Shown here piece by piece: positions 1 through 64,000 of a stretch of 64,000 nt of DNA. This DNA comes from Tahibacter aquaticus (GTDB taxonomy: Bacteria; Pseudomonadota; Gammaproteobacteria; Xanthomonadales; Rhodanobacteraceae). The position numbers were made by a program, and so were the translations under genes. The notes below the pieces were generated by a model. The model did not search any database. It saw only the letters and a list, made by a program, of their open reading frames with translations, and was not told where the DNA came from. The stretch is from positions 62,001 to 126,000 of the forward strand of contig NZ_SNZH01000016.1 in assembly GCF_004363655.1 (NCBI RefSeq), in the 5' to 3' direction. Positions within the stretch are counted from its first letter, which is position 1, and every line of letters starts with the position of its first letter.

Positions 1-1376
1 TCGTTCCAGGCATGCGCATCGGACTGGCGAATCAGCAGGTAACTACCGTCCGCGTTCCAGTAACCACCCTGATAGCCGACGACGACGCGCGCCGGCACGC
101 CAGCTGCGCGCATCAGGTTGGCGAAGGATGAGGAAAAATGCTCGCAGTAGCCGGCGCGGGTTTCGAACAGAAAATCGTCCATGCCGTCGCGTCCCAGTAC
201 CGGGGGCGTCAGCGTATAGCTGAACTCGTCGTGGTACAGCTTCAAGGCCGCCTGGACGATGCGCTGTGCATCGCCGCCATACTGCTGCCGCCACTGTGCG
301 CCCAGTTCCTGCAGGCGCGGGTTGAAGCCATAGGGCATGTTCAGGGCGGCCTGGCGCCGCATCGGGGTCAACCCCTCCAGACGGTATTCCAGCACCGAGC
401 TGAGGCTGAAGCGCTGCACGGCACTGAGTGGCCGGAAACCGACCAGGGTGAGGTCGGCATTGCGCGCAAAGCGTTCCGGTGCGCGCGTAGGCACGTCGAG
501 CGGGAACAGCCAGCGCTGCTGCGTGGGCTCCAGCGTGAGTTCGTACTCGATCGGCGCGGACAGCAATTTCAGATCGCCGTCTTCCAGCCGTGCCGAGGCC
601 GATTCGGTGCGTGTCCAGGTGAGGCCGTCGAATCGATTCAGTACCAGTCCGCGCCAGTAGCGCTGCGCGGGCAGCGGTGGTTGGCCGCTGGCGAACTGCA
701 CGCGGAAGGCAGGGCTGTCGTCGACCATCAGCTCGGCGAACTGGCCTGGCGCCATGGTGTCGCTGACGCCGGTGCGCGCCTCTTCGTTGCTGGGTGCGCC
801 CCACAGCGGCTGCGCCAGGCGTGGCATGAACACGAACACCACCAGGGTCAGCGGTATCGCAGCGGTGAGGCCGAGCACGGTGGAGCGCGTGCTGTGCCAC
901 AGGTCGGGACCGCCGCCCACGGCATCGGTCGGACGAGGCTCCAGCGCGCGCATGCAGACAAACAGTGGCACTACCGCCAGTGCTACGTGGGCGGCATTGA
1001 TCAGGTTGCGCTCGAACAGCAGCGCCGCCATCAGTACGAAGCCGGCAAACGTCAGTGCAGCGCGCGCGTCACGCACCTTTTCGCTTTCGCTGAGCTTGAG
1101 TATCAGCATGCCGATGGCCAGCACGCTGCCCGGTTCCAGCCCCAGCAGGGTGCCGTACTGGGCGATGACGGCGACCGGAAGGCCCAGGGTCAGCGGAAGG
1201 CGTATCCAGACCGGCGTCGCACCCCATTGCGGCCGGTAGCGCCGCTGCAGCCAGCGCGCGCCGACGATGGCCAGGCCGGCCGCATCCATCCACAGGGGCA
1301 GGTGGCCGAAATGCGTGGTCAATACCAGCAGCACGGCCAGGTTGAGCAGGTTGAACTGGTGCAGGTTCAGGCGCAT
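1..1376 (-). CDS. tgpA: TgpA-like transglutaminase membrane protein (3' part missing at the window edge)
   Basis: The window holds the first 458 codons; the gene continues past base 1. The protein starts with a block of hydrophobic helices (about residues 1-190), then a DUF3488-type periplasmic stretch, then a papain-like transglutaminase core. The core Cys is in CEHFSSSF (about residue 411) and the His in DAHAW (about residue 455), so the visible part of the active site is intact. The ATG at 1376 overlaps the TGA of the DUF58 gene by one base (TGATG), which implies translational coupling. The moxR-DUF58-transglutaminase order is a known conserved set; TgpA is an essential membrane protein in Pseudomonas, but its substrate is not established. 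The C-terminal membrane segment and tail expected in the family lie outside the window. Confidence 0.9.
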   Translation of the reverse strand, partial: MRLNLHQFNLLNLAVLLVLTTHFGHLPLWMDAAGLAIVGARWLQRRYRPQWGATPVWIRLPLTLGLPVAVIAQYGTLLGLEPGSVLAIGMLILKLSESEKVRDARAALTFAGFVLMAALLFERNLINAAHVALAVVPLFVCMRALEPRPTDAVGGGPDLWHSTRSTVLGLTAAIPLTLVVFVFMPRLAQPLWGAPSNEEARTGVSDTMAPGQFAELMVDDSPAFRVQFASGQPPLPAQRYWRGLVLNRFDGLTWTRTESASARLEDGDLKLLSAPIEYELTLEPTQQRWLFPLDVPTRAPERFARNADLTLVGFRPLSAVQRFSLSSVLEYRLEGLTPMRRQAALNMPYGFNPRLQELGAQWRQQYGGDAQRIVQAALKLYHDEFSYTLTPPVLGRDGMDDFLFETRAGYCEHFSSSFANLMRAAGVPARVVVGYQGGYWNADGSYLLIRQSDAHAWN

Positions 1377-2305
1377 CAGAGCAGCGCCAGTTCGCGCAGG
1401 CAGCGATAGGCGTGGGCACTGCCCAGGTCCGGGCCAATCTGTACCTGTGGAAGATGCAGCGAATAGCGCAGGCGGCTTTCCTCGGCCATCAGCACCCAGC
1501 GGGTAAGGCGCGAGACGCGGGTTTCCAGGTCCAGCGCGCCCAGGCCGTCGAAATCCAATACCAGTTCGTGCCCCAGCGGCATTTCCGGTTCGCGTACCAG
1601 CAGGCGATCGTGGCGTGCGCTGGCCTTCCAGGCGATCAGACGCAGAGGGTCGTTGACGCGGTATTCGCGCAGTGCGCCGAATTCCTCGCCCTGGGCCTGG
1701 GGCCGGCCGCTGTCGCTCGCGCGTGTACGCAACGGCAGCGGCGGCGCCTGTGCTTCGGCGCGGGCGAATACCAGCAGCTGGGTCTGCGGGTTGAGCCAGC
1801 TCCAGCAGCGGAACAGGCCATACGGCCAACTGGTCCAGACGCGAATGCGCGGCAATGCCAGATAGCCGCGCCGGGTGGTCGCTACCTCGATGCGTGCCTT
1901 GAGTGCTTCGTCGCTGCGGCCGCGCAGCAGGGTCGCTGCCGGCCTGGCCTCGATGCGCAGCGACTCGCGCCAGCGCGACGCGGCGTCGAAGGTCAGCTCC
2001 ACTTGCATCGGTTCGCCCGCATGCACCGGCACGGCGCGCACGCTGCGCAAGGCCAGTCCGTCGAGATTGCGGAAGCCGACCAGCATGCTGAGCACCGCAA
2101 TGGCAGCGATCAGGCTGGTCAGCAGCAGGGCCGGATTGTTGTTGTAGTTCAGTGCGCCCAGTGCCATTACCAGCAGCATGCCGCCGAAGACCAGGCCGAA
2201 CAGCGTCGGCAGCACGTAGATGCGGCGCCGGTTCAGCACGATGGGCAGGCTTTCGCCGCGGCGCAGGCGCGTCAGCGCGGGCAGGCGCCGCTCGGCCTGT
2301 TCCAT
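1376..2305 (-). CDS. DUF58 domain protein (MoxR-associated)
   Basis: About 309 residues. Two hydrophobic helices lie near the N-terminus after an AERRLPALTRLR segment, in a stretch containing YVLPTLFGLVFGG and the loop NYNNNPALL. The C-terminal half is the DUF58 domain, with the conserved GEEFGALREYRVNDPLRLI motif followed by IAWKASAR. DUF58 proteins are encoded beside MoxR ATPases and are thought to work with them in envelope assembly or maturation; no reaction is known. The start is uncertain: I use the ATG at 2305, but a TTG at 2347 would add 14 residues and match the usual family length better. Neither has a clear Shine-Dalgarno. The gene lies 56 bp after moxR and overlaps tgpA by one base. 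Confidence 0.88.
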   Translation of the reverse strand: MEQAERRLPALTRLRRGESLPIVLNRRRIYVLPTLFGLVFGGMLLVMALGALNYNNNPALLLTSLIAAIAVLSMLVGFRNLDGLALRSVRAVPVHAGEPMQVELTFDAASRWRESLRIEARPAATLLRGRSDEALKARIEVATTRRGYLALPRIRVWTSWPYGLFRCWSWLNPQTQLLVFARAEAQAPPLPLRTRASDSGRPQAQGEEFGALREYRVNDPLRLIAWKASARHDRLLVREPEMPLGHELVLDFDGLGALDLETRVSRLTRWVLMAEESRLRYSLHLPQVQIGPDLGSAHAYRCLRELALL

Positions 2306-2361
2306 CAGGCGCAGCCAGATACGTTGAAAACGTCCTGGGCTTTTCAATGACGCGGCGGCGT

Positions 2362-3321
2362 TCAACGCACCGCCACTTCGTTCAGCAGGGCCTTGGCCAG
2401 TAGCACGCGGTCGCGGGTACCGGCACCGGACAGGGTCAGGCGGTGCGCCGCCACGGGCACGAACACAGCCTGCACGTCTTCGGGCAGGCAATAGTTGCGC
2501 CCGGCGATCAGCGCGTGCGAGCGCGCGGCCATCAGCAGGGCCAGCCCGGCGCGTGGCGACAGGCCGATGCGGATCTCCGCGTGCGCGCGCGTCAGCGCGA
2601 TCAGTCCCTGTACGTAGTCGATCAAGGCGGCACTGGCCACGACGGCCGCCGCCTGCTCGCGCAGCAACTGGATGTCGGCGGCGTTCATGCACGGCACCAG
2701 CTTGGCAATAATCTGCTGCCGGTTGGCCGAGGTCAGCAGCTCGCGTTCCGCTTCGCGGCTGGGATAGTCCAGACTGATACGCAGCAGGAAGCGGTCGAGC
2801 TGCGAGTCGGGCAGGGGATAGGTGCCGGCCAGGTCGAGCGGGTTCTGTGTCGCGACGACGAAGAACGGTGCCGGCAGTGCATGGCTGCGCCCGTCCACGG
2901 TGACCTGCTGTTCGGCCATGGCTTCGAGCAAAGCGCTCTGCGTCTTGGGTGTGGCGCGGTTGATTTCGTCGGCCAGCACGAGTTGCGCGAACAGCGGGCC
3001 TGGATGGAATTCGAAGCGGTTTTGATCGCGTTCGAAGATGCTGACACCGATAATGTCCGAGGGCAGCAAGTCGCTGGTGAACTGGACACGCTGGAAGCTC
3101 AGGTCCAGCGTTGCGGCAAGTGCGTGCGCGAGCGTGGTCTTGCCCACGCCGGGCAGGTCCTCGATCAGCAGGTGGCCGGCGGCGAGCAGGCTGACGAAGG
3201 CCAAGTTGACCTGGGCCGCCTTGCCCAGCACCACGCTGTTTACCTGCGCTACGGCGCGGTCGAGATTGGTGCGCAGTTCGGCCGGCAACGCAGCAGGTGT
3301 GGCAGACGTGGTCGAAGTCAT
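2362..3321 (-). CDS. MoxR-family AAA+ ATPase
   Basis: 319 residues, a typical MoxR length. The Walker A motif GVGKTT is at about residues 58-63, Walker B LVLADEIN at about 114-121, and the sensor-like VVATQNP at about 158. A C-terminal AAA lid carries the family GLSPRAGLALL motif. MoxR ATPases act as chaperone-like partners of DUF58 or VWA proteins. This is the first gene of the moxR-DUF58-tgpA operon. The ATG at 3321 was chosen because the AAA-domain start fits; longer reading upstream would overlap the divergent glycosyltransferase gene. About 51 bp separate the two divergent starts, so both promoters must lie in or overlap that gap. Confidence 0.93.
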   Translation of the reverse strand: MTSTTSATPAALPAELRTNLDRAVAQVNSVVLGKAAQVNLAFVSLLAAGHLLIEDLPGVGKTTLAHALAATLDLSFQRVQFTSDLLPSDIIGVSIFERDQNRFEFHPGPLFAQLVLADEINRATPKTQSALLEAMAEQQVTVDGRSHALPAPFFVVATQNPLDLAGTYPLPDSQLDRFLLRISLDYPSREAERELLTSANRQQIIAKLVPCMNAADIQLLREQAAAVVASAALIDYVQGLIALTRAHAEIRIGLSPRAGLALLMAARSHALIAGRNYCLPEDVQAVFVPVAAHRLTLSGAGTRDRVLLAKALLNEVAVR

Positions 3322-3372
3322 CAGTGATCGCTCATTCAAGGGGTGCGCAATGCGCCAGGCAAAGGATCGGTA

Positions 3373-4935
3373 GTGCAGCGTGAAACGAGTGTAGCCAGCG
3401 ATGGCGTGTCGACGCGATACACGGCCATCGCATTCTGGGCAATTGGGTTGCTTGTGCTGGCGATCAAGATCGTCATTGCCGACAGCCTGGCGCTTTTTGG
3501 CGACGAAGCGTTTTACTGGCAGGAAAGCCGCAATCTGGCCTGGTCGTATACCGACGTACCACCGGCGACAGCGTGGCTGATCTGTCTGGGCGAAACGCTG
3601 TTCGGTCATTCCCTGCTCGGCACGCGCAGCCTGTTCCTGCTGCTGGGTACGGCGACGGTGCTGCTGGTACTGCGGCTGGGCTGGCGTCTGTATGGTGCGC
3701 GAGTAGGCCTGCTCGCGGCGCTGGGCTGGCAATTGCTGCCGCTGGGCGGAACGCTGGGTGTCATGGCCATGCCCGATGTACCGCTGAGTTTCGGTGCGGT
3801 ACTCATGTTGTACGGGCTTGCCGGCAGCCTGCAGCGCTGGCCCCGCGCCTGGCTCTGGCTGGGCCTGGGGCTGATGCTGGTCTGGCTGTCGCACTATCGA
3901 GCCGCCTTGTTGCTGCCTGGCGGGCTGGCGGTGTTGCTGGCCAGCGCCGAGGGCCGGCGTCTGTGGCGTAGGCCGGGACTGTGGCTGGCGCTGGCGCTGG
4001 GCGTGCTGGGCTTGCTGCCGTTGCTGCTGTTCAATCGTTCGCACGAGTGGAGCGGCCTGAGTTTCCAGCTGGTCGAGCGCCATCCCTGGCAATTCCAGGC
4101 CAGCGGCCTGTTGCAGCCGCTGGAGCAGATGTTCATCGTCACGCCGCTGTTATACGGCCTGTTGCTATGGGCGTTGTTGCGCGGTTGGCGCGAGCGCCGC
4201 GACAGCGTCATCGTCGCGCTGCTTGCCGGGGCCGGTCTGAGTGTGGTGCTGCTGTATTTCCTGTTTGGCCTGTTCGGCGATGGCCTGCGCTTTCGCTGGC
4301 ACTGGCCGCTGCAGGCGTACGTGCCGGCTTTGCTGTTGCTGGCGCTGTATCGCACGCGCGCGCAAGTCGGTAGTGGCTGGTTGCTGGCGGGCTATGCTCT
4401 CGCTGGCATCGGGCTTGCTATGGCGCTGGGCTACATGGCCCTGGCGGCAACGCCGCAGGCAACAGCCCTGCTCGCGCGGCAAAAGATATTTCCCTACAAC
4501 TTCGTTGGCTGGGACGAAGTCGCCGCGCGCACGCGCGAGCTGCTGGCGCAGCAGCCGGCGGGTACGCCGCTGGTGGCGGACAATTTCCTGCTCGGCGCCG
4601 AGCTGGATTTCCATCTCGATGCGCGCCAGGTTGTCTACTCGCTGGATCACCCGCGCAATATCAAGCACGGCCGCGCACCGCAGCTGGCCTTGTGGCGGCG
4701 CGACGAGCGTGGCCTGCGCGCGGCACTGGCCGGGCGCCGCGTGCTGCTGGTGGTAGAAGAAACCACTGGCAGCGAACGCGAACGCATCGTCTGGCAGCAA
4801 ACCCTGTGCACGCGGCTCAGGCAGTTGCAGCGCGTGGATCGGCTCAGCCTGTTCGATGGGCGCAAGGTGTTCAGCTGGTATCTCGGCGAGGTTCCGGCGC
4901 TGGGCGAAAGCGTCGAGTGCGCAGTGCCGCCGTGA
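3373..4935 (+). CDS. ArnT/PMT-like polytopic glycosyltransferase (GT39/GT83 type)
   Basis: About 520 residues, with some ten or more hydrophobic helices in the first 370 residues and a soluble tail. The first loop carries the acidic signature GDEAFYWQESRNLAWSYTD followed by VPP, which in this superfamily (ArnT, GT83, PMT) binds the polyprenyl-phosphate sugar donor. The likely role is transfer of a sugar from a lipid-linked donor to an envelope acceptor on the periplasmic side; donor and acceptor cannot be told from sequence. I choose the GTG at 3373 because AAAGGA (3361-3366) lies seven bases upstream. The longer GTG at 3343 has its G-rich stretch touching the start codon. It is transcribed away from moxR. 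Confidence 0.85.
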   Translation: MQRETSVASDGVSTRYTAIAFWAIGLLVLAIKIVIADSLALFGDEAFYWQESRNLAWSYTDVPPATAWLICLGETLFGHSLLGTRSLFLLLGTATVLLVLRLGWRLYGARVGLLAALGWQLLPLGGTLGVMAMPDVPLSFGAVLMLYGLAGSLQRWPRAWLWLGLGLMLVWLSHYRAALLLPGGLAVLLASAEGRRLWRRPGLWLALALGVLGLLPLLLFNRSHEWSGLSFQLVERHPWQFQASGLLQPLEQMFIVTPLLYGLLLWALLRGWRERRDSVIVALLAGAGLSVVLLYFLFGLFGDGLRFRWHWPLQAYVPALLLLALYRTRAQVGSGWLLAGYALAGIGLAMALGYMALAATPQATALLARQKIFPYNFVGWDEVAARTRELLAQQPAGTPLVADNFLLGAELDFHLDARQVVYSLDHPRNIKHGRAPQLALWRRDERGLRAALAGRRVLLVVEETTGSERERIVWQQTLCTRLRQLQRVDRLSLFDGRKVFSWYLGEVPALGESVECAVPP

Positions 4936-5016
4936 TGGCCGGAGCCAGGCTGCAACGATAAATCGACGCAAAGTAAACAAGCGCGGCCGGTGCGGCGGCT
5001 CGTCGCACTGCCGCAC

Positions 5017-5631
5017 TCAAAGGACTGCGATACCCGCTTCGCGCAACAGCCGGCACAGAGCGATCAAGGGCAGGCCGACGAGGGCGCTGGGGTCGTCGCT
5101 GCGGATATGCTCGAACAGACTGATGCCCAGGCCTTCCGATTTGAACGCGCCGGCACAGTCCAGCGGTTGCTCGCGCTCGACGTAGCGTTCGATTTCCGGC
5201 CGCGTCAGCGGGCGGAACTGCACATCGGTAATGTCCAGTGCATGCCGGGCAATGAACGGCTCGCGGCGCGCATCGATCAGGCAAAGGCCGGTATAGAAAC
5301 GCACGGCATTGGCGCTGCTGGCCTGCAGCTGCCGGATGGCACGCGCCGCCGTGCCGGGTTTGCCCAGGATGGCAGCGCCCAGGCCGGCGACCTGGTCCGA
5401 GCCGATGACCAGCGCCCCCGGATGCATTTTTGCCACGGCCTGCGCTTTCGCCTGGGCCAGGCGCCGGGCCAGGGCGGCCGGCGCTTCGCCCGGCTGCGGC
5501 GTTTCGTCGACGTCTGGCGTGGCCTGGCGGAAATGCGGGGCAATGCGCCGCAGCAGTTCGGCGCGGTAGCGTGAGGTCGAGCCCAGCACCAGTTCGACCT
5601 GGTCCAGCGCGAGCAGCGGCATGTCGGTCAT
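5017..5631 (-). CDS. maf: Maf/YceF-family nucleotide pyrophosphatase
   Basis: 204 residues. The N-terminal LVLGSTSRYRAELL motif is the Maf nucleotide-binding signature. The conserved VIGSDQV, GKPGTAARA and the YVEREQPLDCAGAFKSEG segment follow in order. The family hydrolyses non-canonical or modified nucleoside triphosphates; YceF-type members act on 7-methyl-GTP, and the CAGAFKSEGLG stretch and the yceD-rpmF neighbourhood favour that subgroup. The ATG at 5631 overlaps the TGA of the upstream coiled-coil gene as ATGA. In enterobacteria yceF is also next to yceD-rpmF, but here it points the opposite way. It ends convergently with the glycosyltransferase gene, 81 bp apart. Confidence 0.93.
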   Translation of the reverse strand: MTDMPLLALDQVELVLGSTSRYRAELLRRIAPHFRQATPDVDETPQPGEAPAALARRLAQAKAQAVAKMHPGALVIGSDQVAGLGAAILGKPGTAARAIRQLQASSANAVRFYTGLCLIDARREPFIARHALDITDVQFRPLTRPEIERYVEREQPLDCAGAFKSEGLGISLFEHIRSDDPSALVGLPLIALCRLLREAGIAVL

Positions 5632-6053
5632 CGCCGCTGTGCCTCGCGCAAGGCCTTGGTGATGTCCTCCAGTCCGCGCAACTGCTGGTCCATGGCGCGG
5701 CGCGACTGGTCCAGCGCCTCGACAGCCTTGTCCAGCTCCTGTTGGCCGGCTTCGATGGCGTGCTGCTGTATCCATAGACGGTGCTGCAGCAGGTCGCGCA
5801 GTGCGGCCTGGACCTTGTAATCTGCGGCCAGGGCTTCGTCGGCGTCGCCGGTCATTTCCTCGGGCAGGTCGACCAGCATGGCGCGCAGGGTCTGCATGCG
5901 TTCGCGGCAGTCCAGAAGCTGGCGCTCCAGCGCATCGGCGCTATCGAGCAGACGGCGCAGCGACTGGTCGCGACGGCGCCAGCGGCGTTCGCGCAGCAGG
6001 GCAAAAGTCAGTCCCACCACTACCAGGGCGATCAGCACAATCAAGTAGTTCAT
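5628..6053 (-). CDS. Membrane-anchored coiled-coil protein of unknown function
   Basis: 141 residues. Residues 1-20 form one hydrophobic helix (MNYLIVLIALVVVGLTFALL) followed by a strongly basic stretch RERRWRRR, so the C-terminal part should be cytoplasmic. The rest is almost all helical and rich in Gln, Leu, Arg and Glu with heptad-like spacing, indicating a coiled coil from about 30 to 140. I do not recognise a named family. It overlaps maf by four bases (ATGA) and is probably co-transcribed with it. The promoter would lie in 6054-6170, shared with the divergent yceD. Confidence 0.75.
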   Translation of the reverse strand: MNYLIVLIALVVVGLTFALLRERRWRRRDQSLRRLLDSADALERQLLDCRERMQTLRAMLVDLPEEMTGDADEALAADYKVQAALRDLLQHRLWIQQHAIEAGQQELDKAVEALDQSRRAMDQQLRGLEDITKALREAQRR

Positions 6054-6132
6054 CGGCGCCGAGTCTGCCGCAAGCCTCGCCGGGCGACAATGCGCGGGAA
6101 ACGCCTAAGTCGCGGAGCGGGCAGGGTTTCGG

Positions 6133-6161
6133 TTGACTTGGGCGCGCCTGCTCACTACTAT
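6133..6161 (+). promoter_or_regulatory. Sigma-70-type promoter for yceD-rpmF
   Basis: TTGACT (6133-6138) and TACTAT (6156-6161) are separated by exactly 17 bases. The expected transcription start is near 6168, only about three bases before the yceD ATG at 6171, so the mRNA would be leaderless or nearly so. Seen in sequence; no expression data. Confidence 0.6.
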
Positions 6162-6170
6162 CGCGCGCCC

Positions 6171-6683
6171 ATGTCTGCGCCTTTCCCCGAGATAGTGGAC
6201 GCTTGGCGCATGGTCTCTGCGCGGCGTTCGTTCAATGGAAACCTGTCGGTTGCCAAGTTGCCGCGTTTAGCGGACGCGCTGGCGAAACCGGACGGGGTGA
6301 TCTCCTACGATATCGAGTTCGGCAGGGATGACCTGGGCATCGCCTTCCTGGCGATACGCGCGCAGACTCAGGTCAGCCTGATCTGTCAGCGCAGTCTGGA
6401 TACGTTTTTGTTGCCCGTGACGATCGACACCCGGCTGGGTCTGATCGTCCGGGAAGAGGAAGAAGCAGGCCTGTCGCCCGGTTACGAGCCCTTGCTGCTC
6501 GAATCCGCCGAGTTAAGGCCCGCCGATGTGATCGAGGACGAGCTGCTGCTGGCTTTGCCCTTGATTCCGGTCAAACCGGGCCCGGAAGAGTCGCCGCTGG
6601 ACTGGTCGACTGATCCGGACCAGGCTGAGGAACCGGAGCGGCCGAATCCCTTCGCCGCCCTGGGCAGCCTGAAAAAAGGATAG
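6171..6683 (+). CDS. yceD: YceD/DUF177 family protein
   Basis: 170 residues. The mid-protein motif VSLICQRSLDTFLLPV (about residues 68-83) and the acidic C-terminal half with PADVIEDELLLALPLIPVKP are the DUF177 signature; such proteins often precede rpmF and have been linked to 23S rRNA maturation in plants and bacteria. The protein ends in PNPFAALGSLKK, the usual family tail. The ATG at 6171 is dictated by the family N-terminus; no Shine-Dalgarno precedes it, which fits the near-leaderless promoter just upstream. rpmF follows after 107 bp. Confidence 0.92.
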   Translation: MSAPFPEIVDAWRMVSARRSFNGNLSVAKLPRLADALAKPDGVISYDIEFGRDDLGIAFLAIRAQTQVSLICQRSLDTFLLPVTIDTRLGLIVREEEEAGLSPGYEPLLLESAELRPADVIEDELLLALPLIPVKPGPEESPLDWSTDPDQAEEPERPNPFAALGSLKKG

Positions 6684-6790
6684 GCAGCAGCGGCGGCGCC
6701 ACGCAGCAACGGCGCAGGGCGGTGCAAGCCGCGAAGATCATCGATTTGTAACATCGCGCAAGCGAACACTAGTGTTTCTGGAGAGTTCCC

Positions 6791-6985
6791 ATGGCAGTGC
6801 AGAAGTCCCGCAAAACCCCGTCGACCCGCGGCATGCGTCGTTCCCACGATGCGCTGACGGCCAAGCAGCTGTCGACCGATCCGACCACGGGCGAAGTGCA
6901 CGTGCGTCACCACATCACCAAGGACGGCTACTACCGCGGCCGTCAGGTGATCCCGAGCAAGACCCGGGTCCAGTCCGAAGATTGA
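6791..6985 (+). CDS. rpmF: 50S ribosomal protein L32
   Basis: 64 residues, full L32 length. It begins [20 protein letters not shown], the universal bacterial L32 start, and contains the [10 protein letters not shown] and GYYRGRQVI segments. It lacks the zinc-binding cysteine pairs found in some L32 proteins, as is normal for gammaproteobacteria. GGAGAG at about 6780-6785 serves as ribosome binding site. A strong hairpin follows the stop at 7023-7052. In many gammaproteobacteria plsX comes next; here the next gene is fabH. Confidence 0.97.
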
Positions 6986-7022
6986 TCCTCGCGGCCGCCA
7001 GCCGGCCACGATGACAAGTCAC

Positions 7023-7052
7023 CGAATTCCGGCGCGCAGGCGCCGGAATTCG
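7023..7052 (+). terminator. Hairpin after rpmF
   Basis: A perfect 12-bp stem (CGAATTCCGGCG at 7023-7034 with CGCCGGAATTCG at 7041-7052) closes a six-base loop and is followed by TTT. The short T run makes it a weak intrinsic terminator or an attenuator controlling read-through into fabH. Confidence 0.6.
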
Positions 7053-7095
7053 TTTGCAGGCGGCGCCGGCGGACCAGTCCCGCAGCTGCCGCGTG

Positions 7096-8085
7096 ATGCA
7101 GGGGGACGCCGCTCTGATTCATTCACGTATCGCAGGCACTGGCAGCTATCTGCCGGAAAAAGTCCTGACCAATGCGGACCTGGAAAAAATCGTCGATACC
7201 AGCGACGAGTGGATCCACAGCCGCACCGGCATCCGCCAGCGCCATGTCGCTGCGGAAGGCCAGACCACCTCCGATCTCGCCGAGCACGCCGCCCGCGCAG
7301 CGCTGGACGCCGCCGGTGTCGATATCCGTGAGATCGAGCTCATCGTAGTCGGCACGACGACACCCGACCTTATCTTTCCGTCTACCGCCTGCCTGCTGCA
7401 GCACCGCCTCGGCGCCAACGGCTGCGCCGCGTTCGACGTGAACGCCGCCTGCTCGGGCTTCATCTATGCGCTCAGCGTGGCCGACAAGTTCATCCGCTCC
7501 GGCGCGGTGAAGAAAGCGCTGGTGGTCGGTGCGGAAACGCTGACGCGCATGCTGGACTGGAACGACCGCGCCACCTGCGTGCTGTTCGGCGACGGTGCCG
7601 GCGCAGTGGTGCTCACGGCCGACAGCGAGCCCGGCGTGATCAGCACGCATCTGCATGCCGACGGCGCCTACAAGGAATTGCTGTGGAATCCGGTCGGCGT
7701 GTCGGCCGGTTTCAAGCCGGAAGAACACAACGCCGGCGTGCGCGTGCTGATGATCGGCAACGAAGTGTTCAAGGTCGCCGTGAAAACGCTGGACGCGGTT
7801 GTCGAGGAAACCCTGGCCGCGAACGGCCTGACCAAGTCCGCCATCGACTGGCTGATTCCGCACCAGGCCAACCTGCGCATCATCCAGGCCACGGCCAAGC
7901 GTCTGGAAATGCCGATGGACCGGGTCATTGTGACGGTCGACAAGCACGGCAATACCTCGTCCGGCTCGGTGCCGCTGGCGCTGGATCACGCCGTGCGTTC
8001 CGGTCGCGTGCAGCGCGGCCAGCTGCTGCTGATGGAAGCCTTCGGCGGCGGCTTCACCTGGGGCTCGGCGCTGGTGCGCTACTGA
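7096..8085 (+). CDS. fabH: 3-oxoacyl-ACP synthase III (KAS III)
   Basis: About 329 residues. FabH condenses acetyl-CoA with malonyl-ACP to start fatty acid synthesis. The catalytic Cys is in VNAACSGF (about residue 119), the His in PHQANLR (about 256) and the Asn in HGNTSSGS (about 286). The C-terminus [16 protein letters not shown] is typical. The start is uncertain: ATG 7096 gives a slightly long N-terminus before [14 protein letters not shown]. The strong purine run GGGGGA (7101-7106) lies after this ATG and would instead suit a CTG or ATT at 7114-7119. It heads fabH-fabD-fabG-acpP-fabF. Confidence 0.95.
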
Positions 8086-8156
8086 CACGGGCGCGCTGTC
8101 TTCGCGGCGCGCCGTCTTTCTTTCCGCTCCTTATCCTGCGACGTCATTTCTGCGCT

Positions 8157-9104
8157 ATGACTCAACACTCGCTCGCCTTTGTTTTCCCGGGCCAGGGCTC
8201 CCAGGCGGTCGGCATGCTGGCCGAGCTGGCTGCTGCCGAACCCCTGGTGCGGCAAACCTTCGACGAGGCTTCGGCCGGTGCGGGCACGGACCTGTGGACC
8301 CTGTCGCAGGATGGCCCCGAAGCCGATCTCAACCGCACCGAAAACACCCAGCCAGCCTTGCTGGCGGCATCGATCGCGGTATGGCGCGTCTGGCAGGCCC
8401 GTGGTGGTGCGCTGCCGGCGCTGCTGGCCGGCCATAGCCTGGGCGAATACTCGGCCCTGGTCGCTGCCGGCGCGCTGTCGCTGCACGATGCGGCCGGCCT
8501 CGTCGCTGAGCGCGGCCGCCTGATGCAGGCGGCGGTGCCGCCTGGCGTCGGTGCCATGGCGGCGATTCTTGGCGGCGACGATGCGCAGATCGCCCAGGCT
8601 TGCGCCGAAGTGGCCGGCGACGAGGTCGTCGCGCCGGCCAACTACAACTCGCCCGGCCAGTTGGTCATCGCCGGCCATGCTGCAGCGGTCGACCGCGCGC
8701 TAGCGCGTCTGGCCGAGCTGGGCATCAAGAAAACCGTCAAGCTCGCCGTCAGCGTGCCGTCGCATACCGCACTGATGACTGAGGCTGCGCAGCGCCTGGC
8801 CGAGCGCATGGACACGATTGCCTGGTCGCTGCCGCGCATTGCGGTGATCCAGAATGCCGACGCACGCACGTTCGATGCTATCGCCGACATTCGCGCCGCG
8901 CTGCAGCGCCAGCTGTATCAGCCCGTGCGCTGGACCGAATGCGTACAGGCGCTGGTCGCCGGCGGCGCCCAACGCGCCTGCGAATGCGGCCCGGGCAAGG
9001 TGCTGGCCGGGCTGATCAAGCGTATCGACAAGAGCCTGCAAACCACCGCGATAGGCACGCCGGCCGAATTGGAGCAGGCCCTGGCCGCCGGCCACGCTGC
9101 ATAA
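8157..9104 (+). CDS. fabD: Malonyl-CoA:ACP transacylase
   Basis: 315 residues. FabD moves malonyl from CoA to acyl carrier protein. It starts with the family AFVFPGQGSQ motif and has the nucleophile in GHSLGEYSALVAAG (Ser about 94). The catalytic His lies in VSVPSHTALM (about 201), and NYNSPGQLVIAG is the conserved mid-domain strand. The ATG at 8157 fits the family N-terminus; reading further upstream would overlap fabH. fabG follows 19 bp later. Confidence 0.97.
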   Translation: MTQHSLAFVFPGQGSQAVGMLAELAAAEPLVRQTFDEASAGAGTDLWTLSQDGPEADLNRTENTQPALLAASIAVWRVWQARGGALPALLAGHSLGEYSALVAAGALSLHDAAGLVAERGRLMQAAVPPGVGAMAAILGGDDAQIAQACAEVAGDEVVAPANYNSPGQLVIAGHAAAVDRALARLAELGIKKTVKLAVSVPSHTALMTEAAQRLAERMDTIAWSLPRIAVIQNADARTFDAIADIRAALQRQLYQPVRWTECVQALVAGGAQRACECGPGKVLAGLIKRIDKSLQTTAIGTPAELEQALAAGHAA

Positions 9105-9123
9105 GATAAAAGGGAAAACTGCC

Positions 9124-9867
9124 ATGAGTGGAAATCTGCAAGGCGAAATCGCCCTGGTCACCGGGGCCAGCCGCGGCATCGGCGCGGCCATTGCCCGGCG
9201 CCTGGCCGCCGACGGCGCGACCGTGATCGGCACCGCCACCAGCGAAGCCGGTGCCGCAGCGATCGGTGCGACCCTGGCCGAGGCCGGTGGCCATGGCCGC
9301 ATGCTCAACGTCACGGACAGCGCCGCGGTAGATGCGCTGGTCGGCGCGGTGGCGAAGGAGTTCGGCCCCGTCTCCATCCTGGTCAACAATGCCGGCATCA
9401 CCCGCGACCAGCTGCTGATGCGCATGAAAGAGGATGACTGGCAGGCCATCCTCGATACCAATCTCAGCTCGGTCTACCGCACTTCCAAGGCGGTGATGCG
9501 CGGCATGATGAAGGCGCAGAAGGGCCGCATCATCAGCATTGCCTCGGTGATCGGTCTTACCGGCAATCCGGGCCAGGCCAACTATGCCGCGGCGAAGGCC
9601 GGCATCATCGCGTTCTCCAAGTCGCTGGCGCGCGAGATCGGTTCGCGCGGCATCACCGTCAACGTAGTGGCGCCGGGTTTCATCGAAACCGACATGACCG
9701 CGCAGCTGCCGCCGGAGCAGCGGCAGGCCCTGCTCGGTCAGATCGCGCTTGGCCGCATGGGCCAGCCCGACGACATCGCCCAGGCGGTTGCCTTCCTTGC
9801 TTCTCCGGCCGCCGCATGGATCACCGGCGAAACCCTGCACGTCAACGGCGGCATGTACATGCCTTGA
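9124..9867 (+). CDS. fabG: 3-oxoacyl-ACP reductase
   Basis: 247 residues, a classical short-chain dehydrogenase using NADPH to reduce 3-oxoacyl-ACP. The cofactor motif TGASRGIG lies at about residues 13-20 and NNAG at about 88-91. The catalytic Ser is in ISIASVIG, with Tyr and Lys in YAAAKAG (about 154-160). The C-terminus GETLHVNGGMYM is the normal FabG tail. It lies 19 bp after fabD; acpP follows after 207 bp with its own probable promoter. Confidence 0.97.
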   Translation: MSGNLQGEIALVTGASRGIGAAIARRLAADGATVIGTATSEAGAAAIGATLAEAGGHGRMLNVTDSAAVDALVGAVAKEFGPVSILVNNAGITRDQLLMRMKEDDWQAILDTNLSSVYRTSKAVMRGMMKAQKGRIISIASVIGLTGNPGQANYAAAKAGIIAFSKSLAREIGSRGITVNVVAPGFIETDMTAQLPPEQRQALLGQIALGRMGQPDDIAQAVAFLASPAAAWITGETLHVNGGMYMP

Positions 9868-9910
9868 GAATCAGCAGTTTGGCCGCAGAGCTGCAGTCAA
9901 ACGCCCGTAT

Positions 9911-9940
9911 CTGGTTGGTGCGTCCCGATTCCTCTACAAT
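9911..9940 (+). promoter_or_regulatory. Possible promoter for acpP
   Basis: TACAAT (9935-9940) is a good -10 element. The best -35 at 18-base spacing is CTGGTT (9911-9916), which is weak; TTGGTG (9915-9920) is closer to consensus but only 14 bases away. A separate promoter would allow the high acyl carrier protein expression normally seen. Confidence 0.4.
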
Positions 9941-10074
9941 CGCCGGGCTTTGTATCGTCAGGTCGTTGATCTGAGCGGATGTGGTCGGTCGGACTCGGTT
10001 TGCAGGCGCAACGGTGCGGTCGTCAGGCAGTAGGTTTTCGGTTTTGAACTATTCCCTTCGGGAGAAAATGCACA

Positions 10075-10314
10075 ATGAGCAGCATCGAAGAACGCGTCAA
10101 GAAGATCGTCGTCGAACAACTCGGCGTAAAGGAAGACGAAGTCACCCAGAACGCTTCCTTCGTGGACGATCTCGGCGCCGACTCGCTGGATACGGTGGAG
10201 TTGGTGATGGCGCTCGAAGAGGAATTCGAGTGCGAAATCCCCGACGAGGAAGCCGAGAAGATCACCACCGTGCAGCAGGCGGTCGACTACATCAAGGCTC
10301 ACGTCAAGGCCTGA
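10075..10314 (+). CDS. acpP: Acyl carrier protein
   Basis: 79 residues, strongly acidic. The phosphopantetheine attachment Ser is in [13 protein letters not shown] (about residue 37). It carries the growing acyl chain for the surrounding fab enzymes and for lipid assembly. The start [18 protein letters not shown] matches the family; GGGAG at about 10060 is the ribosome binding site. A hairpin with a downstream T-rich stretch lies just after the stop, between acpP and fabF. Confidence 0.98.
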
Positions 10315-10339
10315 GCCTGAGCCCAAAACTGCACTCGAG

Positions 10340-10367
10340 CTGCGCCGCATGGCGCAGTTCGCGTTTT
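10340..10367 (+). terminator. Hairpin after acpP
   Basis: CTGCGCC (10340-10346), loop GCAT, GGCGCAG (10351-10357), then TTCGCGTTTT. A moderate terminator or attenuator that would lower fabF relative to acpP expression. Confidence 0.45.
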
Positions 10368-10510
10368 CGGAGCGCGGCATGCTGCCGTGCGCCGCAGTGC
10401 AGACCAACCTTGAGCCACCGCCCGCCCGTGCAGGCGCTGCCGGACGCACGTCAGCGCCCGCGGCGCGCAAGAGGGCGCCAGCGCCGGTACTTCAGTCTGG
10501 AAGCATTCGC

Positions 10511-11749
10511 ATGAGCAAGCGTCGCGTCGTCATCACCGGCATGGGCATTCTGAGCCCGGTCGGCAACGATCTCACCACGGCCTGGAACAACATCGTCGGC
10601 GGTGTCAGCGGAATCGGTCCCATCACCCACTTCGACGCCAGCGCGTTTTCCACGCGCATCGCTGGCGAAGTGCGCGATTTCGATCCCGCCCGCTGGATCG
10701 CGTCCAAGGACGTGAAGAAGATGGATGCCTTCATCCACTACGGCATCGCTGCCTCGCTGGACGCGCTGAAGGATTCCGGCCTGGAAGTGACCGATGCGAA
10801 TGCCGAACGCATCGGCGTCAGCGTCGGTGCCGGCATCGGCGGTATCGCGACCATAGAGCGTACCAGCCAGGCCCTGGCCGAAGGCGGCCCGCGCAAGATT
10901 TCCCCGTTCTTCGTGCCCTCTACCATCATCAACATGATCTCGGGTCATGTCTCGATCATGACCGGCGTGAAAGGCCCGAACATTTCGGTCGTCACCGCCT
11001 GCACCACGGCCGCGCACAATATCGGCGTGGCCGCGCGCATGATCGCCTACGGCGATGCCGACGTGATGATTGCCGGCGGTGCCGAATATTCCACCACTGG
11101 AACCGCCATCGGCGGTTTCTGCTCGGCGCGCGCGCTGTCCACGCGCAACGACGATCCGACCCGCGCCAGCCGTCCCTGGGACAAGGACCGCGACGGCTTC
11201 GTGCTGTCCGACGGCGCCGGCGTGCTGATCCTCGAAGACTACGAACATGCCAAGGCGCGCGGCGCGCGCATCTATGCCGAGCTGGCCGGCTTCGGCATGA
11301 GCGGCGATGCGTATCACATGACCTCGCCCAGCGAGAACGGCGAAGGTGCGGCGCGCTGCATGGTGAATGCGCTGAAGGATGCCGGCCTCAACGTCGGCGA
11401 CGTGGACTACATCAATGCCCACGGTACTTCGACGCCGGCGGGTGACCTGGCCGAGACCCAGGCCATGAAGTCCGTGCTCGGCGATCAAGCCCGCAAGGTA
11501 ATGGTGTCCTCCACCAAGTCGATGACCGGGCACCTGCTCGGTGCGGCCGGCGGCATCGAGGCGATCTTCTCGGTGCTGGCGCTGCGCGACAATGTCGTGC
11601 CGCCGACCATCAATCTCGACCAGCCCAGCGAAGGCTGCGACCTGGACTTCGTGCCGCATACGGCGCGCCAGGCTCCGCTCGACGTGGTGCTGTCCAATTC
11701 GTTCGGTTTCGGCGGTACCAACGGCACGCTGGTGTTCCGCCGCGTCTGA
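10511..11749 (+). CDS. fabF: 3-oxoacyl-ACP synthase II (KAS II)
   Basis: 412 residues. FabF performs the elongating condensations of fatty acid synthesis. It starts [20 protein letters not shown]. The catalytic Cys is in [12 protein letters not shown] (about residue 164); the two His residues are in [12 protein letters not shown] (about 304) and [14 protein letters not shown] (about 341). The ATG at 10511 gives the normal family start; about 160 in-frame bases upstream do not resemble the family. It follows acpP by 196 bp and is followed by pabB after 25 bp. Confidence 0.97.
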
Positions 11750-11774
11750 TCCGCGACAGAACCCGAGTCCGTTC

Positions 11775-13202
11775 ATGGACGCTTGCGACAAGCCGGTAGC
11801 GCCGGCTGCGGCGGCAACGCAATCCGAAGCCGCTGTTGCGCAGACACTGGTTGTGCGCGAACTGGCCGCGTGCCACGACCTGCTGGCCCTGGCCGCGCTG
11901 GATGGACAACGCTATCCCTGCCTGCTGCAAAGCGCTGCCGCCGGCGGCACGCGTGCGACCTGGGATCTGATGCTGGCTTTTCCCCAGGGCTGGCTGCAAT
12001 TGCAGGCCGACGGGCGCGTGCGCGACGAACGCGGCCGCGACCACGGCGAAGATTTCCTCGCCCTGCTCGACGCGCACTGGCGCCAGGCCTCGGTGGCGCG
12101 CGATCCCCTCCTGGCCGAACTGCCGTTCCGCGGCGGCTGGGCCTTGTATCTGAGTTATGAGCTGGCAGCGCAGGTAGAGCCGGTACTGGCCTTGCCGCCG
12201 GCGCCGCAGCAGCGGCTGCCGCTGGCCACGGCGCTGCGCTGTCCGGTCGGCGTGCTGGTCGACAAGGCGAAACAGCGCACCGTACTCGTCGCCGAGGCTG
12301 GATATGCCCACCTGCTCGACCAGGTCGAAGCCGATCTGGCTGCGGCCGCGGTGCCGACGGCGCACTTGTTGCCTTTACAACAGGTGGAAGAAGATCCGCC
12401 GCAGCGGTTTCTCGACGGCGTCGCGCGCATCCACGACTACCTGCGTGCCGGCGATATCTTCCAGGTCAACCTTTCGCGGGAATGGCGTGCGCAACTGGTC
12501 GCCGATACAGCGCCGGCGCAGCTGTACGCGAATCTGCGCCAGGCCAATCCGTCGCCATTCGCTGGCCTGTTCCAGGGCGAGGGCTGGGCTGTGATTTCCT
12601 CGTCGCCGGAGCGGCTGGTACAGGTCGACGGCGACATCGTGCAGACCCGGCCCATTGCCGGTACCCGGCCGCGCTTTGCCGGCGACGACGATGTCGAGCG
12701 CATCCGCGAGCTGGTCGGCCACCCCAAGGAACGTGCCGAGCACGTGATGCTGATCGACCTGGAGCGCAACGACCTTGGCCGCGTCGCCGTGCCGGGCAGC
12801 GTCACGGTGGATGAGCTGATGAGCGTGGAAACCTATGCTCACGTCCACCATATTGTTTCCAACGTGCGTGCGCGCCGGCGCGCTGGGGTGAGTCCGGGCG
12901 AAACGATACGCGCGGTGTTTCCCGGCGGCACCATTACCGGCTGCCCCAAGGTGCGCTGCATGCAGATCATCGCCGAGCTCGAAGCGGTTGGCCGCGGCGC
13001 CTATACCGGTGCGTTCGGCTATCTCAACCGCGATGGCGATCTCGACCTGAATATCCTGATCCGCACCATCAGCCAGCAGGGACGCGAGCTGCGCTGGCGC
13101 GCCGGCGCTGGTATCGTGGTCGATTCCGTCGCTGCGCGCGAGCTGGAGGAAACCCGTGCCAAGGCGCGCGGCCTGCTGCGTGCGCTGGGGCTGGATGCGT
13201 GA
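11775..13202 (+). CDS. pabB: Aminodeoxychorismate synthase component I, PIAGT subclass
   Basis: 475 residues, a chorismate-binding enzyme of the PabB/TrpE family. The C-terminal domain (about 215-470) has the signature run RNDLGRVAVPGSV, VHHIVSNV and FPGGTITGCPKVR. The active-site motif is PIAGT (residues 293-297), not the PIKGT of E. coli PabB, whose Lys forms a covalent intermediate. A PIAGT subclass of true PabB enzymes is known, including in Stenotrophomonas. The overlap with pabC and the lack of any trp gene nearby support PabB over TrpE. The GTGA overlap with pabC indicates coupled translation for p-aminobenzoate (folate) synthesis. The glutaminase subunit PabA is not in the window. Confidence 0.88.
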   Translation: MDACDKPVAPAAAATQSEAAVAQTLVVRELAACHDLLALAALDGQRYPCLLQSAAAGGTRATWDLMLAFPQGWLQLQADGRVRDERGRDHGEDFLALLDAHWRQASVARDPLLAELPFRGGWALYLSYELAAQVEPVLALPPAPQQRLPLATALRCPVGVLVDKAKQRTVLVAEAGYAHLLDQVEADLAAAAVPTAHLLPLQQVEEDPPQRFLDGVARIHDYLRAGDIFQVNLSREWRAQLVADTAPAQLYANLRQANPSPFAGLFQGEGWAVISSSPERLVQVDGDIVQTRPIAGTRPRFAGDDDVERIRELVGHPKERAEHVMLIDLERNDLGRVAVPGSVTVDELMSVETYAHVHHIVSNVRARRRAGVSPGETIRAVFPGGTITGCPKVRCMQIIAELEAVGRGAYTGAFGYLNRDGDLDLNILIRTISQQGRELRWRAGAGIVVDSVAARELEETRAKARGLLRALGLDA

Positions 13203-14029
13203 GCGACGGCATGCGCATCCGCGTCAACGGCGAAGCCTGTGCGCAGCTGCCGGCGCAGGATCGCGGCCTGCTTTATGGCGACGGCCTGTTTGAAACCGTG
13301 CTTTTCCGGCAGGGCAATGCGCCGCTGTGGCCGCGGCATGCCGAGCGTCTGCTGCAGGGACTGGCGCGGCTGCGCATAGCAGCGCCGGATATGGATGCGT
13401 TGCTGGCCGAAGCGGGCGGCTTGTGCAGCGATCTGGATCGCGCGGTCGTGCGCATCAGCATCACGCGCGGCAGCGGCGAGCGCGGCTATGCGCTGCCGTT
13501 GCAGCCGGTGCCTACGCGTATTCTGATGGCCGCCGCCGCCCCGCCACCTCCGCGCGATTGGTACGTTCAGGGAATCCGGGTACGCTGCTGCAGTTTGCAA
13601 CTCGCTGCGCAGCCGGTGCTGGCCGGCATGAAACATCTGAACCGCCTGGAGCAGGTGCTGGCGCGCGCCGAATGGACCGATGCGGCCATCGTCGAAGGTC
13701 TGCTCGGTGACCGGGAAGGCCATGTGGTCAGCGCCACCGCGGCCAATCTGTTCGCCTGTGTCGACGGGCAATTGCTGACGCCGGCGCTGGACCGCTGCGG
13801 TGTCGCCGGCGTGGCTAGGGCCGAAGTGCTGGCGCGCCGCGATGCAGCAGTACGCAATATCACCTGGGAAGAATTGATGCGGGCCGAAGAAATCTTTCTC
13901 ACCTCCAGCGTGCGCGGCATCGTGCCGGTGCGTGCCGTCGATGCGCGCGAATTTGCCGTCGGCGCGATGACGCACAGCCTGCAGCGCGAATGGCAGGCGC
14001 TGGGTCTGCAGGAGAGCGCCGGTGGCTAA
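13199..14029 (+). CDS. pabC: Aminodeoxychorismate lyase
   Basis: 276 residues, fold-type IV pyridoxal-phosphate enzyme that releases pyruvate from aminodeoxychorismate to give p-aminobenzoate. The N-terminal DRGLLYGDGLFET motif is typical. The PLP-binding Lys is in GMKHLNRLEQVLAR (about residue 145), and SATAANLFA and LTSSVRGIVPV are the later cofactor-phosphate motifs. The GTG start at 13199 overlaps the pabB stop as GTGA. The 3' end overlaps mltG by eight bases. Confidence 0.94.
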   Translation: MSDGMRIRVNGEACAQLPAQDRGLLYGDGLFETVLFRQGNAPLWPRHAERLLQGLARLRIAAPDMDALLAEAGGLCSDLDRAVVRISITRGSGERGYALPLQPVPTRILMAAAAPPPPRDWYVQGIRVRCCSLQLAAQPVLAGMKHLNRLEQVLARAEWTDAAIVEGLLGDREGHVVSATAANLFACVDGQLLTPALDRCGVAGVARAEVLARRDAAVRNITWEELMRAEEIFLTSSVRGIVPVRAVDAREFAVGAMTHSLQREWQALGLQESAGG

Positions 14030-15089
14030 GGCCAAGGCCAAGCCGCGCAAGCCGGCCAGGCCGCGCAAGCCCGGCCGCAGCCTGTGGACGCCCGTGTTCT
14101 GGCTGATCCTGCTGGCCGGCTGCGTCGCCGGCGGGTTCGCCTGGCGGGACTGGAACCGTTTTGGCGAAGCGCCGCTGCACGGCGGTACCGCAGCGGTGCT
14201 GGACATTCCGCAGGGCTCGTCGTTCGCGGCCATCCTGCGCCAGATCCGCAGTGCCGGTCTGAGCGATGAGTCCGATCTGTACTGGCGCGCACTGGCCCAG
14301 CGCATGGGCGTGGCCAACCGGCTGCAGGCCGGCGAATACGCCGTGCCCGCCGGCAGCAGTCCGCGCGAGCTGCTGCAGCGCCTGGCCGACGGCGATGTGA
14401 TCAAGCATCGTTTTACCATCGTGGAAGGGTGGACTTTTCGCCAGTTGCGTAGCGAGCTGGCGAACGCGGCGGATATCCGCCAGAGCGTGACCACGCTCAG
14501 CGATGCCGAGATCATGCGCAAGCTCGGTGCCGCTGCCGATCACGCCGAAGGCCAGTTCCTGCCCGAAACCTATACCTGGACCCGCGGCGACAGCGACCTG
14601 GACATTCTCGCCCGGGCCTACAAGGCGATGCGCCGTGCATTGGACGAAGTCTGGGCCCAGCGCAGCGCGGAGCTGCCGCTGGATACGCCGTACCAGGCGC
14701 TGATTCTTGCCTCCATCGTCGAGCGCGAGACCGGCAAGGCCGAAGAGCGCCCGGCCATCGCCGGCGTGTTCGCGCGGCGGCTGAAGCTGGGCATGAAGCT
14801 GCAGACCGACCCGAGCGTGATCTACGGTCTTGGCGCGAGCTATGACGGCAATCTGCGCCGGCGCGACCTGGATACCGATACGCCGTACAACAGCTATACC
14901 CGCACCGGCTTGCCGCCGACACCGATCGCCTTGCCCGGCCTGGCGGCACTCAAGGCTGCCGTGCGCCCGGCGCCTGGCGATGCGCTGTATTTCGTCGCCC
15001 GCGGCGACGGCTCGCACGAATTCAGCGCCAACCTGGAGGCGCACAATCGCGCCGTGGCGCGCTACCAATTGCGGCGCGGCTCGCCATGA
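14022..15089 (+). CDS. mltG: Endolytic murein transglycosylase
   Basis: 355 residues. MltG cuts nascent glycan strands in the periplasm and sets their length. The N-terminus is very basic (repeated Lys, Arg, Pro), then one membrane helix at about residues 22-42, then a LysM-like part and the YceG catalytic domain. The catalytic Glu lies in ILASIVERETGK (about 233). LQTDPSVIYGL, DTPYNSYTRTGLPPTPI and NPxL-type PGLAALKAAVRP segments are diagnostic. The GTG start at 14022 overlaps pabC by eight bases; the last four bases overlap tmk (ATGA). Confidence 0.95.
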   Translation: MAKAKAKPRKPARPRKPGRSLWTPVFWLILLAGCVAGGFAWRDWNRFGEAPLHGGTAAVLDIPQGSSFAAILRQIRSAGLSDESDLYWRALAQRMGVANRLQAGEYAVPAGSSPRELLQRLADGDVIKHRFTIVEGWTFRQLRSELANAADIRQSVTTLSDAEIMRKLGAAADHAEGQFLPETYTWTRGDSDLDILARAYKAMRRALDEVWAQRSAELPLDTPYQALILASIVERETGKAEERPAIAGVFARRLKLGMKLQTDPSVIYGLGASYDGNLRRRDLDTDTPYNSYTRTGLPPTPIALPGLAALKAAVRPAPGDALYFVARGDGSHEFSANLEAHNRAVARYQLRRGSP

Positions 15090-15721
15090 GCGGCCGCCTG
15101 ATCACGCTGGAAGGCGGCGAGGGCGCCGGCAAAAGCACGGTGCTGGCGCATGTGCAGCAGCAGCTGGCCGCTGCCGGGGTGGTGCCGCTGCTGACGCGCG
15201 AGCCGGGCGGGACAAGCGCCGGAGAGGCGATCCGCCAGCTATTGCTGGACCCGGCCTATCGCGGCCTTTGTGCCGAAAGCGAACTGCTGCTGATGTTCGC
15301 CGCGCGGGCGCAGCTGGTGCGCGAAGTCATCCGTCCGGCCCTGGGCGCCGGGCGCTGGGTGCTCAGCGACCGCTTTACCGATGCCAGTTTCGCCTACCAG
15401 GGCGGCGGTCGCGGCCAGCCCATCGAGCGCATCGCCGATCTGGAACACTGGGCTGCTGACGACTTGCGTCCCGACCTCACCCTGTTGCTGGATCTGCCGG
15501 TAGCCCAGGGCCTGGCCCGGGCCGGTGCGCGGGGCGCGGCTGACCGGATCGAGCAGGAACAGGCGGATTTCTTCGAACGCGTGCGCACTGCCTATCGCGC
15601 ACGCGCCGCCGCGCAGCCGCAACGCTTCCGCCTGATCGACGCCAGCCAGCCGCTGTCGGCCGTGCTGCAGCAGGTCGCCGCGGCGATCGACGCTTTTCTG
15701 CAGCGGAGCCTGCCCGCATGA
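15086..15721 (+). CDS. tmk: Thymidylate kinase
   Basis: 211 residues. Phosphorylates dTMP to dTDP. The P-loop GGEGAGKST is at about residues 10-18, followed by TREPGGT (DR(H/Y)-family substrate motif), then LSDRFTDASFAYQGGGRG and the LID-region arginines around ARGAADRIEQE. Length is normal. ATG 15086 overlaps the mltG stop and the gene's own stop overlaps the holB ATG at 15718, so mltG, tmk and holB look translationally coupled. Confidence 0.96.
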   Translation: MSGRLITLEGGEGAGKSTVLAHVQQQLAAAGVVPLLTREPGGTSAGEAIRQLLLDPAYRGLCAESELLLMFAARAQLVREVIRPALGAGRWVLSDRFTDASFAYQGGGRGQPIERIADLEHWAADDLRPDLTLLLDLPVAQGLARAGARGAADRIEQEQADFFERVRTAYRARAAAQPQRFRLIDASQPLSAVLQQVAAAIDAFLQRSLPA

Positions 15722-16686
15722 CGACGACAGACTGGAATAGTTCACTCTGGAACAATGTTTTTGAGCGTCGCCGCCGTGGCGCTATGCCCCACGCGCTGCT
15801 GTTGTCCGGGCCCGCCGGCCTGGGCAAGCGCGCGTTTGCCGCTGACCTGGCCGCGCTGCTGCTGTGCGAACGCAGTGGCGAGCGTGCTTGCGGCAGCTGT
15901 CGCAGTTGCCTGCTGGTGGCGGCGGGCAGCCATCCGGACCGGGTCGAGATAAAGCTGGAGCTGCGCGACGACGGCAAGACCTTGCGCACGGAAATCGTGG
16001 TCGAGCAGATTCGCGTGCTGTCGCAGCGGCTGTCCATGACGGCGCAGTTCGGCGGCCATCAGGTCGCCATCGTCGATCCGGCCGACCTGATGAACGTGGC
16101 CGCTGCCAATGCGTTGCTCAAGACCCTGGAAGAACCGGGCGCCGGCACGGTGATGGTGCTGATCGGCGACCAGGCCGCGCGGCTGCCGGCGACGATACGC
16201 TCGCGCTGCCAGCGCCTGGATTTTCTCTTGCCGAACCTGGCCGAGGCGATTGCCTGGCTCAAGCGCCAGGGCGTCGACAGCGCAGCGCAGGCACTGGATG
16301 CGGCGGCCGGCAATCCGGGCCTGGCGCTGGAACTGGCCAAAAGTGGTGGCCTGGCCCTGCGCACCGAAGTCGCCAGCGACCTCGCCGCGCTGTGGAGCCG
16401 CAAGGCTGCGCCGGCGGATGTGGCCAACCGCTGGGCCAAAAGCGAAGGCGAGCGGCGTACCTGGTTTGCCGCGCAACTGGCCCAGGCTGAGGCGGCAGCG
16501 CAGGCGCGACAGGCCCCCGGACCGCTTGCCTTGACCGGCATCAACGATTTCAACAAGCTAGCGCAATGGTTCCGCGAAGCGGGCCGGGTGCGCGAGCAGT
16601 TGCGGACGCCAGTGCGTAGCGAACTGCTGTTACTGGAATTGCTGCTGGCCTGGCGCGCTCTCGCGCCGGCCGCGAGGAGGGCGTGA
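15718..16686 (+). CDS. holB: DNA polymerase III delta' subunit
   Basis: 322 residues, clamp-loader AAA+ subunit. The degenerate P-loop SGPAGLGKRAFA is at about residues 30-41. A four-cysteine zinc module follows (CERSGERACGSCRSC, about 51-65). DPADLMNVAAANALLKTLEEPG and the SRCQRLDF motif are characteristic of delta'. It sits in the usual tmk-holB-pilZ string. The next gene starts two bases after its stop. Confidence 0.94.
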   Translation: MTTTDWNSSLWNNVFERRRRGAMPHALLLSGPAGLGKRAFAADLAALLLCERSGERACGSCRSCLLVAAGSHPDRVEIKLELRDDGKTLRTEIVVEQIRVLSQRLSMTAQFGGHQVAIVDPADLMNVAAANALLKTLEEPGAGTVMVLIGDQAARLPATIRSRCQRLDFLLPNLAEAIAWLKRQGVDSAAQALDAAAGNPGLALELAKSGGLALRTEVASDLAALWSRKAAPADVANRWAKSEGERRTWFAAQLAQAEAAAQARQAPGPLALTGINDFNKLAQWFREAGRVREQLRTPVRSELLLLELLLAWRALAPAARRA

Positions 16687-16687
16687 T

Positions 16688-17053
16688 ATGGCAACCCCGG
16701 CAATGGGCGGTATGCCGCGACAGGGCATTCTGTCGCTGGCGATCAAGGACAGGGGCGCGCTCTACAACGCCTACATGCCCTTCGTGAAGAATGGCGGACT
16801 GTTCGTTCCGACGGCCAAGCGCTATTCGCTTGGCGACGAGGTGTTCATCCTGTTGACCCTGATGGAAGAGAAGGATCGCCTGCCTGTCGCCGGCAAGGTG
16901 GTCTGGATCACCCCGGCGGGCGCGCAGGGCAATCGCACGGCCGGCATCGGCGTGCAGTTCAACGAATCGGCCGACGGCGAAACCGCCCGCACCAAGATCG
17001 AATCGATCCTGGCCGGCATTCTCGGGTCGGACCGGCCGACCCACACCATGTGA
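16688..17053 (+). CDS. pilZ: PilZ domain protein of the type IV pilus type
   Basis: 121 residues, a single PilZ fold. Family members encoded after holB are needed for type IV pilus biogenesis and, in Xanthomonas, bridge the c-di-GMP receptor FimX and the ATPase PilB. Seen here: FVKNGGLFVPTAKRYSLGDEVF and VVWITPAGAQGN. The canonical c-di-GMP motifs (RxxxR and D/NxSxxG) are absent, as in true PilZ, so direct c-di-GMP binding is unlikely. A FimX-like protein is encoded about 3.8 kb away (20824-23433). The stop overlaps the next start (ATGTGATG). Confidence 0.92.
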   Translation: MATPAMGGMPRQGILSLAIKDRGALYNAYMPFVKNGGLFVPTAKRYSLGDEVFILLTLMEEKDRLPVAGKVVWITPAGAQGNRTAGIGVQFNESADGETARTKIESILAGILGSDRPTHTM

Positions 17054-17970
17054 TGCGCGTCCTCGTCCTCGGTGCCGGCGCGACCGGCGCGTATTTCGGT
17101 GCACGCCTGATCCAGGCCGGCAGCGAGGTGCATTTCCTGGTACGGACGGCCCGCGCCGAAGCGCTGCGTCGCGACGGCCTGCGCATCAATAGTCCACAAG
17201 GTAATTTCTCCGCTTCGGTCAACCTGCTCACGCAGGTGCCCGCGCAGCTGCCATTTGATCTGGTGCTGCTGGCCTGCAAGGCCTACGACCTCGATGCCGC
17301 GCTGGCGGCGATAGCGCCAGCTGTCGGCGAAACCACGCGAGTGCTGCCGCTGCTCAACGGCTTGCGCCATCTGGGCGCGCTCGATCTGGCTTTCGGCGCG
17401 CAGCGGGTCTGGGGTGGGCTCTGCCATATTTCAGTGGCCTTGCAGAACGACGGCAGCGTGCTGCACCTGGGCCAGCTGCACCGGCTTACCTTCGGTGCAC
17501 GCAGCGCCGATGCGCGTCTGGACGAACTGGCGCCGGCGCTGCAGGCCATGCCGGCCGAGGTGCGCCGCAGCGACTCCGTGCTTACTGCAATGTGGGAAAA
17601 GTTCGCTTTTCTTGCCAGCCTGGCCGGCATGACCAGCCAGATGCGCGCGGCGGTCGGCGAGATCGTTGCAACCCCCGATGGCGTCGAGCTGATGCGGCGG
17701 TGCTATGCCGAGGCCTGTGCCATCGCCGCTGCGGAAGGCCATGCGATCGCGACGCCGGCCTGCGAAGAGGCGAAAACCATCCTTACCGCCGCCGGCTCGC
17801 CGCTGAAGGCATCCATGCTGCGTGATCTGCAGCGCGGCGCAGTGACGGAGTGCGAACACATTCTCGGCGACCTGATCCAGCGCGCTGCGGCACACGGCGT
17901 CGATGCGCCGCTGCTGCGCGCGGCGACCACGCATCTGCGGGTGTACGAGCGCAGCCGCCTGGCCGGCTGA
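17053..17970 (+). CDS. PanE/ApbA-family 2-dehydropantoate 2-reductase-like oxidoreductase
   Basis: 305 residues. The N-terminal Rossmann motif VLGAGATGAYFGARL binds NADPH; VLLACKAYDLDAAL holds the catalytic-region Lys (about residue 76), and LLNGLRHL replaces the common QNG motif with LNG. The C-terminal helical domain has MWEKFAFLASLAGMTSQMR and LKASMLRDLQRGAVTECEHI with the family Lys and Glu-rich dimer segment. It could be ketopantoate reductase (pantothenate synthesis) or a paralogue of unknown substrate; no other pan gene is near. I use ATG 17053; a GTG directly before it (17050) would add one residue. Confidence 0.82.
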   Translation: MRVLVLGAGATGAYFGARLIQAGSEVHFLVRTARAEALRRDGLRINSPQGNFSASVNLLTQVPAQLPFDLVLLACKAYDLDAALAAIAPAVGETTRVLPLLNGLRHLGALDLAFGAQRVWGGLCHISVALQNDGSVLHLGQLHRLTFGARSADARLDELAPALQAMPAEVRRSDSVLTAMWEKFAFLASLAGMTSQMRAAVGEIVATPDGVELMRRCYAEACAIAAAEGHAIATPACEEAKTILTAAGSPLKASMLRDLQRGAVTECEHILGDLIQRAAAHGVDAPLLRAATTHLRVYERSRLAG

Positions 17971-18095
17971 CACGGGCACGGCGCAATCGCACATGCAAGT
18001 CCGATTGCCTGGCTCTCCAGTCGGCCGAAGCGGTGTAGCGAAAAACTGCCCGGATCGGCTTGCGCGCGATCCAGGGGCTTTCCTGGCGCAGCAGA

Positions 18096-20144
18096 TCAGG
18101 CTGGATTGAGGTCGGCCCGGTCCCAGCCGTCCTTGGGTGCGAAGCGCTTGCCGTAGCGTCCGGCCAGGGTTTCCAGCTGGCTTTTCACCGCGGCTGCGCC
18201 TTCGCTGCGGATATGCGCAATCGGGCCGCCGCGGAACGGCGCGAAGCCCGTGCCGAAGATCACGCCGGCGTCGAGCAGGTCGGCATTCTCGACCACGCCC
18301 TCGGCCAGGCAGGCGACCGATTCGTTGAGCATGGGCAGGATCATGCGATCGATCATGTCGGCCGGTGCTTCGTAGTTAGGATCGACTTCGGGCTTGACCG
18401 GCTTGCCGTCCTGCCAGACGTAGAAGCCCTGGCCGTCCTTCTTGCCGCGCTTGCCCGACTCCAGCAGCGATTCCATGCCCTTGGGAATATCCAGGCCGAG
18501 GAACTCGGCGAGGATCTTGCCGACCGAGGCACAGACGTCCAGGCCTACCGTATCAGCCAGCTCGATCGGGCCCATCGGCATGCCGAATTTCTTCGCCGCC
18601 TTGTCCAGTACCGGACCGGGCACGCCTTCGCTGTACAAGGTCATCGCCTCGAGCAGGTAGGGCATGAGGATGCGGTTGACCAGGAAGCCTGGCGAACTCT
18701 TCACCGGCACAGGCAGCTTGTCGATGGCCTTGCAGAAAGCCAGCGCTCGTTTGACCGCGGCAGGATCGAGGCCGTCGTGGGTGACCACTTCGACCAGCGG
18801 CATCATCGCGACCGGATTGAAAAAGTGCAGACCGAGAAAAAGGTGCGGGCGCTGCAGCCCGGGTTTGAGCGCATCCAGCGGAATGCTGGAGGTATTGGTC
18901 GCGAGCAGCTCGCCTTCGTGGAACTGCGCCTCGACCTGGGCGTACAGGGCTTGCTTGGCTTCGAGGTTTTCGTAGATCGCCTCGATCACGAGATCGGCCT
19001 TGGCCACGCCGGCACCTTCGACGTCGGCGCGCAGGCGTTCCAGCGCCGGGTTGATGCGTTCCGGCGTCTTCAGGCGCTTGCCGAACAGGTCGCGGGCACG
19101 GTCCAGGGCAGGCTGGACGAATTTCATCTCGCGGTCCTGCAGGGTGACCTGGAAGCCGCGCAGGGCGCACCAGGCCGCGATGTCGCCGCCCATCACGCCG
19201 GCGCCGACCACATGTACGTGTTCGATCTCGTGAGCCGTGCCGCTGCCCAGACCCTTGAGCTGTTCCTGAAGGAAGAACACGCGGATCAGGTTGCGCGCGG
19301 TCGAGCTTTGCGCCAGCTTGGCCACGGCACGGGCTTCATTGTTGAGGCGCTGGCTGATGCCGCCGCCGCGGCGCCAGGTTTCGATCAGCGCGAACGGTGC
19401 GGGATAGTGCGCCGGGCTGGCCTTGGCCGCCGTCTGCTTGCGCACCAGAGGCGCGAGGATCTGCCGCGCCGGCCAGGTATTCGTGGCCCAGGCCAGGGCG
19501 CGTTGCTTGAGCGGGCGCTGGCCGGGGTGAAGAATCATTTCGCGGGCTTTCTCCACCAGCAATTCGGGCGAAGCCAGCGCGTCGACCAGGCCCAGTGCGC
19601 GGGCATTTTCGGCCGAGGCGTTGCGGCCGCTGAGCATGAGTTCCAGCGCTGCCGGCGCACCGATCAGATACGGCAGGCGGGCGCTGCCGCCCCAGCCCGG
19701 GAAGATGCCGAGCTTGACTTCGGGCAGGCCTATGCGCGTGGACGGATCGCGGCTGGCGACGCGGTAGCGGCAGGCCAGGGCGAGTTCGGTGCCACCGCCC
19801 ATGCAATGGCCATGGATGGCGGCAACCGTACGGCAGGGCAGGCGGGCGAAGCGCTCGAATACGCGCTGGCCGTTCTGGATCGACTCGAGCACCGAGCCGG
19901 TTTTCTCGTACTGTTCGAATTCCTTGATGTCGGCGCCCGCAATGAAGCCGGCACTCTTGGCCGAACGCACGATGACGCCCTTCGGCGGCTCGATGGACAG
20001 GCGCTCGATGATCTCGCCGAGTTCGTCCAGCACGGCACGGGAAAATGTATTGACGCTGGACCCGGCTCGGTCAAAGCTCAGCACGACAATGCCGTCGTTG
20101 CCGCGTTCGGTCTTCCAGTGGGAAAAGCGGAGTCCTTCAAACAT
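18096..20144 (-). CDS. FadB/FadJ-like fused enoyl-CoA hydratase / 3-hydroxyacyl-CoA dehydrogenase
   Basis: 682 residues. The N-terminal crotonase domain (about 1-190) has the oxyanion-hole stretch IAGADIKEF and both catalytic glutamates, in GGGTELALA and GLPEVKLGIFPGWGGS. The dehydrogenase half (about 310-680) has the NAD motif VVGAGVMGGDIA, the catalytic His-containing LHFFNPVAMMPLVEVV and the C-terminal HCDH repeats. It should carry out the middle steps of beta-oxidation. No thiolase (fadA/fadI) partner is adjacent, which is closer to a FadJ-type or stand-alone arrangement. It is convergent with panE and divergent from the gene at 20336, with a 191-bp promoter gap. Confidence 0.92.
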   Translation of the reverse strand: MFEGLRFSHWKTERGNDGIVVLSFDRAGSSVNTFSRAVLDELGEIIERLSIEPPKGVIVRSAKSAGFIAGADIKEFEQYEKTGSVLESIQNGQRVFERFARLPCRTVAAIHGHCMGGGTELALACRYRVASRDPSTRIGLPEVKLGIFPGWGGSARLPYLIGAPAALELMLSGRNASAENARALGLVDALASPELLVEKAREMILHPGQRPLKQRALAWATNTWPARQILAPLVRKQTAAKASPAHYPAPFALIETWRRGGGISQRLNNEARAVAKLAQSSTARNLIRVFFLQEQLKGLGSGTAHEIEHVHVVGAGVMGGDIAAWCALRGFQVTLQDREMKFVQPALDRARDLFGKRLKTPERINPALERLRADVEGAGVAKADLVIEAIYENLEAKQALYAQVEAQFHEGELLATNTSSIPLDALKPGLQRPHLFLGLHFFNPVAMMPLVEVVTHDGLDPAAVKRALAFCKAIDKLPVPVKSSPGFLVNRILMPYLLEAMTLYSEGVPGPVLDKAAKKFGMPMGPIELADTVGLDVCASVGKILAEFLGLDIPKGMESLLESGKRGKKDGQGFYVWQDGKPVKPEVDPNYEAPADMIDRMILPMLNESVACLAEGVVENADLLDAGVIFGTGFAPFRGGPIAHIRSEGAAAVKSQLETLAGRYGKRFAPKDGWDRADLNPA

Positions 20145-20335
20145 GGCGGCCGGCTTGGAGTAGGGGCGGGCTATGATCAGTGGTGCCTGCGCCTCTGGTC
20201 AATCCGCGGTGGTAGGGATATGGTCGGCCGCCAGCGGTCTGTAACGGATGATGGGACGAGCGAGCTGCTTTCGACTCATTCGTTACAGGTCACTGGTGGT
20301 CGTGGAGTAGTCATGCAAGGGGCCAGCGGCAGCGC

Positions 20336-20824
20336 GTGAACCTGGATAACAGCGAAAGCCAACTCAGCTCCCGCCTGTTCGATCGCGTGCTCGCGTCGAA
20401 GCAGAACCTCGTCGCGGTCGAAACCGTCGACGTTGCCGACGTGATGGCGCAGTTCCGCCAGTTCGCGCTGCGCAGCGGGCAGTCCATCTACCAGTGGCAG
20501 GACGACCTGGGCATCAGCTCGCTGCGCGAAGGCGAAGTGCGCGTACCGGGCTCCAAGCGCATGGCAGACGCGCTGCGCTATATCCTGCAAAGCATGCATT
20601 TTGGAATTTATATCTTCACCGAGGCGGAAGGCCATCTGCGTCCGCCCAATACCGGCCTGTTGCGCCAGATCGGCCGTGCCCGCGGCGGCAACGAACGCAA
20701 GGTGGTCTTCATCGGGGCCAAGCTGAACATGCCGGAAAGCCTCGAGGAAGTGACCGAACACCTCAGCGTCGAGCGGATCATGCCGCAGCGGCCGCGCCTG
20801 CGTGACGGACGCTGGGTGATCTGA
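20336..20824 (+). CDS. Stand-alone protein resembling the N-terminal domain of Ycf46-type AAA ATPases
   Basis: 162 residues, no P-loop. The pattern LASKQNLVAVETVDVADVMA, then SIYQWQDDLG, then a helix leading to FGIYIFTEAEGHLRPPNT, then KVVFIGAKLNMPESLEEV resembles the pre-AAA domain of Ycf46-like ATPases: an NLVAVET-type strand, an xxYxW strand, an IFxExxxxL strand, and a strand ending in P-E-LE-E. The assignment is by pattern only. The GTG start at 20336 overlaps the stop of a nine-codon reading frame (20313-20338, GTGA). Its stop overlaps the next ATG (ATGA at 20824 region), coupling it tightly to the c-di-GMP gene. A role as an adaptor for that protein is inference. Confidence 0.7.
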   Translation: MNLDNSESQLSSRLFDRVLASKQNLVAVETVDVADVMAQFRQFALRSGQSIYQWQDDLGISSLREGEVRVPGSKRMADALRYILQSMHFGIYIFTEAEGHLRPPNTGLLRQIGRARGGNERKVVFIGAKLNMPESLEEVTEHLSVERIMPQRPRLRDGRWVI

Positions 20825-23433
20825 TGGCGCGCGAGGAAAAAGGCCAAGGCTCGGTACTTATCGTCGCCACCAATCGTGACGACCGGCGCGTTCTGTTCGA
20901 TACCCTGGACGGGCAGAACTTCGACGCGATCTACACCGCCAAGGATCTGCAGCAGGCGTTGGCTTTCCTCAACCAGGATCCGGACATCGACGTCGTCCTG
21001 ATCGAGTTCGTCGGTGCGGCCAAGGAAGCGGTGGCTTTCTGCACGCAGATGAAAGGCGACGAGCGCCTGGCGCGTGTGCCGGTGATCGGCCTGCTGCCGC
21101 AGGAATCGGGCGAACGCCACTGGGACTGGGCGCGCATGCCGCCCGGCGTGATCGACTGGCTGCGTTCGCCGGTCGACGGTTCCGAGGCGCTGGCGCGCAT
21201 CCGCCAGGCCTTGAGTGCCAGTCGCAGCAGCAACGGCGAAACCAGCACCAAGCCGGTGGCGGCCGATCGCTATCAGTTTGCCTTCGAAGGCAGCCTGGAC
21301 GAGCTGATCATTTCCGATCCCAAGAGCGGCCGCATCACCGAGGTCAACCCGGTGTTCCTGCAGCGCTCGGGCCTGCCTCTGGCCCAGGTCGTCGACCAGC
21401 CGCTGGACATCATCAGCAAGAGCCATACGCGCGAGCAGCGGGTGGAGTTGACTGCGCGCCTGACCCGCGAAGGCAGCGTGCGCTACCGTTGCCAGAAACC
21501 GCGTGCCGACGGTGGCAGCTATCCGGTCGACGTGGTGACGCGGCTGGCCGTGCGCGCGGGCAAGCTGGTGCATTTCACCATCCTGCGCGACCTGGGCGAG
21601 CTGGGCCGGCTACAGCAGTCGCTGGGTCTGCTGGCCGAGGCGATCGAAGTGGGCGCCGGCGACGAAGGCGTCAAACAGGTCGTGCGCCTGCTGGTCGACT
21701 GGCTGGAACTCGATTACGTCACCCTGGTTTCGGCGCGGCAGGACCAGCCCAACGAAATTCAGCCGATCACCTTGTACCAGCGCGTCAGCATGCCCGGCGA
21801 CGCACCCGATCCACTCAAGCAGCCCACCTTGCGCCAGGTGCTGGACGGCAGCAGCGTGATCCATCTGGCCGAGGCGTGGAAGCGGGTGGAGCAGGATTCC
21901 TTCCTCGGTTTCACGCGTTTCGAAGCTTTCGTCGGCCTGCCGCTGCGCGACGAGCGGCGCACCGTGCTTGGCGCTCTGCTGCTAGGCCGTCGTGCCGCGC
22001 TGCCTGAATCCACCACCATCGTCGATACCTTGCGCGTCGCTGCAGGCCGGCTGGCGCTGGAGCTGGAACTGCGCCGTTCCCGCGACCAGGGCAAGGCCAA
22101 GGCATTGCAGGATGCGCTGACCGGACTGCCCAACCGCCTGCTGTTCAACGATCGCCTGGAAACCACGATCAACGAAGCGCACCGCACCGGCGAAATGTTC
22201 GCCGTGCTGTTCGTCGACCTGGACCGCTTCAAGAACATCAACGATTCCCTGGGCCATGGCGTCGGCGACCAGGTACTGGACGCGGTTTCGCGTCGCCTGC
22301 GCGCCAGCGTGCGCGCGTCCGATACCGTAGCCCGCTACGCTGGCGACGAGTTCACCCTGATCCTGCGCCACATCGTGCAGCGCGACGACGTGATGCGCAT
22401 CGCCGAGAAGATCGTCCGCGTCATGGAAGTGCCGCTAACCCTGGAGGACGGCTCCGAGCTGCATATCACCGCGTCCATCGGCATCAGCTTCTATCCCGAC
22501 GACGCGACCACGGCCGAGCGCCTGCTCAAGCACGCCGACGTGGCCATGTACAGCGCCAAGGGCATGGGGCGCAACAACTTCCAGACCTATGTCGCCGTGC
22601 CGGAGGAATCGCACCAGCAGCGCATTGCCTTGGAAACCAAGCTGCGCGTGGCCGAACGCAACAACGAGCTGCGCGTCTATTACCAGCCCCAGGTCGATTC
22701 GCTGACCGAAGATATCGTCGGCATGGAAGCGTTGATCCGCTGGGAGCATCCGGAACTGGGCATGATCAGCCCCGGCTTCTTCATCCCCTTGGCTGAGGAG
22801 ACCGGGCTTATCGTTTCCATCGGCGAATGGGTGCTGCGCGTGGCCTGCAACGATACCAAGCGCTGGCAGAACCGCTTCAACCTGCCGCTGCGGATCAGCG
22901 TCAATCTGTCGGCACTGCAGATCAAGCAGCCCAATCTGGTCGAGATCGTGCGCAATGTGATCGACGAGACGGGCATCGACCCCACCTTGCTCGACCTGGA
23001 AGTCACCGAAAGCATCAGCGTCAAGTCGATTCCGAACCTGATGGAAACACTGCAGGCCCTGCGTGACCTGGGCTGCCGCATTTCCATCGACGATTTCGGC
23101 ACCGGTCAGTCCTCGCTCGACTACATCCGCCGTTTCCCGGCGGACAAGATCAAGATCGACCAAGTGTTCGTACGCAACATCGGCGTCGATCCCGACGACG
23201 AGGCGATCGTGCGCGCCACTATCAACATGGCGCACAGCCTCAAGCTCGGCGTAGTCGCCGAGGGCGTGGAGATCGAGGAGCATTTCAATTTCCTGCGCGA
23301 CCATGGCTGCGAGGAGCTGCAGGGCTATCTGTTCTGCCGGCCGCTGGCGCCGGTCAGTTTCGAGAACATGCTGGCCGAGCGGGAGCGCCTGTTCGGCGCC
23401 GGTAGCGGCAGCGTGGAAATTACGGCACGCTGA
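20824..23433 (+). CDS. REC-PAS-GAF-GGDEF-EAL c-di-GMP protein (FimX-like layout)
   Basis: 869 residues. Order: a degenerate receiver-like domain (about 8-130) lacking the usual acidic pair and LDxxMP phosphosite; PAS (about 150-265); GAF-like (about 275-420); GGDEF (about 430-595); EAL (about 610-860). The GGDEF site reads AGDEF (506-510) with the inhibitory-site RASD (497-500) exactly five residues upstream. The EAL motif (635-637) is intact, as are DDFGTGQSSL and the late EGVE motif. This predicts phosphodiesterase activity and possibly a cyclase or GTP-sensing GGDEF. True FimX proteins have degenerate GGDEF/EAL sites, so this is not an ordinary FimX. It is coupled to the Ycf46-N-like gene. 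Confidence 0.93.
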   Translation: MAREEKGQGSVLIVATNRDDRRVLFDTLDGQNFDAIYTAKDLQQALAFLNQDPDIDVVLIEFVGAAKEAVAFCTQMKGDERLARVPVIGLLPQESGERHWDWARMPPGVIDWLRSPVDGSEALARIRQALSASRSSNGETSTKPVAADRYQFAFEGSLDELIISDPKSGRITEVNPVFLQRSGLPLAQVVDQPLDIISKSHTREQRVELTARLTREGSVRYRCQKPRADGGSYPVDVVTRLAVRAGKLVHFTILRDLGELGRLQQSLGLLAEAIEVGAGDEGVKQVVRLLVDWLELDYVTLVSARQDQPNEIQPITLYQRVSMPGDAPDPLKQPTLRQVLDGSSVIHLAEAWKRVEQDSFLGFTRFEAFVGLPLRDERRTVLGALLLGRRAALPESTTIVDTLRVAAGRLALELELRRSRDQGKAKALQDALTGLPNRLLFNDRLETTINEAHRTGEMFAVLFVDLDRFKNINDSLGHGVGDQVLDAVSRRLRASVRASDTVARYAGDEFTLILRHIVQRDDVMRIAEKIVRVMEVPLTLEDGSELHITASIGISFYPDDATTAERLLKHADVAMYSAKGMGRNNFQTYVAVPEESHQQRIALETKLRVAERNNELRVYYQPQVDSLTEDIVGMEALIRWEHPELGMISPGFFIPLAEETGLIVSIGEWVLRVACNDTKRWQNRFNLPLRISVNLSALQIKQPNLVEIVRNVIDETGIDPTLLDLEVTESISVKSIPNLMETLQALRDLGCRISIDDFGTGQSSLDYIRRFPADKIKIDQVFVRNIGVDPDDEAIVRATINMAHSLKLGVVAEGVEIEEHFNFLRDHGCEELQGYLFCRPLAPVSFENMLAERERLFGAGSGSVEITAR

Positions 23434-23489
23434 GTCCGCTTGCGCGGCAGCCTCGGCAGTAAGTGCAAGACCTGAAGTTGAAGTCGGTT

Positions 23490-23518
23490 GGAACTTCCGC
23501 GCAAAACCCGTGGTCTTG
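23490..23518 (+). promoter_or_regulatory. Sigma-E-type promoter of the rpoE operon
   Basis: GGAACTT (23490-23496), a perfect sigma-E -35, then 16 bases, then GTCTTG (23513-23518), close to the GTCTAA -10. It implies autoregulation of rpoE. The leader to the ATG at 23700 is about 175 bases. Confidence 0.6.
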
Positions 23519-23699
23519 AATGCGCCTGGCGCTGGCCGGGATCACGGTGGCACGACGCGGAGTACAGGACGTGGAAGCAGTGATGGGATTGGGATCGAAT
23601 TTGTTGGTCTGGGGACGCGAGCGTGATGCCGCCCCGCGGCGCGACGCGCCGCGGCCGGTGCAGGAGGCGGCGCCGGCAAGTGCAGGGAGTACGGCCCGG

Positions 23700-24287
23700 A
23701 TGGGCGACGAAGTTTCCGACAATCTGCTGGTGGAGCGCGTGCAGAAGGGCGACAAGCGCGCCTTCGATCTGCTCGTGCGCCGTTACCAGCACAAGGTAAT
23801 CAGTGTCATCTCGCGTTATGTGTCCGACTGGTCCGAATGCCAGGACGTCGCCCAGGAAGCCTTTATCCGTGCCTATCGCGCCATCGGTGCGTTCCGCGGC
23901 GACAGCGCCTTCTATACCTGGGTCTACCGTATCGCGATCAACACCGCCAAGAACTACCTGGTTTCCCAGGGCCGCCGCCCCCCCACCGACGACATCGCTG
24001 TCGATGATGCGGTACAGCTGGACTCCGGCATCCGCCTCAAAGACAGCGCCACGCCCGAACGCGAACTGCTGCGCCAGGAAATCGAACGGACCGTGTTCGC
24101 CACGGTCGAACAGCTGCCCGACGAACTGCGCAAGGCGATCACCTTGCGCGAAGTCGATGGGCTCTCCTACGAGGAGATCGCCGAGCAGATGCAATGTCCC
24201 ATCGGCACGGTGCGTTCCCGCATCTTCCGCGCCCGCGAGGCGATAGATACGCAGTTGCGTCCGCTGCTTGCGGACAGTGAGGTCTGA
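23700..24287 (+). CDS. rpoE: Extracytoplasmic-stress sigma factor RpoE (sigma-E)
   Basis: 195 residues. Region 2 has the family stretch VERVQKGDKRAFDLLVRRYQ and DVAQEAFIRAYRAIGAFRG with FYTWVYRIAINTAKN; region 4 has LPDELRKAITLREVDGLSYEEIA and GTVRSRIFRAREAI. I chose ATG 23700 because GDEVSDNLLVERVQ matches the family N-terminus and AGGGAG sits ten bases upstream. Longer in-frame starts (for example near 23583) are possible but add a low-complexity Arg/Pro/Ala segment. It heads rpoE-rseA-mucD with only two bases before rseA. A perfect GGAACTT in the leader points to self-activation. Confidence 0.95.
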   Translation: MGDEVSDNLLVERVQKGDKRAFDLLVRRYQHKVISVISRYVSDWSECQDVAQEAFIRAYRAIGAFRGDSAFYTWVYRIAINTAKNYLVSQGRRPPTDDIAVDDAVQLDSGIRLKDSATPERELLRQEIERTVFATVEQLPDELRKAITLREVDGLSYEEIAEQMQCPIGTVRSRIFRAREAIDTQLRPLLADSEV

Positions 24288-24289
24288 GC

Positions 24290-24934
24290 ATGAGCACTGA
24301 CATCAAAGAACAGCTTTCCGCGTTGATGGACGGCGAAATCGAGCGCGATGCGGCTCGTTTCGCCCTGCGCAGCGCTGCCGGCGAGCGGGCATTGGCCGCA
24401 AGCTGGTCGCGCTATCACGTAGCCCGCGACTGCCTCAAAGGTCAGCCGGTATTGCTGGCCGATGCAGGTTTTGCCTCGGCGATCATGGCCCGCATCGATG
24501 CCGAGGATGCAGCCGGCCAGGGCCGCGGCGGCGGTAGCCGCTGGATGCGCTATCTTTCCGGCGGTGCGGTAGCGGCGGCCGTGGCTGTGGTGGCGCTGAT
24601 CGCATCGGCGCCGGAAAGCGAAACCGGACCGAACCGTGCCGTTGGCAGTGGCGTTACCGTTGCCGCTTCGCCCCGCACGCCCCTCTTCAATGACAGCCTG
24701 GTGCGATCGGGCGGCCCGCAACTGGCCCAGCCGGCCTCGGCCACCGTAGGCGGCGATACGTTCTTCGCTCCTGCCTACGATCTGCGCTCGCAGCCGTCCA
24801 ACAACTGGCGCCCTGTAGACCCGGCGCAGGCTCAGGCCGCGATGCGTAGCCCGAATGCGCCGTATGTGCTGCTGCTCGTGCCGATGCAGTCAGCCGTGCC
24901 GGCCGACAAGAGTGGCCAGCCGCGCCTGCAGTAA
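24290..24934 (+). CDS. rseA: RseA-type anti-sigma-E factor
   Basis: 214 residues. The N-terminal cytoplasmic domain (about 1-80) has the RseA start KEQLSALMDGEIERDAARFAL and WSRYHVARDCLKG. One membrane helix lies at about 85-105 (YLSGGAVAAAVAVVALIA), and the rest is periplasmic, rich in Ser, Pro and Ala. It should bind and inhibit RpoE until cleaved by envelope proteases. It is two bases downstream of rpoE. No rseB follows; the next gene is mucD, as in Xanthomonas. Confidence 0.92.
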   Translation: MSTDIKEQLSALMDGEIERDAARFALRSAAGERALAASWSRYHVARDCLKGQPVLLADAGFASAIMARIDAEDAAGQGRGGGSRWMRYLSGGAVAAAVAVVALIASAPESETGPNRAVGSGVTVAASPRTPLFNDSLVRSGGPQLAQPASATVGGDTFFAPAYDLRSQPSNNWRPVDPAQAQAAMRSPNAPYVLLLVPMQSAVPADKSGQPRLQ

Positions 24935-25060
24935 CTCGCCAGATCGCTGTATTCCCATCGCGCCGCAGTGGTCCAGCCCCTGCGGCGCGATGTTGCGTTC
25001 GCGCTTGAATCCCGTCGTCGCGGCGCCAGATGAACCGCCAGCAACGCAACCTGCAGGCAA

Positions 25061-25088
25061 GGAACTTTGCCGTCGCGGCATTCTCCAA
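25061..25088 (+). promoter_or_regulatory. Second sigma-E-type promoter, for mucD
   Basis: A perfect GGAACTT (25061-25067) is followed after 15 bases by CTCCAA (25083-25088), matching four of six bases of GTCTAA. It sits about 75 bases before the mucD ATG and would let sigma-E raise mucD independently of rpoE-rseA. Confidence 0.55.
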
Positions 25089-25161
25089 TGCGCCGTCCGG
25101 GCTTACCCGGGAACGCCTGGCAGACAGGCTACCATTCCAAAAATCAGCAAAGGCAAATCGT

Positions 25162-26592
25162 ATGCAAAAGAGCATGATGAAGTCTTTCGTGCTGTCGCTG
25201 CTGTTGTTGGCGGCGGCATCGGCGCAGGCCTACGACCTTCCGGATTTCACTCCTCTGGTCGACAAGAACGGTCCCGCCGTGGTGAACGTGCAGGCGCGGC
25301 AGAACCCCAACGAAAGCGCCAATGCCGACCGCGACGATGGAGCCGACGACGAGCAGGTGCCCGAGATCTTCCGCCGCTTCTTCGGTCCCGGCGGTCCTGG
25401 CAATCCGGGCGGTCCGCGCGGCGGCCGTCCCGGCGGCACCTCGCTGGGCTCGGGGTTCATCATTTCCACCGATGGCTACATCCTGACCAATAACCACGTG
25501 GTCGATGGTGCCGACAGCGTGACGGTGCGTTTGTCCGATCGGCGCGAGCTTGACGCCAAGGTTGTCGGTACCGACGCGCAATACGACATTGCCCTGCTCA
25601 AGGTTTCGGCCAGCGATCTGCCGGCCGTGACCATCGGCGACTCCAAGAAACTCAAGGCCGGCCAATGGGTGCTGGCAATCGGCTCGCCGTTCGGCTTCGA
25701 TCATTCCGTCACTGCCGGTATCGTCAGTGCCGTCAGCCGCAGCTTCGGCGGTCGCGACCAGCAATACGTACCCTTCATCCAGACCGACGTGGCGATCAAC
25801 CGCGGCAACTCCGGCGGCCCGCTGTTCAACCTCAACGGCGAAGTCGTCGGCATCAATTCGCAGATCCTGTCCAATACCGGCGGCTTCATGGGCGTGTCCT
25901 TCGCCATTCCCATCGACACCGCCATGAGCGCGGTCAAGCAGATCAAGGACAAGGGCTTCGTCTCGCGCGGCATGATCGGCGTGCAGATCCAGGACGTGAA
26001 CCGCGAATTGGCACAAAGCCTGGGCCTGCCGCGCACCGGCGGCGCGCTGGTCAACGCCATCACCGGCGGCAGCGCAGCGGAGAAGGCTGGGGTGAAAGTC
26101 GGCGACGTCATCCTCGGCTTCGGTGGTGTGGACGTGGTGCATTCGTCGGACCTGCCGCCGTTGGTCGGCGCCACCGCGCCCAACAGCAAGGTCGACCTGA
26201 GCCTGTTTCGCGATGGCAAAACCCTGACCGTGCCGGTGACTGTCGGCGAAGCCAGCCGCGACGCTACCGCCCAGGCGGCCGGCGGCGGCGAAGCGCCGAC
26301 GACCAATCCGTTGGGCATGGTGGTCGACGACCTCACGGCGGAACAGCGCCAGCAGCTGGGCATCAAGGAAGAAGGTGTCGTGGTTACCCGCATCACCGGC
26401 GTGCCGGCGCGGCGCGCGGCGCTGCAGCCGGGCGACATCGTGCTGATGGTCGGCAAGCAAAAGGTGAAGACCGCGGCAGAGTTCAACACCGCCGTAAAGG
26501 GCGTGCAGCCCGGCGAGTCGGTCATGCTGCTGGTGCGGCGCCAGGACGCCAGCCTGTTCGTGGCCGTCAGCGTGCCGAAGAAAACCGGCTGA
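25162..26592 (+). CDS. mucD: DegP/MucD periplasmic serine protease
   Basis: 476 residues. A signal peptide spans residues 1-23 (ending ASAQA). The trypsin-like domain has His in TNNHVVD (about 112), Asp in YDIALLK (about 142) and Ser in NRGNSGGP (about 217). Two PDZ domains follow (about 285-370 and 390-470). A Gly/Pro-rich linker at about 75-92 is longer than in E. coli DegP. It degrades or refolds damaged envelope proteins, matching its place in the sigma-E operon. ATG 25162 is supported by AAAGG at 25149-25153 and the signal peptide; the reading frame is open further upstream without looking coding. Confidence 0.95.
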
Positions 26593-26646
26593 CCCCGTCC
26601 TGGCCGGGCCGCAGGGCTTTGGCCTCGACAGGCGAACGCAAGACAG

Positions 26647-26673
26647 GACGGCGGAGCCCGCGGCTCCGCCGTC
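26647..26673 (+). terminator. Hairpin between mucD and lepA
   Basis: Perfect 12-bp stem GACGGCGGAGCC (26647-26658) / GGCTCCGCCGTC (26662-26673) with loop CGC. No T run follows, so it may act with Rho or as an mRNA 3'-end stabiliser. It separates the sigma-E operon from lepA. Confidence 0.5.
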
Positions 26674-26785
26674 TGCATTTGCAGCCGCTCGATGCGCGAT
26701 TCGGCGGGGGACGCGGCTTCGTGCGATAATGGCCGCTTTGCCGTCGCGCTACCTGTGCGACCGCTCCTCGCTCTGCGGCACCCCG

Positions 26786-28576
26786 ATGGACCATATCCGA
26801 AACTTTTCGATCATTGCCCACGTCGACCACGGCAAATCCACCCTGGCCGATCGCATCATCCAGCTCTGCGGCGGCCTGGAAGCCCGTGAAATGGAAGCCC
26901 AGGTACTGGACTCCAATCCCATCGAACGCGAGCGCGGCATCACCATCAAGGCCCAGTCCGTCTCCTTGCCCTACACGGCCAAGAACGGCAAGACCTACCT
27001 GCTGAATTTCATCGATACCCCGGGCCACGTCGACTTCAGCTATGAAGTCAGCCGCTCGCTCGCCGCCTGCGAAGGGGCGCTGCTGGTCGTGGATGCGGCC
27101 CAGGGCGTCGAGGCCCAGTCCGTCGCCAACTGCTACACCGCGGTGGAGCAGGGGCTGGAAGTCATTCCGGTCATCAACAAGATCGACCTGCCAACGGCCG
27201 ATATCGAACGCGCCAAGAGCGAGATCGAGGCAGTCATCGGCATCCACGCCGACGATGCCATTCCGATCAGCGCCAAGACCGGCCTGAACGTCGTGGACGT
27301 GCTCGAAGCCATCGTGGCGCGTATTCCACCACCCAAGCCGCGCAATACCACCAAGCTGCAGGCGCTGATCATCGACTCCTGGTTCGACAACTATCTCGGT
27401 GTCGTGTCGCTGGTGCGCGTGATGCAGGGACAGATCAAACCCAGGGACAAGATCCTGGTCATGTCCACTGGCCGCTGGCATGAAGTCGACCAGGTTGGCG
27501 TGTTCACGCCCAAGCGCAAGGTCAAGGACAAGCTGGATGCAGGCGAGGTGGGCTGGATCACCGCGTCGATCAAGGACGTGCACGGTGCGCCCGTAGGCGA
27601 CACCCTGACCCTCAACGCCGACCCGGCGCCTTCACCGCTGCCGGGCTTCCAGAAGATGCAGTCGCGCGTGTTCGCCGGCATGTTCCCGACCGCTGCGGAC
27701 GATTTCCCTGCCCTGCGCGAAGCGCTGGACAAGCTCAAGCTCAACGACGCGGCGCTGAATTTCGAGCCGGAAAGCTCCGAGGCGATGGGCTTCGGCTTCC
27801 GTTGTGGCTTCCTCGGCCTGTTGCACATGGACATCATCCAGGAGCGCCTCGAGCGCGAATACGACCTGGACCTGATCACCACCGCACCGACCGTGGTCTA
27901 CGAGGTGCTGCAAACCGATGGCACGGTACTTTTGCTGGACAATCCGGCCAAACTGCCGCCAGTGCAGAACATCGAAGAGGTGCGCGAACCCATCATCATC
28001 GCCGACATCCTCACGCCGCCGGACTACATCGGCAACGTGATCGGCCTGTGCGAAGAAAAGCGCGGCATCCAGCGCAGCATCAACTACGTCTCGACCCAGG
28101 TACGCATCAGCTACGAGCTGCCGCTGGCCGAGGTGGTGCTGGATTTCTTCGACAAGCTCAAGTCGGTTTCCCGCGGCTATGCCTCGATGGACTATCACTT
28201 CCATGAGTTCCGCGTCGGACCGTTCGCGCGGCTGGATGTGCTGATCAACGGCGATCGCGTCGATGCGCTCAGCCTGATCGTGCATCGCGCCGCCGCCGAC
28301 CGGCGTGGGCGCGACCTGACCGAAAAGATGAAGGAGCTGATCCCGCGGCAGCAGTTCGACGTGGCGATCCAGGCAGCTGTCGGTTCGCAGATCATCGCGC
28401 GTTCGACGGTCAAGGCCCTGCGCAAGAACGTGCTGGCCAAGTGCTACGGCGGCGACGTATCGCGCAAACGCAAACTTCTGGAAAAGCAGAAAGAAGGCAA
28501 AAAGCGCATGAAACAGGTCGGCAGCGTGGAAATTCCACAGGAAGCCTTCCTGGCCGTACTGCAGATGGACAAGTGA
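26786..28576 (+). CDS. lepA: Elongation factor 4 (LepA)
   Basis: 596 residues, a translational GTPase that acts on stalled or mispositioned ribosomes. It begins [19 protein letters not shown] with G1 at AHVDHGKS, G3 DTPGHVDF and G4 NKIDLP. The LepA-specific C-terminal domain has [14 protein letters not shown] and [21 protein letters not shown]-like sequence (split here as [15 protein letters not shown]). ATG 26786 matches the family start; an upstream in-frame extension to 26729 looks non-coding. A GATAAT at 26725-26730 could be its -10, without a clear -35. It heads lepA-lepB-DUF4845-rnc-era-recO. Confidence 0.97.
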
Positions 28577-28641
28577 GCGCGAGCATAGGCGTCGCGCATC
28601 GCTTCAACCGATTGCAACACCAACGAGCCTGAGGAACGGGA

Positions 28642-29445
28642 ATGCATTTCGACTTTGCCGCCATCCTGGTCGCGCTGACTTTCGCGACCGGTGTGATCTG
28701 GGCCATAGATCACTGGTTCTTCGCCAAGCAGCGAGCTGCCCAGACGCCGCCCGGCGAAGCGCCGCGCGAGCCGGTATTGGTGGAATATTCGCGCTCGTTC
28801 TTCCCGGTCATCCTGATCGTGCTGCTGTTTCGCTCTTTCCTGGCCGAACCGTTCCGCATTCCGTCGGGCTCGATGATGCCGACCCTGCTGGTGGGCGACT
28901 TCATCCTGGTGAACAAGTTCGCCTACGGCATCCGCCTGCCCGTGCTGGACAAAAAGATCATCGAAGTCGGCGAGCCGGAACGCGGCGACGTGGTCGTATT
29001 CCGCTTTCCCAAGGATCCTTCGCAGGACTACATCAAGCGGGTGATCGGCAAACCGGGCGACGAAGTCACTTATCGTGACAAAAAACTGTATGTCAACGGC
29101 AAAGAAATGCCACAGGCGACCGACGGACTCTATGCCGGAACCGATACAGAGTCGCGCGAACTCGTTCGCCGCGGCGCTGAATCCCTTGTCGAACAGCTAG
29201 ATAGCGTGTCGCACAAGATTATCGCCGTGCCCGGTGACCAAGTTGGGCCGGACTTTACGATATCGGTCCCCGCCGGGCATTATTTCGTCATGGGGGACAA
29301 TCGTGATCGCAGTTCCGACAGCCGCGTCTGGGGCTTCGTGCCCGAGCAGAATCTTGTCGGCAAAGCGTTCGTGATCTGGATGAGTTGGCGCGGACTGAGC
29401 AACGGAGTCATCGAGTTCAGCCGTCTGGGCACCTTGATCAAATAG
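28642..29445 (+). CDS. lepB: Signal peptidase I
   Basis: 267 residues. Two N-terminal membrane helices lie at about 5-25 and 52-68. The catalytic Ser is in IPSGSMMPTLLVGD (about residue 77) and the catalytic Lys in DYIKRVIGKPGD (about 132). The late box GDNRDRSSDSRVWGFV is intact. It removes signal peptides from exported proteins on the outer face of the inner membrane. Located 65 bp after lepA, the standard arrangement. Confidence 0.96.
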   Translation: MHFDFAAILVALTFATGVIWAIDHWFFAKQRAAQTPPGEAPREPVLVEYSRSFFPVILIVLLFRSFLAEPFRIPSGSMMPTLLVGDFILVNKFAYGIRLPVLDKKIIEVGEPERGDVVVFRFPKDPSQDYIKRVIGKPGDEVTYRDKKLYVNGKEMPQATDGLYAGTDTESRELVRRGAESLVEQLDSVSHKIIAVPGDQVGPDFTISVPAGHYFVMGDNRDRSSDSRVWGFVPEQNLVGKAFVIWMSWRGLSNGVIEFSRLGTLIK

Positions 29446-29458
29446 GAGAGGCGGGGAC

Positions 29459-29842
29459 ATGAAGCAGTCGCAGCGGGGTCTCACCCTGATCGGATTCGTC
29501 GTGGTGCTGTGCGTCGTGGGCTTCTTCGCCTATTGCGCCATGAAACTGGTGCCGGTCTATTCCGAGTACATGGGCGTGGTCAAATCGATGGAGCAGCTGG
29601 CCAAGGAGCCTGGCATCGGCAGTCGCGACGTCAGCGAGATCCGCGCCACGCTCGGCCTCAAGTTCAATGTGCAATACGTCGACGACACTACCATTCCGCC
29701 GGCCAATATCCAGGTCAAGAAGACTGGTGGCGCAACCAGCGTGCGCGTGTTCTACGACAAGCGGGTCAAGTTCATTTCCAATATCGACCTGCTGGTCAGT
29801 TTCGACAAGACGGTCAATCTCGGTACCGGTGCCGGCGAATGA
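29459..29842 (+). CDS. DUF4845 membrane protein
   Basis: 127 residues. A short, pilin-like N-terminus (MKQSQRGLTLIGFVVVLCVV) leads into one membrane helix at about 8-28; the rest (about 30-127) is the DUF4845 domain with KLVPVYSEYMGVVKSM. This family is regularly found between lepB and rnc in proteobacteria, but its function is unknown. The basic start then hydrophobic helix resembles a type IV pilin leader, but Gly-Leu-Thr-Leu-Ile lacks the usual Glu5, so pilin processing is doubtful. It lies 13 bp after lepB. Confidence 0.85.
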   Translation: MKQSQRGLTLIGFVVVLCVVGFFAYCAMKLVPVYSEYMGVVKSMEQLAKEPGIGSRDVSEIRATLGLKFNVQYVDDTTIPPANIQVKKTGGATSVRVFYDKRVKFISNIDLLVSFDKTVNLGTGAGE

Positions 29843-29908
29843 TGAGCTGCGGTCCGGCGTTTGCAGCGCAGCCGCTGCTGCTTGCGCCGGACTGGACGTA
29901 ATCCGCGC

Positions 29909-30577
29909 TTGTCCAAACTTAGCTTTCCCCACACTTTCCGCGATGCGGGCCTGTATCAGCAGGCGCTGACCCATCGCAGCGCCGGACGGCCGAACAACGA
30001 GCGCCTGGAGTTCCTCGGCGACTCGCTGGTCGGCATGCTGGTCGCCGAACTTCTGTTCGAAATCCATCCGCGCGCGGACGAAGGCCAGTTGACACGCATG
30101 CGTGCGCAACTGGTTAGCGGCGCAGCCCTGGCCGAGGTTGCGCGTGCCTTGGACCTCGGCGAGGCATTGCGCCTGGGCATGGGCGAACTCAAGAGCGGTG
30201 GCCATCGACGCGAGTCCATTCTTGCCGATGCGCTGGAAGCGCTGATCGCGGCGGTATACCTCGATGCAGGCTGGGACGCCTGCCGTAGCTGCGTACGTAC
30301 CCTTTTTGCCGAGCGCGCGGCACAATTGCGCGCCCCCGAGAAAGACGCCAAGACCCGCCTGCAGGAGCTGTTGCAGGGGCGCGGGCTGAGCCTGCCGGTC
30401 TACGAGCTGGTCAGCAGCAGCGGCGACGACCACGCCAAGGTGTTCGATATCGCCTGCATCATCGACAATCCGCCATTGCGCCTCCCCGGGCGTGGCTCCA
30501 GCCGGCGTGCGGCAGAACAACAAGCCGCCGAATCGGCCCTGCAACAGATCAAGGAATTGTTCTCGAATGAACGTTGA
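29909..30577 (+). CDS. rnc: Ribonuclease III
   Basis: 222 residues. Cleaves double-stranded RNA, for example rRNA precursors. The signature [18 protein letters not shown] is at about residues 30-47; the second metal-binding motif [15 protein letters not shown] is at about 107-121. The dsRNA-binding domain occupies about 150-222 with [11 protein letters not shown] and [16 protein letters not shown]. The start is a TTG at 29909 (reading [10 protein letters not shown]); no ATG or GTG lies at a plausible position. It overlaps era by 11 bases. Confidence 0.94.
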
Positions 30578-31481
30578 AACTGCCCCGGACACAGCGCACC
30601 GCTGCGGCCTGGTTGCCTTGCTCGGACGTCCCAACGTGGGCAAGTCGACCCTGCAGAATGCCCTGGTCGGTTTCCGCGTCAGTATCGTCAGCCCCAAACC
30701 CCAGACAACGCGGCACCGCATTCTCGGCATCGCCACGAAACCGGGCGTGCAGATCCTGTTCGTCGATACGCCGGGCATGCACGCCGATGCCAAGCGCGCC
30801 ATCAACCGCCAGCTCAACCGCGCTGCGCGCGGTGCCATCGACGAAGTCGACGTGCTGATTCACGTCATCGAAGCCGGGCGCTGGAACGACGAAGACGAAC
30901 GCGTCTGGCAGGCACTCAAGGCGGCGGGCAAGCCCGTGCTGCTGGCCATGAACAAGGTCGATGCGATCAAGAACCGCGAACTGCTGCTGCCTTTCATCGC
31001 CAGCGTCACGCAGGATCGCGACTACGCGGCAGTACTGCTGGTTTCGGCGCGCCGCTCCGATGGACTGCAACAGCTGGAGCGCGAGATCGTTTCGCGCCTG
31101 CCCGAGGCGCCACCGGTCTACGGCGAAGACGAAATCACCGACCGCAGCGAGCGTTTCCTCGCAGCGGAACTGGTGCGCGAACAATTGATGCGTCAGCTTG
31201 GGCAGGAGTTGCCGTATTCCTGCACGGTGGAAATCGAACAATTCGGCGACCGCGAGGACGGCGTCGCCGAAATTGGTGCGGTGATCTGGGTAGAGCGCAC
31301 CGGGCAGAAGGCGATCGTGATCGGCGCTGCGGGTTCGCGCCTGAAGGAAGTCGGCACCGCAGCGCGGCTGGCGATGGAGCGATTGTTCGAGCGGCGCGTA
31401 TTCCTCAAGCTCTGGGTGCGCGTGCGCGAAAACTGGTCGGACGACGAAGCCGCGCTGAAGCGTTTCGGCTACGAGGGCTGA
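30567..31481 (+). CDS. era: GTPase Era
   Basis: 304 residues. Era binds 16S rRNA and is required for 30S subunit assembly. G1 GRPNVGKST lies at about residues 20-28, the effector-region TTRHRILGI follows, then G3 DTPGMH and G4 NKVD. The C-terminal KH domain (about 200-290) has [22 protein letters not shown]. The DQTPGMH-type motif has Met-His after Gly as in the family. It overlaps rnc by 11 bases; recO follows ten bases later. Confidence 0.97.
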
Positions 31482-31491
31482 GGCGGCGCCG

Positions 31492-32205
31492 ATGCGCGTC
31501 GAAGACGAGCCTGGCTGGTTATTGCACGCGCGACCCTATCGCGAAACCAGCCTGCTGCTCGAAGGCCTCAGCCGCGAGCATGGCCGCATCGGCCTGGTGG
31601 CACGCGGTGCACGGCGGGAAAAAACACGCCAGCCGCGTGCCTTGCTGCAGCCGCTGGTGCCGCTGAGCCTGGCCTGGAGCGGCCACGGCGAGCTGGTTGC
31701 CCTGACTGCTGTCGAAGCGCGCGGGCAGCCGCCGTTGCTGCAAGGCACTGCCTTGCTCTGCGCGATGTACGTGAACGAACTGACCCTGCGCCTGTCGCCG
31801 CGCCACGACGCGATACCGGAGGTGTTCGACGCGTACGAATTGGCCCTGCAGCGCCTGGCCGATCACCCCGAATGCGCCTGGACCCTGCGCCGCTACGAGC
31901 GCGACCTGCTGGCCGAGACCGGCTATGGCCTGGTCTGCGACAGCGAGGCTGACAGGGGCGAGCCGATCGATCCGGCGCAGGATTACATCTATATCCCCGA
32001 ACACGGTGCCGTCGTCTATGCCGGCCAGGCCAACGTATTGCGCCTGCGCGGCAGCGCCTTGCTCGCCCTGGCCGCTGATGCCATGCCGGACAGCGAAGAC
32101 TTGGCCAGCCTGCGCCGCCTGATGCGGGCGTTGATTGGCCACCAGCTCGGCGGCGGCAGCTTGCGTTCCTGGAGCATGCTGGCGGGCAACCTGCCGGCCC
32201 GTTGA
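31492..32205 (+). CDS. recO: DNA repair protein RecO
   Basis: 237 residues. RecO helps load RecA onto SSB-covered single strands. The N-terminal OB fold has the family signature GWLLHARPYRETSLLLEGLSREHGRIGLVARGARR (seen in pieces from residue 8 to 42). The helical part has LCAMYVNELTLRLSP and WTLRRYERDLLAETGYG. The Cys zinc motif of some RecO proteins is not obvious. It is the last gene of the lepA-recO run and converges on the REC-HPt gene, 115 bp apart. Confidence 0.94.
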   Translation: MRVEDEPGWLLHARPYRETSLLLEGLSREHGRIGLVARGARREKTRQPRALLQPLVPLSLAWSGHGELVALTAVEARGQPPLLQGTALLCAMYVNELTLRLSPRHDAIPEVFDAYELALQRLADHPECAWTLRRYERDLLAETGYGLVCDSEADRGEPIDPAQDYIYIPEHGAVVYAGQANVLRLRGSALLALAADAMPDSEDLASLRRLMRALIGHQLGGGSLRSWSMLAGNLPAR

Positions 32206-32320
32206 GGTCCGCTCGCATGCGCACTCGATGCGTTCCGCAGCGTTGCGCGATACCAGGCCATGGTGGTTCGTTGCCGCTGCGCTGCGATAACCAAACGGCA
32301 CTGTAATCGCAGTGCTCAGC

Positions 32321-33061
32321 TCAAGCGGCAGGCCCATCTTCCAGCACGCCCAATGTGGCCGCAGTCACTTCGCGCAATTCGCGCAGATGCTCGGCGGTCA
32401 GCGCAGCATCGCGGTCGATCTGCTTGCGCAGATCGCGAATCGCGCGCTCCAGTCGTGCCGCGCCGCAGAAACCAGCTGAGGCGAGCAGGCGATGCAGGCG
32501 TTCGCGCAGCTGGCCGGCGCGGTCTGCTGCGGCGAGGCCGTCGTCCAGTTCGGCCGGCAAGGCCAGCAGCTCAAGCGCAAACAGGCGCCGCAATGCCTGG
32601 ACTGTCTCCCGGGTGCCGAGCCGGGCAATGGCTGCGTCGTCATCGAGCAGCGGCAGCGCCGCATACTCTTCCAGGTCTTCGGCAAGCATGCCGTGGAAGC
32701 TGTGCCAGCCCTGCAGGGCGCGCTCCAGCGTGGCAAGGTCGAGCGGCTTGGCGAGTACCGCGGCAAAGCCGTCGGCGATCAGTTGCCGGGCCAGCGCCGG
32801 GCCGGTCTCCGCGGTCGTGGCCAGGGCCGGACTGTGCTGACAGCGCGCCTGGCTGTCGCCGCGCAGTTGCCGCAGTACGGCCTTGCCGTCCAGTCCTGGC
32901 ATCTGCAGGTCAAGCAGCAGCAGGTCGAAATGCTCCCGGCGAGCCAGTGCCAGCGCAGCGGTGCCGTCGCTGGCAACGGCGCTTCGATGGCCAAGCTGGC
33001 GCACGGCTTCGGCCAGGAATTGCAGGGTCACGGGGTTGTCGTCGGCGAGCAGCAGATACAT
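32321..33061 (-). CDS. Orphan response regulator with a C-terminal HPt domain
   Basis: 246 residues. The receiver (about 1-120) has the acidic pair DDN (7-9), phospho-Asp 51 in LLLLDLQMPGLDG, Thr in ATTAE and Lys in LAKPLD. A helical HPt domain (about 140-240) carries the phospho-His in LRERLHRLLASAGFCGA (about residue 190). No histidine kinase or output domain is present, so it looks like a phosphorelay intermediate that can hold phosphate at both Asp and His. ATG 33061 is chosen because AGGAAAG sits at the right distance upstream; an in-frame extension to 33094 is possible. Its start is 23 bp from the divergent ydbH-like gene. Confidence 0.86.
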   Translation of the reverse strand: MYLLLADDNPVTLQFLAEAVRQLGHRSAVASDGTAALALARREHFDLLLLDLQMPGLDGKAVLRQLRGDSQARCQHSPALATTAETGPALARQLIADGFAAVLAKPLDLATLERALQGWHSFHGMLAEDLEEYAALPLLDDDAAIARLGTRETVQALRRLFALELLALPAELDDGLAAADRAGQLRERLHRLLASAGFCGAARLERAIRDLRKQIDRDAALTAEHLRELREVTAATLGVLEDGPAA

Positions 33062-33084
33062 GACTCTTTCCTGTTCAGGCGCTC

Positions 33085-35154
33085 GTGGCCACAATCGGCG
33101 CGCTCTTTACCGCCTGGCTGCGCATGCTCCCGATTATCCGTGTTGCCGCTCTTGCCGCCATCGCTGCCTGCTCGCCTGCTGCAGCAACAGGGATCGGCGC
33201 CAGCATAGCCAAACTGCAGGCCGAGGGGATTGTTGTACAAGGCATCCAGATAAACGTCAGTCCGGTACTGCCGGAGGCAGCGCCCGCTGCGGCCCAGTTC
33301 GATCTGTCGGTGGCGAATCTGGACTGGCCCCAGGCCGGTCTGGCCTTGCAGCAATTGCGCGCGAGATGTCCTTTGCGGGCAGAACAGGGCAGCTGGCACT
33401 GCAGCGGCCAGGCCGAAGTTCGCAACAGCGCCGACGCGGCTGGCGTCGCACCGCTGCAGGCCGCGTTTTCCGCCAGCTTGGAGCAAGGCCAGCTGCAGCT
33501 GGAACTCAACCGTGCTCCGGCGCGCCTGAGTCTGCGCCAGGGCGGCAGCGCCGACGAGACGCACTGGCAGATCCAGCTGCGTCACCTGCCTCTGAACTGG
33601 CTGGACCGCTGGCTGCGCGATGCCTGGCCAGCGCTGAGCAAGATCGACGGCCAGCTCGCCGCCGATGCGCGCTGGCCGGCGGCCGGGCAGCGGCAGCAGA
33701 TCGACTACAGCGTGCGTGACGGCGGTTTCGATACGGCCGACGGCCTGCATGCTGCCGCTCATGTGAGCCTCGCCGGCAAGCTGGGCCTGCAGACCTCGTC
33801 TGGCGGCTGGGCGCTGTCGCACCAGGGCCAGATCAGTGGCGGCGAAGTATTGTCCGGGGCGTTCCACGCCAAACTGGCCGAGCAGGGCACACGCCTGGAT
33901 TTCCAGCTCGCCGCCGACGCCAGCGATGGATACCGGCTCAACGGACTCACCTTCGACGACCCTGGCGTGCTGCGCCTGAAAGCCTCGGCGCGCGTTGCGC
34001 CGGCACAGGCACCGGCATTGCGCGAACTGGTCGTCGATACCCTCGAATTGAGCCTGCCGGCAGCGCAGCAGCGCTATCTTGCCGGCCTGCTCGGGGCGGC
34101 GGGCTGGCAGGGCCTGGATAGCAGCGGCCGCCTCGTCGCAAGTGCGCGCCTGGACGAACAGGGCATAGCCACTGCCGCCTTGCAGCTGGACGCGCTCGAT
34201 ATGGCCGACAGCAGCCGCGGCATCGGCGTGAAGAATCTTGCCGGCGCATTGCATTGGCAGCGCGAGGGCGAAGCTGCTGCCGGCAGCCTGGCCTGGCAGT
34301 CCGCCAGCCTGTATTCGCTGCCACTGGGGCCCAGCCAGACGCGCTGGCAAAGCCGCGACGGCGCGCTGAGCTTGCTGGCGCCGGTGAAAGTGTCCGTGCT
34401 CGGCGGTGCGCTGGAATTGCTCAGCATGGCCGTGCATCCGGCCGCGGCCAGCGGCGAGCGGGTACAGGCCAGCCTGGCTGTGCACGATGTGGAACTGGCC
34501 GCGCTGAGCCAGGCCCTGGGCTGGCCGCGCTTCGGCGGCAAGCTCGGCGGCGCAGTGCCGCAGCTGCGCTATGCGGACGAAAAACTGGAAATGGCGGGTG
34601 GACTGATGCTCAACGTATTCGACGGCACCTTGAACGTGACCGGCCTGGCGCTGGAGCGCCCGTTCGGCGTATTGCCGTCGCTGAGCGCCGATATCGCCTT
34701 CAGCAACCTCGACCTGAGCCTGGTCACCGGCACCTTCGATATCGGCGATATTTCCGGCCGGCTGTCCGGCCATGTGCGCGAGCTGCGCCTGCTCGACTGG
34801 CAGCCGGTGGCCTTCGATGCGCAACTGGAAGCACTGGCCGGCGGCCGCATCAGCCAGCGCGCGGTCACGACCATTTCCTCAGTCGGCGGCGGCGGTATTG
34901 CCGCTGGCCTGCAGGCGCGCGTGCTGGGTCTGTTCGACACGTTCGGCTATGCGCGCCTGGGCATTGGCTGCCGCCTGCGCAACGCCGTGTGCAAGATGCG
35001 CGGCCTGGATGCGGACGGCGCGCACTACACACTGGTCGAGGGGCGCGGCCTGCCGCGTATCCAGATCGTCGGGCATCAGGGCGACGTGGACTGGTCGGTA
35101 CTGGTCGACCGGCTCAAGGCCGCTGCCAGCGGCACCAAGCCTGTGATCAACTGA
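33085..35154 (+). CDS. YdbH-like AsmA-type envelope protein
   Basis: 689 residues. A hydrophobic N-terminal segment (about 10-30) is followed by a long beta-rich region with repeated amphipathic strands and a C-terminal domain (about 480-660) containing LNVFDGTLNVTGLALERPFGVLP and GDISGRLSGHVRELRLLDWQPVAFDA. This matches the YdbH family, an AsmA-like bridge for phospholipid movement between the two membranes. The YnbE/YdbL-like gene follows after 74 bp, mirroring E. coli ydbH-ynbE-ydbL. The start is a GTG at 33085; an ATG at 33124 (MLPIIRV) is a reasonable alternative. Confidence 0.82.
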   Translation: MATIGALFTAWLRMLPIIRVAALAAIAACSPAAATGIGASIAKLQAEGIVVQGIQINVSPVLPEAAPAAAQFDLSVANLDWPQAGLALQQLRARCPLRAEQGSWHCSGQAEVRNSADAAGVAPLQAAFSASLEQGQLQLELNRAPARLSLRQGGSADETHWQIQLRHLPLNWLDRWLRDAWPALSKIDGQLAADARWPAAGQRQQIDYSVRDGGFDTADGLHAAAHVSLAGKLGLQTSSGGWALSHQGQISGGEVLSGAFHAKLAEQGTRLDFQLAADASDGYRLNGLTFDDPGVLRLKASARVAPAQAPALRELVVDTLELSLPAAQQRYLAGLLGAAGWQGLDSSGRLVASARLDEQGIATAALQLDALDMADSSRGIGVKNLAGALHWQREGEAAAGSLAWQSASLYSLPLGPSQTRWQSRDGALSLLAPVKVSVLGGALELLSMAVHPAAASGERVQASLAVHDVELAALSQALGWPRFGGKLGGAVPQLRYADEKLEMAGGLMLNVFDGTLNVTGLALERPFGVLPSLSADIAFSNLDLSLVTGTFDIGDISGRLSGHVRELRLLDWQPVAFDAQLEALAGGRISQRAVTTISSVGGGGIAAGLQARVLGLFDTFGYARLGIGCRLRNAVCKMRGLDADGAHYTLVEGRGLPRIQIVGHQGDVDWSVLVDRLKAAASGTKPVIN

Positions 35155-35228
35155 GCCGCGCCGAAAACTACGCCGTTTCATTCACCCTTGACTGCGTCAC
35201 CCCCGCAATACCCACAGGAGATTCCGCG

Positions 35229-35819
35229 ATGCGTCACTTCCGCATGATGTTGCTCGGCCTGTCACTGGCCTTGTTAGGTGCCTGCGTCACCATCAACGTG
35301 TATTTCCCGGCGGCGGCAGCGGAGAAGGCAGCCGAGCAGTTCATCGGCACCGTCATCGGCCCGGCCTCCGGCGGGCCGGACATCAAGCCTGCGGACGACA
35401 GCGGCGCGCGTCCGCCGCAGGCCAGCCTGCTCGACTTCTTCATCGGCTCGGCCCAGGCGGCCGAACCCGATCTGAATATCCAGACGCCAGCCCTGCGCGA
35501 AATCCAGGCGCGCATGAAGCAGCGCTTCGACAGCGTGCTGACCAGGGCCCTGGGCGCTGGCAGCGTCGGTCTGGCCAAGGACGGCCTGGTCGCGATCCGC
35601 GACGCCGCGGCCGTGCCGCTGGCCGAGCGCGCCGCGCTGAACCAGGCGGTGGCCGAGGAAAACCGCGACCGTAAGGCGGTCTATCGGGAAATCGCCAATG
35701 CCAATGGCCATCCCGAATGGGAGGCGCAGATTCAGAGCACCTTCGCCGCCCAATGGATCCAGCAGGCACGCCCCGGCTGGTATCATCAGGACGCCACGGG
35801 CGCCTGGAAACAACGCTGA
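35229..35819 (+). CDS. Lipoprotein fusing YnbE-like and YdbL (DUF1318)-like parts
   Basis: 196 residues. The N-terminus has a lipobox LLGAC with Cys at 19, then VTINVYFPAAAAEKAAEQFIG, similar to YnbE. A low-complexity linker and a hydrophobic patch ASLLDFFIGSAQAA (about 63-77) come next. The C-terminal part (about 120-196) is DUF1318: LNQAVAEENRDRKAVYREIA, then WIQQARPGWYHQD. In E. coli these are two proteins. YnbE is thought to extend YdbH to the outer membrane and YdbL to modulate it. AGGAG precedes the ATG by eight bases. Confidence 0.85.
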   Translation: MRHFRMMLLGLSLALLGACVTINVYFPAAAAEKAAEQFIGTVIGPASGGPDIKPADDSGARPPQASLLDFFIGSAQAAEPDLNIQTPALREIQARMKQRFDSVLTRALGAGSVGLAKDGLVAIRDAAAVPLAERAALNQAVAEENRDRKAVYREIANANGHPEWEAQIQSTFAAQWIQQARPGWYHQDATGAWKQR

Positions 35820-35889
35820 CGCGCCCGCTAGCCCTCAAACTGAATGGAGTTCTGGCGCCTGGGATGCACGCATCCCGGGCGCTGTTGTC

Positions 35890-37194
35890 ATGAAAGCCCC
35901 GATTGCCCTGGAACTGGATATCACCAACCTGTCCCACGACGGACGCGGCGTCGCCCATCACGAAGGCAAGGCCATATTCGTGCGCGGCGCCCTTATCGGC
36001 GAACGCGTCGTCGCGCACATCGTGCAGCGCCACCGCCACTACGACGACGCCCAGGTCGACACCTTGCTGAGCCGTTCGCCCGACCGCGTCGATCCACTTT
36101 GTGAACATTTCGGCATTTGCGGCGGCTGCGCACTGCAGCATCTGGCGCCGGCAGCGCAGATCGCCGCCAAGCAGCGCGTGCTGGCGGAGAATTTCGACCG
36201 CATAGGCCATGTCGAACCCAAGCGCTGGCTGGCGCCGCTGACCTCGGCCGTCTGGGGCTATCGGCGCAAGGGCCGCCTGTCGGTGAAATACGTCGAGAAG
36301 AAAGGCAAGGCACTGGTCGGGTTTCGCGAGGAAAATGGCCGCTACGTGGCCGACATCAAGCGCTGCGAAGTGCTGGCTCCGGCGGTTGGCCTGCGCATCG
36401 AGGCGCTGGCGCAACTGGTCGGCAGCCTGCAGGCCGTGCGCGAAATTCCCCAGATCGAGATCGCCGCGGGCGACGACACCACTGCACTGATCTTCCGCCA
36501 CCTGCAGCCCTTGAGCGAAGGCGACCGCGCAGCGCTGGTTGCCTTCGCCCAGGCGCACGGCCTGGCCGTCTACCTGCAGCCGGGCGGCAACGACAGCGTG
36601 CATCCGCTGTGGCCGGACAACCCGCGCCTGGCATTCCGCATCGCCAGCGCCGACGTGGAACTGGAATTCCGCCCCATGGATTTCATCCAGGTCAATTCGG
36701 CCATGAACGAGGCCATGATCGGCCATGCCCTGGGCCTGCTCGACCCGCAGCCGGACGAGCGCGTACTCGACCTGTTCTGCGGCCTGGGCAATTTCACCTT
36801 CCCGCTGGCGCGGCGCAGCGCCCATGTGGTTGGCGTGGAAGGCGAGCATGGCCTGGTCCAGCGCGCCAAGGAAAACGCCGCGCGCAACGGTATTGCCAAT
36901 GTGGAATACCACGTTGCCAACCTGCTCGACGACCAGCGCGACACGCCGTGGGCGCGGCAGCGCTTCGACAAGATCCTGCTCGACCCGCCGCGCTCGGGTG
37001 CAGCCGCCGTATTCGACTATCTGCCAAAGAAAGGCACCGACCGACTCGTCTACGTGTCCTGCCATCCGGCCACGCTGGCGCGCGATGCGGGCATCCTGGT
37101 CGACAAGCACGGCTTCAAGCTCAAGGCCGCGGGCGTGATGGACATGTTCCCGCATACCGCACACGTGGAATCGATCGCATTGTTCGAGCGCTGA
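35890..37194 (+). CDS. rlmD: 23S rRNA (uracil-1939-C5)-methyltransferase
   Basis: 434 residues. An N-terminal TRAM domain (about 1-60) is followed by the 4Fe-4S cysteines C71, C77, C80 (CEHFGICGGC) and C159 (IKRCEVL). The SAM-binding domain has DFIQVNSAMNEAMI, VLDLFCGLGNFTFPLA and LLDPPRSGA; the catalytic Cys lies in YVSCHPATLARD (about 391). All needed residues are present. ATG 35890 fits the TRAM start; upstream sequence does not look coding. The CYTH gene starts 17 bp after its stop. Confidence 0.94.
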   Translation: MKAPIALELDITNLSHDGRGVAHHEGKAIFVRGALIGERVVAHIVQRHRHYDDAQVDTLLSRSPDRVDPLCEHFGICGGCALQHLAPAAQIAAKQRVLAENFDRIGHVEPKRWLAPLTSAVWGYRRKGRLSVKYVEKKGKALVGFREENGRYVADIKRCEVLAPAVGLRIEALAQLVGSLQAVREIPQIEIAAGDDTTALIFRHLQPLSEGDRAALVAFAQAHGLAVYLQPGGNDSVHPLWPDNPRLAFRIASADVELEFRPMDFIQVNSAMNEAMIGHALGLLDPQPDERVLDLFCGLGNFTFPLARRSAHVVGVEGEHGLVQRAKENAARNGIANVEYHVANLLDDQRDTPWARQRFDKILLDPPRSGAAAVFDYLPKKGTDRLVYVSCHPATLARDAGILVDKHGFKLKAAGVMDMFPHTAHVESIALFER

Positions 37195-37211
37195 GCGCCG
37201 GAGAGAACCGC

Positions 37212-37724
37212 ATGGGCATGGAAATCGAACGCAAATTCCTGCTGGCTTCGGATACCTGGCGCAGCCAGGTAAGCCGCTCGCAGCGTCTGGTGCAGGGCTA
37301 TCTGGTCAGCGCCCACCTGGTCACCAGCGGTGCCTCCAAAAGCTCGGTGCGCGTGCGCATTGGCGGCGAGCAGGCCTGGCTCAATATAAAATCTTCCACA
37401 TTGGGCGTGGCGCGACAGGAATACGAATACGAAGTGCCGCTGGCCGACGCGGAAGCCATGCTGGCGCGCCTGTGCGACGGCGTGGTGGAAAAGATCCGCC
37501 ACTATGTCGCCCACGCCAACCACGAGTTCGAGATCGACGAATTCTTCGGTGCCAACGACGGCCTGGTCGTGGCCGAGCTGGAACTCGACAGCGTCGACGA
37601 GGCCTACGAGCGGCCCGACTGGCTCGGTGCGGAAGTCAGCGAATTGCCACGCTATTACAATCTGAATCTGATCGCATATCCGTATTCGGCCTGGACGGCG
37701 GCCGAGCGGGAAGGACAGGGCTGA
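37212..37724 (+). CDS. CYTH domain protein (inorganic triphosphatase type)
   Basis: 170 residues. The defining ExExK motif is EIERK at residues 4-8. Further charged strands SVRVRI and AWLNIK line the tunnel, as do EYEYEVPL, EIDEF and VVAELEL. This resembles the NE0496/YgiF-type triphosphate tunnel enzymes, which hydrolyse tripolyphosphate or organic triphosphates; a class IV adenylate cyclase role cannot be excluded by sequence. GGAGAG lies six bases before ATG 37212; an ATG two codons later is also possible. The stop overlaps the nagZ start by one base. Confidence 0.88.
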   Translation: MGMEIERKFLLASDTWRSQVSRSQRLVQGYLVSAHLVTSGASKSSVRVRIGGEQAWLNIKSSTLGVARQEYEYEVPLADAEAMLARLCDGVVEKIRHYVAHANHEFEIDEFFGANDGLVVAELELDSVDEAYERPDWLGAEVSELPRYYNLNLIAYPYSAWTAAEREGQG

Positions 37725-38731
37725 TGCTGGTCATAGGAATTGCTGCCAAGGAACTGTCGGCGACCGAGCGCGCCTGGATTGCCGCGCCCGAAGTCAGCGG
37801 CGTCATCCTGTTCAGCCGCAACTTTGCCTCGCGCGAGCAGGTCACCGCGCTGATCGATGATATACGTGCCGTTCGCGACGACGATTTCGTGCTTTGCGTC
37901 GACCAGGAAGGCGGCCCGGTGCAGCGTTTCCGCGAAGGCTTCACGCGGCTGCCGGCGCTGGCGCGCCTGGGCGAGATCTACGATGCCGATCCGGCCCGCG
38001 CCATTGCCCTGGCCGAAGAACATGCCTGGGTCATGGCGAGCGAGATGCGCGCGCTGGACATCGACATCAGCTTTGCACCGGTGATCGACCTCAAGCGCGG
38101 CAACCGTGCCATCGGCGAGCGCGCCTTCCACACCGAGCCCGCCGTTGTCGCCGTGCTGGGACAGGCCTATCTGCGCGGCATGCACCTGGGCGGCATGGCT
38201 GCCACCCTGAAGCACTTTCCTGGCCACGGCTCGGTGCTGGAAGACACCCATTTCGATGCGGCTGTCGACAGCCGCAGCCTGGACGAACTGCGCGCGACCG
38301 ACCTGGCCGTCTTCGCCGACGGCATCGACGCCGGCGCCGAGGCAGTGATGCTGGCGCACGTAACCTATCCCGCCGTGGATGCGTCGCCGGCCGGTTATTC
38401 GCGCACCTGGATACAGCAGATCCTGCGCGAAGAAATGGGTTTCCGCGGCGTGGTCTTTTCCGACGACATCGGCATGGCCGCGGCCGAATCCGCCGGCGGC
38501 ATTGCCGCACGCATCGCCGCGCACCTGGATGCAGGCTGCGACCTGGTATTGGTCTGCAGTCCTGCCCTGGTCGCTGATTCCATCGTCGCCGTGCGTGGGC
38601 GTCCGCCCTGCGCGGTGGAAAAACGTGCCGCCTTGCGCGGCATGGTCGCTTCGACCTGGCAGTCCCTGGTCGACAACCCGCAACGAACCCGCTTCATCGA
38701 GCGCCTTGCCGCGCTCGGTGTACCTGCCTGA
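37724..38731 (+). CDS. nagZ: Beta-N-acetylhexosaminidase NagZ
   Basis: 335 residues, GH3 family. It removes GlcNAc from anhydromuropeptides in the cytoplasm during cell-wall recycling. Diagnostic segments are VSGVILFSRNFASREQ, VDQEGGPVQRF, the KHFPGHGSVLEDTH loop carrying the acid/base His, and VFSDDIGM with the nucleophile Asp (about 247). No signal peptide is present, consistent with cytoplasmic location. It overlaps the CYTH stop (TGATG) and precedes the phosphoribosyltransferase gene by eight bases. Confidence 0.95.
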   Translation: MLVIGIAAKELSATERAWIAAPEVSGVILFSRNFASREQVTALIDDIRAVRDDDFVLCVDQEGGPVQRFREGFTRLPALARLGEIYDADPARAIALAEEHAWVMASEMRALDIDISFAPVIDLKRGNRAIGERAFHTEPAVVAVLGQAYLRGMHLGGMAATLKHFPGHGSVLEDTHFDAAVDSRSLDELRATDLAVFADGIDAGAEAVMLAHVTYPAVDASPAGYSRTWIQQILREEMGFRGVVFSDDIGMAAAESAGGIAARIAAHLDAGCDLVLVCSPALVADSIVAVRGRPPCAVEKRAALRGMVASTWQSLVDNPQRTRFIERLAALGVPA

Positions 38732-38739
38732 GTGAACCC

Positions 38740-39279
38740 ATGAACCGACCCAGCCTGTCCGAGGCACTGAAAAGCGCCGACCTGATTCACGACCAGCCCG
38801 TGCTGGACGCCGCCGTTGTCCAGATGGGGGCGCAGATCGACACGGCCATTGCCGGCGAACATCCGGTCTTCATCACCGTGATGCATGGCGGCATGCTGTT
38901 CGCGGCCAAGCTGGCTCTGGCCATGAAGACCGACATGGAGTTCGACTACATCCATGCCACCCGCTATCGCGGTGCCACCAGCGGTTCCGAGCTGCATTGG
39001 ATGCGCCAGCCCGCGGCGGTACTGGCCGACCGCACCATCGTGCTGGCCGACGATATCCTCGACGAAGGCAAGACGCTCAAGGCCATACGCGATTTCTGCA
39101 TGGACCGCGGCGCGCGGCGCGTGCTGGTGGCTGTGCTGTGTGAAAAGCGTCACGGCCGCTGCGTGCCCGGCATTGCGGCCGACTACGTCGGCGTCGAAGT
39201 GCCCGACCGCTACGTGTTCGGCCACGGCATGGACTACTACGAACAGGGCCGCAACCTGCCCGCCATCTACGCAATCTGA
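38740..39279 (+). CDS. hpt: Hypoxanthine-guanine phosphoribosyltransferase family protein
   Basis: 179 residues. The PRPP-binding loop reads VLADDILDEGKTL (about 101-113). PVFITVMHGGMLFAAKLA is the first conserved strand-loop, and FDYIHATRYRG the flexible-loop region. It salvages hypoxanthine and/or guanine to the nucleotide. The neighbour is a thioinosine or thioadenosine phosphorylase that releases a purine base, so the two probably form a purine salvage pair. The start follows nagZ by eight bases. Confidence 0.87.
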   Translation: MNRPSLSEALKSADLIHDQPVLDAAVVQMGAQIDTAIAGEHPVFITVMHGGMLFAAKLALAMKTDMEFDYIHATRYRGATSGSELHWMRQPAAVLADRTIVLADDILDEGKTLKAIRDFCMDRGARRVLVAVLCEKRHGRCVPGIAADYVGVEVPDRYVFGHGMDYYEQGRNLPAIYAI

Positions 39280-40032
<753 letters not shown>

Positions 40033-40434
40033 ATCGCCTCGCCATTGCCTTGTTCGTCGCTGTCACAGCGGGCGGCGAACGCTTCTCCCCGCGGCGATCA
40101 GTCCGTGGGCGGGGGACGCAATGTTCCGTTGTTCACCTTGTATTGGCGTTCCTGTCCCGGATCGACCGGGTTGCCGGCTGCTCTGCCGGTAAAAAGCAGA
40201 GCCCGGCACGGCGGTGTACTGCACGTCTTCAAAGATGAACAAGCGCGGCGGCTTGCCGCGGTATTTGGCGCTGTCAGAGCCGTGGTCCGGTAGCAGGCTG
40301 TGACGCGGCTCACGCCGAGGCGCCGGCCCGCGCTCGCACTTTCAATGTGGCTGAGTATACTCGTACACGCGCGGCGCACGGACTCGGGGGAGAAGTCAGC
40401 CTCGCATTTCGTCCAGTCATGTTGAGGGGAAGTC
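40033..40434 (+). other. 402-bp intergenic region before the cold-shock gene, with a possible gene remnant
   Basis: No intact gene is convincing here. The plus-strand reading 40045-40293 has poor composition. On the minus strand, one frame from about 40345 down to 40065 has coding-like third positions around a segment translating as KYRGKPPRLFIFEDVQYTAV (about 40275 to 40217), but no good start. A second frame picks up plausible sequence further on (VDPGQERQYKVNNGTLRPP, about 40160 to 40105). That fits an old frameshifted gene fragment, but is weak. The right part carries the likely promoter and leader of the cold-shock gene. Confidence 0.4.
40356..40361 (+). promoter_or_regulatory. -10 element for the cold-shock gene
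   Basis: TATACT (40356-40361), inside the palindrome GAGTATACTC, without a good -35. The implied leader to the ATG at 40435 is about 67 bases. Confidence 0.4.
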
Positions 40435-40641
40435 ATGCAGATCGGTACGGTAAAGTGGTTCAACGACGCCAAGGGTTTCGGCTTCATCGCACCCGAGGGC
40501 GGTGGCTCCGATGTCTTCGTTCACTTCTCGGCCATCGCCGCGAAGGGCTTCCGCACCCTGCAGGAAGGCCAGCGCGTCAGCTTCACGGTCAGCCAGGGCC
40601 CCAAGGGCGCCCAGGCATCGGCGGTGCAGCCGGTGCAGTAA
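40435..40641 (+). CDS. Cold-shock protein (CspA family)
   Basis: 68 residues, a single OB-fold. RNP1 is [11 protein letters not shown] (about 13-23) and RNP2 is DVFVHFSAI (about 26-34). It binds single-stranded RNA and DNA and relieves mRNA structure. The start [17 protein letters not shown] is standard apart from Gln at position 2. GAGGGGA precedes the ATG by six bases. An unmistakable intrinsic terminator follows at 40665-40690, so it is monocistronic. Confidence 0.97.
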
Positions 40642-40664
40642 TCGAAGGTGGTCGTTGCTGACCG

Positions 40665-40690
40665 AAAGGCCCCGCCCTGCGGGGCCTTTT
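40665..40690 (+). terminator. Intrinsic terminator of the cold-shock gene
   Basis: GGCCCCGC (40668-40675), loop CCT, GCGGGGCC (40679-40686), flanked by AAA and followed by TTTT. A standard Rho-independent terminator. Confidence 0.9.
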
Positions 40691-40790
40691 CATTGGGAGT
40701 CAATCGATGCCCGCGGTGGCTTGCGTCTTGCTGCTAAAAAATGACAACAAATAACTATCTGTAATTTCTTCAGCCAGCGCAGCACGGGAT

Positions 40791-40820
40791 GCTGCTGCCC
40801 AGGAAGGGCGGGGCAGCAGC
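40791..40820 (-). terminator. Inverted repeat after the DJ-1/PfpI gene
   Basis: GCTGCTGCCC (40791-40800) and GGGCAGCAGC (40811-40820) form a perfect 10-bp stem with a ten-base loop, 17 bp past the stop of the minus-strand gene. No T run; probably a 3'-end hairpin. Confidence 0.5.
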
Positions 40821-40836
40821 GATAGCCCGCGGCGAC

Positions 40837-41886
40837 TCAAGCCCTGGCCAGCTTTTGCAGCCGGTAGGCATGCATAGGCTCCCACCGCATCGCCGCCACC
40901 AGCGCATGCATCAGCAGCAGGCGCTTGTCGCTGCGCGGCAGTTCGCGTTTCTGTGCCAGTGCGGCGGCCAGGCCGCTGCCATGGTACGTGGCGAGCAGGC
41001 GCACGCTGTATTCCTCGGCTGTCAGCGTTCGCGCCACCGGCTCGTGGCCAAGCGCACGGACCATCGCCTCGGCCACGCCCCAGCTGGACCAGGGGTTCTG
41101 TCCGGTGATGAGCCGGCCGTCGCTGACCGTATTTTCCAGGTACATCGGTGCCTCGACGAAGACGGCGCCTTGTGCGGCCAGTGCCTCCTGCAGCAGAAAG
41201 GGAAAATGTGCGCGTGCGTCTTCGATCAGGAACAGCTCTTCGGCGTTACTGAAGGCGGTAAGGCGACGCCCCTGCAGCAGCGGTCGCCCGTCTGCAGCCG
41301 TCATATCGAGCAGGGCTGCCGGACCATGGCAGACGGCACCGACAGCACCGCGCGGCAGCAGCTCGCGTACGATGCGCTGAATATCTGCATTGCCGACGAA
41401 GTCGAACATGGCGCCCTTGCCGCCGACGAAATAGACCGCCGCATAGCGCGCAGGATCGATCCGCGCCAGCGGCAGCGTAGCGGCCAGTTTCACCCGCGCA
41501 TCGGCGTCGTTGAGAAAAGCGTAGTCGGCGTCGACGAGATCGTCGTCCTTTACCATGGGCGGCTCACCGCCGCGGGGGCTGGCGATATCGACCTCGTAGC
41601 CGTTGGCCAGGAACACCCAGTAGGCGCGCGACAGCTCGGTCAGCTCGTAGCCGGCCTTGCGCCGGCCGTTGTCGAAGTGCGCCGTGCTGGTGACGACGGC
41701 CAGTATGCGTCCGCGCGTCGGCGGGATGCGGCGCTGCAGAAACTCCAGGTCGGCGGCGACACTGGCGGTATTCGCTACGGGTTCGCGCTGCAGCGCCAGG
41801 CTGTCGACATAGGCCCAGCCGGCGAGGGCGAGCAGCACTACCGCACCCAGCAGCGCGATGGCGGCGGCTCGTATCTTTTTCCACAT
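40837..41886 (-). CDS. Membrane-anchored DJ-1/PfpI (class I glutaminase-like) protein
   Basis: 349 residues. A basic start and one membrane helix (about 7-25) are followed by a DJ-1/PfpI domain (about 58-270). The nucleophile elbow is GAVCHGPAALLDM with Cys at about 186 and adjacent His. RAYWVFLANGYEVDIASPRGG and AAVYFVGGKGAMFDF are the usual strands of the type 1 glutamine amidotransferase-like group. Soluble relatives are chaperones or glyoxalases; the membrane anchor suggests a periplasmic-face role. About 75 extra C-terminal residues (after about 275) are not part of the core fold. GGAG precedes ATG 41886. The substrate is unknown. Confidence 0.85.
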   Translation of the reverse strand: MWKKIRAAAIALLGAVVLLALAGWAYVDSLALQREPVANTASVAADLEFLQRRIPPTRGRILAVVTSTAHFDNGRRKAGYELTELSRAYWVFLANGYEVDIASPRGGEPPMVKDDDLVDADYAFLNDADARVKLAATLPLARIDPARYAAVYFVGGKGAMFDFVGNADIQRIVRELLPRGAVGAVCHGPAALLDMTAADGRPLLQGRRLTAFSNAEELFLIEDARAHFPFLLQEALAAQGAVFVEAPMYLENTVSDGRLITGQNPWSSWGVAEAMVRALGHEPVARTLTAEEYSVRLLATYHGSGLAAALAQKRELPRSDKRLLLMHALVAAMRWEPMHAYRLQKLARA

Positions 41887-41958
41887 GTCGGTCTCCGGTG
41901 CGCTACCGTTTGGCAGCGGCTTCCGGAGCAAGGCTAGGATCGCCGCGTGAAACGAAAC

Positions 41959-42495
41959 TCAAATGGGTAGGGTGGCGTTCGTGCCTGCCACACCTTCCAG
42001 CGCCAGCAAATGCGCCTTGGCCGCCAGTCCGCCGGCAAAGCCGGTCAGCTTGCCGTCGCTACCGAGTACGCGGTGACAGGGCGCGATGATCGAGATCGGA
42101 TTGCGTCCGTTGGCGGCGCCGACGGCGCGCGAGGCGGTTGGGCGGCCGAGTTGCCGTGCGATCTGGGCATAGCTGCGCGTCTCGCCCCAGGGAATATCCA
42201 GCAAAGCCTGCCAGACGCTTTTCTGGAATGCCGTGCCGTGGAAATCCAGCAGCAGCGAGAACTGCTGCAGCTTGCCGTCGAAGTAGCGCGTGAGCTGGCG
42301 CTCGGTCTCGATCAGGACCGGATGTGCGGCATTTTCCACAAACGGCCCCAGTCGCACACGGCTGCCGTCCTCGTTTTCCCAAAGCACGGCGGCGAGTCCT
42401 TGTGCGCTGGCGATCAGCTGCAGAAGGCCGACGGGAGAGGGCATGCTCTTGATGAAAAAGGTCAAGGCGTAGTCCTGCCGAATGGAAGCATGCAT
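41959..42495 (-). CDS. ogt: Methylated-DNA-[protein]-cysteine S-methyltransferase
   Basis: 178 residues. Repairs O6-alkylguanine by irreversible transfer to its own Cys. The acceptor is Cys 140 in IIAPCHRVLGSDG; the DNA-binding helix has SYAQIARQLGRPTASRAVGAANGRNP (seen across 109-133). No Ada-type N-terminal zinc domain, so Ogt rather than Ada. The ATG at 42495 gives a short lead before MPSPVG; the internal Met at about residue 18 is an alternative start. It lies 72 bp upstream of the DJ-1 gene on the same strand. Confidence 0.94.
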   Translation of the reverse strand: MHASIRQDYALTFFIKSMPSPVGLLQLIASAQGLAAVLWENEDGSRVRLGPFVENAAHPVLIETERQLTRYFDGKLQQFSLLLDFHGTAFQKSVWQALLDIPWGETRSYAQIARQLGRPTASRAVGAANGRNPISIIAPCHRVLGSDGKLTGFAGGLAAKAHLLALEGVAGTNATLPI

Positions 42496-42810
42496 TTCAC
42501 CCGGGCCAGGCTGTGACTGGACGACGTGGTACCTCGCCCAGGCCCAAGCCCGGTCCCTGGCCGTCGATGGTGGCAGAAAGGGGCTGGTGTCCGGTAGTCG
42601 GGTTGACGGCTGCCTCGGACAGCCTCATCGTCGGCGCAATACCTCCACAATGGGATTTGCCTGCAGCCTGCTGCAGGTCTCTGCGATGAGAGAAAGATCC
42701 CACTGGCGCCACTAGCCAGTGCGGCCAAGCAACCCTTGCTGCCGGCTGCGTGAAGAATGCCGGACAGATGGCAGTTGCCGTTTTTTTGCTGCTCACGTCA
42801 GGAGATTGCG
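42496..42810 (+). promoter_or_regulatory. 315-bp divergent region between ogt and the alpha/beta hydrolase
   Basis: I see no credible gene. It holds two small inverted repeats: CTGCAG-CCTG-CTGCAG (42661-42676) and CACTGGC-N7-GCCAGTG (42701-42721). A run of seven T (about 42781-42787) is near the hydrolase start. The inverted repeats are 90-150 bp before the hydrolase ATG and could be operator sites. No copy of the tRNA-Pro 3' end was found by eye. Confidence 0.35.
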
Positions 42811-44130
42811 ATGCCTTCGATGGTTCCCGTCGGTCCGTTCAAGACCAGGAAAACGGCGGAGGGTCTGCCGTTTCCTTACTACATCATCCCCTTCGACAAG
42901 CAGGGGCGTTGCGAGGGGCCGGCCACGCGCCGGCACTTGCTGGACAACCTGGCCGGCTTCAGCGACATCTTTCTGTTTTCCCACGGCTGGAACAATGACT
43001 GGGCTGCGGCGACTGCGCGCTACGAGAGCTTTATCGACGGATATACCGCGCAGCGGACGGCACTGGGCCTCGCGGTACCGGCGGACTACCGGCCGCTGCT
43101 GGTCGGCGTTTTCTGGCCCAGCCAGACCATGGCCTGGTTCGACAGCGAAACCGGGCCGGGCTTTGCCGGCACCGGGCCGGAGGATGTGGAAAGCGGCCGG
43201 CAACTGGCGGCAGACATCGCCTCGTCGCTGCCCGACGACGAGCACCAGCGGTTCCTCGAACTCGTCCAGGCCGAGGCCCTGTCGCCCGCACAGGCGCGCG
43301 ATCTGGCGGCACTGCTGGCATCCCTCGCCCGGGGCGACGACGAAGGTGTCAGTCGCGACGGCCCTGACGCCGACGATCTGCTCGCCGCCGCAGCGGCTTT
43401 GGCGCCGCCGCCGCCGGATTTCGACGACGTTGACGCGATGGCATCGGCGCCTGGCAGCACGCCGGCGGCAGCCGGTCTAGGCGACATCCTCGGCAAACTC
43501 GATCCGCGCAATCTGATCAAACCCTTCACCGTCTGGCAGATGAAGGACCGCGCCGGCGTCGTCGGCAGCCGAGGCGTGTCGGCCTTGCTGCACGAATTGC
43601 TGCAACGCTCGCCGGCGCGCATCCATCTGCTCGGCCATTCGTTCGGCTGCAAGGTCGTCATGTCGGCGACGGCTGCCTTGCCCTCGCTACCGCGCAAGAT
43701 CCATTCGGCCTTGTTGCTGCAGCCGGCCATTTCGCAATACGCGTTTGCGGCCGTTGTGCCGGAAAGCGGCCTGCCGGGCGGTTATCTGAAGAATCTCGCC
43801 TGCATAGAGCGGCCGGTCGCCGCTACGTTCAGTGCTCACGACGCCGCCCTGACAAAGACCTTTCACCTCGCCCTGCGGCGCAAGAGCGACCTCGGCGAGC
43901 AGCCCGAGGCTGCGGGAAGTTCGCCGAGCAAGTACGGCGCGCTCGGCGGATTCGGTCCGCAGGACTCGGCGGCGACCATCGTCGAGATCAAGGAGCCCGG
44001 CGAGGCGTATGCACTCGGTGCTGGCAATGCGATTGTCGGCATTCGCGGTACGCGCCGCATCAGCGGTCACGGCGATATCAGCACCCCGGCGACCTGGTGG
44101 CTGGCGTATAGCCTTGCGTCGGGCCGCTGA
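42811..44130 (+). CDS. Alpha/beta hydrolase of unknown specificity
   Basis: 439 residues, no signal peptide. The oxyanion-region motif FLFSHGWNND is at about 54-63 and the nucleophile elbow LLGHSFGCKVV at about 273-283 (Ser 277), so it is a serine hydrolase of the lipase/esterase fold. Candidates for the acid and base are in TFSAHDAAL and ISGHGDIS near the C-terminus. Between motif and elbow is an Asp/Ala-rich insert (about 180-225) that looks disordered. AGGAG lies seven bases before ATG 42811; a longer in-frame start at 42757 is less likely. Nine bases later a small ORF begins, then a C25/CHAT-like protease; the three look like one operon. Confidence 0.8.
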   Translation: MPSMVPVGPFKTRKTAEGLPFPYYIIPFDKQGRCEGPATRRHLLDNLAGFSDIFLFSHGWNNDWAAATARYESFIDGYTAQRTALGLAVPADYRPLLVGVFWPSQTMAWFDSETGPGFAGTGPEDVESGRQLAADIASSLPDDEHQRFLELVQAEALSPAQARDLAALLASLARGDDEGVSRDGPDADDLLAAAAALAPPPPDFDDVDAMASAPGSTPAAAGLGDILGKLDPRNLIKPFTVWQMKDRAGVVGSRGVSALLHELLQRSPARIHLLGHSFGCKVVMSATAALPSLPRKIHSALLLQPAISQYAFAAVVPESGLPGGYLKNLACIERPVAATFSAHDAALTKTFHLALRRKSDLGEQPEAAGSSPSKYGALGGFGPQDSAATIVEIKEPGEAYALGAGNAIVGIRGTRRISGHGDISTPATWWLAYSLASGR

Positions 44131-44139
44131 GCCAGGGGC

Positions 44140-44400
44140 ATGACCGAGCGACTGCGGTCTGCGAACGACATTGTCACGCTACAGGTCGAGCTGGCTGCTG
44201 CGGACAAGATAACCACTACATTGAAATTACCGGACAAAGGGAAATTGGAAAATCAGTCTGTTTTTGAGGACGATGTGGCCGAATTCGGGCTGGCTGTAAC
44301 AGGCCGCAGCATGGCGGCATCGGGGAAGACAGCCCAGGTTGGCCTGCTGTCGGCATCGCGCGCGCCTGTGGCCCGACAGCGACGGACGCTTCGATCATGA
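44140..44400 (+). CDS. Possible small protein between the hydrolase and the protease
   Basis: 86 codons from ATG 44140, nine bases after the hydrolase stop; GGGG lies just upstream. The TGA overlaps the next ATG as ATGA at 44397-44400, as coupled genes do. Against it: codon third positions are much less GC-rich than in neighbours (many AAA, TTA, ATA, GTT), the frame has no recognised domain, and the minus strand is also open. The translation contains VELAAADKITTTLKLPDKGK. It may be a real, horizontally acquired gene or merely a low-GC spacer. Confidence 0.4.
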   Translation: MTERLRSANDIVTLQVELAAADKITTTLKLPDKGKLENQSVFEDDVAEFGLAVTGRSMAASGKTAQVGLLSASRAPVARQRRTLRS

Positions 44401-45803
44401 CGATAGAGACTGAGCTGGGCGCGCTGCTGCGCACGAATGCCTGGTGCGGCGACGCCGAAGCGGTCGGTACGTATTCGCGGGAAGCAATGGCGTGGGCATT
44501 GCGCGGCGCAATCGTCCGCGCGCGCGAGCTGGCTCCGGAGGCCGCCTCAGCACCGGCGCTGGATCTGGCCGACTGGCGCAGCGACCGCGTCGGCTGGGGC
44601 GTGGTTCTGCCCGATCGCGACGGCCTGTCGGACGCGGACAAGGCCGCGGCGGTCGATGCGCCGGCGGCAATCCGGCGCCTGATCGCCGCGCGCGGCAATG
44701 CGCCGGTATTCCGCTACAAAAAAGAACACGCCCGTGACGGTTTCCTGCTGCGCCACTTTGCCCACCGCGCGCCCGCACGCTTGCGCGCCAGCGGTCAGCG
44801 TGGCGTGCGCGGCGATGCGGCCGTGCCGCGCTATCTGCTGATTGTCGGCTCGCCCGGCGAAATTCCCTGGAGTTTCCAGTACCGCCTGCAGACCGACGCT
44901 TTCGTTGGCCGGCTGGATCTGGACGAGGAAGGTCTCGAACGTTATGTCGATGCACTGTCGAGCGGCTGGCACGGCAGCCGGCGCAGCGCCGACAAGCCGC
45001 TGCTCTGGTCGGTGGATCACGGTCATCCGGATATCACCTACCTGATGCGCAAGACCATCGCGGAAAAACTGCAGGAAGCCTTCGTTCAATCCGGCTTCGA
45101 CGCGCAGCTGCTGACCGACGCCCAGGCGACGCACGCGCAATTGAACGCGGCGCTGGCTGAGCGCCAGCCCGCGTTCGTACTCAGCACCAGTCACGGGGCC
45201 ACTTTCCCGCTGGACGATGCGGCGAAGCTGCGCGCGCAACTCGGCCTGCTGGTCGACCGCGACCACGCGCTGCTCGACATCGATGCACTGCTGCAGCAAT
45301 GGCAGCCGGCCGGCGCGATCTGGTACGCGCATGCCTGCTGCTCGGCTGGTGCCGACAAGCCGTCGACCTTCCAGAAACTGGTGGATGCGTCCTCGTCGCT
45401 GGGCCGCATGCTCGGCGCCGTCGCACAGATCGGCCCGTGTACTGCAGCACTGCCGCGCGCGCTGCTTGGCGCGGCGCAGCCCTTGGCTGCCTTCATCGGC
45501 CACGTCGAACCGACCTTCGACTGGACCTTGCGCGATCCCGACAATGGCCAGCGCATGACCGACGCGCTGATCATCGACACCTTGTTCACTTCGCTACATG
45601 CGGCCAGGCGCACGCCGGTCGGCATGGCCATGGACGGCTACTACGACGCCGTCGCCGGGTTGCTGCTCGACCATATCGATGCGGTGGAGGCCTTCAATAA
45701 CCACGAGGCCGGCGCCGAGGTGCGCGCGATGAAGGCGAAACTGATGGCGATGGATCGGCTGGGGATGGTGATACTGGGTGATCCGACGGTGGCGATGCCG
45801 TAG
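44397..45803 (+). CDS. Caspase-fold cysteine protease, C25/CHAT-like
   Basis: 468 residues. The strand-loop YLLIVGSPGEIPWSFQY (about 143-159) and DAFVGRLDLDEEGLERYV resemble the first part of gingipain-type (C25) domains. The catalytic dyad is predicted as His 266 in LSTSHGATFP and Cys 314 in YAHACCSAGAD, the usual H-G then A-C-x-S spacing of C25/CHAT peptidases. There is no signal peptide, so unlike secreted gingipains it should act in the cytoplasm. The N-terminal 130 residues are unassigned. ATG 44397 overlaps the preceding small ORF (ATGA). A bidirectional terminator follows. The target is unknown; the adjacent hydrolase is the natural candidate. Confidence 0.78.
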   Translation: MTIETELGALLRTNAWCGDAEAVGTYSREAMAWALRGAIVRARELAPEAASAPALDLADWRSDRVGWGVVLPDRDGLSDADKAAAVDAPAAIRRLIAARGNAPVFRYKKEHARDGFLLRHFAHRAPARLRASGQRGVRGDAAVPRYLLIVGSPGEIPWSFQYRLQTDAFVGRLDLDEEGLERYVDALSSGWHGSRRSADKPLLWSVDHGHPDITYLMRKTIAEKLQEAFVQSGFDAQLLTDAQATHAQLNAALAERQPAFVLSTSHGATFPLDDAAKLRAQLGLLVDRDHALLDIDALLQQWQPAGAIWYAHACCSAGADKPSTFQKLVDASSSLGRMLGAVAQIGPCTAALPRALLGAAQPLAAFIGHVEPTFDWTLRDPDNGQRMTDALIIDTLFTSLHAARRTPVGMAMDGYYDAVAGLLLDHIDAVEAFNNHEAGAEVRAMKAKLMAMDRLGMVILGDPTVAMP

Positions 45804-45852
45804 GCGAGGTCGCTTTCGCTATGCGCGCGTTCGGCGGATGTTGGCGCGACAA

Positions 45853-45884
45853 CGAAAAAAGCCTGCGTCAGCAGGCTTTTTTCG
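45853..45884. terminator. Bidirectional intrinsic terminator
   Basis: A perfect 14-bp stem: CGAAAAAAGCCTGC (45853-45866), loop GTCA, GCAGGCTTTTTTCG (45871-45884). T runs occur in both directions, so it can end both the plus-strand protease operon and the minus-strand tRNA-Pro transcript. Confidence 0.93.
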
Positions 45885-45896
45885 TACCAAAGATTT

Positions 45897-45973
45897 TGGT
45901 CGGGGAGACAGGATTTGAACCTGCGACTTCTACGTCCCGAACGTAGCGCTCTACCAGGCTGAGCTACACCCCG
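45897..45973 (-). tRNA. tRNA-Pro (anticodon CGG)
   Basis: 77 bases with encoded CCA (45897-45899 complement). The anticodon stem CTACG/CGTAG closes the loop TTCGGGA, giving anticodon CGG, which reads CCG (Pro). D-arm TAGCTCAGCCTGGTAGAGC and T-loop TTCAAAT are normal. The acceptor stem CGGGGTG pairs with CTCCCCG apart from one U-U position. The 3' end faces the hydrolase/protease module. Confidence 0.97.
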
Positions 45974-45985
45974 AGGGAGCTGCGC

Positions 45986-46014
45986 ATCTTAATGACCGAT
46001 CGGTGACTTGGCAA
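45986..46014 (-). promoter_or_regulatory. Promoter of tRNA-Pro
   Basis: Read on the minus strand: TTGCCA (46014-46009), exactly 17 bases, TAAGAT (45991-45986). The start point would be about 45979, six bases before the mature tRNA 5' end, so little 5' processing is needed. Confidence 0.75.
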
Positions 46015-46056
46015 TACCCGCCTGCCAATTTCCGATGAACTCGTTAGGATTCGGGG

Positions 46057-47313
46057 ATGACCGAAAACAGAGCGGATGTACTGATTCTGGGCGGCGGTGT
46101 CGTCGGCCTGTCCTGTGCCTGGTTCCTGCTGCAGCAGGGGCGGCGCGTCACCGTGCTGGAGCGCGGCCGCGTCGGCGGCGGCGCTTCCCACGGCAATTGC
46201 GGCACGCTGACGCCGAGTCACTCTGCACCACTGGCCATGCCCGGCATGGTAGTCAAGGCCCTGCGCATGATGGGACGCAAGGATGCGCCGTTCCATGTCG
46301 CGCCACGGCTGGATCTGGAATTGCTGCACTGGATGACGCGCTTTGCCGCACGCTGCAACTGGACCGACTTCAATACGGCCAATCGCAGCAAGGCCGCCAT
46401 CCTCACCCATTCGCGCGCGCTGATCGGCGAGCTGGTCGCGGCGCAGTCACTGCAGTGCGGGTTTGCCGAGCGCGGCACCTTGTATGTGTTTCGCCAGCAA
46501 CAGGCGCTGGATGAGTTCGGCTGGCATGCGCGCAGCCTGCGCGAGGTGGGTATCGCGGTAGACGAGCTGGGCGGGGCCGAGCTGCGGGCGAAAGAACCCA
46601 GTCTGCGCGATACAGTGATCGGCGGCGTTTTCCATCCCGGCGATGCGCAACTGCGGCCGGACCGTTTCGTCGCTGAGCTGGCGCGCATCGTGCGTGCGGC
46701 CGGCGCGCGCATCGTCGACAACACGGCGGCCGAGGATTTTCTGCTCGAGGGCGATCGCATTGCCGCGGTGAAGACGGCCGCAGGCCAGGAACACGGCGAC
46801 GAAGTGGTGCTGGCCCTGGGCGCCTGGTCACCGCAGCTGGGGCGGCGGCTGGAGCTGCGCATCCCGGTGCAGCCGGGCAAGGGGTATTCCATCACCTATG
46901 CGCGGCCGCAGCAGGCGCCGCGCATTCCGCTGATCCTCAAGGAAGACAGTGTCTGCGTCACCGCCTGGGACGACGGCTATCGCCTGGGCAGTACGATGGA
47001 ATTCGCCGGTTACGACGAAACTCTCAATCGCCTGCGGCTGGACGCCTTGCGCCGCGGTGCCGCGCGCTATCTGCACGAGCCCGAAGGCCCCAGCGTGAGC
47101 GAAGAATGGTGGGGCTGGCGGCCGATGACCTGGGACGATCTGCCCATCCTCGGTCGCGCCGCGCGCTGGCGCAATCTCAGCCTGGCCACTGGCCATGGCA
47201 TGCTCGGCGTGAGCATGTCGGCGGCGAGCGGCGAGCTGCTCGCCGAGATCCTCTGCGGCAAGGCGACCACGCTCGATGCCAGACCCTATAGTCCGCAACG
47301 CTTCCATCTCTGA
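46057..47313 (+). CDS. FAD-dependent D-amino-acid dehydrogenase-like oxidoreductase (DadA family)
   Basis: 418 residues. The FAD motif LILGGGVVGLSCAWFLLQQG is at about residues 9-28. The DadA-family segments LRAKEPSLRDTVIGGVFHPGDAQLRP (seen from about 183), VQPGKGYSI, GSTMEFAGYD and WWGWRPMTWDDLPILG follow, then LATGHGMLGVSMSAASG at the C-terminal flavin site. It should oxidise a D-amino acid or D-hydroxyproline and pass electrons to the respiratory chain. No racemase, hydroxyproline epimerase or proline catabolic gene is adjacent, so the substrate is open. It is followed after ten bases by the CocE-type hydrolase. Confidence 0.85.
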   Translation: MTENRADVLILGGGVVGLSCAWFLLQQGRRVTVLERGRVGGGASHGNCGTLTPSHSAPLAMPGMVVKALRMMGRKDAPFHVAPRLDLELLHWMTRFAARCNWTDFNTANRSKAAILTHSRALIGELVAAQSLQCGFAERGTLYVFRQQQALDEFGWHARSLREVGIAVDELGGAELRAKEPSLRDTVIGGVFHPGDAQLRPDRFVAELARIVRAAGARIVDNTAAEDFLLEGDRIAAVKTAAGQEHGDEVVLALGAWSPQLGRRLELRIPVQPGKGYSITYARPQQAPRIPLILKEDSVCVTAWDDGYRLGSTMEFAGYDETLNRLRLDALRRGAARYLHEPEGPSVSEEWWGWRPMTWDDLPILGRAARWRNLSLATGHGMLGVSMSAASGELLAEILCGKATTLDARPYSPQRFHL

Positions 47314-47323
47314 GGGGATATAC

Positions 47324-49120
47324 ATGTATCGAAAGGGAATCGCAGGACTGCTGCTCGGCCTTGGCCTGGTCTTGAACGCGCAGGCACAGGCGCCGCGGGC
47401 CGCGCCTGCGGAAGCGGCCACGCCAGTGGATCTGCAGTGGGGCGTGCGCATTCCGATGCGCGACGGCGTCGAGCTGCAGGCCACGCTGTACCGCCCGCAA
47501 GGGCAGAAGGACGCGCTGCCCTGCGTGCTGACGCTGACGCCGTATATCGCGCAGAGCTACCATGATCGCGGCCGCTATTTTGCCGCTCACGGCTACGTGT
47601 TCGCCGCGGTCGACGCCCGCGGCCGCGGCAATTCCGCCGGACAGTTCACGCCGTTCCTGCAGGAAGCGCAGGACGGCCACGACATCGTCGAATGGCTGGC
47701 CAGGCAGAGCTACTGCAACGGCAAGATCACCATGTGGGGCGGTTCCTACGCCGGTTACGACCAGTGGGCGACGGCGAAGGAAAAGCCGGCGCATCTGGCC
47801 ACCATTGTGCCGGTGGCGTCGGTCATGCCGGGGCTGGATTTCCCCATGCGCAACAATATTTTCTATCCCTACGACATGCGCTGGCTGACCCTGGTCAGCG
47901 GAAAGGCGGCACAGGACGATCTGTTCGGCGACGAAGCGATGTGGGGCCAGCTGTTCCGCAGCGCGCACGAAGCGCATGCACCGTTCAACACGCTTGATAC
48001 GCGCTTCGGCAATCCGTCGGCGCATTTCCAGCAGTGGGTGGCCAATCCCCTGCAGAGCGAGTATTGGGACCGCCTCAGTCCGACCCAGGCGCAATACGCT
48101 GCACTGGATCTGCCGATTCTCAGCATCACCGGCCATTACGACGGCGACCAGCCCGGCGCGCTGGCTTTCTATGCCAACCATATGAAGTACGGCACTGCTG
48201 CCGCGCGCGACAGGCACTATCTGATCATCGGCCCATGGGACCATGCCAGCACGCGCACGCCGCGGGAAGAATACGCCGGCCTCAAATACGGCAGCGCGAG
48301 CATGCTGGACATGAATGCGCTGCACAAAGCCTGGTACGACTGGACGCTGAAAAACGGCCCCAAGCCCGAGTTTCTCAAGGCGCGTGTCGCCTACTACGTG
48401 ACGGGCTCGAATGACTGGCGTTACGCCGATACGCTGGAAGCGATTACCGCCGAACAGCGGGCGTATTTCCTTGCGTCGGACAACGGCCGCGCCGGCGACG
48501 TGTATGCGTCGGGCCGCCTCGAAGCGGACCAGCGCGGCAAGCGCAGCGGCAGTGATCGCTACGTCTACGATCCGCTCGATGTCAGCGCCGTCGAAGGCGA
48601 TGCCACGGACGAATCGGGCGCCGAGCTTACCGACCAGCGTCCGCTGTTGCGGCGCAACGGGAAGCAACTGGTCTACCACACCGCGCCGTTGGACAAGGAC
48701 ACCGATATCGCCGGCTTTTTCCGCTTCAGCGCCTGGCTCAAGCTGGACCAGCCCGATACGGATTTCAGCGTCGACATCTACGCCATCGCTCCCGACGGCA
48801 GCAGCCTGCTGCTCAGCAACGACGTGATGCGCGCGCGCTACCGTCAAAGCCTGCGCGAGGCCAGGCTGGTCAAGCCGGGCAAGGTGGAGCGCTACGATTT
48901 CGAGCGCTTCACCTTCGTGGCGCGCCAGCTCAAGCGCGGCAGCCGCCTGCGCCTGGTACTCGGCCCGATCAACAACCTGGGCATGCAGAAGAACTACAAC
49001 AGCGGCGGCGTGGTGAATGCCGAGGGCGCCAAGGACGCGCGCACGGTCACGGTGGAGCTGCTGCACGATGCACAGCATCCCAGCGCGCTGTACGTGCCGA
49101 TTGCCGTGCCCAAGCCGTGA
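47324..49120 (+). CDS. Secreted CocE/NonD-family hydrolase (X-Pro dipeptidyl-peptidase type)
   Basis: 598 residues. A signal peptide covers about 1-22 (ending LNAQAQA). The alpha/beta-hydrolase domain has the nucleophile Ser 141 in TMWGGSYAGYDQWA, VDARGRGNSAGQF for the oxyanion site, and Asp and His candidates in TGHYDGDQPGA and IGPWDHAST. The C-terminal beta-sandwich (about 390-595) is the X-Pro domain. Family members hydrolyse acyl esters, beta-lactams or Pro-containing peptides; the exact bond is not predictable. GAGGGG precedes the ATG. It probably shares a transcript with the DadA-like gene and the amidohydrolase after it. Confidence 0.88.
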   Translation: MYRKGIAGLLLGLGLVLNAQAQAPRAAPAEAATPVDLQWGVRIPMRDGVELQATLYRPQGQKDALPCVLTLTPYIAQSYHDRGRYFAAHGYVFAAVDARGRGNSAGQFTPFLQEAQDGHDIVEWLARQSYCNGKITMWGGSYAGYDQWATAKEKPAHLATIVPVASVMPGLDFPMRNNIFYPYDMRWLTLVSGKAAQDDLFGDEAMWGQLFRSAHEAHAPFNTLDTRFGNPSAHFQQWVANPLQSEYWDRLSPTQAQYAALDLPILSITGHYDGDQPGALAFYANHMKYGTAAARDRHYLIIGPWDHASTRTPREEYAGLKYGSASMLDMNALHKAWYDWTLKNGPKPEFLKARVAYYVTGSNDWRYADTLEAITAEQRAYFLASDNGRAGDVYASGRLEADQRGKRSGSDRYVYDPLDVSAVEGDATDESGAELTDQRPLLRRNGKQLVYHTAPLDKDTDIAGFFRFSAWLKLDQPDTDFSVDIYAIAPDGSSLLLSNDVMRARYRQSLREARLVKPGKVERYDFERFTFVARQLKRGSRLRLVLGPINNLGMQKNYNSGGVVNAEGAKDARTVTVELLHDAQHPSALYVPIAVPKP

Positions 49121-49137
49121 ATGCGGAAGCCGTGAAT

Positions 49138-49917
49138 ATGTCCACCTTCAGCTTGTACCCCGGCCGTGTGCCGCTGCTGGTCTCGCTGCCGCACGATGGC
49201 AGCGAGCTGCCGCCGGATATTGCCGCGCGCCTGACGCCGTCGGCACAGCGTGTACCCGATACCGATTGGCATGTGAGCAGGCTGTACGATTTCGCCCGCG
49301 AGCTTGGCGCGTCGGTCCTGGTGCCGCGGTATTCCCGTTACGTGGTCGATCTGAACCGGCCGCCCGACGATGTGTCGCTGTATCCGGGCCAGAACACGAC
49401 CGGGCTTTGTCCCATTGTGCAATTCAGCGGCGAACCGGTGTACCTCGACGGCGCACAGCCGACAGCGGACGAGATTGCGGCGCGGGTGCAGACCTACTGG
49501 CAGCCTTACCACGCCGCCTTGCAGCAGGAACTCGCGCGGCTCAAGCGCGAGCACGGCCGCGCGGTGCTGTGGGAAGGGCATTCGATCCGTGCGGTCGTGC
49601 CGTTCCTGTTCGACGGTCGCCTGCCGGATTTCAATCTCGGCACCGCCGCCGGTGCCAGTTGCCGCCTGCGGCTGCAGGCGCGGCTGGTGGAAATCCTCGA
49701 GGCGCAGGGCGACTACAGCTATGTCGCCAACGGCCGCTTCAAGGGCGGCTATATCACGCGCCACTACGGCAAGCCGGAGCAGGGCATCGATGCGGTCCAG
49801 CTGGAACTGGCCCAGCTCAACTACATGGACGAAGACAGTTTCGACTACCGGCCCGAGCGCGCCGCCGGCACTGTCCGCCTGCTGCGGCAGCTATTGCAGG
49901 CGACCTTGGAAGTCTGA
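49138..49917 (+). CDS. hutG: N-formylglutamate amidohydrolase family protein
   Basis: 259 residues. The family marks are LLVSLPHDGSELPPDIAARL (about 15-34), a DTDWHVSRLYDF segment, VDLNRPP, WEGHSIRAVVPFLFDGRLPDFNLGT (seen from about 143) and YVANGRFKGGYITRHYG. These zinc-dependent enzymes hydrolyse N-formyl-L-glutamate in the five-step histidine degradation route. No other hut gene is present, so a related formyl amino acid may be the substrate. ATG 49138 is supported by GGAAG eight bases upstream; a GTG at 49117 overlapping the previous stop is the alternative. Confidence 0.85.
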   Translation: MSTFSLYPGRVPLLVSLPHDGSELPPDIAARLTPSAQRVPDTDWHVSRLYDFARELGASVLVPRYSRYVVDLNRPPDDVSLYPGQNTTGLCPIVQFSGEPVYLDGAQPTADEIAARVQTYWQPYHAALQQELARLKREHGRAVLWEGHSIRAVVPFLFDGRLPDFNLGTAAGASCRLRLQARLVEILEAQGDYSYVANGRFKGGYITRHYGKPEQGIDAVQLELAQLNYMDEDSFDYRPERAAGTVRLLRQLLQATLEV

Positions 49918-50143
49918 GGCTGGCGGAGTAGTGTGGGCGAGCCTGTCGGCGGGCCGGGAAACTTCTGGATTTGTCGGGTTCTGCGCCGATACGGCGCCTG
50001 CTTGTATCAGGCGGCGGCCAGACCCTGGCAACGAAGGGGCTTGGCGGGGCTGTGTGGAGCGAGGCAGCTGAGAGAAACGCCGTTCACGCGGCACGTGTTC
50101 AGGGCTTGACTGGGGTTGAATCGATCGTCACTGGGGGAAGATC

Positions 50144-50380
50144 ATGCGTAGTGCCATCGTCATGGCTGCCATTGTATTTTGTGCGGCGTTGTGTACGCCG
50201 TCGGCGGCGGTTGCCGCGCCCGAACCGCAGTCGGGAAATTCCAGCCAGATGCCGGTAGGCATGGGGCGCAAGAAGCCACCGCCGCCGCAGGACCAGCCGC
50301 AGGAAGAACAGTCCAAGCAGGGCAATGCGGGGCAGCAGCAACCGCCGCCGCCGAAAAAGAAGAAAGACGACCGGCGCTAG
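50144..50380 (+). CDS. Small secreted proline-, glutamine- and lysine-rich protein
   Basis: 78 residues. A signal peptide covers about 1-24 (ending SAAVAA). The mature part is low-complexity: Pro runs, Gln-rich, and a basic tail PPPPKKKKDDRR. No domain. GGGGGAAG lies seven bases before the ATG, which, with the signal peptide and the hairpin after the stop, makes it a likely real gene. Similar small proteins are common and unassigned. Confidence 0.65.
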   Translation: MRSAIVMAAIVFCAALCTPSAAVAAPEPQSGNSSQMPVGMGRKKPPPPQDQPQEEQSKQGNAGQQQPPPPKKKKDDRR

Positions 50381-50382
50381 CT

Positions 50383-50425
50383 GCAAAAGCTGCTTTTTCC
50401 ATTCGGTGGTAAAAGCAGCTTTTGC
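50383..50425. terminator. Hairpin between the small secreted-protein gene and parE
   Basis: GCAAAAGCTGCTTTT (50383-50397) and AAAAGCAGCTTTTGC (50411-50425) are perfect 15-base inverted repeats around a 13-base loop. Placed between two convergent genes, with T-rich strands either way, it can serve both. Confidence 0.7.
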
Positions 50426-50464
50426 GCGGATCTGCCTGCTGCAGGCGCCGGGCCGGCGGCTCGC

Positions 50465-52354
50465 TCAGACTTCCAGCGACGCCAGGTCGCCTTTCTCTTC
50501 CAGCCAGCTCTTGCGGTCGGAGGCGCGCTTCTTCGACAGCAGCATGTCCATGATCTTGCTGGTGCCGTCGTCCGGCTCCACGGTCAGCTGGACCAGGCGG
50601 CGCGTATCCGGATGCACCGCGGATTCGCGCAGCTGTGGCGGGTTCATTTCGCCGAGGCCCTTGAAGCGGGTGACCGAAATCTGGCCCTTCATCTTTTCCC
50701 GCTCGACGCGTTCGAGCAGGGTTCGCTTTTCGTCTTCGTCCAGGCAGTAGAAAACCTGCTTGCCCACGTCGACGCGGAACAGCGGCGGCATAGCCACGAA
50801 GATATGGCCTTGCCGTACCAGCGCCGGGAAATGCTTGAGGAACAGGGCGCAGAGCAGGGTGGCGATATGCAGGCCGTCGGAATCTGCATCGGCCAGCACG
50901 ATGACCTTGCCGTAGCGCAGGCCGTCGATCTTGTCCACGCCGGGATCGCAGCCGATCGCCACGGCCAGGTCGTGCACTTCCTGCGAGGCCAGCACCGAGC
51001 CCGATTCCACTTCCCAGGTGTTCAATATCTTGCCGCGCAGCGGCAGGATGGCCTGGAAATCCTTGTCCCGCGCCTGCTTGGCCGAGCCGCCGGCGGAGTC
51101 GCCTTCGACCAGGAACAGCTCGGTACGGGAAAGATCGCTCGATGCGCAGTCGGCCAGCTTGCCCGGCAGCGCCGGACCCTGGGTGATCTTCTTGCGCACG
51201 ATCTGCTTTTCGGCCTTCAGGCGTGCTGCGGCGCGCTCGATCGCCAGCTGGGCGATGCGTTCGCCCATTTCCACATGTTGATTCAGATACAACGAGAAAC
51301 CGTCGTGGGCCACGCCTTCGACGAAGCCGGCGGCGTTGCGCGAGGACAGGCGTTCCTTGGTCTGGCCGGAGAACTGCGCATCCTGCAGCTTCAGCGACAG
51401 CACGAAGGACAGCCTGTCCCAGACGTCTTCCGGTGCCAGCTTGACGCCGCGTGGCAGCAGGTTGCGGAAATCGCAGAACTCCCGCAGTGCCTCGGTCAGG
51501 CCGGTGCGCAGGCCGTTGCAGTGCGTGCCGCCCTGGGCAGTGGGAATCAGGTTGACGTAGGACTCCTGCACCAGTTCGCCTTCGGGCACCCAGGCGATGG
51601 CGAATTCCACCGCTTCGGTCTCGCGCTTGAGTTCGTGTACGAACAGGTCGTTCGGCAGGTAGTCGTTCTGGCCGAGCATGGAACGCAGGTAATCCTGCAG
51701 GCCGTCCTCGTAATACCAGGTGTCCTTGTCGCCACTGGCTTCGTCGCTGAGGTGGACGGTCAGGCCCGAGCACAGCACGGCCTTGGCCTGCAGCACGTGC
51801 TTGAGGCGTGACAGCAGGATCTTCGGCGTATCGAAATATTTCGGATCGGGCCAGAAGCGCACGGTGGTGCCCGTCTGGCGCTTGGGCACGCTGCCGATCA
51901 CTTCCAACGGGCTGGCGCGGTCGCCGTTGCGGAATTCCATGCGGTGCAGCTGCGCGTCGCGCTTGATGGTCACTTCCACTTTCGTGGACAGCGCGTTCAC
52001 CACCGACACGCCGACGCCGTGCAGGCCGCCGGAAAACTGGTAGTTCTTGTTGGAGAATTTGCCGCCCGCATGCAGGCGAGTAAGGATGAGCTCGACACCC
52101 GGAATGCCTTCTTCCGGATGGATATCGACCGGCATGCCGCGGCCGTCGTCGCTGACGCTGACCGAGCCGTCTGTGTGTACCGTGACATCGATCGTCCTGG
52201 CATGTCCGGCCAGGGCTTCGTCGACGGAGTTGTCGATGACTTCCTGGGCGAGATGGTTGGGACGGGAGGTATCGGTATACATGCCCGGCCGGCGCTTGAC
52301 CGGGTCCAGCCCCGACAGGACTTCAATATCGGCGGCGTTGTAACGACTGCTCAT
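50465..52354 (-). CDS. parE: DNA topoisomerase IV subunit B
   Basis: 629 residues, the normal ParE length. The GHKL ATPase has EVIDNSVDEALAGHA, DDGRGMPVDIHPEEG and GGLHGVGVSVVNALS. The TOPRIM part has LVEGDSAGGSAKQARD and DADSDGLHIATLL, and the tail has RFKGLGEMNPPQL. ParE is chosen over GyrB by the start MSSRYNAADIEVLSGLDPVKRRPGMY (split here for length) and the lack of the GyrB insert. parC is not in the window. A short in-frame extension to 52381 exists; ATG 52354 fits the family. Confidence 0.97.
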   Translation of the reverse strand: MSSRYNAADIEVLSGLDPVKRRPGMYTDTSRPNHLAQEVIDNSVDEALAGHARTIDVTVHTDGSVSVSDDGRGMPVDIHPEEGIPGVELILTRLHAGGKFSNKNYQFSGGLHGVGVSVVNALSTKVEVTIKRDAQLHRMEFRNGDRASPLEVIGSVPKRQTGTTVRFWPDPKYFDTPKILLSRLKHVLQAKAVLCSGLTVHLSDEASGDKDTWYYEDGLQDYLRSMLGQNDYLPNDLFVHELKRETEAVEFAIAWVPEGELVQESYVNLIPTAQGGTHCNGLRTGLTEALREFCDFRNLLPRGVKLAPEDVWDRLSFVLSLKLQDAQFSGQTKERLSSRNAAGFVEGVAHDGFSLYLNQHVEMGERIAQLAIERAAARLKAEKQIVRKKITQGPALPGKLADCASSDLSRTELFLVEGDSAGGSAKQARDKDFQAILPLRGKILNTWEVESGSVLASQEVHDLAVAIGCDPGVDKIDGLRYGKVIVLADADSDGLHIATLLCALFLKHFPALVRQGHIFVAMPPLFRVDVGKQVFYCLDEDEKRTLLERVEREKMKGQISVTRFKGLGEMNPPQLRESAVHPDTRRLVQLTVEPDDGTSKIMDMLLSKKRASDRKSWLEEKGDLASLEV

Positions 52355-52395
52355 GTAGCTCACGCGGCAAACGGAAACCACCCATGTTGGCGGTT

Positions 52396-52423
52396 ACGGC
52401 GGCGGCAATCAAGCCGCCGCCGT
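52396..52423 (-). terminator. Hairpin after the TonB-dependent receptor gene
   Basis: ACGGCGGCGGC (52396-52406), loop AATCAA, GCCGCCGCCGT (52413-52423): a perfect 11-bp stem in the 89-bp gap upstream of parE. No T run on either side. Confidence 0.55.
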
Positions 52424-52443
52424 GCTCCTTGCCAAAGCAGGGC

Positions 52444-55197
52444 TCAGCCGCGGCCGCCACCGAAGCGGTAGTTGTACTGCACCCACCACTGGCGGCCGTA
52501 GACGTCGTACCAGCCGATGGAGTAGTACGGCCAGCCCGCGCTCTTGTCTACCGGCAGGGAGTTGCGCAGGTTGTTGACGCTGACCAGCAGGTCGGAGTTG
52601 CTGCCGATCTCGTAGCCGACGCTGCCGTTGTAGACCGTATACGAGCGGCGCAGGCCGACGTAGGCGTTGTCGGAAATCTCGCCGTAGCGCGTGCCGTCCA
52701 GGCGTGCGCTCCAGGCGCCCAGCTGCCAGGACAGCGAGGCATTCACCTTCTTGCGCCAGTCCGACTGCGAACTCAGGTCGTTCAGGTAGTCACGCACCGG
52801 ATCGCCGGGGAATTGCTGGTAGACGTGTTCCAGCACGCGGGTAAATGCGGCGCGGGCCTGGAACTTGCCGATACCGTCGAGCGCGAAGCGGTAGTTCGCG
52901 CTGATGTCGATGCCCGAGGTGCGTTCGGTGGCCGCATTGACCGGATTGACCAGGATGTTGGTGACGGTATTCGGATTCACCGGCGCCGTAGCCGAGGTGC
53001 GTACGACGCGGGCGAAGGCGTCGCGGCACAGGGTCGAGTTCACGTCGATCGGCGTGCCCGACGGCGTGCGGCCCAGGCGGCAGTCGGCTTCGGTGCGCAG
53101 GATCTGGTCTTCGTCGAGATTGGTCACGCCGTCGCTGATGCGGATGCGGTAGTAGTCGGCCTGCAGGTCGAAATCGGCAACCGGCGACCACACGAAGCCG
53201 TAGCTCAGCGAATTGCCGCGCTCGGGCTTCAGCCCGGTATTGCCGCTGGAGGCGAAGTTCATGTTGTAGCTGACGTCGCAGCTGTTGTACGGCTGGTTTT
53301 GCAGGCGGCACTGGTAGTAGTCGGTGACGCCGGGGAAATAGCCCAGGGTGCTCTGCGCGAACAGGTAGTTCATGTCCGGCGCGCGGAACGAGGTGCCGCG
53401 GGTAGCACGCAGCAGCAGGGTTTCGTGCGGGCGGAATTCCAGCCCGGCGTTGTAGGTGCTCTTGCCGATCTGCTTGCCGTCGTAGCTGAAGCGGTCGTAG
53501 CGCGCCGCACCGGTGGCGGTCAGGGTGGAGAGGATCGGTGCATTCAGCTCGAATCCGGCGGCGTAGCGGTTGCGGCTGCCGTGTTCCAGGGTGGCGGCCG
53601 AGGTATTCCAGTAGACGCCGTTATTGATGCGCGAATCGGGCGTGTTGCGGAAGCCCTGGCGGCCGGTTTCCACCACGCCGGCAATGCCCAGCGGCCCGGC
53701 CGGCAGTTCCAGCAGATCGCCGTTGAAGCTGAAGCTGAGGTCTTCGGTCCAGGCCTTGTTGCGCGAGGTCGAGCTGGCGCTGAGGCGGCGGAACTCGTCC
53801 GTGGTCAGCGGCGTGATCAGCCGGGCGGGGTCGGCGTTGTAGGCGGCAAAGGTCGAGCCCTGGTAGTCGTGCGAGCCGGTGCGCGGGCCGAGGAAGAAAT
53901 CGGTGATGCCGGCGAGCAGGCGCACGCGGCCCTGGTCGCTGACGTAGTCGGAACGGTTGGCCGCCAGCTCGTAGCGCCAGCCTGCGTCGCCCAGGGTGCC
54001 GTTGATGCCGAAGGTGAGGTTGGTCGAGCGTTGCAGGTAAGTGGAATTGTTGCCATTTCTCCCACCCATTTCTTCCGGCGTCAGCACGCGGCTCCAGTTT
54101 TCCAGGCGGCTGGTGGCCTCGTTCCAGAACGCACCGGCCGGTGCCGACCAGGTGGTATTGCGCACGTTGTTCTCCACGTCGGAGAAACCGAACATGAAGT
54201 CGCCGAACAGTTCGGTACTGTCGTTGAGCGCGTACTGCACGCTGGCATAGCCGGTGGCCAGCTTCTTCGCGGTCTGGATGGTGCGGTTGTTGTAATAGCC
54301 GTCGCTGCTGCAGTACGAACCGTCGTAGCGCGGGTTTTCGTAGGCACGCAGGCTGCCGTTCATCAGATGGCCGATACCGGCGCAACCGCTGCCGGGCAGT
54401 TCGTAGTAGTCGCCGGTGGCCGGGTTGCGCAGGGCGAACAGGGCGCCGGGCAGGTCGTCCGGGGCGTAGCGCGAGTAGCTGTTGGTCAGGCGCCGGTCGC
54501 CCCAGCGGATCGGTTCGCGGTTGGTCAGTTCCACGCCGAATACGGCCGACAGATCGCCGCGCGTGCCGCCGCCGCTGATCTGCACTCGCTGGTTGGCGCC
54601 GCCGCCCTGCTGGGTGCCGCCGACCTTGAGCGACAGGTCGATGCCCTGCTGCTTTTTCTTCAGCACGATATTGACCACGCCGGCGATGGCGTCCGAGCCG
54701 TAGATGGCCGAGGCGCTGCCGCTGAGGATTTCCACGCGCTCGATCATCACGCTGGGAATATTCGCCAGATCGACCGCGCTGACCGAGCCGTTGTACGCCA
54801 CCGGGTAGTCGGCGACGCGGCGGCCGTTGACCAGTACCAGGGTGTGGTTGGGGCCCAGTCCGCGCAGGTTGATCACATTGGCCGCGGGCGTGAAGGTGCT
54901 GCCGAAATCTTCGCCCTGTACCGTGCCGGTGTTCTGTGTCACGGCGGTGAGCACGTCGAATACGCTGCGATACCCGCCGGCATCGATGTCGCCGGCATCG
55001 ATCACGGTGACCGGCGAAGGGCCTTCCACCGTGGCGCGGGGAATGCGCGAACCGGTGACAGTGACGGCTTCCAGCTGCGCAGCCTTGGCCGGATCGGCAG
55101 AGGTGGCGTCGCCGGCCTGTGCCTGCGCAGGCGCATGGACAGCGAAGAGTAAAGCGGTGAATAAAGCAGAAAAAGACAGTCGTACAGAAGTGCTCAT
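52444..55197 (-). CDS. TonB-dependent outer-membrane receptor
   Basis: 917 residues. The signal peptide covers about 1-26 (ending APAQAQA). A TonB-box-like stretch AVTVTGSRIPR follows at about 43-53, then the plug domain with NVINLRGLGPNHTLVLVNGRRV and IERVEILSGSASAIYGSDAIAGVVNIV (seen in parts), then a 22-strand barrel ending in the aromatic WVQYNYRF plus a short tail. Cys pairs in extracellular loops (for example YCSSDGYYN and CRLQNQPYNSCD) are typical of large-substrate receptors. The substrate is not predictable. ATG 55197 has AGG upstream; a GTG-type extension to 55236 is less likely. It has its own promoter region (55198-55478). Confidence 0.9.
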   Translation of the reverse strand: MSTSVRLSFSALFTALLFAVHAPAQAQAGDATSADPAKAAQLEAVTVTGSRIPRATVEGPSPVTVIDAGDIDAGGYRSVFDVLTAVTQNTGTVQGEDFGSTFTPAANVINLRGLGPNHTLVLVNGRRVADYPVAYNGSVSAVDLANIPSVMIERVEILSGSASAIYGSDAIAGVVNIVLKKKQQGIDLSLKVGGTQQGGGANQRVQISGGGTRGDLSAVFGVELTNREPIRWGDRRLTNSYSRYAPDDLPGALFALRNPATGDYYELPGSGCAGIGHLMNGSLRAYENPRYDGSYCSSDGYYNNRTIQTAKKLATGYASVQYALNDSTELFGDFMFGFSDVENNVRNTTWSAPAGAFWNEATSRLENWSRVLTPEEMGGRNGNNSTYLQRSTNLTFGINGTLGDAGWRYELAANRSDYVSDQGRVRLLAGITDFFLGPRTGSHDYQGSTFAAYNADPARLITPLTTDEFRRLSASSTSRNKAWTEDLSFSFNGDLLELPAGPLGIAGVVETGRQGFRNTPDSRINNGVYWNTSAATLEHGSRNRYAAGFELNAPILSTLTATGAARYDRFSYDGKQIGKSTYNAGLEFRPHETLLLRATRGTSFRAPDMNYLFAQSTLGYFPGVTDYYQCRLQNQPYNSCDVSYNMNFASSGNTGLKPERGNSLSYGFVWSPVADFDLQADYYRIRISDGVTNLDEDQILRTEADCRLGRTPSGTPIDVNSTLCRDAFARVVRTSATAPVNPNTVTNILVNPVNAATERTSGIDISANYRFALDGIGKFQARAAFTRVLEHVYQQFPGDPVRDYLNDLSSQSDWRKKVNASLSWQLGAWSARLDGTRYGEISDNAYVGLRRSYTVYNGSVGYEIGSNSDLLVSVNNLRNSLPVDKSAGWPYYSIGWYDVYGRQWWVQYNYRFGGGRG

Positions 55198-55478
55198 GCG
55201 TAATGCCTGGATTGCCGAGAGCGCGAACCTTCGCATTTGTACCTTTCGTGCCGCAATGCCCGCGGCATGATTTCTTCAGGCGCGCATATTCCGCAACGCC
55301 ACTGCGCAGTTACGCATGCATTGCGGAAAAAGCAGGTAGCTCAACGGCTGGGGCGGTCTCGCGGCGCAATGGTCCGGACAGCTTCGCCGTTGCAGAACCG
55401 GGACTCCTGCGCGGTTCTGCAACATGGCCGCAGCCGGCCCGGACGTTGCGCCAGTCCTGCGCGGCGCGGTCGCCGCGT
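55198..55478 (-). promoter_or_regulatory. Upstream region of the TonB-dependent receptor with an inverted repeat
   Basis: TTCCGCAA (55289-55296) and TTGCGGAA (55321-55328) form an eight-base inverted repeat 24 bases apart, about 90-130 bp before the start codon. Inside is TACGCATGC (55311-55319), which also occurs upstream of the cupredoxin operon. No confident -10/-35 pair was seen. Confidence 0.4.
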
Positions 55479-55976
55479 CTACTTGTGCAGGATGTCTGGA
55501 CGCATCGGCGCAAAGATCTTCAGCATGCGGTTCTGCGTGCGGTAGGGCAGCCTGGCGTCTTCCATCGCGTCGATGAAGTCTTCGACGAAGGCGTCGAATT
55601 CTTTTTCCTTCAAACCCAGGCCGCTGTGGCTTTCGGCCATGCTGCGGCCGGAATAGGCGCAGGGGCCGCCGGATTCGTTGCAGAACTGTTCGCGGATCAG
55701 CCGGGCGAGATTATTGCGGTCGGCCTCGGCGAACAGGAAGGCGATGCGTTCGTCGGCATAGACGCGTTGCAGCAGTGCCTCGACCAGGGTGGCGACGCCT
55801 TGTTCTCCGCCGAGGGCGCGATACAGCGAATCATCGCGTGCGGGCGCATCGGCCGTGGTAGTCGATGCATCGGCCGCGGCATGCGGAGCGCCGTCCGCGG
55901 CCACGTTGCCGGCCACTGCGAGGAGTGCCATTGCCAGCAAGGCGCACGGGGTATGCAGTACGAAGTGGCGGCGCAT
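55479..55976 (-). CDS. Exported group 1 truncated haemoglobin
   Basis: 165 residues. An N-terminal signal peptide (about 1-27, ending GNVAA) and an Ala/Thr-rich linker precede the 2-on-2 globin (about 48-165). Family marks: SLYRALGGEQGVATLVEALL, RIAFLFAEADRNNL, then QFCNESGGPCAYSGRSM and AESHSGLGLKEKEFDAF with the proximal His (about 118). Most truncated haemoglobins are cytoplasmic, so the signal peptide is notable. It could bind O2 or NO in the periplasm; ligand cannot be told. It overlaps the DUF3034 gene by one base (TGATG) and is the last gene of the operon. Confidence 0.88.
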   Translation of the reverse strand: MRRHFVLHTPCALLAMALLAVAGNVAADGAPHAAADASTTTADAPARDDSLYRALGGEQGVATLVEALLQRVYADERIAFLFAEADRNNLARLIREQFCNESGGPCAYSGRSMAESHSGLGLKEKEFDAFVEDFIDAMEDARLPYRTQNRMLKIFAPMRPDILHK

Positions 55977-56854
55977 CAGAAGGCTCCTTGCAGGGACAGG
56001 TACCAGCCGGTCTGGTCTTGCAGCGTGGCGACGGTGCCGAGATCGACGTAGGCGAGTACCAGCGACAGATGGCGATTGGGAAACCAGGCGATGAACAGGT
56101 CGCGCCAGTCGTCTTCCGGCAGGCCACTCAGATTGCCGGATTTGCGCCGGTATTCGGCGCCGATGGCGAAATGGCGCGACAGCAATACGCCGCCGGAGAT
56201 TTCCGCCTGCAGTCGTCGGCCGGAATGCAGCGGTCCGCCGAAGCCGAGCAGGCCGGTTTCGTTGGCCCGGGTCCAGCGCGCCGTGCCGTTGATGAAGGCA
56301 TTGAAATTGCCGACGCCGGCGAGAAATACCTTGGTCGCGCTGAGGTAGACATCCACATCGCTGTCGTCGGTCGCGCCGACCACGCTGGGAATCAGAAAGT
56401 CGCGATTCTTCTTGTACTGCACACCCAGCGAAACCTGCGGCCAGTCGGTATAGATCACGTCGCCGAAAAGGCGCAGCTTGACGCCGACTACGTGCTGGCG
56501 CAGGTGCGCGCCGGGCAGGCCGAGCGCCGGCCCCAGTGTGATCAGGTCAAGATCCTGCCGCGCCAGCGACAGTTCGATGCGGTTGAACAGGCCGACCGCC
56601 GCGCCCTGGCTGTCGAGGCGGTAGTCGCCCGTATCGACACGGCTGGCGAACGCGGTGGCACCGATTTCGTCGCCGGTGCCATAGCCGGTGATGGCGGCCC
56701 AGGGCACGATGCCGCCGCCCGCGCTGCCTTCGATCGTACTGGCGCCGCCAGTGGCGAGCTGGCGTGTGCCGGCGGCCGTGGCAGTGCCGGTTGCGAGCAG
56801 CGCCAGCACGCCGAGTAGCGCTATGCATTTATTGCCAAAGATATAATTTTTCAT
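55976..56854 (-). CDS. DUF3034 family outer-membrane barrel
   Basis: 292 residues. The signal peptide covers about 1-28 (ending ATAA). The mature protein alternates polar and hydrophobic residues in beta-hairpins and ends in the aromatic SLQGAF, as outer-membrane barrels do. The family marks are GGIVPWAAITGYGTGDEIGA near the N-terminus and SLGVQYKKNRDF. The role of DUF3034 is unknown. It lies 24 bp after the kinase-like gene and overlaps the haemoglobin gene. Confidence 0.83.
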   Translation of the reverse strand: MKNYIFGNKCIALLGVLALLATGTATAAGTRQLATGGASTIEGSAGGGIVPWAAITGYGTGDEIGATAFASRVDTGDYRLDSQGAAVGLFNRIELSLARQDLDLITLGPALGLPGAHLRQHVVGVKLRLFGDVIYTDWPQVSLGVQYKKNRDFLIPSVVGATDDSDVDVYLSATKVFLAGVGNFNAFINGTARWTRANETGLLGFGGPLHSGRRLQAEISGGVLLSRHFAIGAEYRRKSGNLSGLPEDDWRDLFIAWFPNRHLSLVLAYVDLGTVATLQDQTGWYLSLQGAF

Positions 56855-56878
56855 GGTGCAGATTTCCCTTGGCGTGCG

Positions 56879-58879
56879 TTACAGGCGACAGCGGTCCAGC
56901 TCGCGCTGGACGGCAACCGCGTCGGCAAAGCGTTTGGCCGGATCGCGTTCCAGGCAGCCCAGCAGCAGTGCCTCGATCGGCGGCGGTATTTCGGTCCACA
57001 GGCGCGATGGCGGCGTCGCCTCGCGCTGCACGCGCGCGCGGCACAGCTCGGCCGGGCTGCCGGACTGGGGCAGGCGCGAGGTGAATACTTCGGTCAGGAT
57101 CAGGCCTAGCGTGTAGACATCGTCATGGTGGTCGGCCAGCTTGCCGACGATCTGCTGCGGCGACAGATACGTGGGATCGCTACGCAGCTGCAGTTCCGGA
57201 CGCGCCGCATCGAAACCTGGCGGCGGTGGAGTCAGGCCCAGATCGAGCAACTGCGCAGCCATGCCCGGTGACAGCACGATGTTCGACGGGCGCAGGGCGC
57301 CGTGGGCGGTGCCGGCCGCATGGATGCCTGCAAGACCGGCGCAGATATCGCGCGCCACATGCAGCGCTGCATACAGGGGAATGCGGCCGGTGCGGGCCAG
57401 TGCCTGTTTCAGCGTGATGCCGCGCACGTATTCGCCGGCCACATAGATGCCTTCGTCGATCTGGCCGACATCGCCGATGCGCGCGACACCCGGGTGATTC
57501 AGGGCGGCGCCGGCACGCAGCAATTTCTTGATGTGCGCGGCATGTCCGGTGTCGGCGATGGCCGTCGGCCCGAGCAGCTTGAAGGCGACCACTTCGCCCT
57601 GGCGCCGGTCCAGCGCGCGATAGACCACGCCGCTCTGGCCCGCGCCGACGCGGGCATAGATTTCGTAGCGATCCGCCAGCACCGTCCCCGCCTGCAGGCG
57701 CGCGGCGGCGCCGTGATCGATCGCGGCAGCGGCGTCGCCGCGCGGCCCGGTTTCGCTGCTGCGCGTACGCTGGCGCAGCAAGTCGGCGCTATAGGCCTCG
57801 AAGTCGCGCTGTTCGCGCAGTTCGCCGACCAGCCGGCCCAGCGCCTGTCCCAGCGCGGCGCTGCCGCCGCTGCCGGCGACGGGAACCGGTTCCAGGGCAC
57901 CAGTGCCGATGCTGGCAGCACTGCGGCTCAACTGGCCCAGCGGCGCCAGCAGCCGCCACCAGGCCAGTGCCGCCAGCAAAACGACGGCGCACGCCAATAC
58001 GGCGCCGCCGACCAGCAGATCGGTGCGGACGGCTGCATACGGCGCGGCGACGGCAGTCTGTTCGAGCAGGGTGATCAACAGGCTGTTGCTGCCGTCCTCG
58101 GCGCTGGCTTGCAGCCGTACCAGCCAGCGGTTCGGCCCCAGTGCGAGCAGCTCGCCGCGGCTTTCCTGGCGGCCTTCGGTCCAGCCGTGCGCAGTGGCGG
58201 CTGCGAGCAGCTGCTTGCGCATATCCGGCTCGAGCGTACTGGCCACGACCTTGAAACCATCGGCGGTACGGGCGAGCAAGGCCAGGTCGGTGCCGGCGAT
58301 CTGGCCTATGCGTCTGGCGCCAGCGTCGTCGACGAACTTGCCGCTGACCAGCACGCCTTCGCTGCTGCCGCCGAGCAGCAGAGGCTCTACTGCGATCTGC
58401 AGCAGCTGGCTGCGGCTGGACAGGTAGCCGCTGGCGGGCTGCAGCGACTGGATGACCTGGGCCACGGCCAGGTTGTGCGACAGATCCGAGCGCGTACTCT
58501 GGTAGGCCGAGGTGTCGACGATGGTGCGGCCCTGGTTGTCCAGCAGCAGGGCTACATCCATGTCGAGCTGGCCGCGGCGCTCGTCCAGCAGGTCGCGGAT
58601 CGACGCGCTGTCGACCGCGCCGCCGCTGCCGCCGCGCAGCGATTGCGCGATGTAGCTGACGAAGCCCTGGTCGGTGCTGAGCTGGCGCGTGATCAGGCGC
58701 AGTTCGCGTGCGCGCGCGTCCTGCAAGGCGGCATGGGCCAGCGCCGCGCTCTGCAGCCGTTCGGCACCGAGGCGGCGCGCGTCCGTGTCGGCGCTGTGTA
58801 GCACGCGCCATCCGGCCAGGGCGATCAGGGCGAGCAGCAGCATGCTGCCCAGCACCAGCAGAATCTTTTCGGTACGCAT
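56879..58879 (-). CDS. Transmembrane sensor with a C-terminal protein-kinase fold, probably a pseudokinase
   Basis: 666 residues. Membrane helix at about 7-27, a cache-like periplasmic sensor (about 28-280) with LLLDNQGRTIVDTSAY and GVLVSGKFVDDAG, a second helix at about 287-308, a HAMP-like linker, then a Hanks-type kinase domain (about 402-665). The glycine loop VGAGQSGVVYRA and Lys 434 (VVAFKLL) are kept, but the catalytic loop HRDxKxxN reads HGALRPSN (526-533), so the catalytic Asp is Ala 528 and Lys is Arg. The DFG position reads DLG (546-548). Phosphotransfer is therefore doubtful; it may bind nucleotide and signal by conformation. It lies three bases after the cupredoxin gene. Confidence 0.85.
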   Translation of the reverse strand: MRTEKILLVLGSMLLLALIALAGWRVLHSADTDARRLGAERLQSAALAHAALQDARARELRLITRQLSTDQGFVSYIAQSLRGGSGGAVDSASIRDLLDERRGQLDMDVALLLDNQGRTIVDTSAYQSTRSDLSHNLAVAQVIQSLQPASGYLSSRSQLLQIAVEPLLLGGSSEGVLVSGKFVDDAGARRIGQIAGTDLALLARTADGFKVVASTLEPDMRKQLLAAATAHGWTEGRQESRGELLALGPNRWLVRLQASAEDGSNSLLITLLEQTAVAAPYAAVRTDLLVGGAVLACAVVLLAALAWWRLLAPLGQLSRSAASIGTGALEPVPVAGSGGSAALGQALGRLVGELREQRDFEAYSADLLRQRTRSSETGPRGDAAAAIDHGAAARLQAGTVLADRYEIYARVGAGQSGVVYRALDRRQGEVVAFKLLGPTAIADTGHAAHIKKLLRAGAALNHPGVARIGDVGQIDEGIYVAGEYVRGITLKQALARTGRIPLYAALHVARDICAGLAGIHAAGTAHGALRPSNIVLSPGMAAQLLDLGLTPPPPGFDAARPELQLRSDPTYLSPQQIVGKLADHHDDVYTLGLILTEVFTSRLPQSGSPAELCRARVQREATPPSRLWTEIPPPIEALLLGCLERDPAKRFADAVAVQRELDRCRL

Positions 58880-58882
58880 GGA

Positions 58883-59902
58883 TCAGCGCGCCGGTGGACG
58901 GTAGCTGGCACCGTCTTTGCGCTGGTGCTCGGGAATGACCGGCTTGGTCGCCAGCAGTTTTTCCAGCAGCGGTGCCGCCAGCGGCAAGCTGATTTCGCGC
59001 GCGATCATGCCGCTGCGCGGATGCCACAGACTCAGCGTGCCCGGGCCCGGCGGCAAGCCGGTCAGAGCAAAGCGGCCTTCGCCGTCGACGCGGGCAAACC
59101 ACGGCGTCGGGGCGACGAGTACGTCCGCATGCATGCTGTGATGGACATTGCAGAAGATCTGCACCACGGTGGCGCGGTTGAACACGGTTTCGGCGCTCTG
59201 GCCTTCGCCATACAGGCCCAGGTCGAAGCCGGCGCCCGTGCTGGGCGAGTAGACGTTGTGCAGGATCTCGTCCTGGTTGGGGAACGACACCGTGCTGCCG
59301 GCCGGCACCACCAGCACTTCCGGCTCGAAGCGCTTGTTGCGCGTGACGATGCTGTAGCGGCCGGGCTTCGGCCGCGGGGCGCCGCGCGCGGGCACGAAAT
59401 AGACGATGGTGTTGGTGATTTCGCCGGCCGCGATCTGCTGGCCCGGACCAGCGGCCAGCTCGATGCGGCCTTGTACCTGTTCATTGCCTTCGACCACGCC
59501 AGTCGGCGTTGCGGATGGTGCGGCGACCGCCGGTGCCGCATGCGCTGCTGGCTTTGCTGCAACAGCTGCCGCTGCGGGCTTGGGCGCAATGGGGGCGGCA
59601 GCGGGTTCGGCGGTAGCAGGCCTGGGCCCCGCCACGGGTTTTTCCCGCGCCGGTGCAGCAGGCGGTGGAGCAACCGGCGGCGCAGGTGACGGCAGCGCGG
59701 GCGGTGGCGGTTCTGCTGCATCCGTTGCGGGTGCTGGTGCTGGTGCTGCGGGCGGCGGCACTGGCGCGGCGGCCTCCGCGTTTCGGGGCGGTGGTGCGGC
59801 CGGCGCCGCGTCGCGCACTTCGTGACGTGTTCCGGCGCAGCCTGCGCACAGTAAAACGAAGGCCAGCAGTGCCGACCTGCTATCCCAGACTTTCGCTCGC
59901 AT
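58883..59902 (-). CDS. Cupredoxin-domain lipoprotein
   Basis: 339 residues. A lipobox LCAGC puts the lipidated Cys at 22. Residues about 30-135 are a Pro/Ala-rich linker reaching into the periplasm. The C-terminal cupredoxin (about 160-270) has the type 1 copper ligands His 215 in EILHNVYSPS, then Cys 251, His 254 and Met 257 in FCNVHHSMH. A strand-rich tail follows, with GLPPGPGTLSLWHPRSG. It is often annotated as methylamine-utilisation-like, but no mau genes are present. AGGGGA precedes ATG 59902 by eight bases. It heads the operon cupredoxin, pseudokinase, DUF3034, haemoglobin. Confidence 0.84.
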   Translation of the reverse strand: MRAKVWDSRSALLAFVLLCAGCAGTRHEVRDAAPAAPPPRNAEAAAPVPPPAAPAPAPATDAAEPPPPALPSPAPPVAPPPAAPAREKPVAGPRPATAEPAAAPIAPKPAAAAVAAKPAAHAAPAVAAPSATPTGVVEGNEQVQGRIELAAGPGQQIAAGEITNTIVYFVPARGAPRPKPGRYSIVTRNKRFEPEVLVVPAGSTVSFPNQDEILHNVYSPSTGAGFDLGLYGEGQSAETVFNRATVVQIFCNVHHSMHADVLVAPTPWFARVDGEGRFALTGLPPGPGTLSLWHPRSGMIAREISLPLAAPLLEKLLATKPVIPEHQRKDGASYRPPAR

Positions 59903-60291
59903 CGCGGTGTTTCCCCTAGTGTGTGCATGCCGAGGTGACTGCGGCGAACGCTGTTGCGATCACTCGCGCGAAAAATCCGGACCCCGCTCGATGCGCGGCG
60001 CAGGCTGCGGCGCGCAGAGTGAACGCGGTGTGCAAATTTCGCGTGATCGACGCCTTTGTTGTGCCTGTGCGTAATAACTTCCCACAACGGTACGCATGCG
60101 TATCCAAATGCAGGCGGTTTCAGGCGATAACGAAAGGCCAGTAATCAGCGTTGCCGCTGGCGCTGCGGGTTTTACACCGACGCCAAGTCGCAGCACATAC
60201 GAAGGGTTTCGCCGGCGGATGCAGTGACGAAATGTAAATTTCGCTGCGCAGCCGGCAACAGTCGGCCGGCATATCGCTTCCCGCGCGGGGC
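59903..60291 (-). promoter_or_regulatory. 389-bp gap upstream of the cupredoxin operon
   Basis: No gene supported. It holds a perfect 12-bp palindrome TACGCATGCGTA (60091-60102), 189 bp before the operon start, next to a locally AT-richer stretch (about 60052-60082). GCATGC recurs at about 59925. The right part also takes in the 3' side of the methyltransferase gene, where I see no clear terminator, only GCCGGC repeats (60251-60270). Confidence 0.4.
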
Positions 60292-61041
60292 TCAGCGCGC
60301 TGCCAGCACCAGGGTGGCGAAACGCGGTGCTGTGCTGCTGTGTGCGGCGTAGTCCTGTACCAGGGATTGCAGCGAATAGCCGGCGGCGGCGGCGAGGGCT
60401 TCCAGCGTGGCCGCGGAATAGGGACGGATGGTTTCGTCGGTACGCAGTTCCTGCAGCAGGCTGTCGTCGGCAGTGAGTACGCGATACCAGCGTTCGATGC
60501 GGTTGCTGCCGTCGGCATGCGCGGTGATGCGCTTGCGCCGTTCCAGGAAGCCCTGCTCGTGCGGACGGCGGTAGTCAAGGCGGAAGTCGGCGAAGCTGGC
60601 GACCGGCTGCGGCACGAAGGCGTCGAGCACCAGGCGGCCGTGGTTATCCAGCAACTCGCGCAGGGCTGTCAGCGTCGCCACCACGGCTGGCGGATCGGTG
60701 ACGTAGGTGATCAGCGAATACGGCAGCAGGATGCTGCCGAAGCGCGCGCGCAGGGCCGGTGCACGCAGGTCCATCTGCAGCACGTCGGCGGCGAGGCCGC
60801 GCGCGGCGGCGTCGGCACGCAGGCGGGCCAGCATGGGCAGGGAGCGGTCGGCACCGGTGATGTCCAGGCCGGTGGCAAGCAGTTCGATCAGGATACGCCC
60901 GGTGCCGCAGCCCAGCTCCAGCACGCGGCCGCCCTGAGCGCGGCTGAATTCGCGATACCAGCCCACATCGTCGAAGGGCATGCTCTGGCCCATGTCGGTG
61001 GCGTAGACATCGGCGATCGCGTCGTAGGACCAGCTGCTCAT
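60292..61041 (-). CDS. SAM-dependent methyltransferase
   Basis: 249 residues, class I Rossmann fold. Motif I is VLELGCGTGRILIELL (about 40-55), with the acidic ITGADRSLPML (about 60-70) and QMDLRAP (about 87-93). The start SSWSYDAIADVYATDMGQSM is typical of small-molecule or glycan methyltransferases. As the last gene of the glycan operon it may modify a sugar or lipid-linked product, which is inference from context. It overlaps the glycosyltransferase stop by four bases (ATGA). Confidence 0.83.
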   Translation of the reverse strand: MSSWSYDAIADVYATDMGQSMPFDDVGWYREFSRAQGGRVLELGCGTGRILIELLATGLDITGADRSLPMLARLRADAAARGLAADVLQMDLRAPALRARFGSILLPYSLITYVTDPPAVVATLTALRELLDNHGRLVLDAFVPQPVASFADFRLDYRRPHEQGFLERRKRITAHADGSNRIERWYRVLTADDSLLQELRTDETIRPYSAATLEALAAAAGYSLQSLVQDYAAHSSTAPRFATLVLAAR

Positions 61042-63230
61042 GGCGTGCTCTCCGGACAAAGCGTGCGGTATACCTCGCGCTGGCGTGCGGCCATCGCATC
61101 CCAGGTGAAATTTTCCAGAATGTCTGTGTCTGCACATTCCAGCGTATGACGCAGGGCGCTGTCGCGCAGCAGCGGCGCTATCGTCGCGGCCATGCCGGCG
61201 ATGTCGCTGCTGCTGCGCAGGCCCTGCAGTCCGGCCGCGGCGAAACCGCGCGCGCCGTCGGCGGTGCTGGCGCAGACACGCCCGGCGAGCAGCGACTCGA
61301 TCAGCTTGATCGAGGAACCGCGGATATCCATCTGCGGATTGATGCTCAGGCTACATTCGGCCAGGTGCGGCGCCGGATCGACGAAGGCCGAGACTAGTTC
61401 GATGCCGGGCTGGCGCAGGCGTGCGTCCTGCTCGGCCACGGCGGCCGATTCGACGCCGCCGAGTATGCGCAGCCGCAACTGCGGGAATTCCGCCCGCAGC
61501 GCCGGCCAGGCCTGCTCGATGAAGGCGAGGATGCCGCTGCGGTTCTGCGCGTAGCGGAACGGGCCCATGAACAGCAGCAGCCCGTCGGGCGAGGGCGTAT
61601 AGCCGGCACGGCGGTCGATCGCGCCGTTGCCGATCAGGCTAGCCGGCTGCGGCGCCAGCAGCGCGGCGTCTTCGTCCGAACAGACCACGACGGCGTCGTA
61701 GCGCGCGATCGCCGCGCGCTGCAGGGCATCGTCGGCACCGTCGCCCTGTGCGCTGACATAGACGTCGTGCAGGCACAGCAGCCAGCGCTGCTGCGCCGTG
61801 TGCATGTCGGCCAGTTCGACCAGCTCCATGAATTCCACTTGCACGATGTCGGGCTGGAACTGGGCGATGCGCGTCGCCAACTCGGCGCGCAGTCCGGGCC
61901 AGGCATGCCGCCGCAGCCTCGCGGGAAAGTCCAGCGGCGGCTCGCCGGCCCTGTCGCCGCGGCCTTCGAGCAGCTGGGCGCCGCGGAAATGCTGCAGCCA
62001 GGGTTCGGACGCGGCGCCGTACAGCGAGGCTTCGTCGCCGAGCAGGAAAAAATCCACCTGTTGCGAAAGCCGCGTGACCAGTTCGGCAATGCGCCGCGCG
62101 CCGCCGTGGGCCGGCGGGAACAGCGCGAACGGTGTGACCAGGATCACGCGCGGGCGCGGTTGTTCGCCCTGCGGCGCCGGTCCGTACCAGTAATCCTTGG
62201 TAATGCGCTCGAAACGCAGGCCGCACTGGCGCGCGCGTTCGGTCGCCAGGCGGCTGCGGAACGCGCGCCAGGCCAGGCCGATGCCGCGCAGTTCGCGGCG
62301 CGACGGCGCGTCCAGCCGCAGCAGACGGTCCAGCGTGCGCAGCGGGTGGCGTCGGGTCCAGCGATGACGCAGGTCGAACAGCAGCTCGTTGCGCTTGATC
62401 ACGCGAGCGACTTCGGCCTCGTCGAAATAGCGCCGCACCGTGCCGCGGTGGTGATGGTGCGCGTGCGAGGCGGGGCAGAACACCAGTTCCCAGCCTTCGC
62501 TCCAGGCGCGTATGCCCCAGTCGGCGTCTTCCCAGTAGAACGGGCTGTAGTCGCGCGAATCGGCCACGTAGCGGCGCAATACCTCGGTGCGGCACAGCGA
62601 CGAGCCGCCGCCCGGGTACAGATTGCCGCGTGCCACCCGGGTGGCGCCCGGGTCGCGTTCGTAGACTTCGGCGAAATCCGGATTGATATGGAAGTCGGAC
62701 CAGCCGGTTTCCTCGCGACGGCGTGTGCTGTCGACGAAGAAGATCTGCGAGGTGATTGCGAATACCTGCGCGTGCCGGTACGGCAGCAGTTGCGCGAGTG
62801 CGTCTTCGGCCAGGCGCATGTCGCTGTTGAGCAGATAGCTCCAGCCATGGCGCGCGGCGCGCAGTCCCGCTTCGATCGCACCGTTGTAGCCCAGCGCTGC
62901 GGCGTGGAACTGCCAGTCGTAGCCGGGCCAGCGTTGCAGCAGCGCGGCATAGTCTTCGCGCGCTGCGCCGTTGACCACGACGATGACCTGGGTGGGTTCG
63001 CTCAACGGGGCCAGTGCAGCTTCCAGCGCGGCCAGCGTTTCCGCCAGCAGGTCTGGCGTGCCGCGTTCGGGCACGATCACCGACACGCCGCGCAGCGCCG
63101 CTCCGCGCGCCGTGCGCCGCTTGCCCGGGCGCCGGCGGGCGAGCTGGTCGGCCACCAGCAGCGCCGCGGCCAGCGGGAGATGCGGCAGCAGGCGCCAGGC
63201 GGCGCCGGCGAGTTCGCGCAGACGGCTCAT
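61038..63230 (-). CDS. Two-domain glycosyltransferase: GT2-like N-terminus and GT4-like C-terminus
   Basis: 730 residues. The GT2 domain (about 45-300) has VSVIVPERGTPDLLAETLAAL, YLLNSDMRLAEDAL as the DxD-type metal site, and YWEDADWGIRAWSEGWELVF with the ED acceptor motif. The GT4-like domain (about 380-730) has FPPAHGGARRIAELV, VQVEFMELVELADM, LLLFMGPFRYAQNRSGI and a late SSIKLIESLLAGRVCAST. Two sugars added by one protein suits O-antigen or capsule assembly. ATG 63230 overlaps the previous TGA (ATGA); an ATG three codons upstream (63239) is possible. Confidence 0.85.
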   Translation of the reverse strand: MSRLRELAGAAWRLLPHLPLAAALLVADQLARRRPGKRRTARGAALRGVSVIVPERGTPDLLAETLAALEAALAPLSEPTQVIVVVNGAAREDYAALLQRWPGYDWQFHAAALGYNGAIEAGLRAARHGWSYLLNSDMRLAEDALAQLLPYRHAQVFAITSQIFFVDSTRRREETGWSDFHINPDFAEVYERDPGATRVARGNLYPGGGSSLCRTEVLRRYVADSRDYSPFYWEDADWGIRAWSEGWELVFCPASHAHHHHRGTVRRYFDEAEVARVIKRNELLFDLRHRWTRRHPLRTLDRLLRLDAPSRRELRGIGLAWRAFRSRLATERARQCGLRFERITKDYWYGPAPQGEQPRPRVILVTPFALFPPAHGGARRIAELVTRLSQQVDFFLLGDEASLYGAASEPWLQHFRGAQLLEGRGDRAGEPPLDFPARLRRHAWPGLRAELATRIAQFQPDIVQVEFMELVELADMHTAQQRWLLCLHDVYVSAQGDGADDALQRAAIARYDAVVVCSDEDAALLAPQPASLIGNGAIDRRAGYTPSPDGLLLFMGPFRYAQNRSGILAFIEQAWPALRAEFPQLRLRILGGVESAAVAEQDARLRQPGIELVSAFVDPAPHLAECSLSINPQMDIRGSSIKLIESLLAGRVCASTADGARGFAAAGLQGLRSSSDIAGMAATIAPLLRDSALRHTLECADTDILENFTWDAMAARQREVYRTLCPESTP

Positions 63231-64000
63231 ACCAGCCATTCCGCGGCGGGCAGCGCCTCGCCCCGGCGTGCCTGGGCGAACCAGCGCAGCGCCTGTTCGG
63301 CAAACATGGCGCACCAGACATTCGGCAGGCGTTCGGGCGTATCGACACGGAACGGCAGCTGGCCGGCGGCGTCGACGCGCTGGCACAGATTGCGCACCAG
63401 CGTCTCGGCGGCGGCACTGTCGGCGGTACCGGTCAGCAGCAGTACGCGCAAGGTCTGCGCCAGGATGTCGCTGCGCGGCACCGGGGAATCTTCCGCTTCC
63501 GGCAGATTGCCCTGGGCGTCGGCCAGGGCCAGGCAGCGCTGCGCCAGCGTAGCGATGGGCTCGCGGCAGTCGGCTGCGGCGACCAGCATGCCTTCGGCGA
63601 AATACAGCGTGGGATGCAGCATCTGCAGCGGCAGCGTGGCGATCTGCGGCCGGTATGAAGCGGCCAGTTCGCGGCAGGCCGCAGCCAGGGTTTCGGGTAC
63701 GCAATGGTGGCGGGCGGCCAGTTCCACGCGGGAGCTGGCTTTTACCTCGAACGGTCCGCCCAGGGTCGACCAGCGTTCGGGCAGTACATGGCCGGCGTGC
63801 AGCAGGCGTGCCGCGCGGATACGGCCGTCGCTGTCGACGAAGGCGGCGAGTTCTTCCACCAGCCGCGCCACGGCAAACCCGGGCAGCGCGATCAGGCCAG
63901 CCTCGCTGGCGGCGCAGAGACCGCGCAGCAGCATGGCCAGGTCGAAGAAAAACACCGCGTGGTTGCGCCAGTCGTCGCCGTCGCCACCGCCGAGATAGGA
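63227..64000 (-). CDS. Conserved alpha-helical protein (5' part beyond the right edge)
   Basis: The last 257 codons of a gene that enters from beyond base 64000; the frame is open to the edge and reads DDWRNHAVFFFDLAMLLRGL from about 63978. It is rich in Ala, Leu and Arg with regular helical periodicity, like an alpha/alpha toroid or tetratricopeptide-type protein. I do not recognise a named family. A Met or GTG near 63955 should not be taken as the start because coding clearly extends past it. It is the first visible gene of the glycan operon and overlaps the glycosyltransferase by four bases. Confidence 0.75.
   Translation of the reverse strand, partial: SYLGGGDGDDWRNHAVFFFDLAMLLRGLCAASEAGLIALPGFAVARLVEELAAFVDSDGRIRAARLLHAGHVLPERWSTLGGPFEVKASSRVELAARHHCVPETLAAACRELAASYRPQIATLPLQMLHPTLYFAEGMLVAAADCREPIATLAQRCLALADAQGNLPEAEDSPVPRSDILAQTLRVLLLTGTADSAAAETLVRNLCQRVDAAGQLPFRVDTPERLPNVWCAMFAEQALRWFAQARRGEALPAAEWLV

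Follow-up and report, generated by a model that had tools for sequence, protein, structure and literature searches.

We describe here four neighbouring genes in a stretch of Tahibacter aquaticus DNA (the window, 64,000 nucleotides analysed as a whole), and we consider about evenly balanced the reading that they are a variant, in the gene order of the window, of a widespread and unnamed envelope signalling system made of two separable modules. The first module would consist of a DUF3034 barrel and an exported globin, the second of a cupredoxin and an inner-membrane cache sensor, and each of them is also found apart. The set itself, its conservation, its copper and haem ligands and its classes of sensor output are read directly from the sequences.

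The four-gene locus

An ORF check of the stretch located all four genes on the minus strand, from 59902 to 55479, in the order cupredoxin, sensor, DUF3034, globin. The intergenic distances are 3, 24 and -1 bases, the last one corresponding to a TGATG overlap, so that the places and gaps given by the first-pass annotation were recovered in full. Its further statement that all the products are exported or membrane-bound was borne out by signal sequences, a lipobox-like motif and two membrane helices, all judged by eye. ORF starts were taken as the first possible start codons, and the N-terminal lengths are therefore upper bounds. The features are as follows:

59903..60291, minus strand: upstream non-coding region, without a sigma-28-like promoter
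58883..59902, minus strand: exported cupredoxin, 339 aa, with an N-terminal Cys motif (LLCAGC) and a Pro/Ala-rich arm that precedes the copper domain
59132..59260, minus strand: predicted type-1 copper ligands His215, Cys251, His254 and Met257 (C-x2-H-x2-M, amicyanin-like spacing)
56879..58879, minus strand: membrane sensor, 666 aa, with a periplasmic CHASE4/dCache region, a HAMP-like region and a C-terminal protein-kinase fold
58277..58585, minus strand: CHASE4/cache region, residues 99-201 (Pfam CHASE4 31.0 bits, cut-off 26.2)
56924..57667, minus strand: kinase-fold domain, residues 405-652 (Pkinase, PF00069, 92.4 bits, cut-off 31.7)
57281..57304, minus strand: catalytic loop HGALRPSN instead of HRDIKPEN, from an alignment with six intact relatives
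55976..56854, minus strand: DUF3034 protein, 292 aa (PF11231, 367.7 bits)
55479..55976, minus strand: exported group-1-type truncated globin, 165 aa (Bac_globin match), with proximal His117, a Cys99/Cys106 pair and apolar B10/E11

The gene next to the set encodes a TonB-dependent receptor, and the same-genus locus L105 carries a matching gene in the equivalent position.

Recurrence of the set

The four families had been proposed to recur together, and they were indeed found together in Pseudomonas, Stutzerimonas, Marinobacter, Dyella and others. In 178 DUF3034 loci, which combine three overlapping samples (58, 80 and 40 loci, one of them hand-picked) and in which at least 6 of the 80 named loci duplicate loci of the other samples by contig and place (L143/L060, L152/L092, L153/L059, L174/L067, L207/L100 and L208/L265), a globin is a neighbour of DUF3034 at 176 and the cupredoxin at 143. 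The 58-locus sample holds the globin family in 57 loci, the cupredoxin in 43 and the sensor family in 41 (43 proteins), with 14 further proteins that clustered with GGDEF-EAL sensors, and no other family there occurs in more than 6 loci. The link between cupredoxin and DUF3034 extends to whole genomes, as in a sample of the phylum 38 of the 39 genomes that contain DUF3034 have a member of the cupredoxin family at E<=1e-8, against 42 of 359 others, and above 100 bits, a line chosen after the list was seen, the counts are 38/39 and 16/359.

The two modules can nonetheless be separated. Neither cupredoxin nor sensor lies by the DUF3034-globin pair in 14/58, 4/80 and 15/40 loci of the three samples, and since the pair is often found without them, it may have a job of its own. 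At L105, just DUF3034 and the globin remain.

The system was also said to be uncharacterised, and literature searches, which covered few subscription journals, showed no study of this four-gene set among the titles and abstract openings listed, and none naming PF11231. DUF3034 is mentioned once in a figure legend whose other part reads DUF3037 and once for a Streptomyces protein listed in a table.

Barrel, globin and cupredoxin

The DUF3034 protein matches its family over the whole model (positions 1-255 of 255, cut-off 25 bits). It had been suspected to be an outer-membrane barrel, and it is indeed modelled as a 12-strand barrel (AlphaFold2, mean pLDDT 81.6), the fold comparison giving FapF (5o65) at Z 19.2 with 12% identity and the COG4313 barrel (4rl8) at Z 18.3 with 8% identity. 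When a sequence profile was compared with the PDB at E<=1, it matched just Ika8 and Ika4, both partially, over profile positions 39-77.

The fourth product, annotated at first pass as an exported haemoglobin, scores 54.1 bits with Bac_globin (cut-off 21), and haem binding is predicted from a proximal His that is present in 137/137 aligned globins. The Cys pair is found in 135/137, and apolar residues occupy B10 in 136/137 and E11 in 137/137, these being Leu and Ile in the window. Among proteins of solved structure, it comes closest to group 1 truncated haemoglobins of the HbN type, and this relationship, together with the retained haem ligand, could suggest that the globin works as a NO dioxygenase outside the cytoplasm, supplied with electrons by the cupredoxin, in a periplasmic NO/O2 detoxification. 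We find this improbable, as the Tyr B10 / Gln E11 pair that forms the distal pair of HbN is absent from the window globin and replaced by apolar residues almost throughout the aligned globins, and the four best PDB chains, which outrank 1idr, are HbN entries altered at B10 and/or E11 in the printed alignments.

The cupredoxin, which the annotation had taken for a copper protein, has the type-1 ligand set, and copper binding is predicted accordingly. The ligands are invariant in 28/28 proteins of a smaller alignment; in a larger one, the first His is conserved in 151/151, and the Cys, the second His and the Met in 150/151 each, with one gap. The window protein scores 18.5 bits with Pfam Copper-bind, under the cut-off of 21.2, which its relative from L094 clears at 24.5 bits. 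Copper nitrite reductases come first among its PDB profile matches, followed by amicyanin among others. From the LLCAGC motif, judged by eye, it is probably a lipoprotein, and 207 aa precede its copper motif, where the 123 other cupredoxins linked to DUF3034 have a median of 90.

The sensor and its outputs

The most common sensor at DUF3034 loci is of the cache-HAMP-GGDEF-EAL type (class A, 115/178, a count in which the class labels of L106, L280 and L157 were assigned by hand, and in which L148, a 299-aa fragment in a Pseudomonas and probably a broken EAL-class gene, counts as having no output). Among the long sensors, the EAL and DDFG-type motifs are kept in 128/136 and a canonical GG[DE]EF in 24/136, and with its intact EAL site the class A sensor is probably a c-di-GMP phosphodiesterase. 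Class B has the gene order of the window and a Ser/Thr kinase output. An intact kinase lies near DUF3034-globin at L261, L272 and L284-L291, each time with a cupredoxin beside it except at L287, where the contig ends.

The profile search of the window sensor gave neither a GGDEF nor an EAL match, and its HAMP-like region scores 14 bits, under the HAMP cut-off of 25. The kinase fold departs from the intact relatives at four motifs (alphaC Glu to Leu, HRD to HGA, DFG to DLG, APE to SPQ), so that the catalytic HRD Asp and the alphaC Glu of the Lys-Glu salt bridge are both lost, while the Gly loop, beta3 Lys434 and the DLG Asp are kept. The proposal of a pseudokinase thus holds for the window, where a kinase fold without its catalytic residues is found, and fails as a general rule, given the predominance of GGDEF-EAL sensors and the intact kinases of class B. 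These same retained residues, and a Pkinase score well over the cut-off, would be expected of a kinase still active through an atypical mechanism; the double loss of HRD Asp and alphaC Glu, when H[RK]D is retained in 20/20 sampled relatives, makes this very unlikely.

By sequence, the window sensor is a class-B derivative that lost its catalytic Asp and alphaC Glu. The degenerate kinase is seen in two proteins, those of the window and of L280, the latter being further degenerate. In the tree, the branch of the window sensor is long, and this sensor groups with the L280 protein and ten output-less sensors, and the window, output-less and intact-kinase rows cluster in both the sensor and the cupredoxin trees. 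One may see there mere decay, the sensor gene drifting because its kinase output has fallen out of use in this lineage, as the ten relatives without an output domain, the more degenerate L280 and the reduced L105 would suggest. We regard this as possible and yet doubtful: the gene keeps an uninterrupted frame of 666 aa and tight spacing, ATP-site residues are still in place in the window protein, and none of the eleven relatives has lost the cache region or the cupredoxin.

Promoters and regulation

A promoter resembling those of sigma-28 (FliA) precedes EAL-class operons next to DUF3034 in 25/111 cases at <=1 mismatch (0.0 expected) and in 48/111 at <=2 mismatches (2.8 expected), with a pattern that was picked post hoc, as some over-represented 7-mers resembled a sigma-28 -10 box, and was then tested against shuffles, DUF3034 upstream regions and other genes. 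Other genes of the same loci match in 2/1614 at <=1 mismatch, and the region upstream of the DUF3034 gene itself in 0/80 at <=1 and 11/80 at <=2. EAL-class cupredoxin operons without DUF3034 gave 0/13 at <=1 and 3/13 at <=2 (0.6 expected), and class B beside DUF3034 0/20 at <=2. The promoter is common in class A and not universal. In the window, the best match in the 300 bases upstream has 3 mismatches. The FliA gene was found in 34/42 EAL-class genomes and in 1/20 class-B genomes, a difference that is confounded with ancestry and drawn in part from incomplete class-B genomes; the 8/42 EAL-class genomes that miss a FliA over the cut-off include four from another class of the phylum. None over the cut-off was found in the genome of the window.

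Eight regulator patterns were also scanned in 141 stretches at the cupredoxin start (300 bases upstream and 150 inside). FNR/Anr, NorR, sigma-54 and sigma-E patterns occur at about shuffle frequency, and a modest excess at two mismatches is seen for NsrR-like (10 vs 5.0 in shuffles) and RpoE/ChrR-like sites (25 vs 14.7). Genes for an ECF sigma factor and an RskA or ChrR-cupin anti-sigma lie within 5 kb of DUF3034 in 16/178 loci and in 0/80 of the named set, while an ECF match occurs anywhere in 0/26 and 1/20 control loci; we rejected this pair as a defining feature, and it stands as a lead in some lineages.

These data also bear on haem or copper homeostasis, in which the barrel would move haem or copper in or out, the globin and the cupredoxin would buffer them, and the sensor would only tune expression. 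The channel-like shape of the modelled barrel, the conserved metal and haem ligands and the adjoining TonB-dependent receptor gene all fit such a role, which we nevertheless judge unlikely, as Fur-like and CueR-like sites were found in 0/141 of the stretches at <=2 mismatches, and a probable c-di-GMP enzyme at most loci, with a flagellar-type promoter at many, would be odd for a nutrient system.

A possible relay across the envelope

Going back to the two-module signalling system, gene linkage suggests that barrel and globin would form its outer-membrane end, where the signal, be it a diatomic gas, haem or a redox change, would be met, and that the cupredoxin, here probably on a long flexible arm, would pass the redox state to the cache domain, which may in turn toggle the cytoplasmic output. 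At most surveyed loci this output would be the hydrolysis of c-di-GMP by a probable phosphodiesterase, the operon often lying behind a sigma-28-like promoter, and the signal would therefore favour swimming over settling. In the lineage of the window, the output may have turned into a Ser/Thr kinase that later lost its catalytic residues, and the sensor would then act without phosphotransfer, either as a pseudokinase that binds a nucleotide or a partner, or simply by anchoring the periplasmic complex in the membrane.

Taken in full, this would describe a trans-envelope relay in which a cache sensor learns of gas or redox state from a globin on the barrel and from a blue-copper protein, often within the flagellar regulon, and in which the output can be exchanged (c-di-GMP phosphodiesterase, Ser/Thr kinase, pseudokinase or none), the window lineage illustrating a periplasmic complex that outlives its enzymatic output. 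We put this forward tentatively, as possible rather than probable. Under this relay the complex survives the loss of output, and it would therefore have an additional task that needs no second messenger. If true, bacteria would have a new means of reading gas or redox state beyond the cytoplasm, through a copper protein and an exported haemoglobin that operon structure links to c-di-GMP turnover and to the control of flagella. The series in this gene order from intact kinase to degenerate kinase to no output is a natural experiment, in which a sensor loses its enzyme and the periplasmic partners stay.

Comparison with known systems

FapF and the COG4313 barrel are 12-strand outer-membrane barrels of a size similar to the DUF3034 model, but a common fold is no proof of a common function. 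Small blue copper proteins, amicyanin among them, have the same His, Cys-x2-His-x2-Met copper set as the cupredoxin, which is however only weakly similar to them and has an extra C-terminal region, and class-B cupredoxins beside DUF3034 differ further by their long N-terminal arm. With HbN (1idr) the globin shares its family, the proximal His and the CD1 Phe, and it differs in being exported, in its apolar distal pocket and in its Cys pair.

Similar in organisation is a class-B paralogous cluster of the same genus (L117-L122), where a cupredoxin adjoins a cache sensor with a kinase domain, as here. There, however, the kinase motifs are intact, a linker of about 200 residues precedes the kinase, and neither DUF3034 nor the globin is nearby; at L122, porin-like and FHA proteins come after the cupredoxin-sensor pair.

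On the output side, PdeH (YhjH) of E. coli is a soluble, FliA-dependent EAL c-di-GMP phosphodiesterase, and the EAL class would likewise be an EAL enzyme under a sigma-28 flagellar promoter, although here the enzyme is part of a cache sensor in the membrane, and its operon also encodes a cupredoxin, a barrel and a globin; the window itself has neither the EAL domain nor the promoter. Finally, there are the H-NOX or NosP haem sensors that are paired with GGDEF/EAL enzymes and known as cytoplasmic proteins, and the set would resemble them in tying a gas-binding haem protein to c-di-GMP turnover. Unlike them, the globin here appears to be exported, and the inner membrane would therefore lie between it and the enzyme.

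Conservation of the gene set

The operon was re-read from the window, and the order, strand and spacing of its four open reading frames match what the first-pass annotation had described; the list adds a neighbouring gene:

55479-59902, minus strand, cupredoxin, cache sensor with a kinase fold, DUF3034 barrel and exported globin, in that order
52444-55236, TonB-dependent receptor gene, next in the downstream direction, with a counterpart at the equivalent place in the same-genus neighbourhood L105 (8358-11111)

Among the four proteins, the Pkinase, CHASE4, DUF3034 and Bac_globin models are above their Pfam cut-offs; the cupredoxin is under its own, yet its four copper ligands are all present. 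An NCBIfam search with the four proteins gave no model over cut-off.

DUF3034 is present in 39 of the 398 phylum genomes, 17 of the 97 family genomes and 77 of the 299 order genomes, and in none of 14 control genomes. Its surroundings were read in 58 neighbourhoods of phylum and family matches (genome G078 giving two, one a broken copy), in a named sample, the best 80 of at least 562 confirmed matches, which is biased toward the query's close relatives, and in 40 of 91 listed places from the order, hand-picked for family spread, whose tallies are not proportions. The globin adjoins DUF3034 in 57/58, 80/80 and 39/40 of these loci, respectively, the exceptions being the broken copy (L058) and a locus whose contig stops just past DUF3034 (L301), and a cupredoxin lies in the same stretch in 43/58, 76/80 and 24/40. 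Carriers among the best 80 of at least 562 matches include Pseudomonas, Stutzerimonas, Xanthomonas, Marinobacter, Dyella, Dokdonella, Pseudoalteromonas and Colwellia. This is almost certainly a recurring system, and gene linkage and conservation make it very likely that the four genes work as one functional system.

An ECF sigma factor gene with an RskA or ChrR-cupin anti-sigma gene was also seen within 5 kb of DUF3034 in sixteen loci, some of them also with a Lipoprotein_15 (PF03640) gene:

L049, L090, L091, L094, L096, L097, L274, L275, L277-L279, L281, L289, L296, L297, L299

Cupredoxin-sensor and DUF3034-globin modules

At the genome level, the cupredoxin family occurs in 38 of the 39 DUF3034 genomes of the phylum sample. 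Away from DUF3034, 17 of the 26 cupredoxin loci fetched have a cache sensor of the same family directly downstream; the remaining nine are without such a sensor, some ending at contig ends. Conversely, DUF3034 has neither sensor nor cupredoxin nearby in 14/58, 4/80 and 15/40 loci, and at least four genomes (G389, G225, G261, G213) carry both modules at separate places. In L105, DUF3034 and the globin are flanked by the two neighbours seen in the window, and neither the cupredoxin nor the sensor of the window had a tblastn match there at E<=1.

In three cupredoxin loci away from DUF3034 (L218, L221, L229), a possible outer-membrane protein of 411-416 residues follows, as if another barrel stood in DUF3034's place; Pfam gave a weak match only for L221 and none for L218. 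Elsewhere, an apparently exported protein of 468-473 residues lies behind the cupredoxin, in the usual sensor position (L296:4414-5820, L297:9356-10777), that of L296 having no Pfam match at E<=0.01.

Sensor outputs and degeneration of the kinase

Most sensors have a cache-HAMP-GGDEF-EAL architecture (EAL class): 35 in the 58-locus sample, beside five without output, the window and 17 loci without sensor, and 73 in the named sample, beside two without output (L148, a fragment, and L208, the same place as L265) and five without sensor. Of the 136 long sensors, 128 have both EAL and DDFG-type motifs and 24 a canonical GG[DE]EF, so that their motifs point to phosphodiesterase as the likely activity; the EAL class very probably acts on c-di-GMP. 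The order sample holds nine intact kinases, seven EAL sensors, five without output, one degenerate kinase (L280) and 18 loci without sensor; outside these tallies, L261 has an intact kinase beside DUF3034-globin. We group the kinase and output-less sensors as class B.

When the window sensor was searched against eight genomes of its genus, seven gave, after the window itself, a single best match of 34-37% identity and 171-182 bits; the next-best was 119 bits, and the eighth genome (87% complete) gave at most 110 bits. Six of the best-match places were read, one in the window genome and five in further genomes of the genus; each has a cupredoxin gene directly upstream of an 889-909-residue cache sensor with HRD and DFG intact. 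These parallel clusters are L117-L122 (G000:C17:65184-68520 in the window genome); porin-like and FHA proteins lie downstream of the sensor in L122. The kinase-sensor family was found at E<=1e-80 in 51 of the 299 order genomes, and 20 sampled loci all have the cupredoxin directly upstream, with HRD intact in 19 and HKD in one. Ser/Thr kinases are many across the genus, with 22-45 matches per genome to the sensor-kinase query; the 45 in the window genome are mostly to its kinase part.

Aligned with the six relatives, the window sensor keeps the Gly loop and Lys434, but replaces HRDIKPEN by HGALRPSN, the alphaC Glu by Leu, DFG by DLG and APE by SPQ, and is without their pre-kinase linker of about 200 residues. 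Its kinase fold is very probably catalytically dead. L280 retains a Pkinase trace only (16.6 bits, cut-off 31.7), with HRD absent. In a midpoint-rooted tree of 91 sensors, a single group (SH-aLRT 95) unites the window sensor, L280 and ten sensors without output; its neighbours are the kinases L272 and L262 (93) and then those of family f94 (83). An earlier 49-row tree agrees (window with five output-less sensors, 99/96), and a quickly built cupredoxin tree independently unites the same three groups (support 94). The simplest reading is that the intact kinase is the older state; with a midpoint root, long branches to the window and L280 and no firm branching order inside the group, the tree fits a single loss of output as well as several. 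The class-B series speaks for retention of the periplasmic part after loss of the enzyme.

A sigma-28-like promoter pattern in the EAL class

Some 7-mers enriched near the cupredoxin gene start resemble the sigma-28 -10 box. The pattern T[AC]AAG-N13..16-G[CT]CGATAA, which we take to be the sigma-28 consensus, occurs in EAL-class DUF3034 operons with at most one mismatch in 25/111 (0.0 in shuffles) and with at most two in 48/111 (2.8 in shuffles), counts that are not independent because many of these operons are closely related. Named Xanthomonas loci account for seven of the 12 perfect sites, and a further two, near-identical, belong to family f2. At up to two mismatches beside DUF3034, it was absent from intact-kinase (0/8), degenerate (0/2), output-less (0/10) and sensor-less (0/7) operons. 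Away from DUF3034, at the same limit, the EAL class has 3/13 (0.6 expected; 0/13 at no more than one mismatch), kinase loci 1/26 and loci with no sensor seen 1/13. Other genes of the same loci give 2/1614 at no more than one mismatch, one of these being the site of the same operon.

Across 80 genomes from a set of 91, FliA exceeds its cut-off in 34/42 with the EAL class, 1/20 with class B and 12/18 without sensor, an association that is confounded with ancestry. The window genome has no FliA over cut-off (best 113 bits vs 189.6); the same-genus G473 does carry it.

Cupredoxin, barrel and globin

In class-B cupredoxins beside DUF3034, a median of 207 residues precedes the copper motif (21 proteins, two without readable motif), compared with 90 for 123 further DUF3034-linked cupredoxins and 115 for 25 from DUF3034-free kinase loci; only 7 of the 21 exceed one half in Pro/Ala content. 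The system would sense through haem and copper, with the signal perhaps passing toward the sensor; a copper-haem relay to the cache domain is a tentative and rather doubtful proposal.

The AlphaFold2 model of DUF3034 (30 sequences) has 12 strands and a mean pLDDT of 81.6, residues 22-51, which include part of the most conserved motif, being below 50. Foldseek and VIA-align rank FapF first, with KdgM, NanC and the COG4313 channel among the other high-ranking matches; this predicted fold supports an outer-membrane barrel and says nothing for transport.

Among 137 globin relatives, the proximal His and CD1 Phe are present in all, B10 is Leu, Met, Ile or Val in 136, E11 is apolar in 137, and each Cys of a pair is found in 135; positions follow the numbering of HbN, a group 1 truncated haemoglobin, and alignment with HbN-type structures. 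In other haem sensors, an apolar pocket is associated with discriminating against O2, and by this analogy the apolar pocket of the globin would point away from O2, toward NO or some other ligand.
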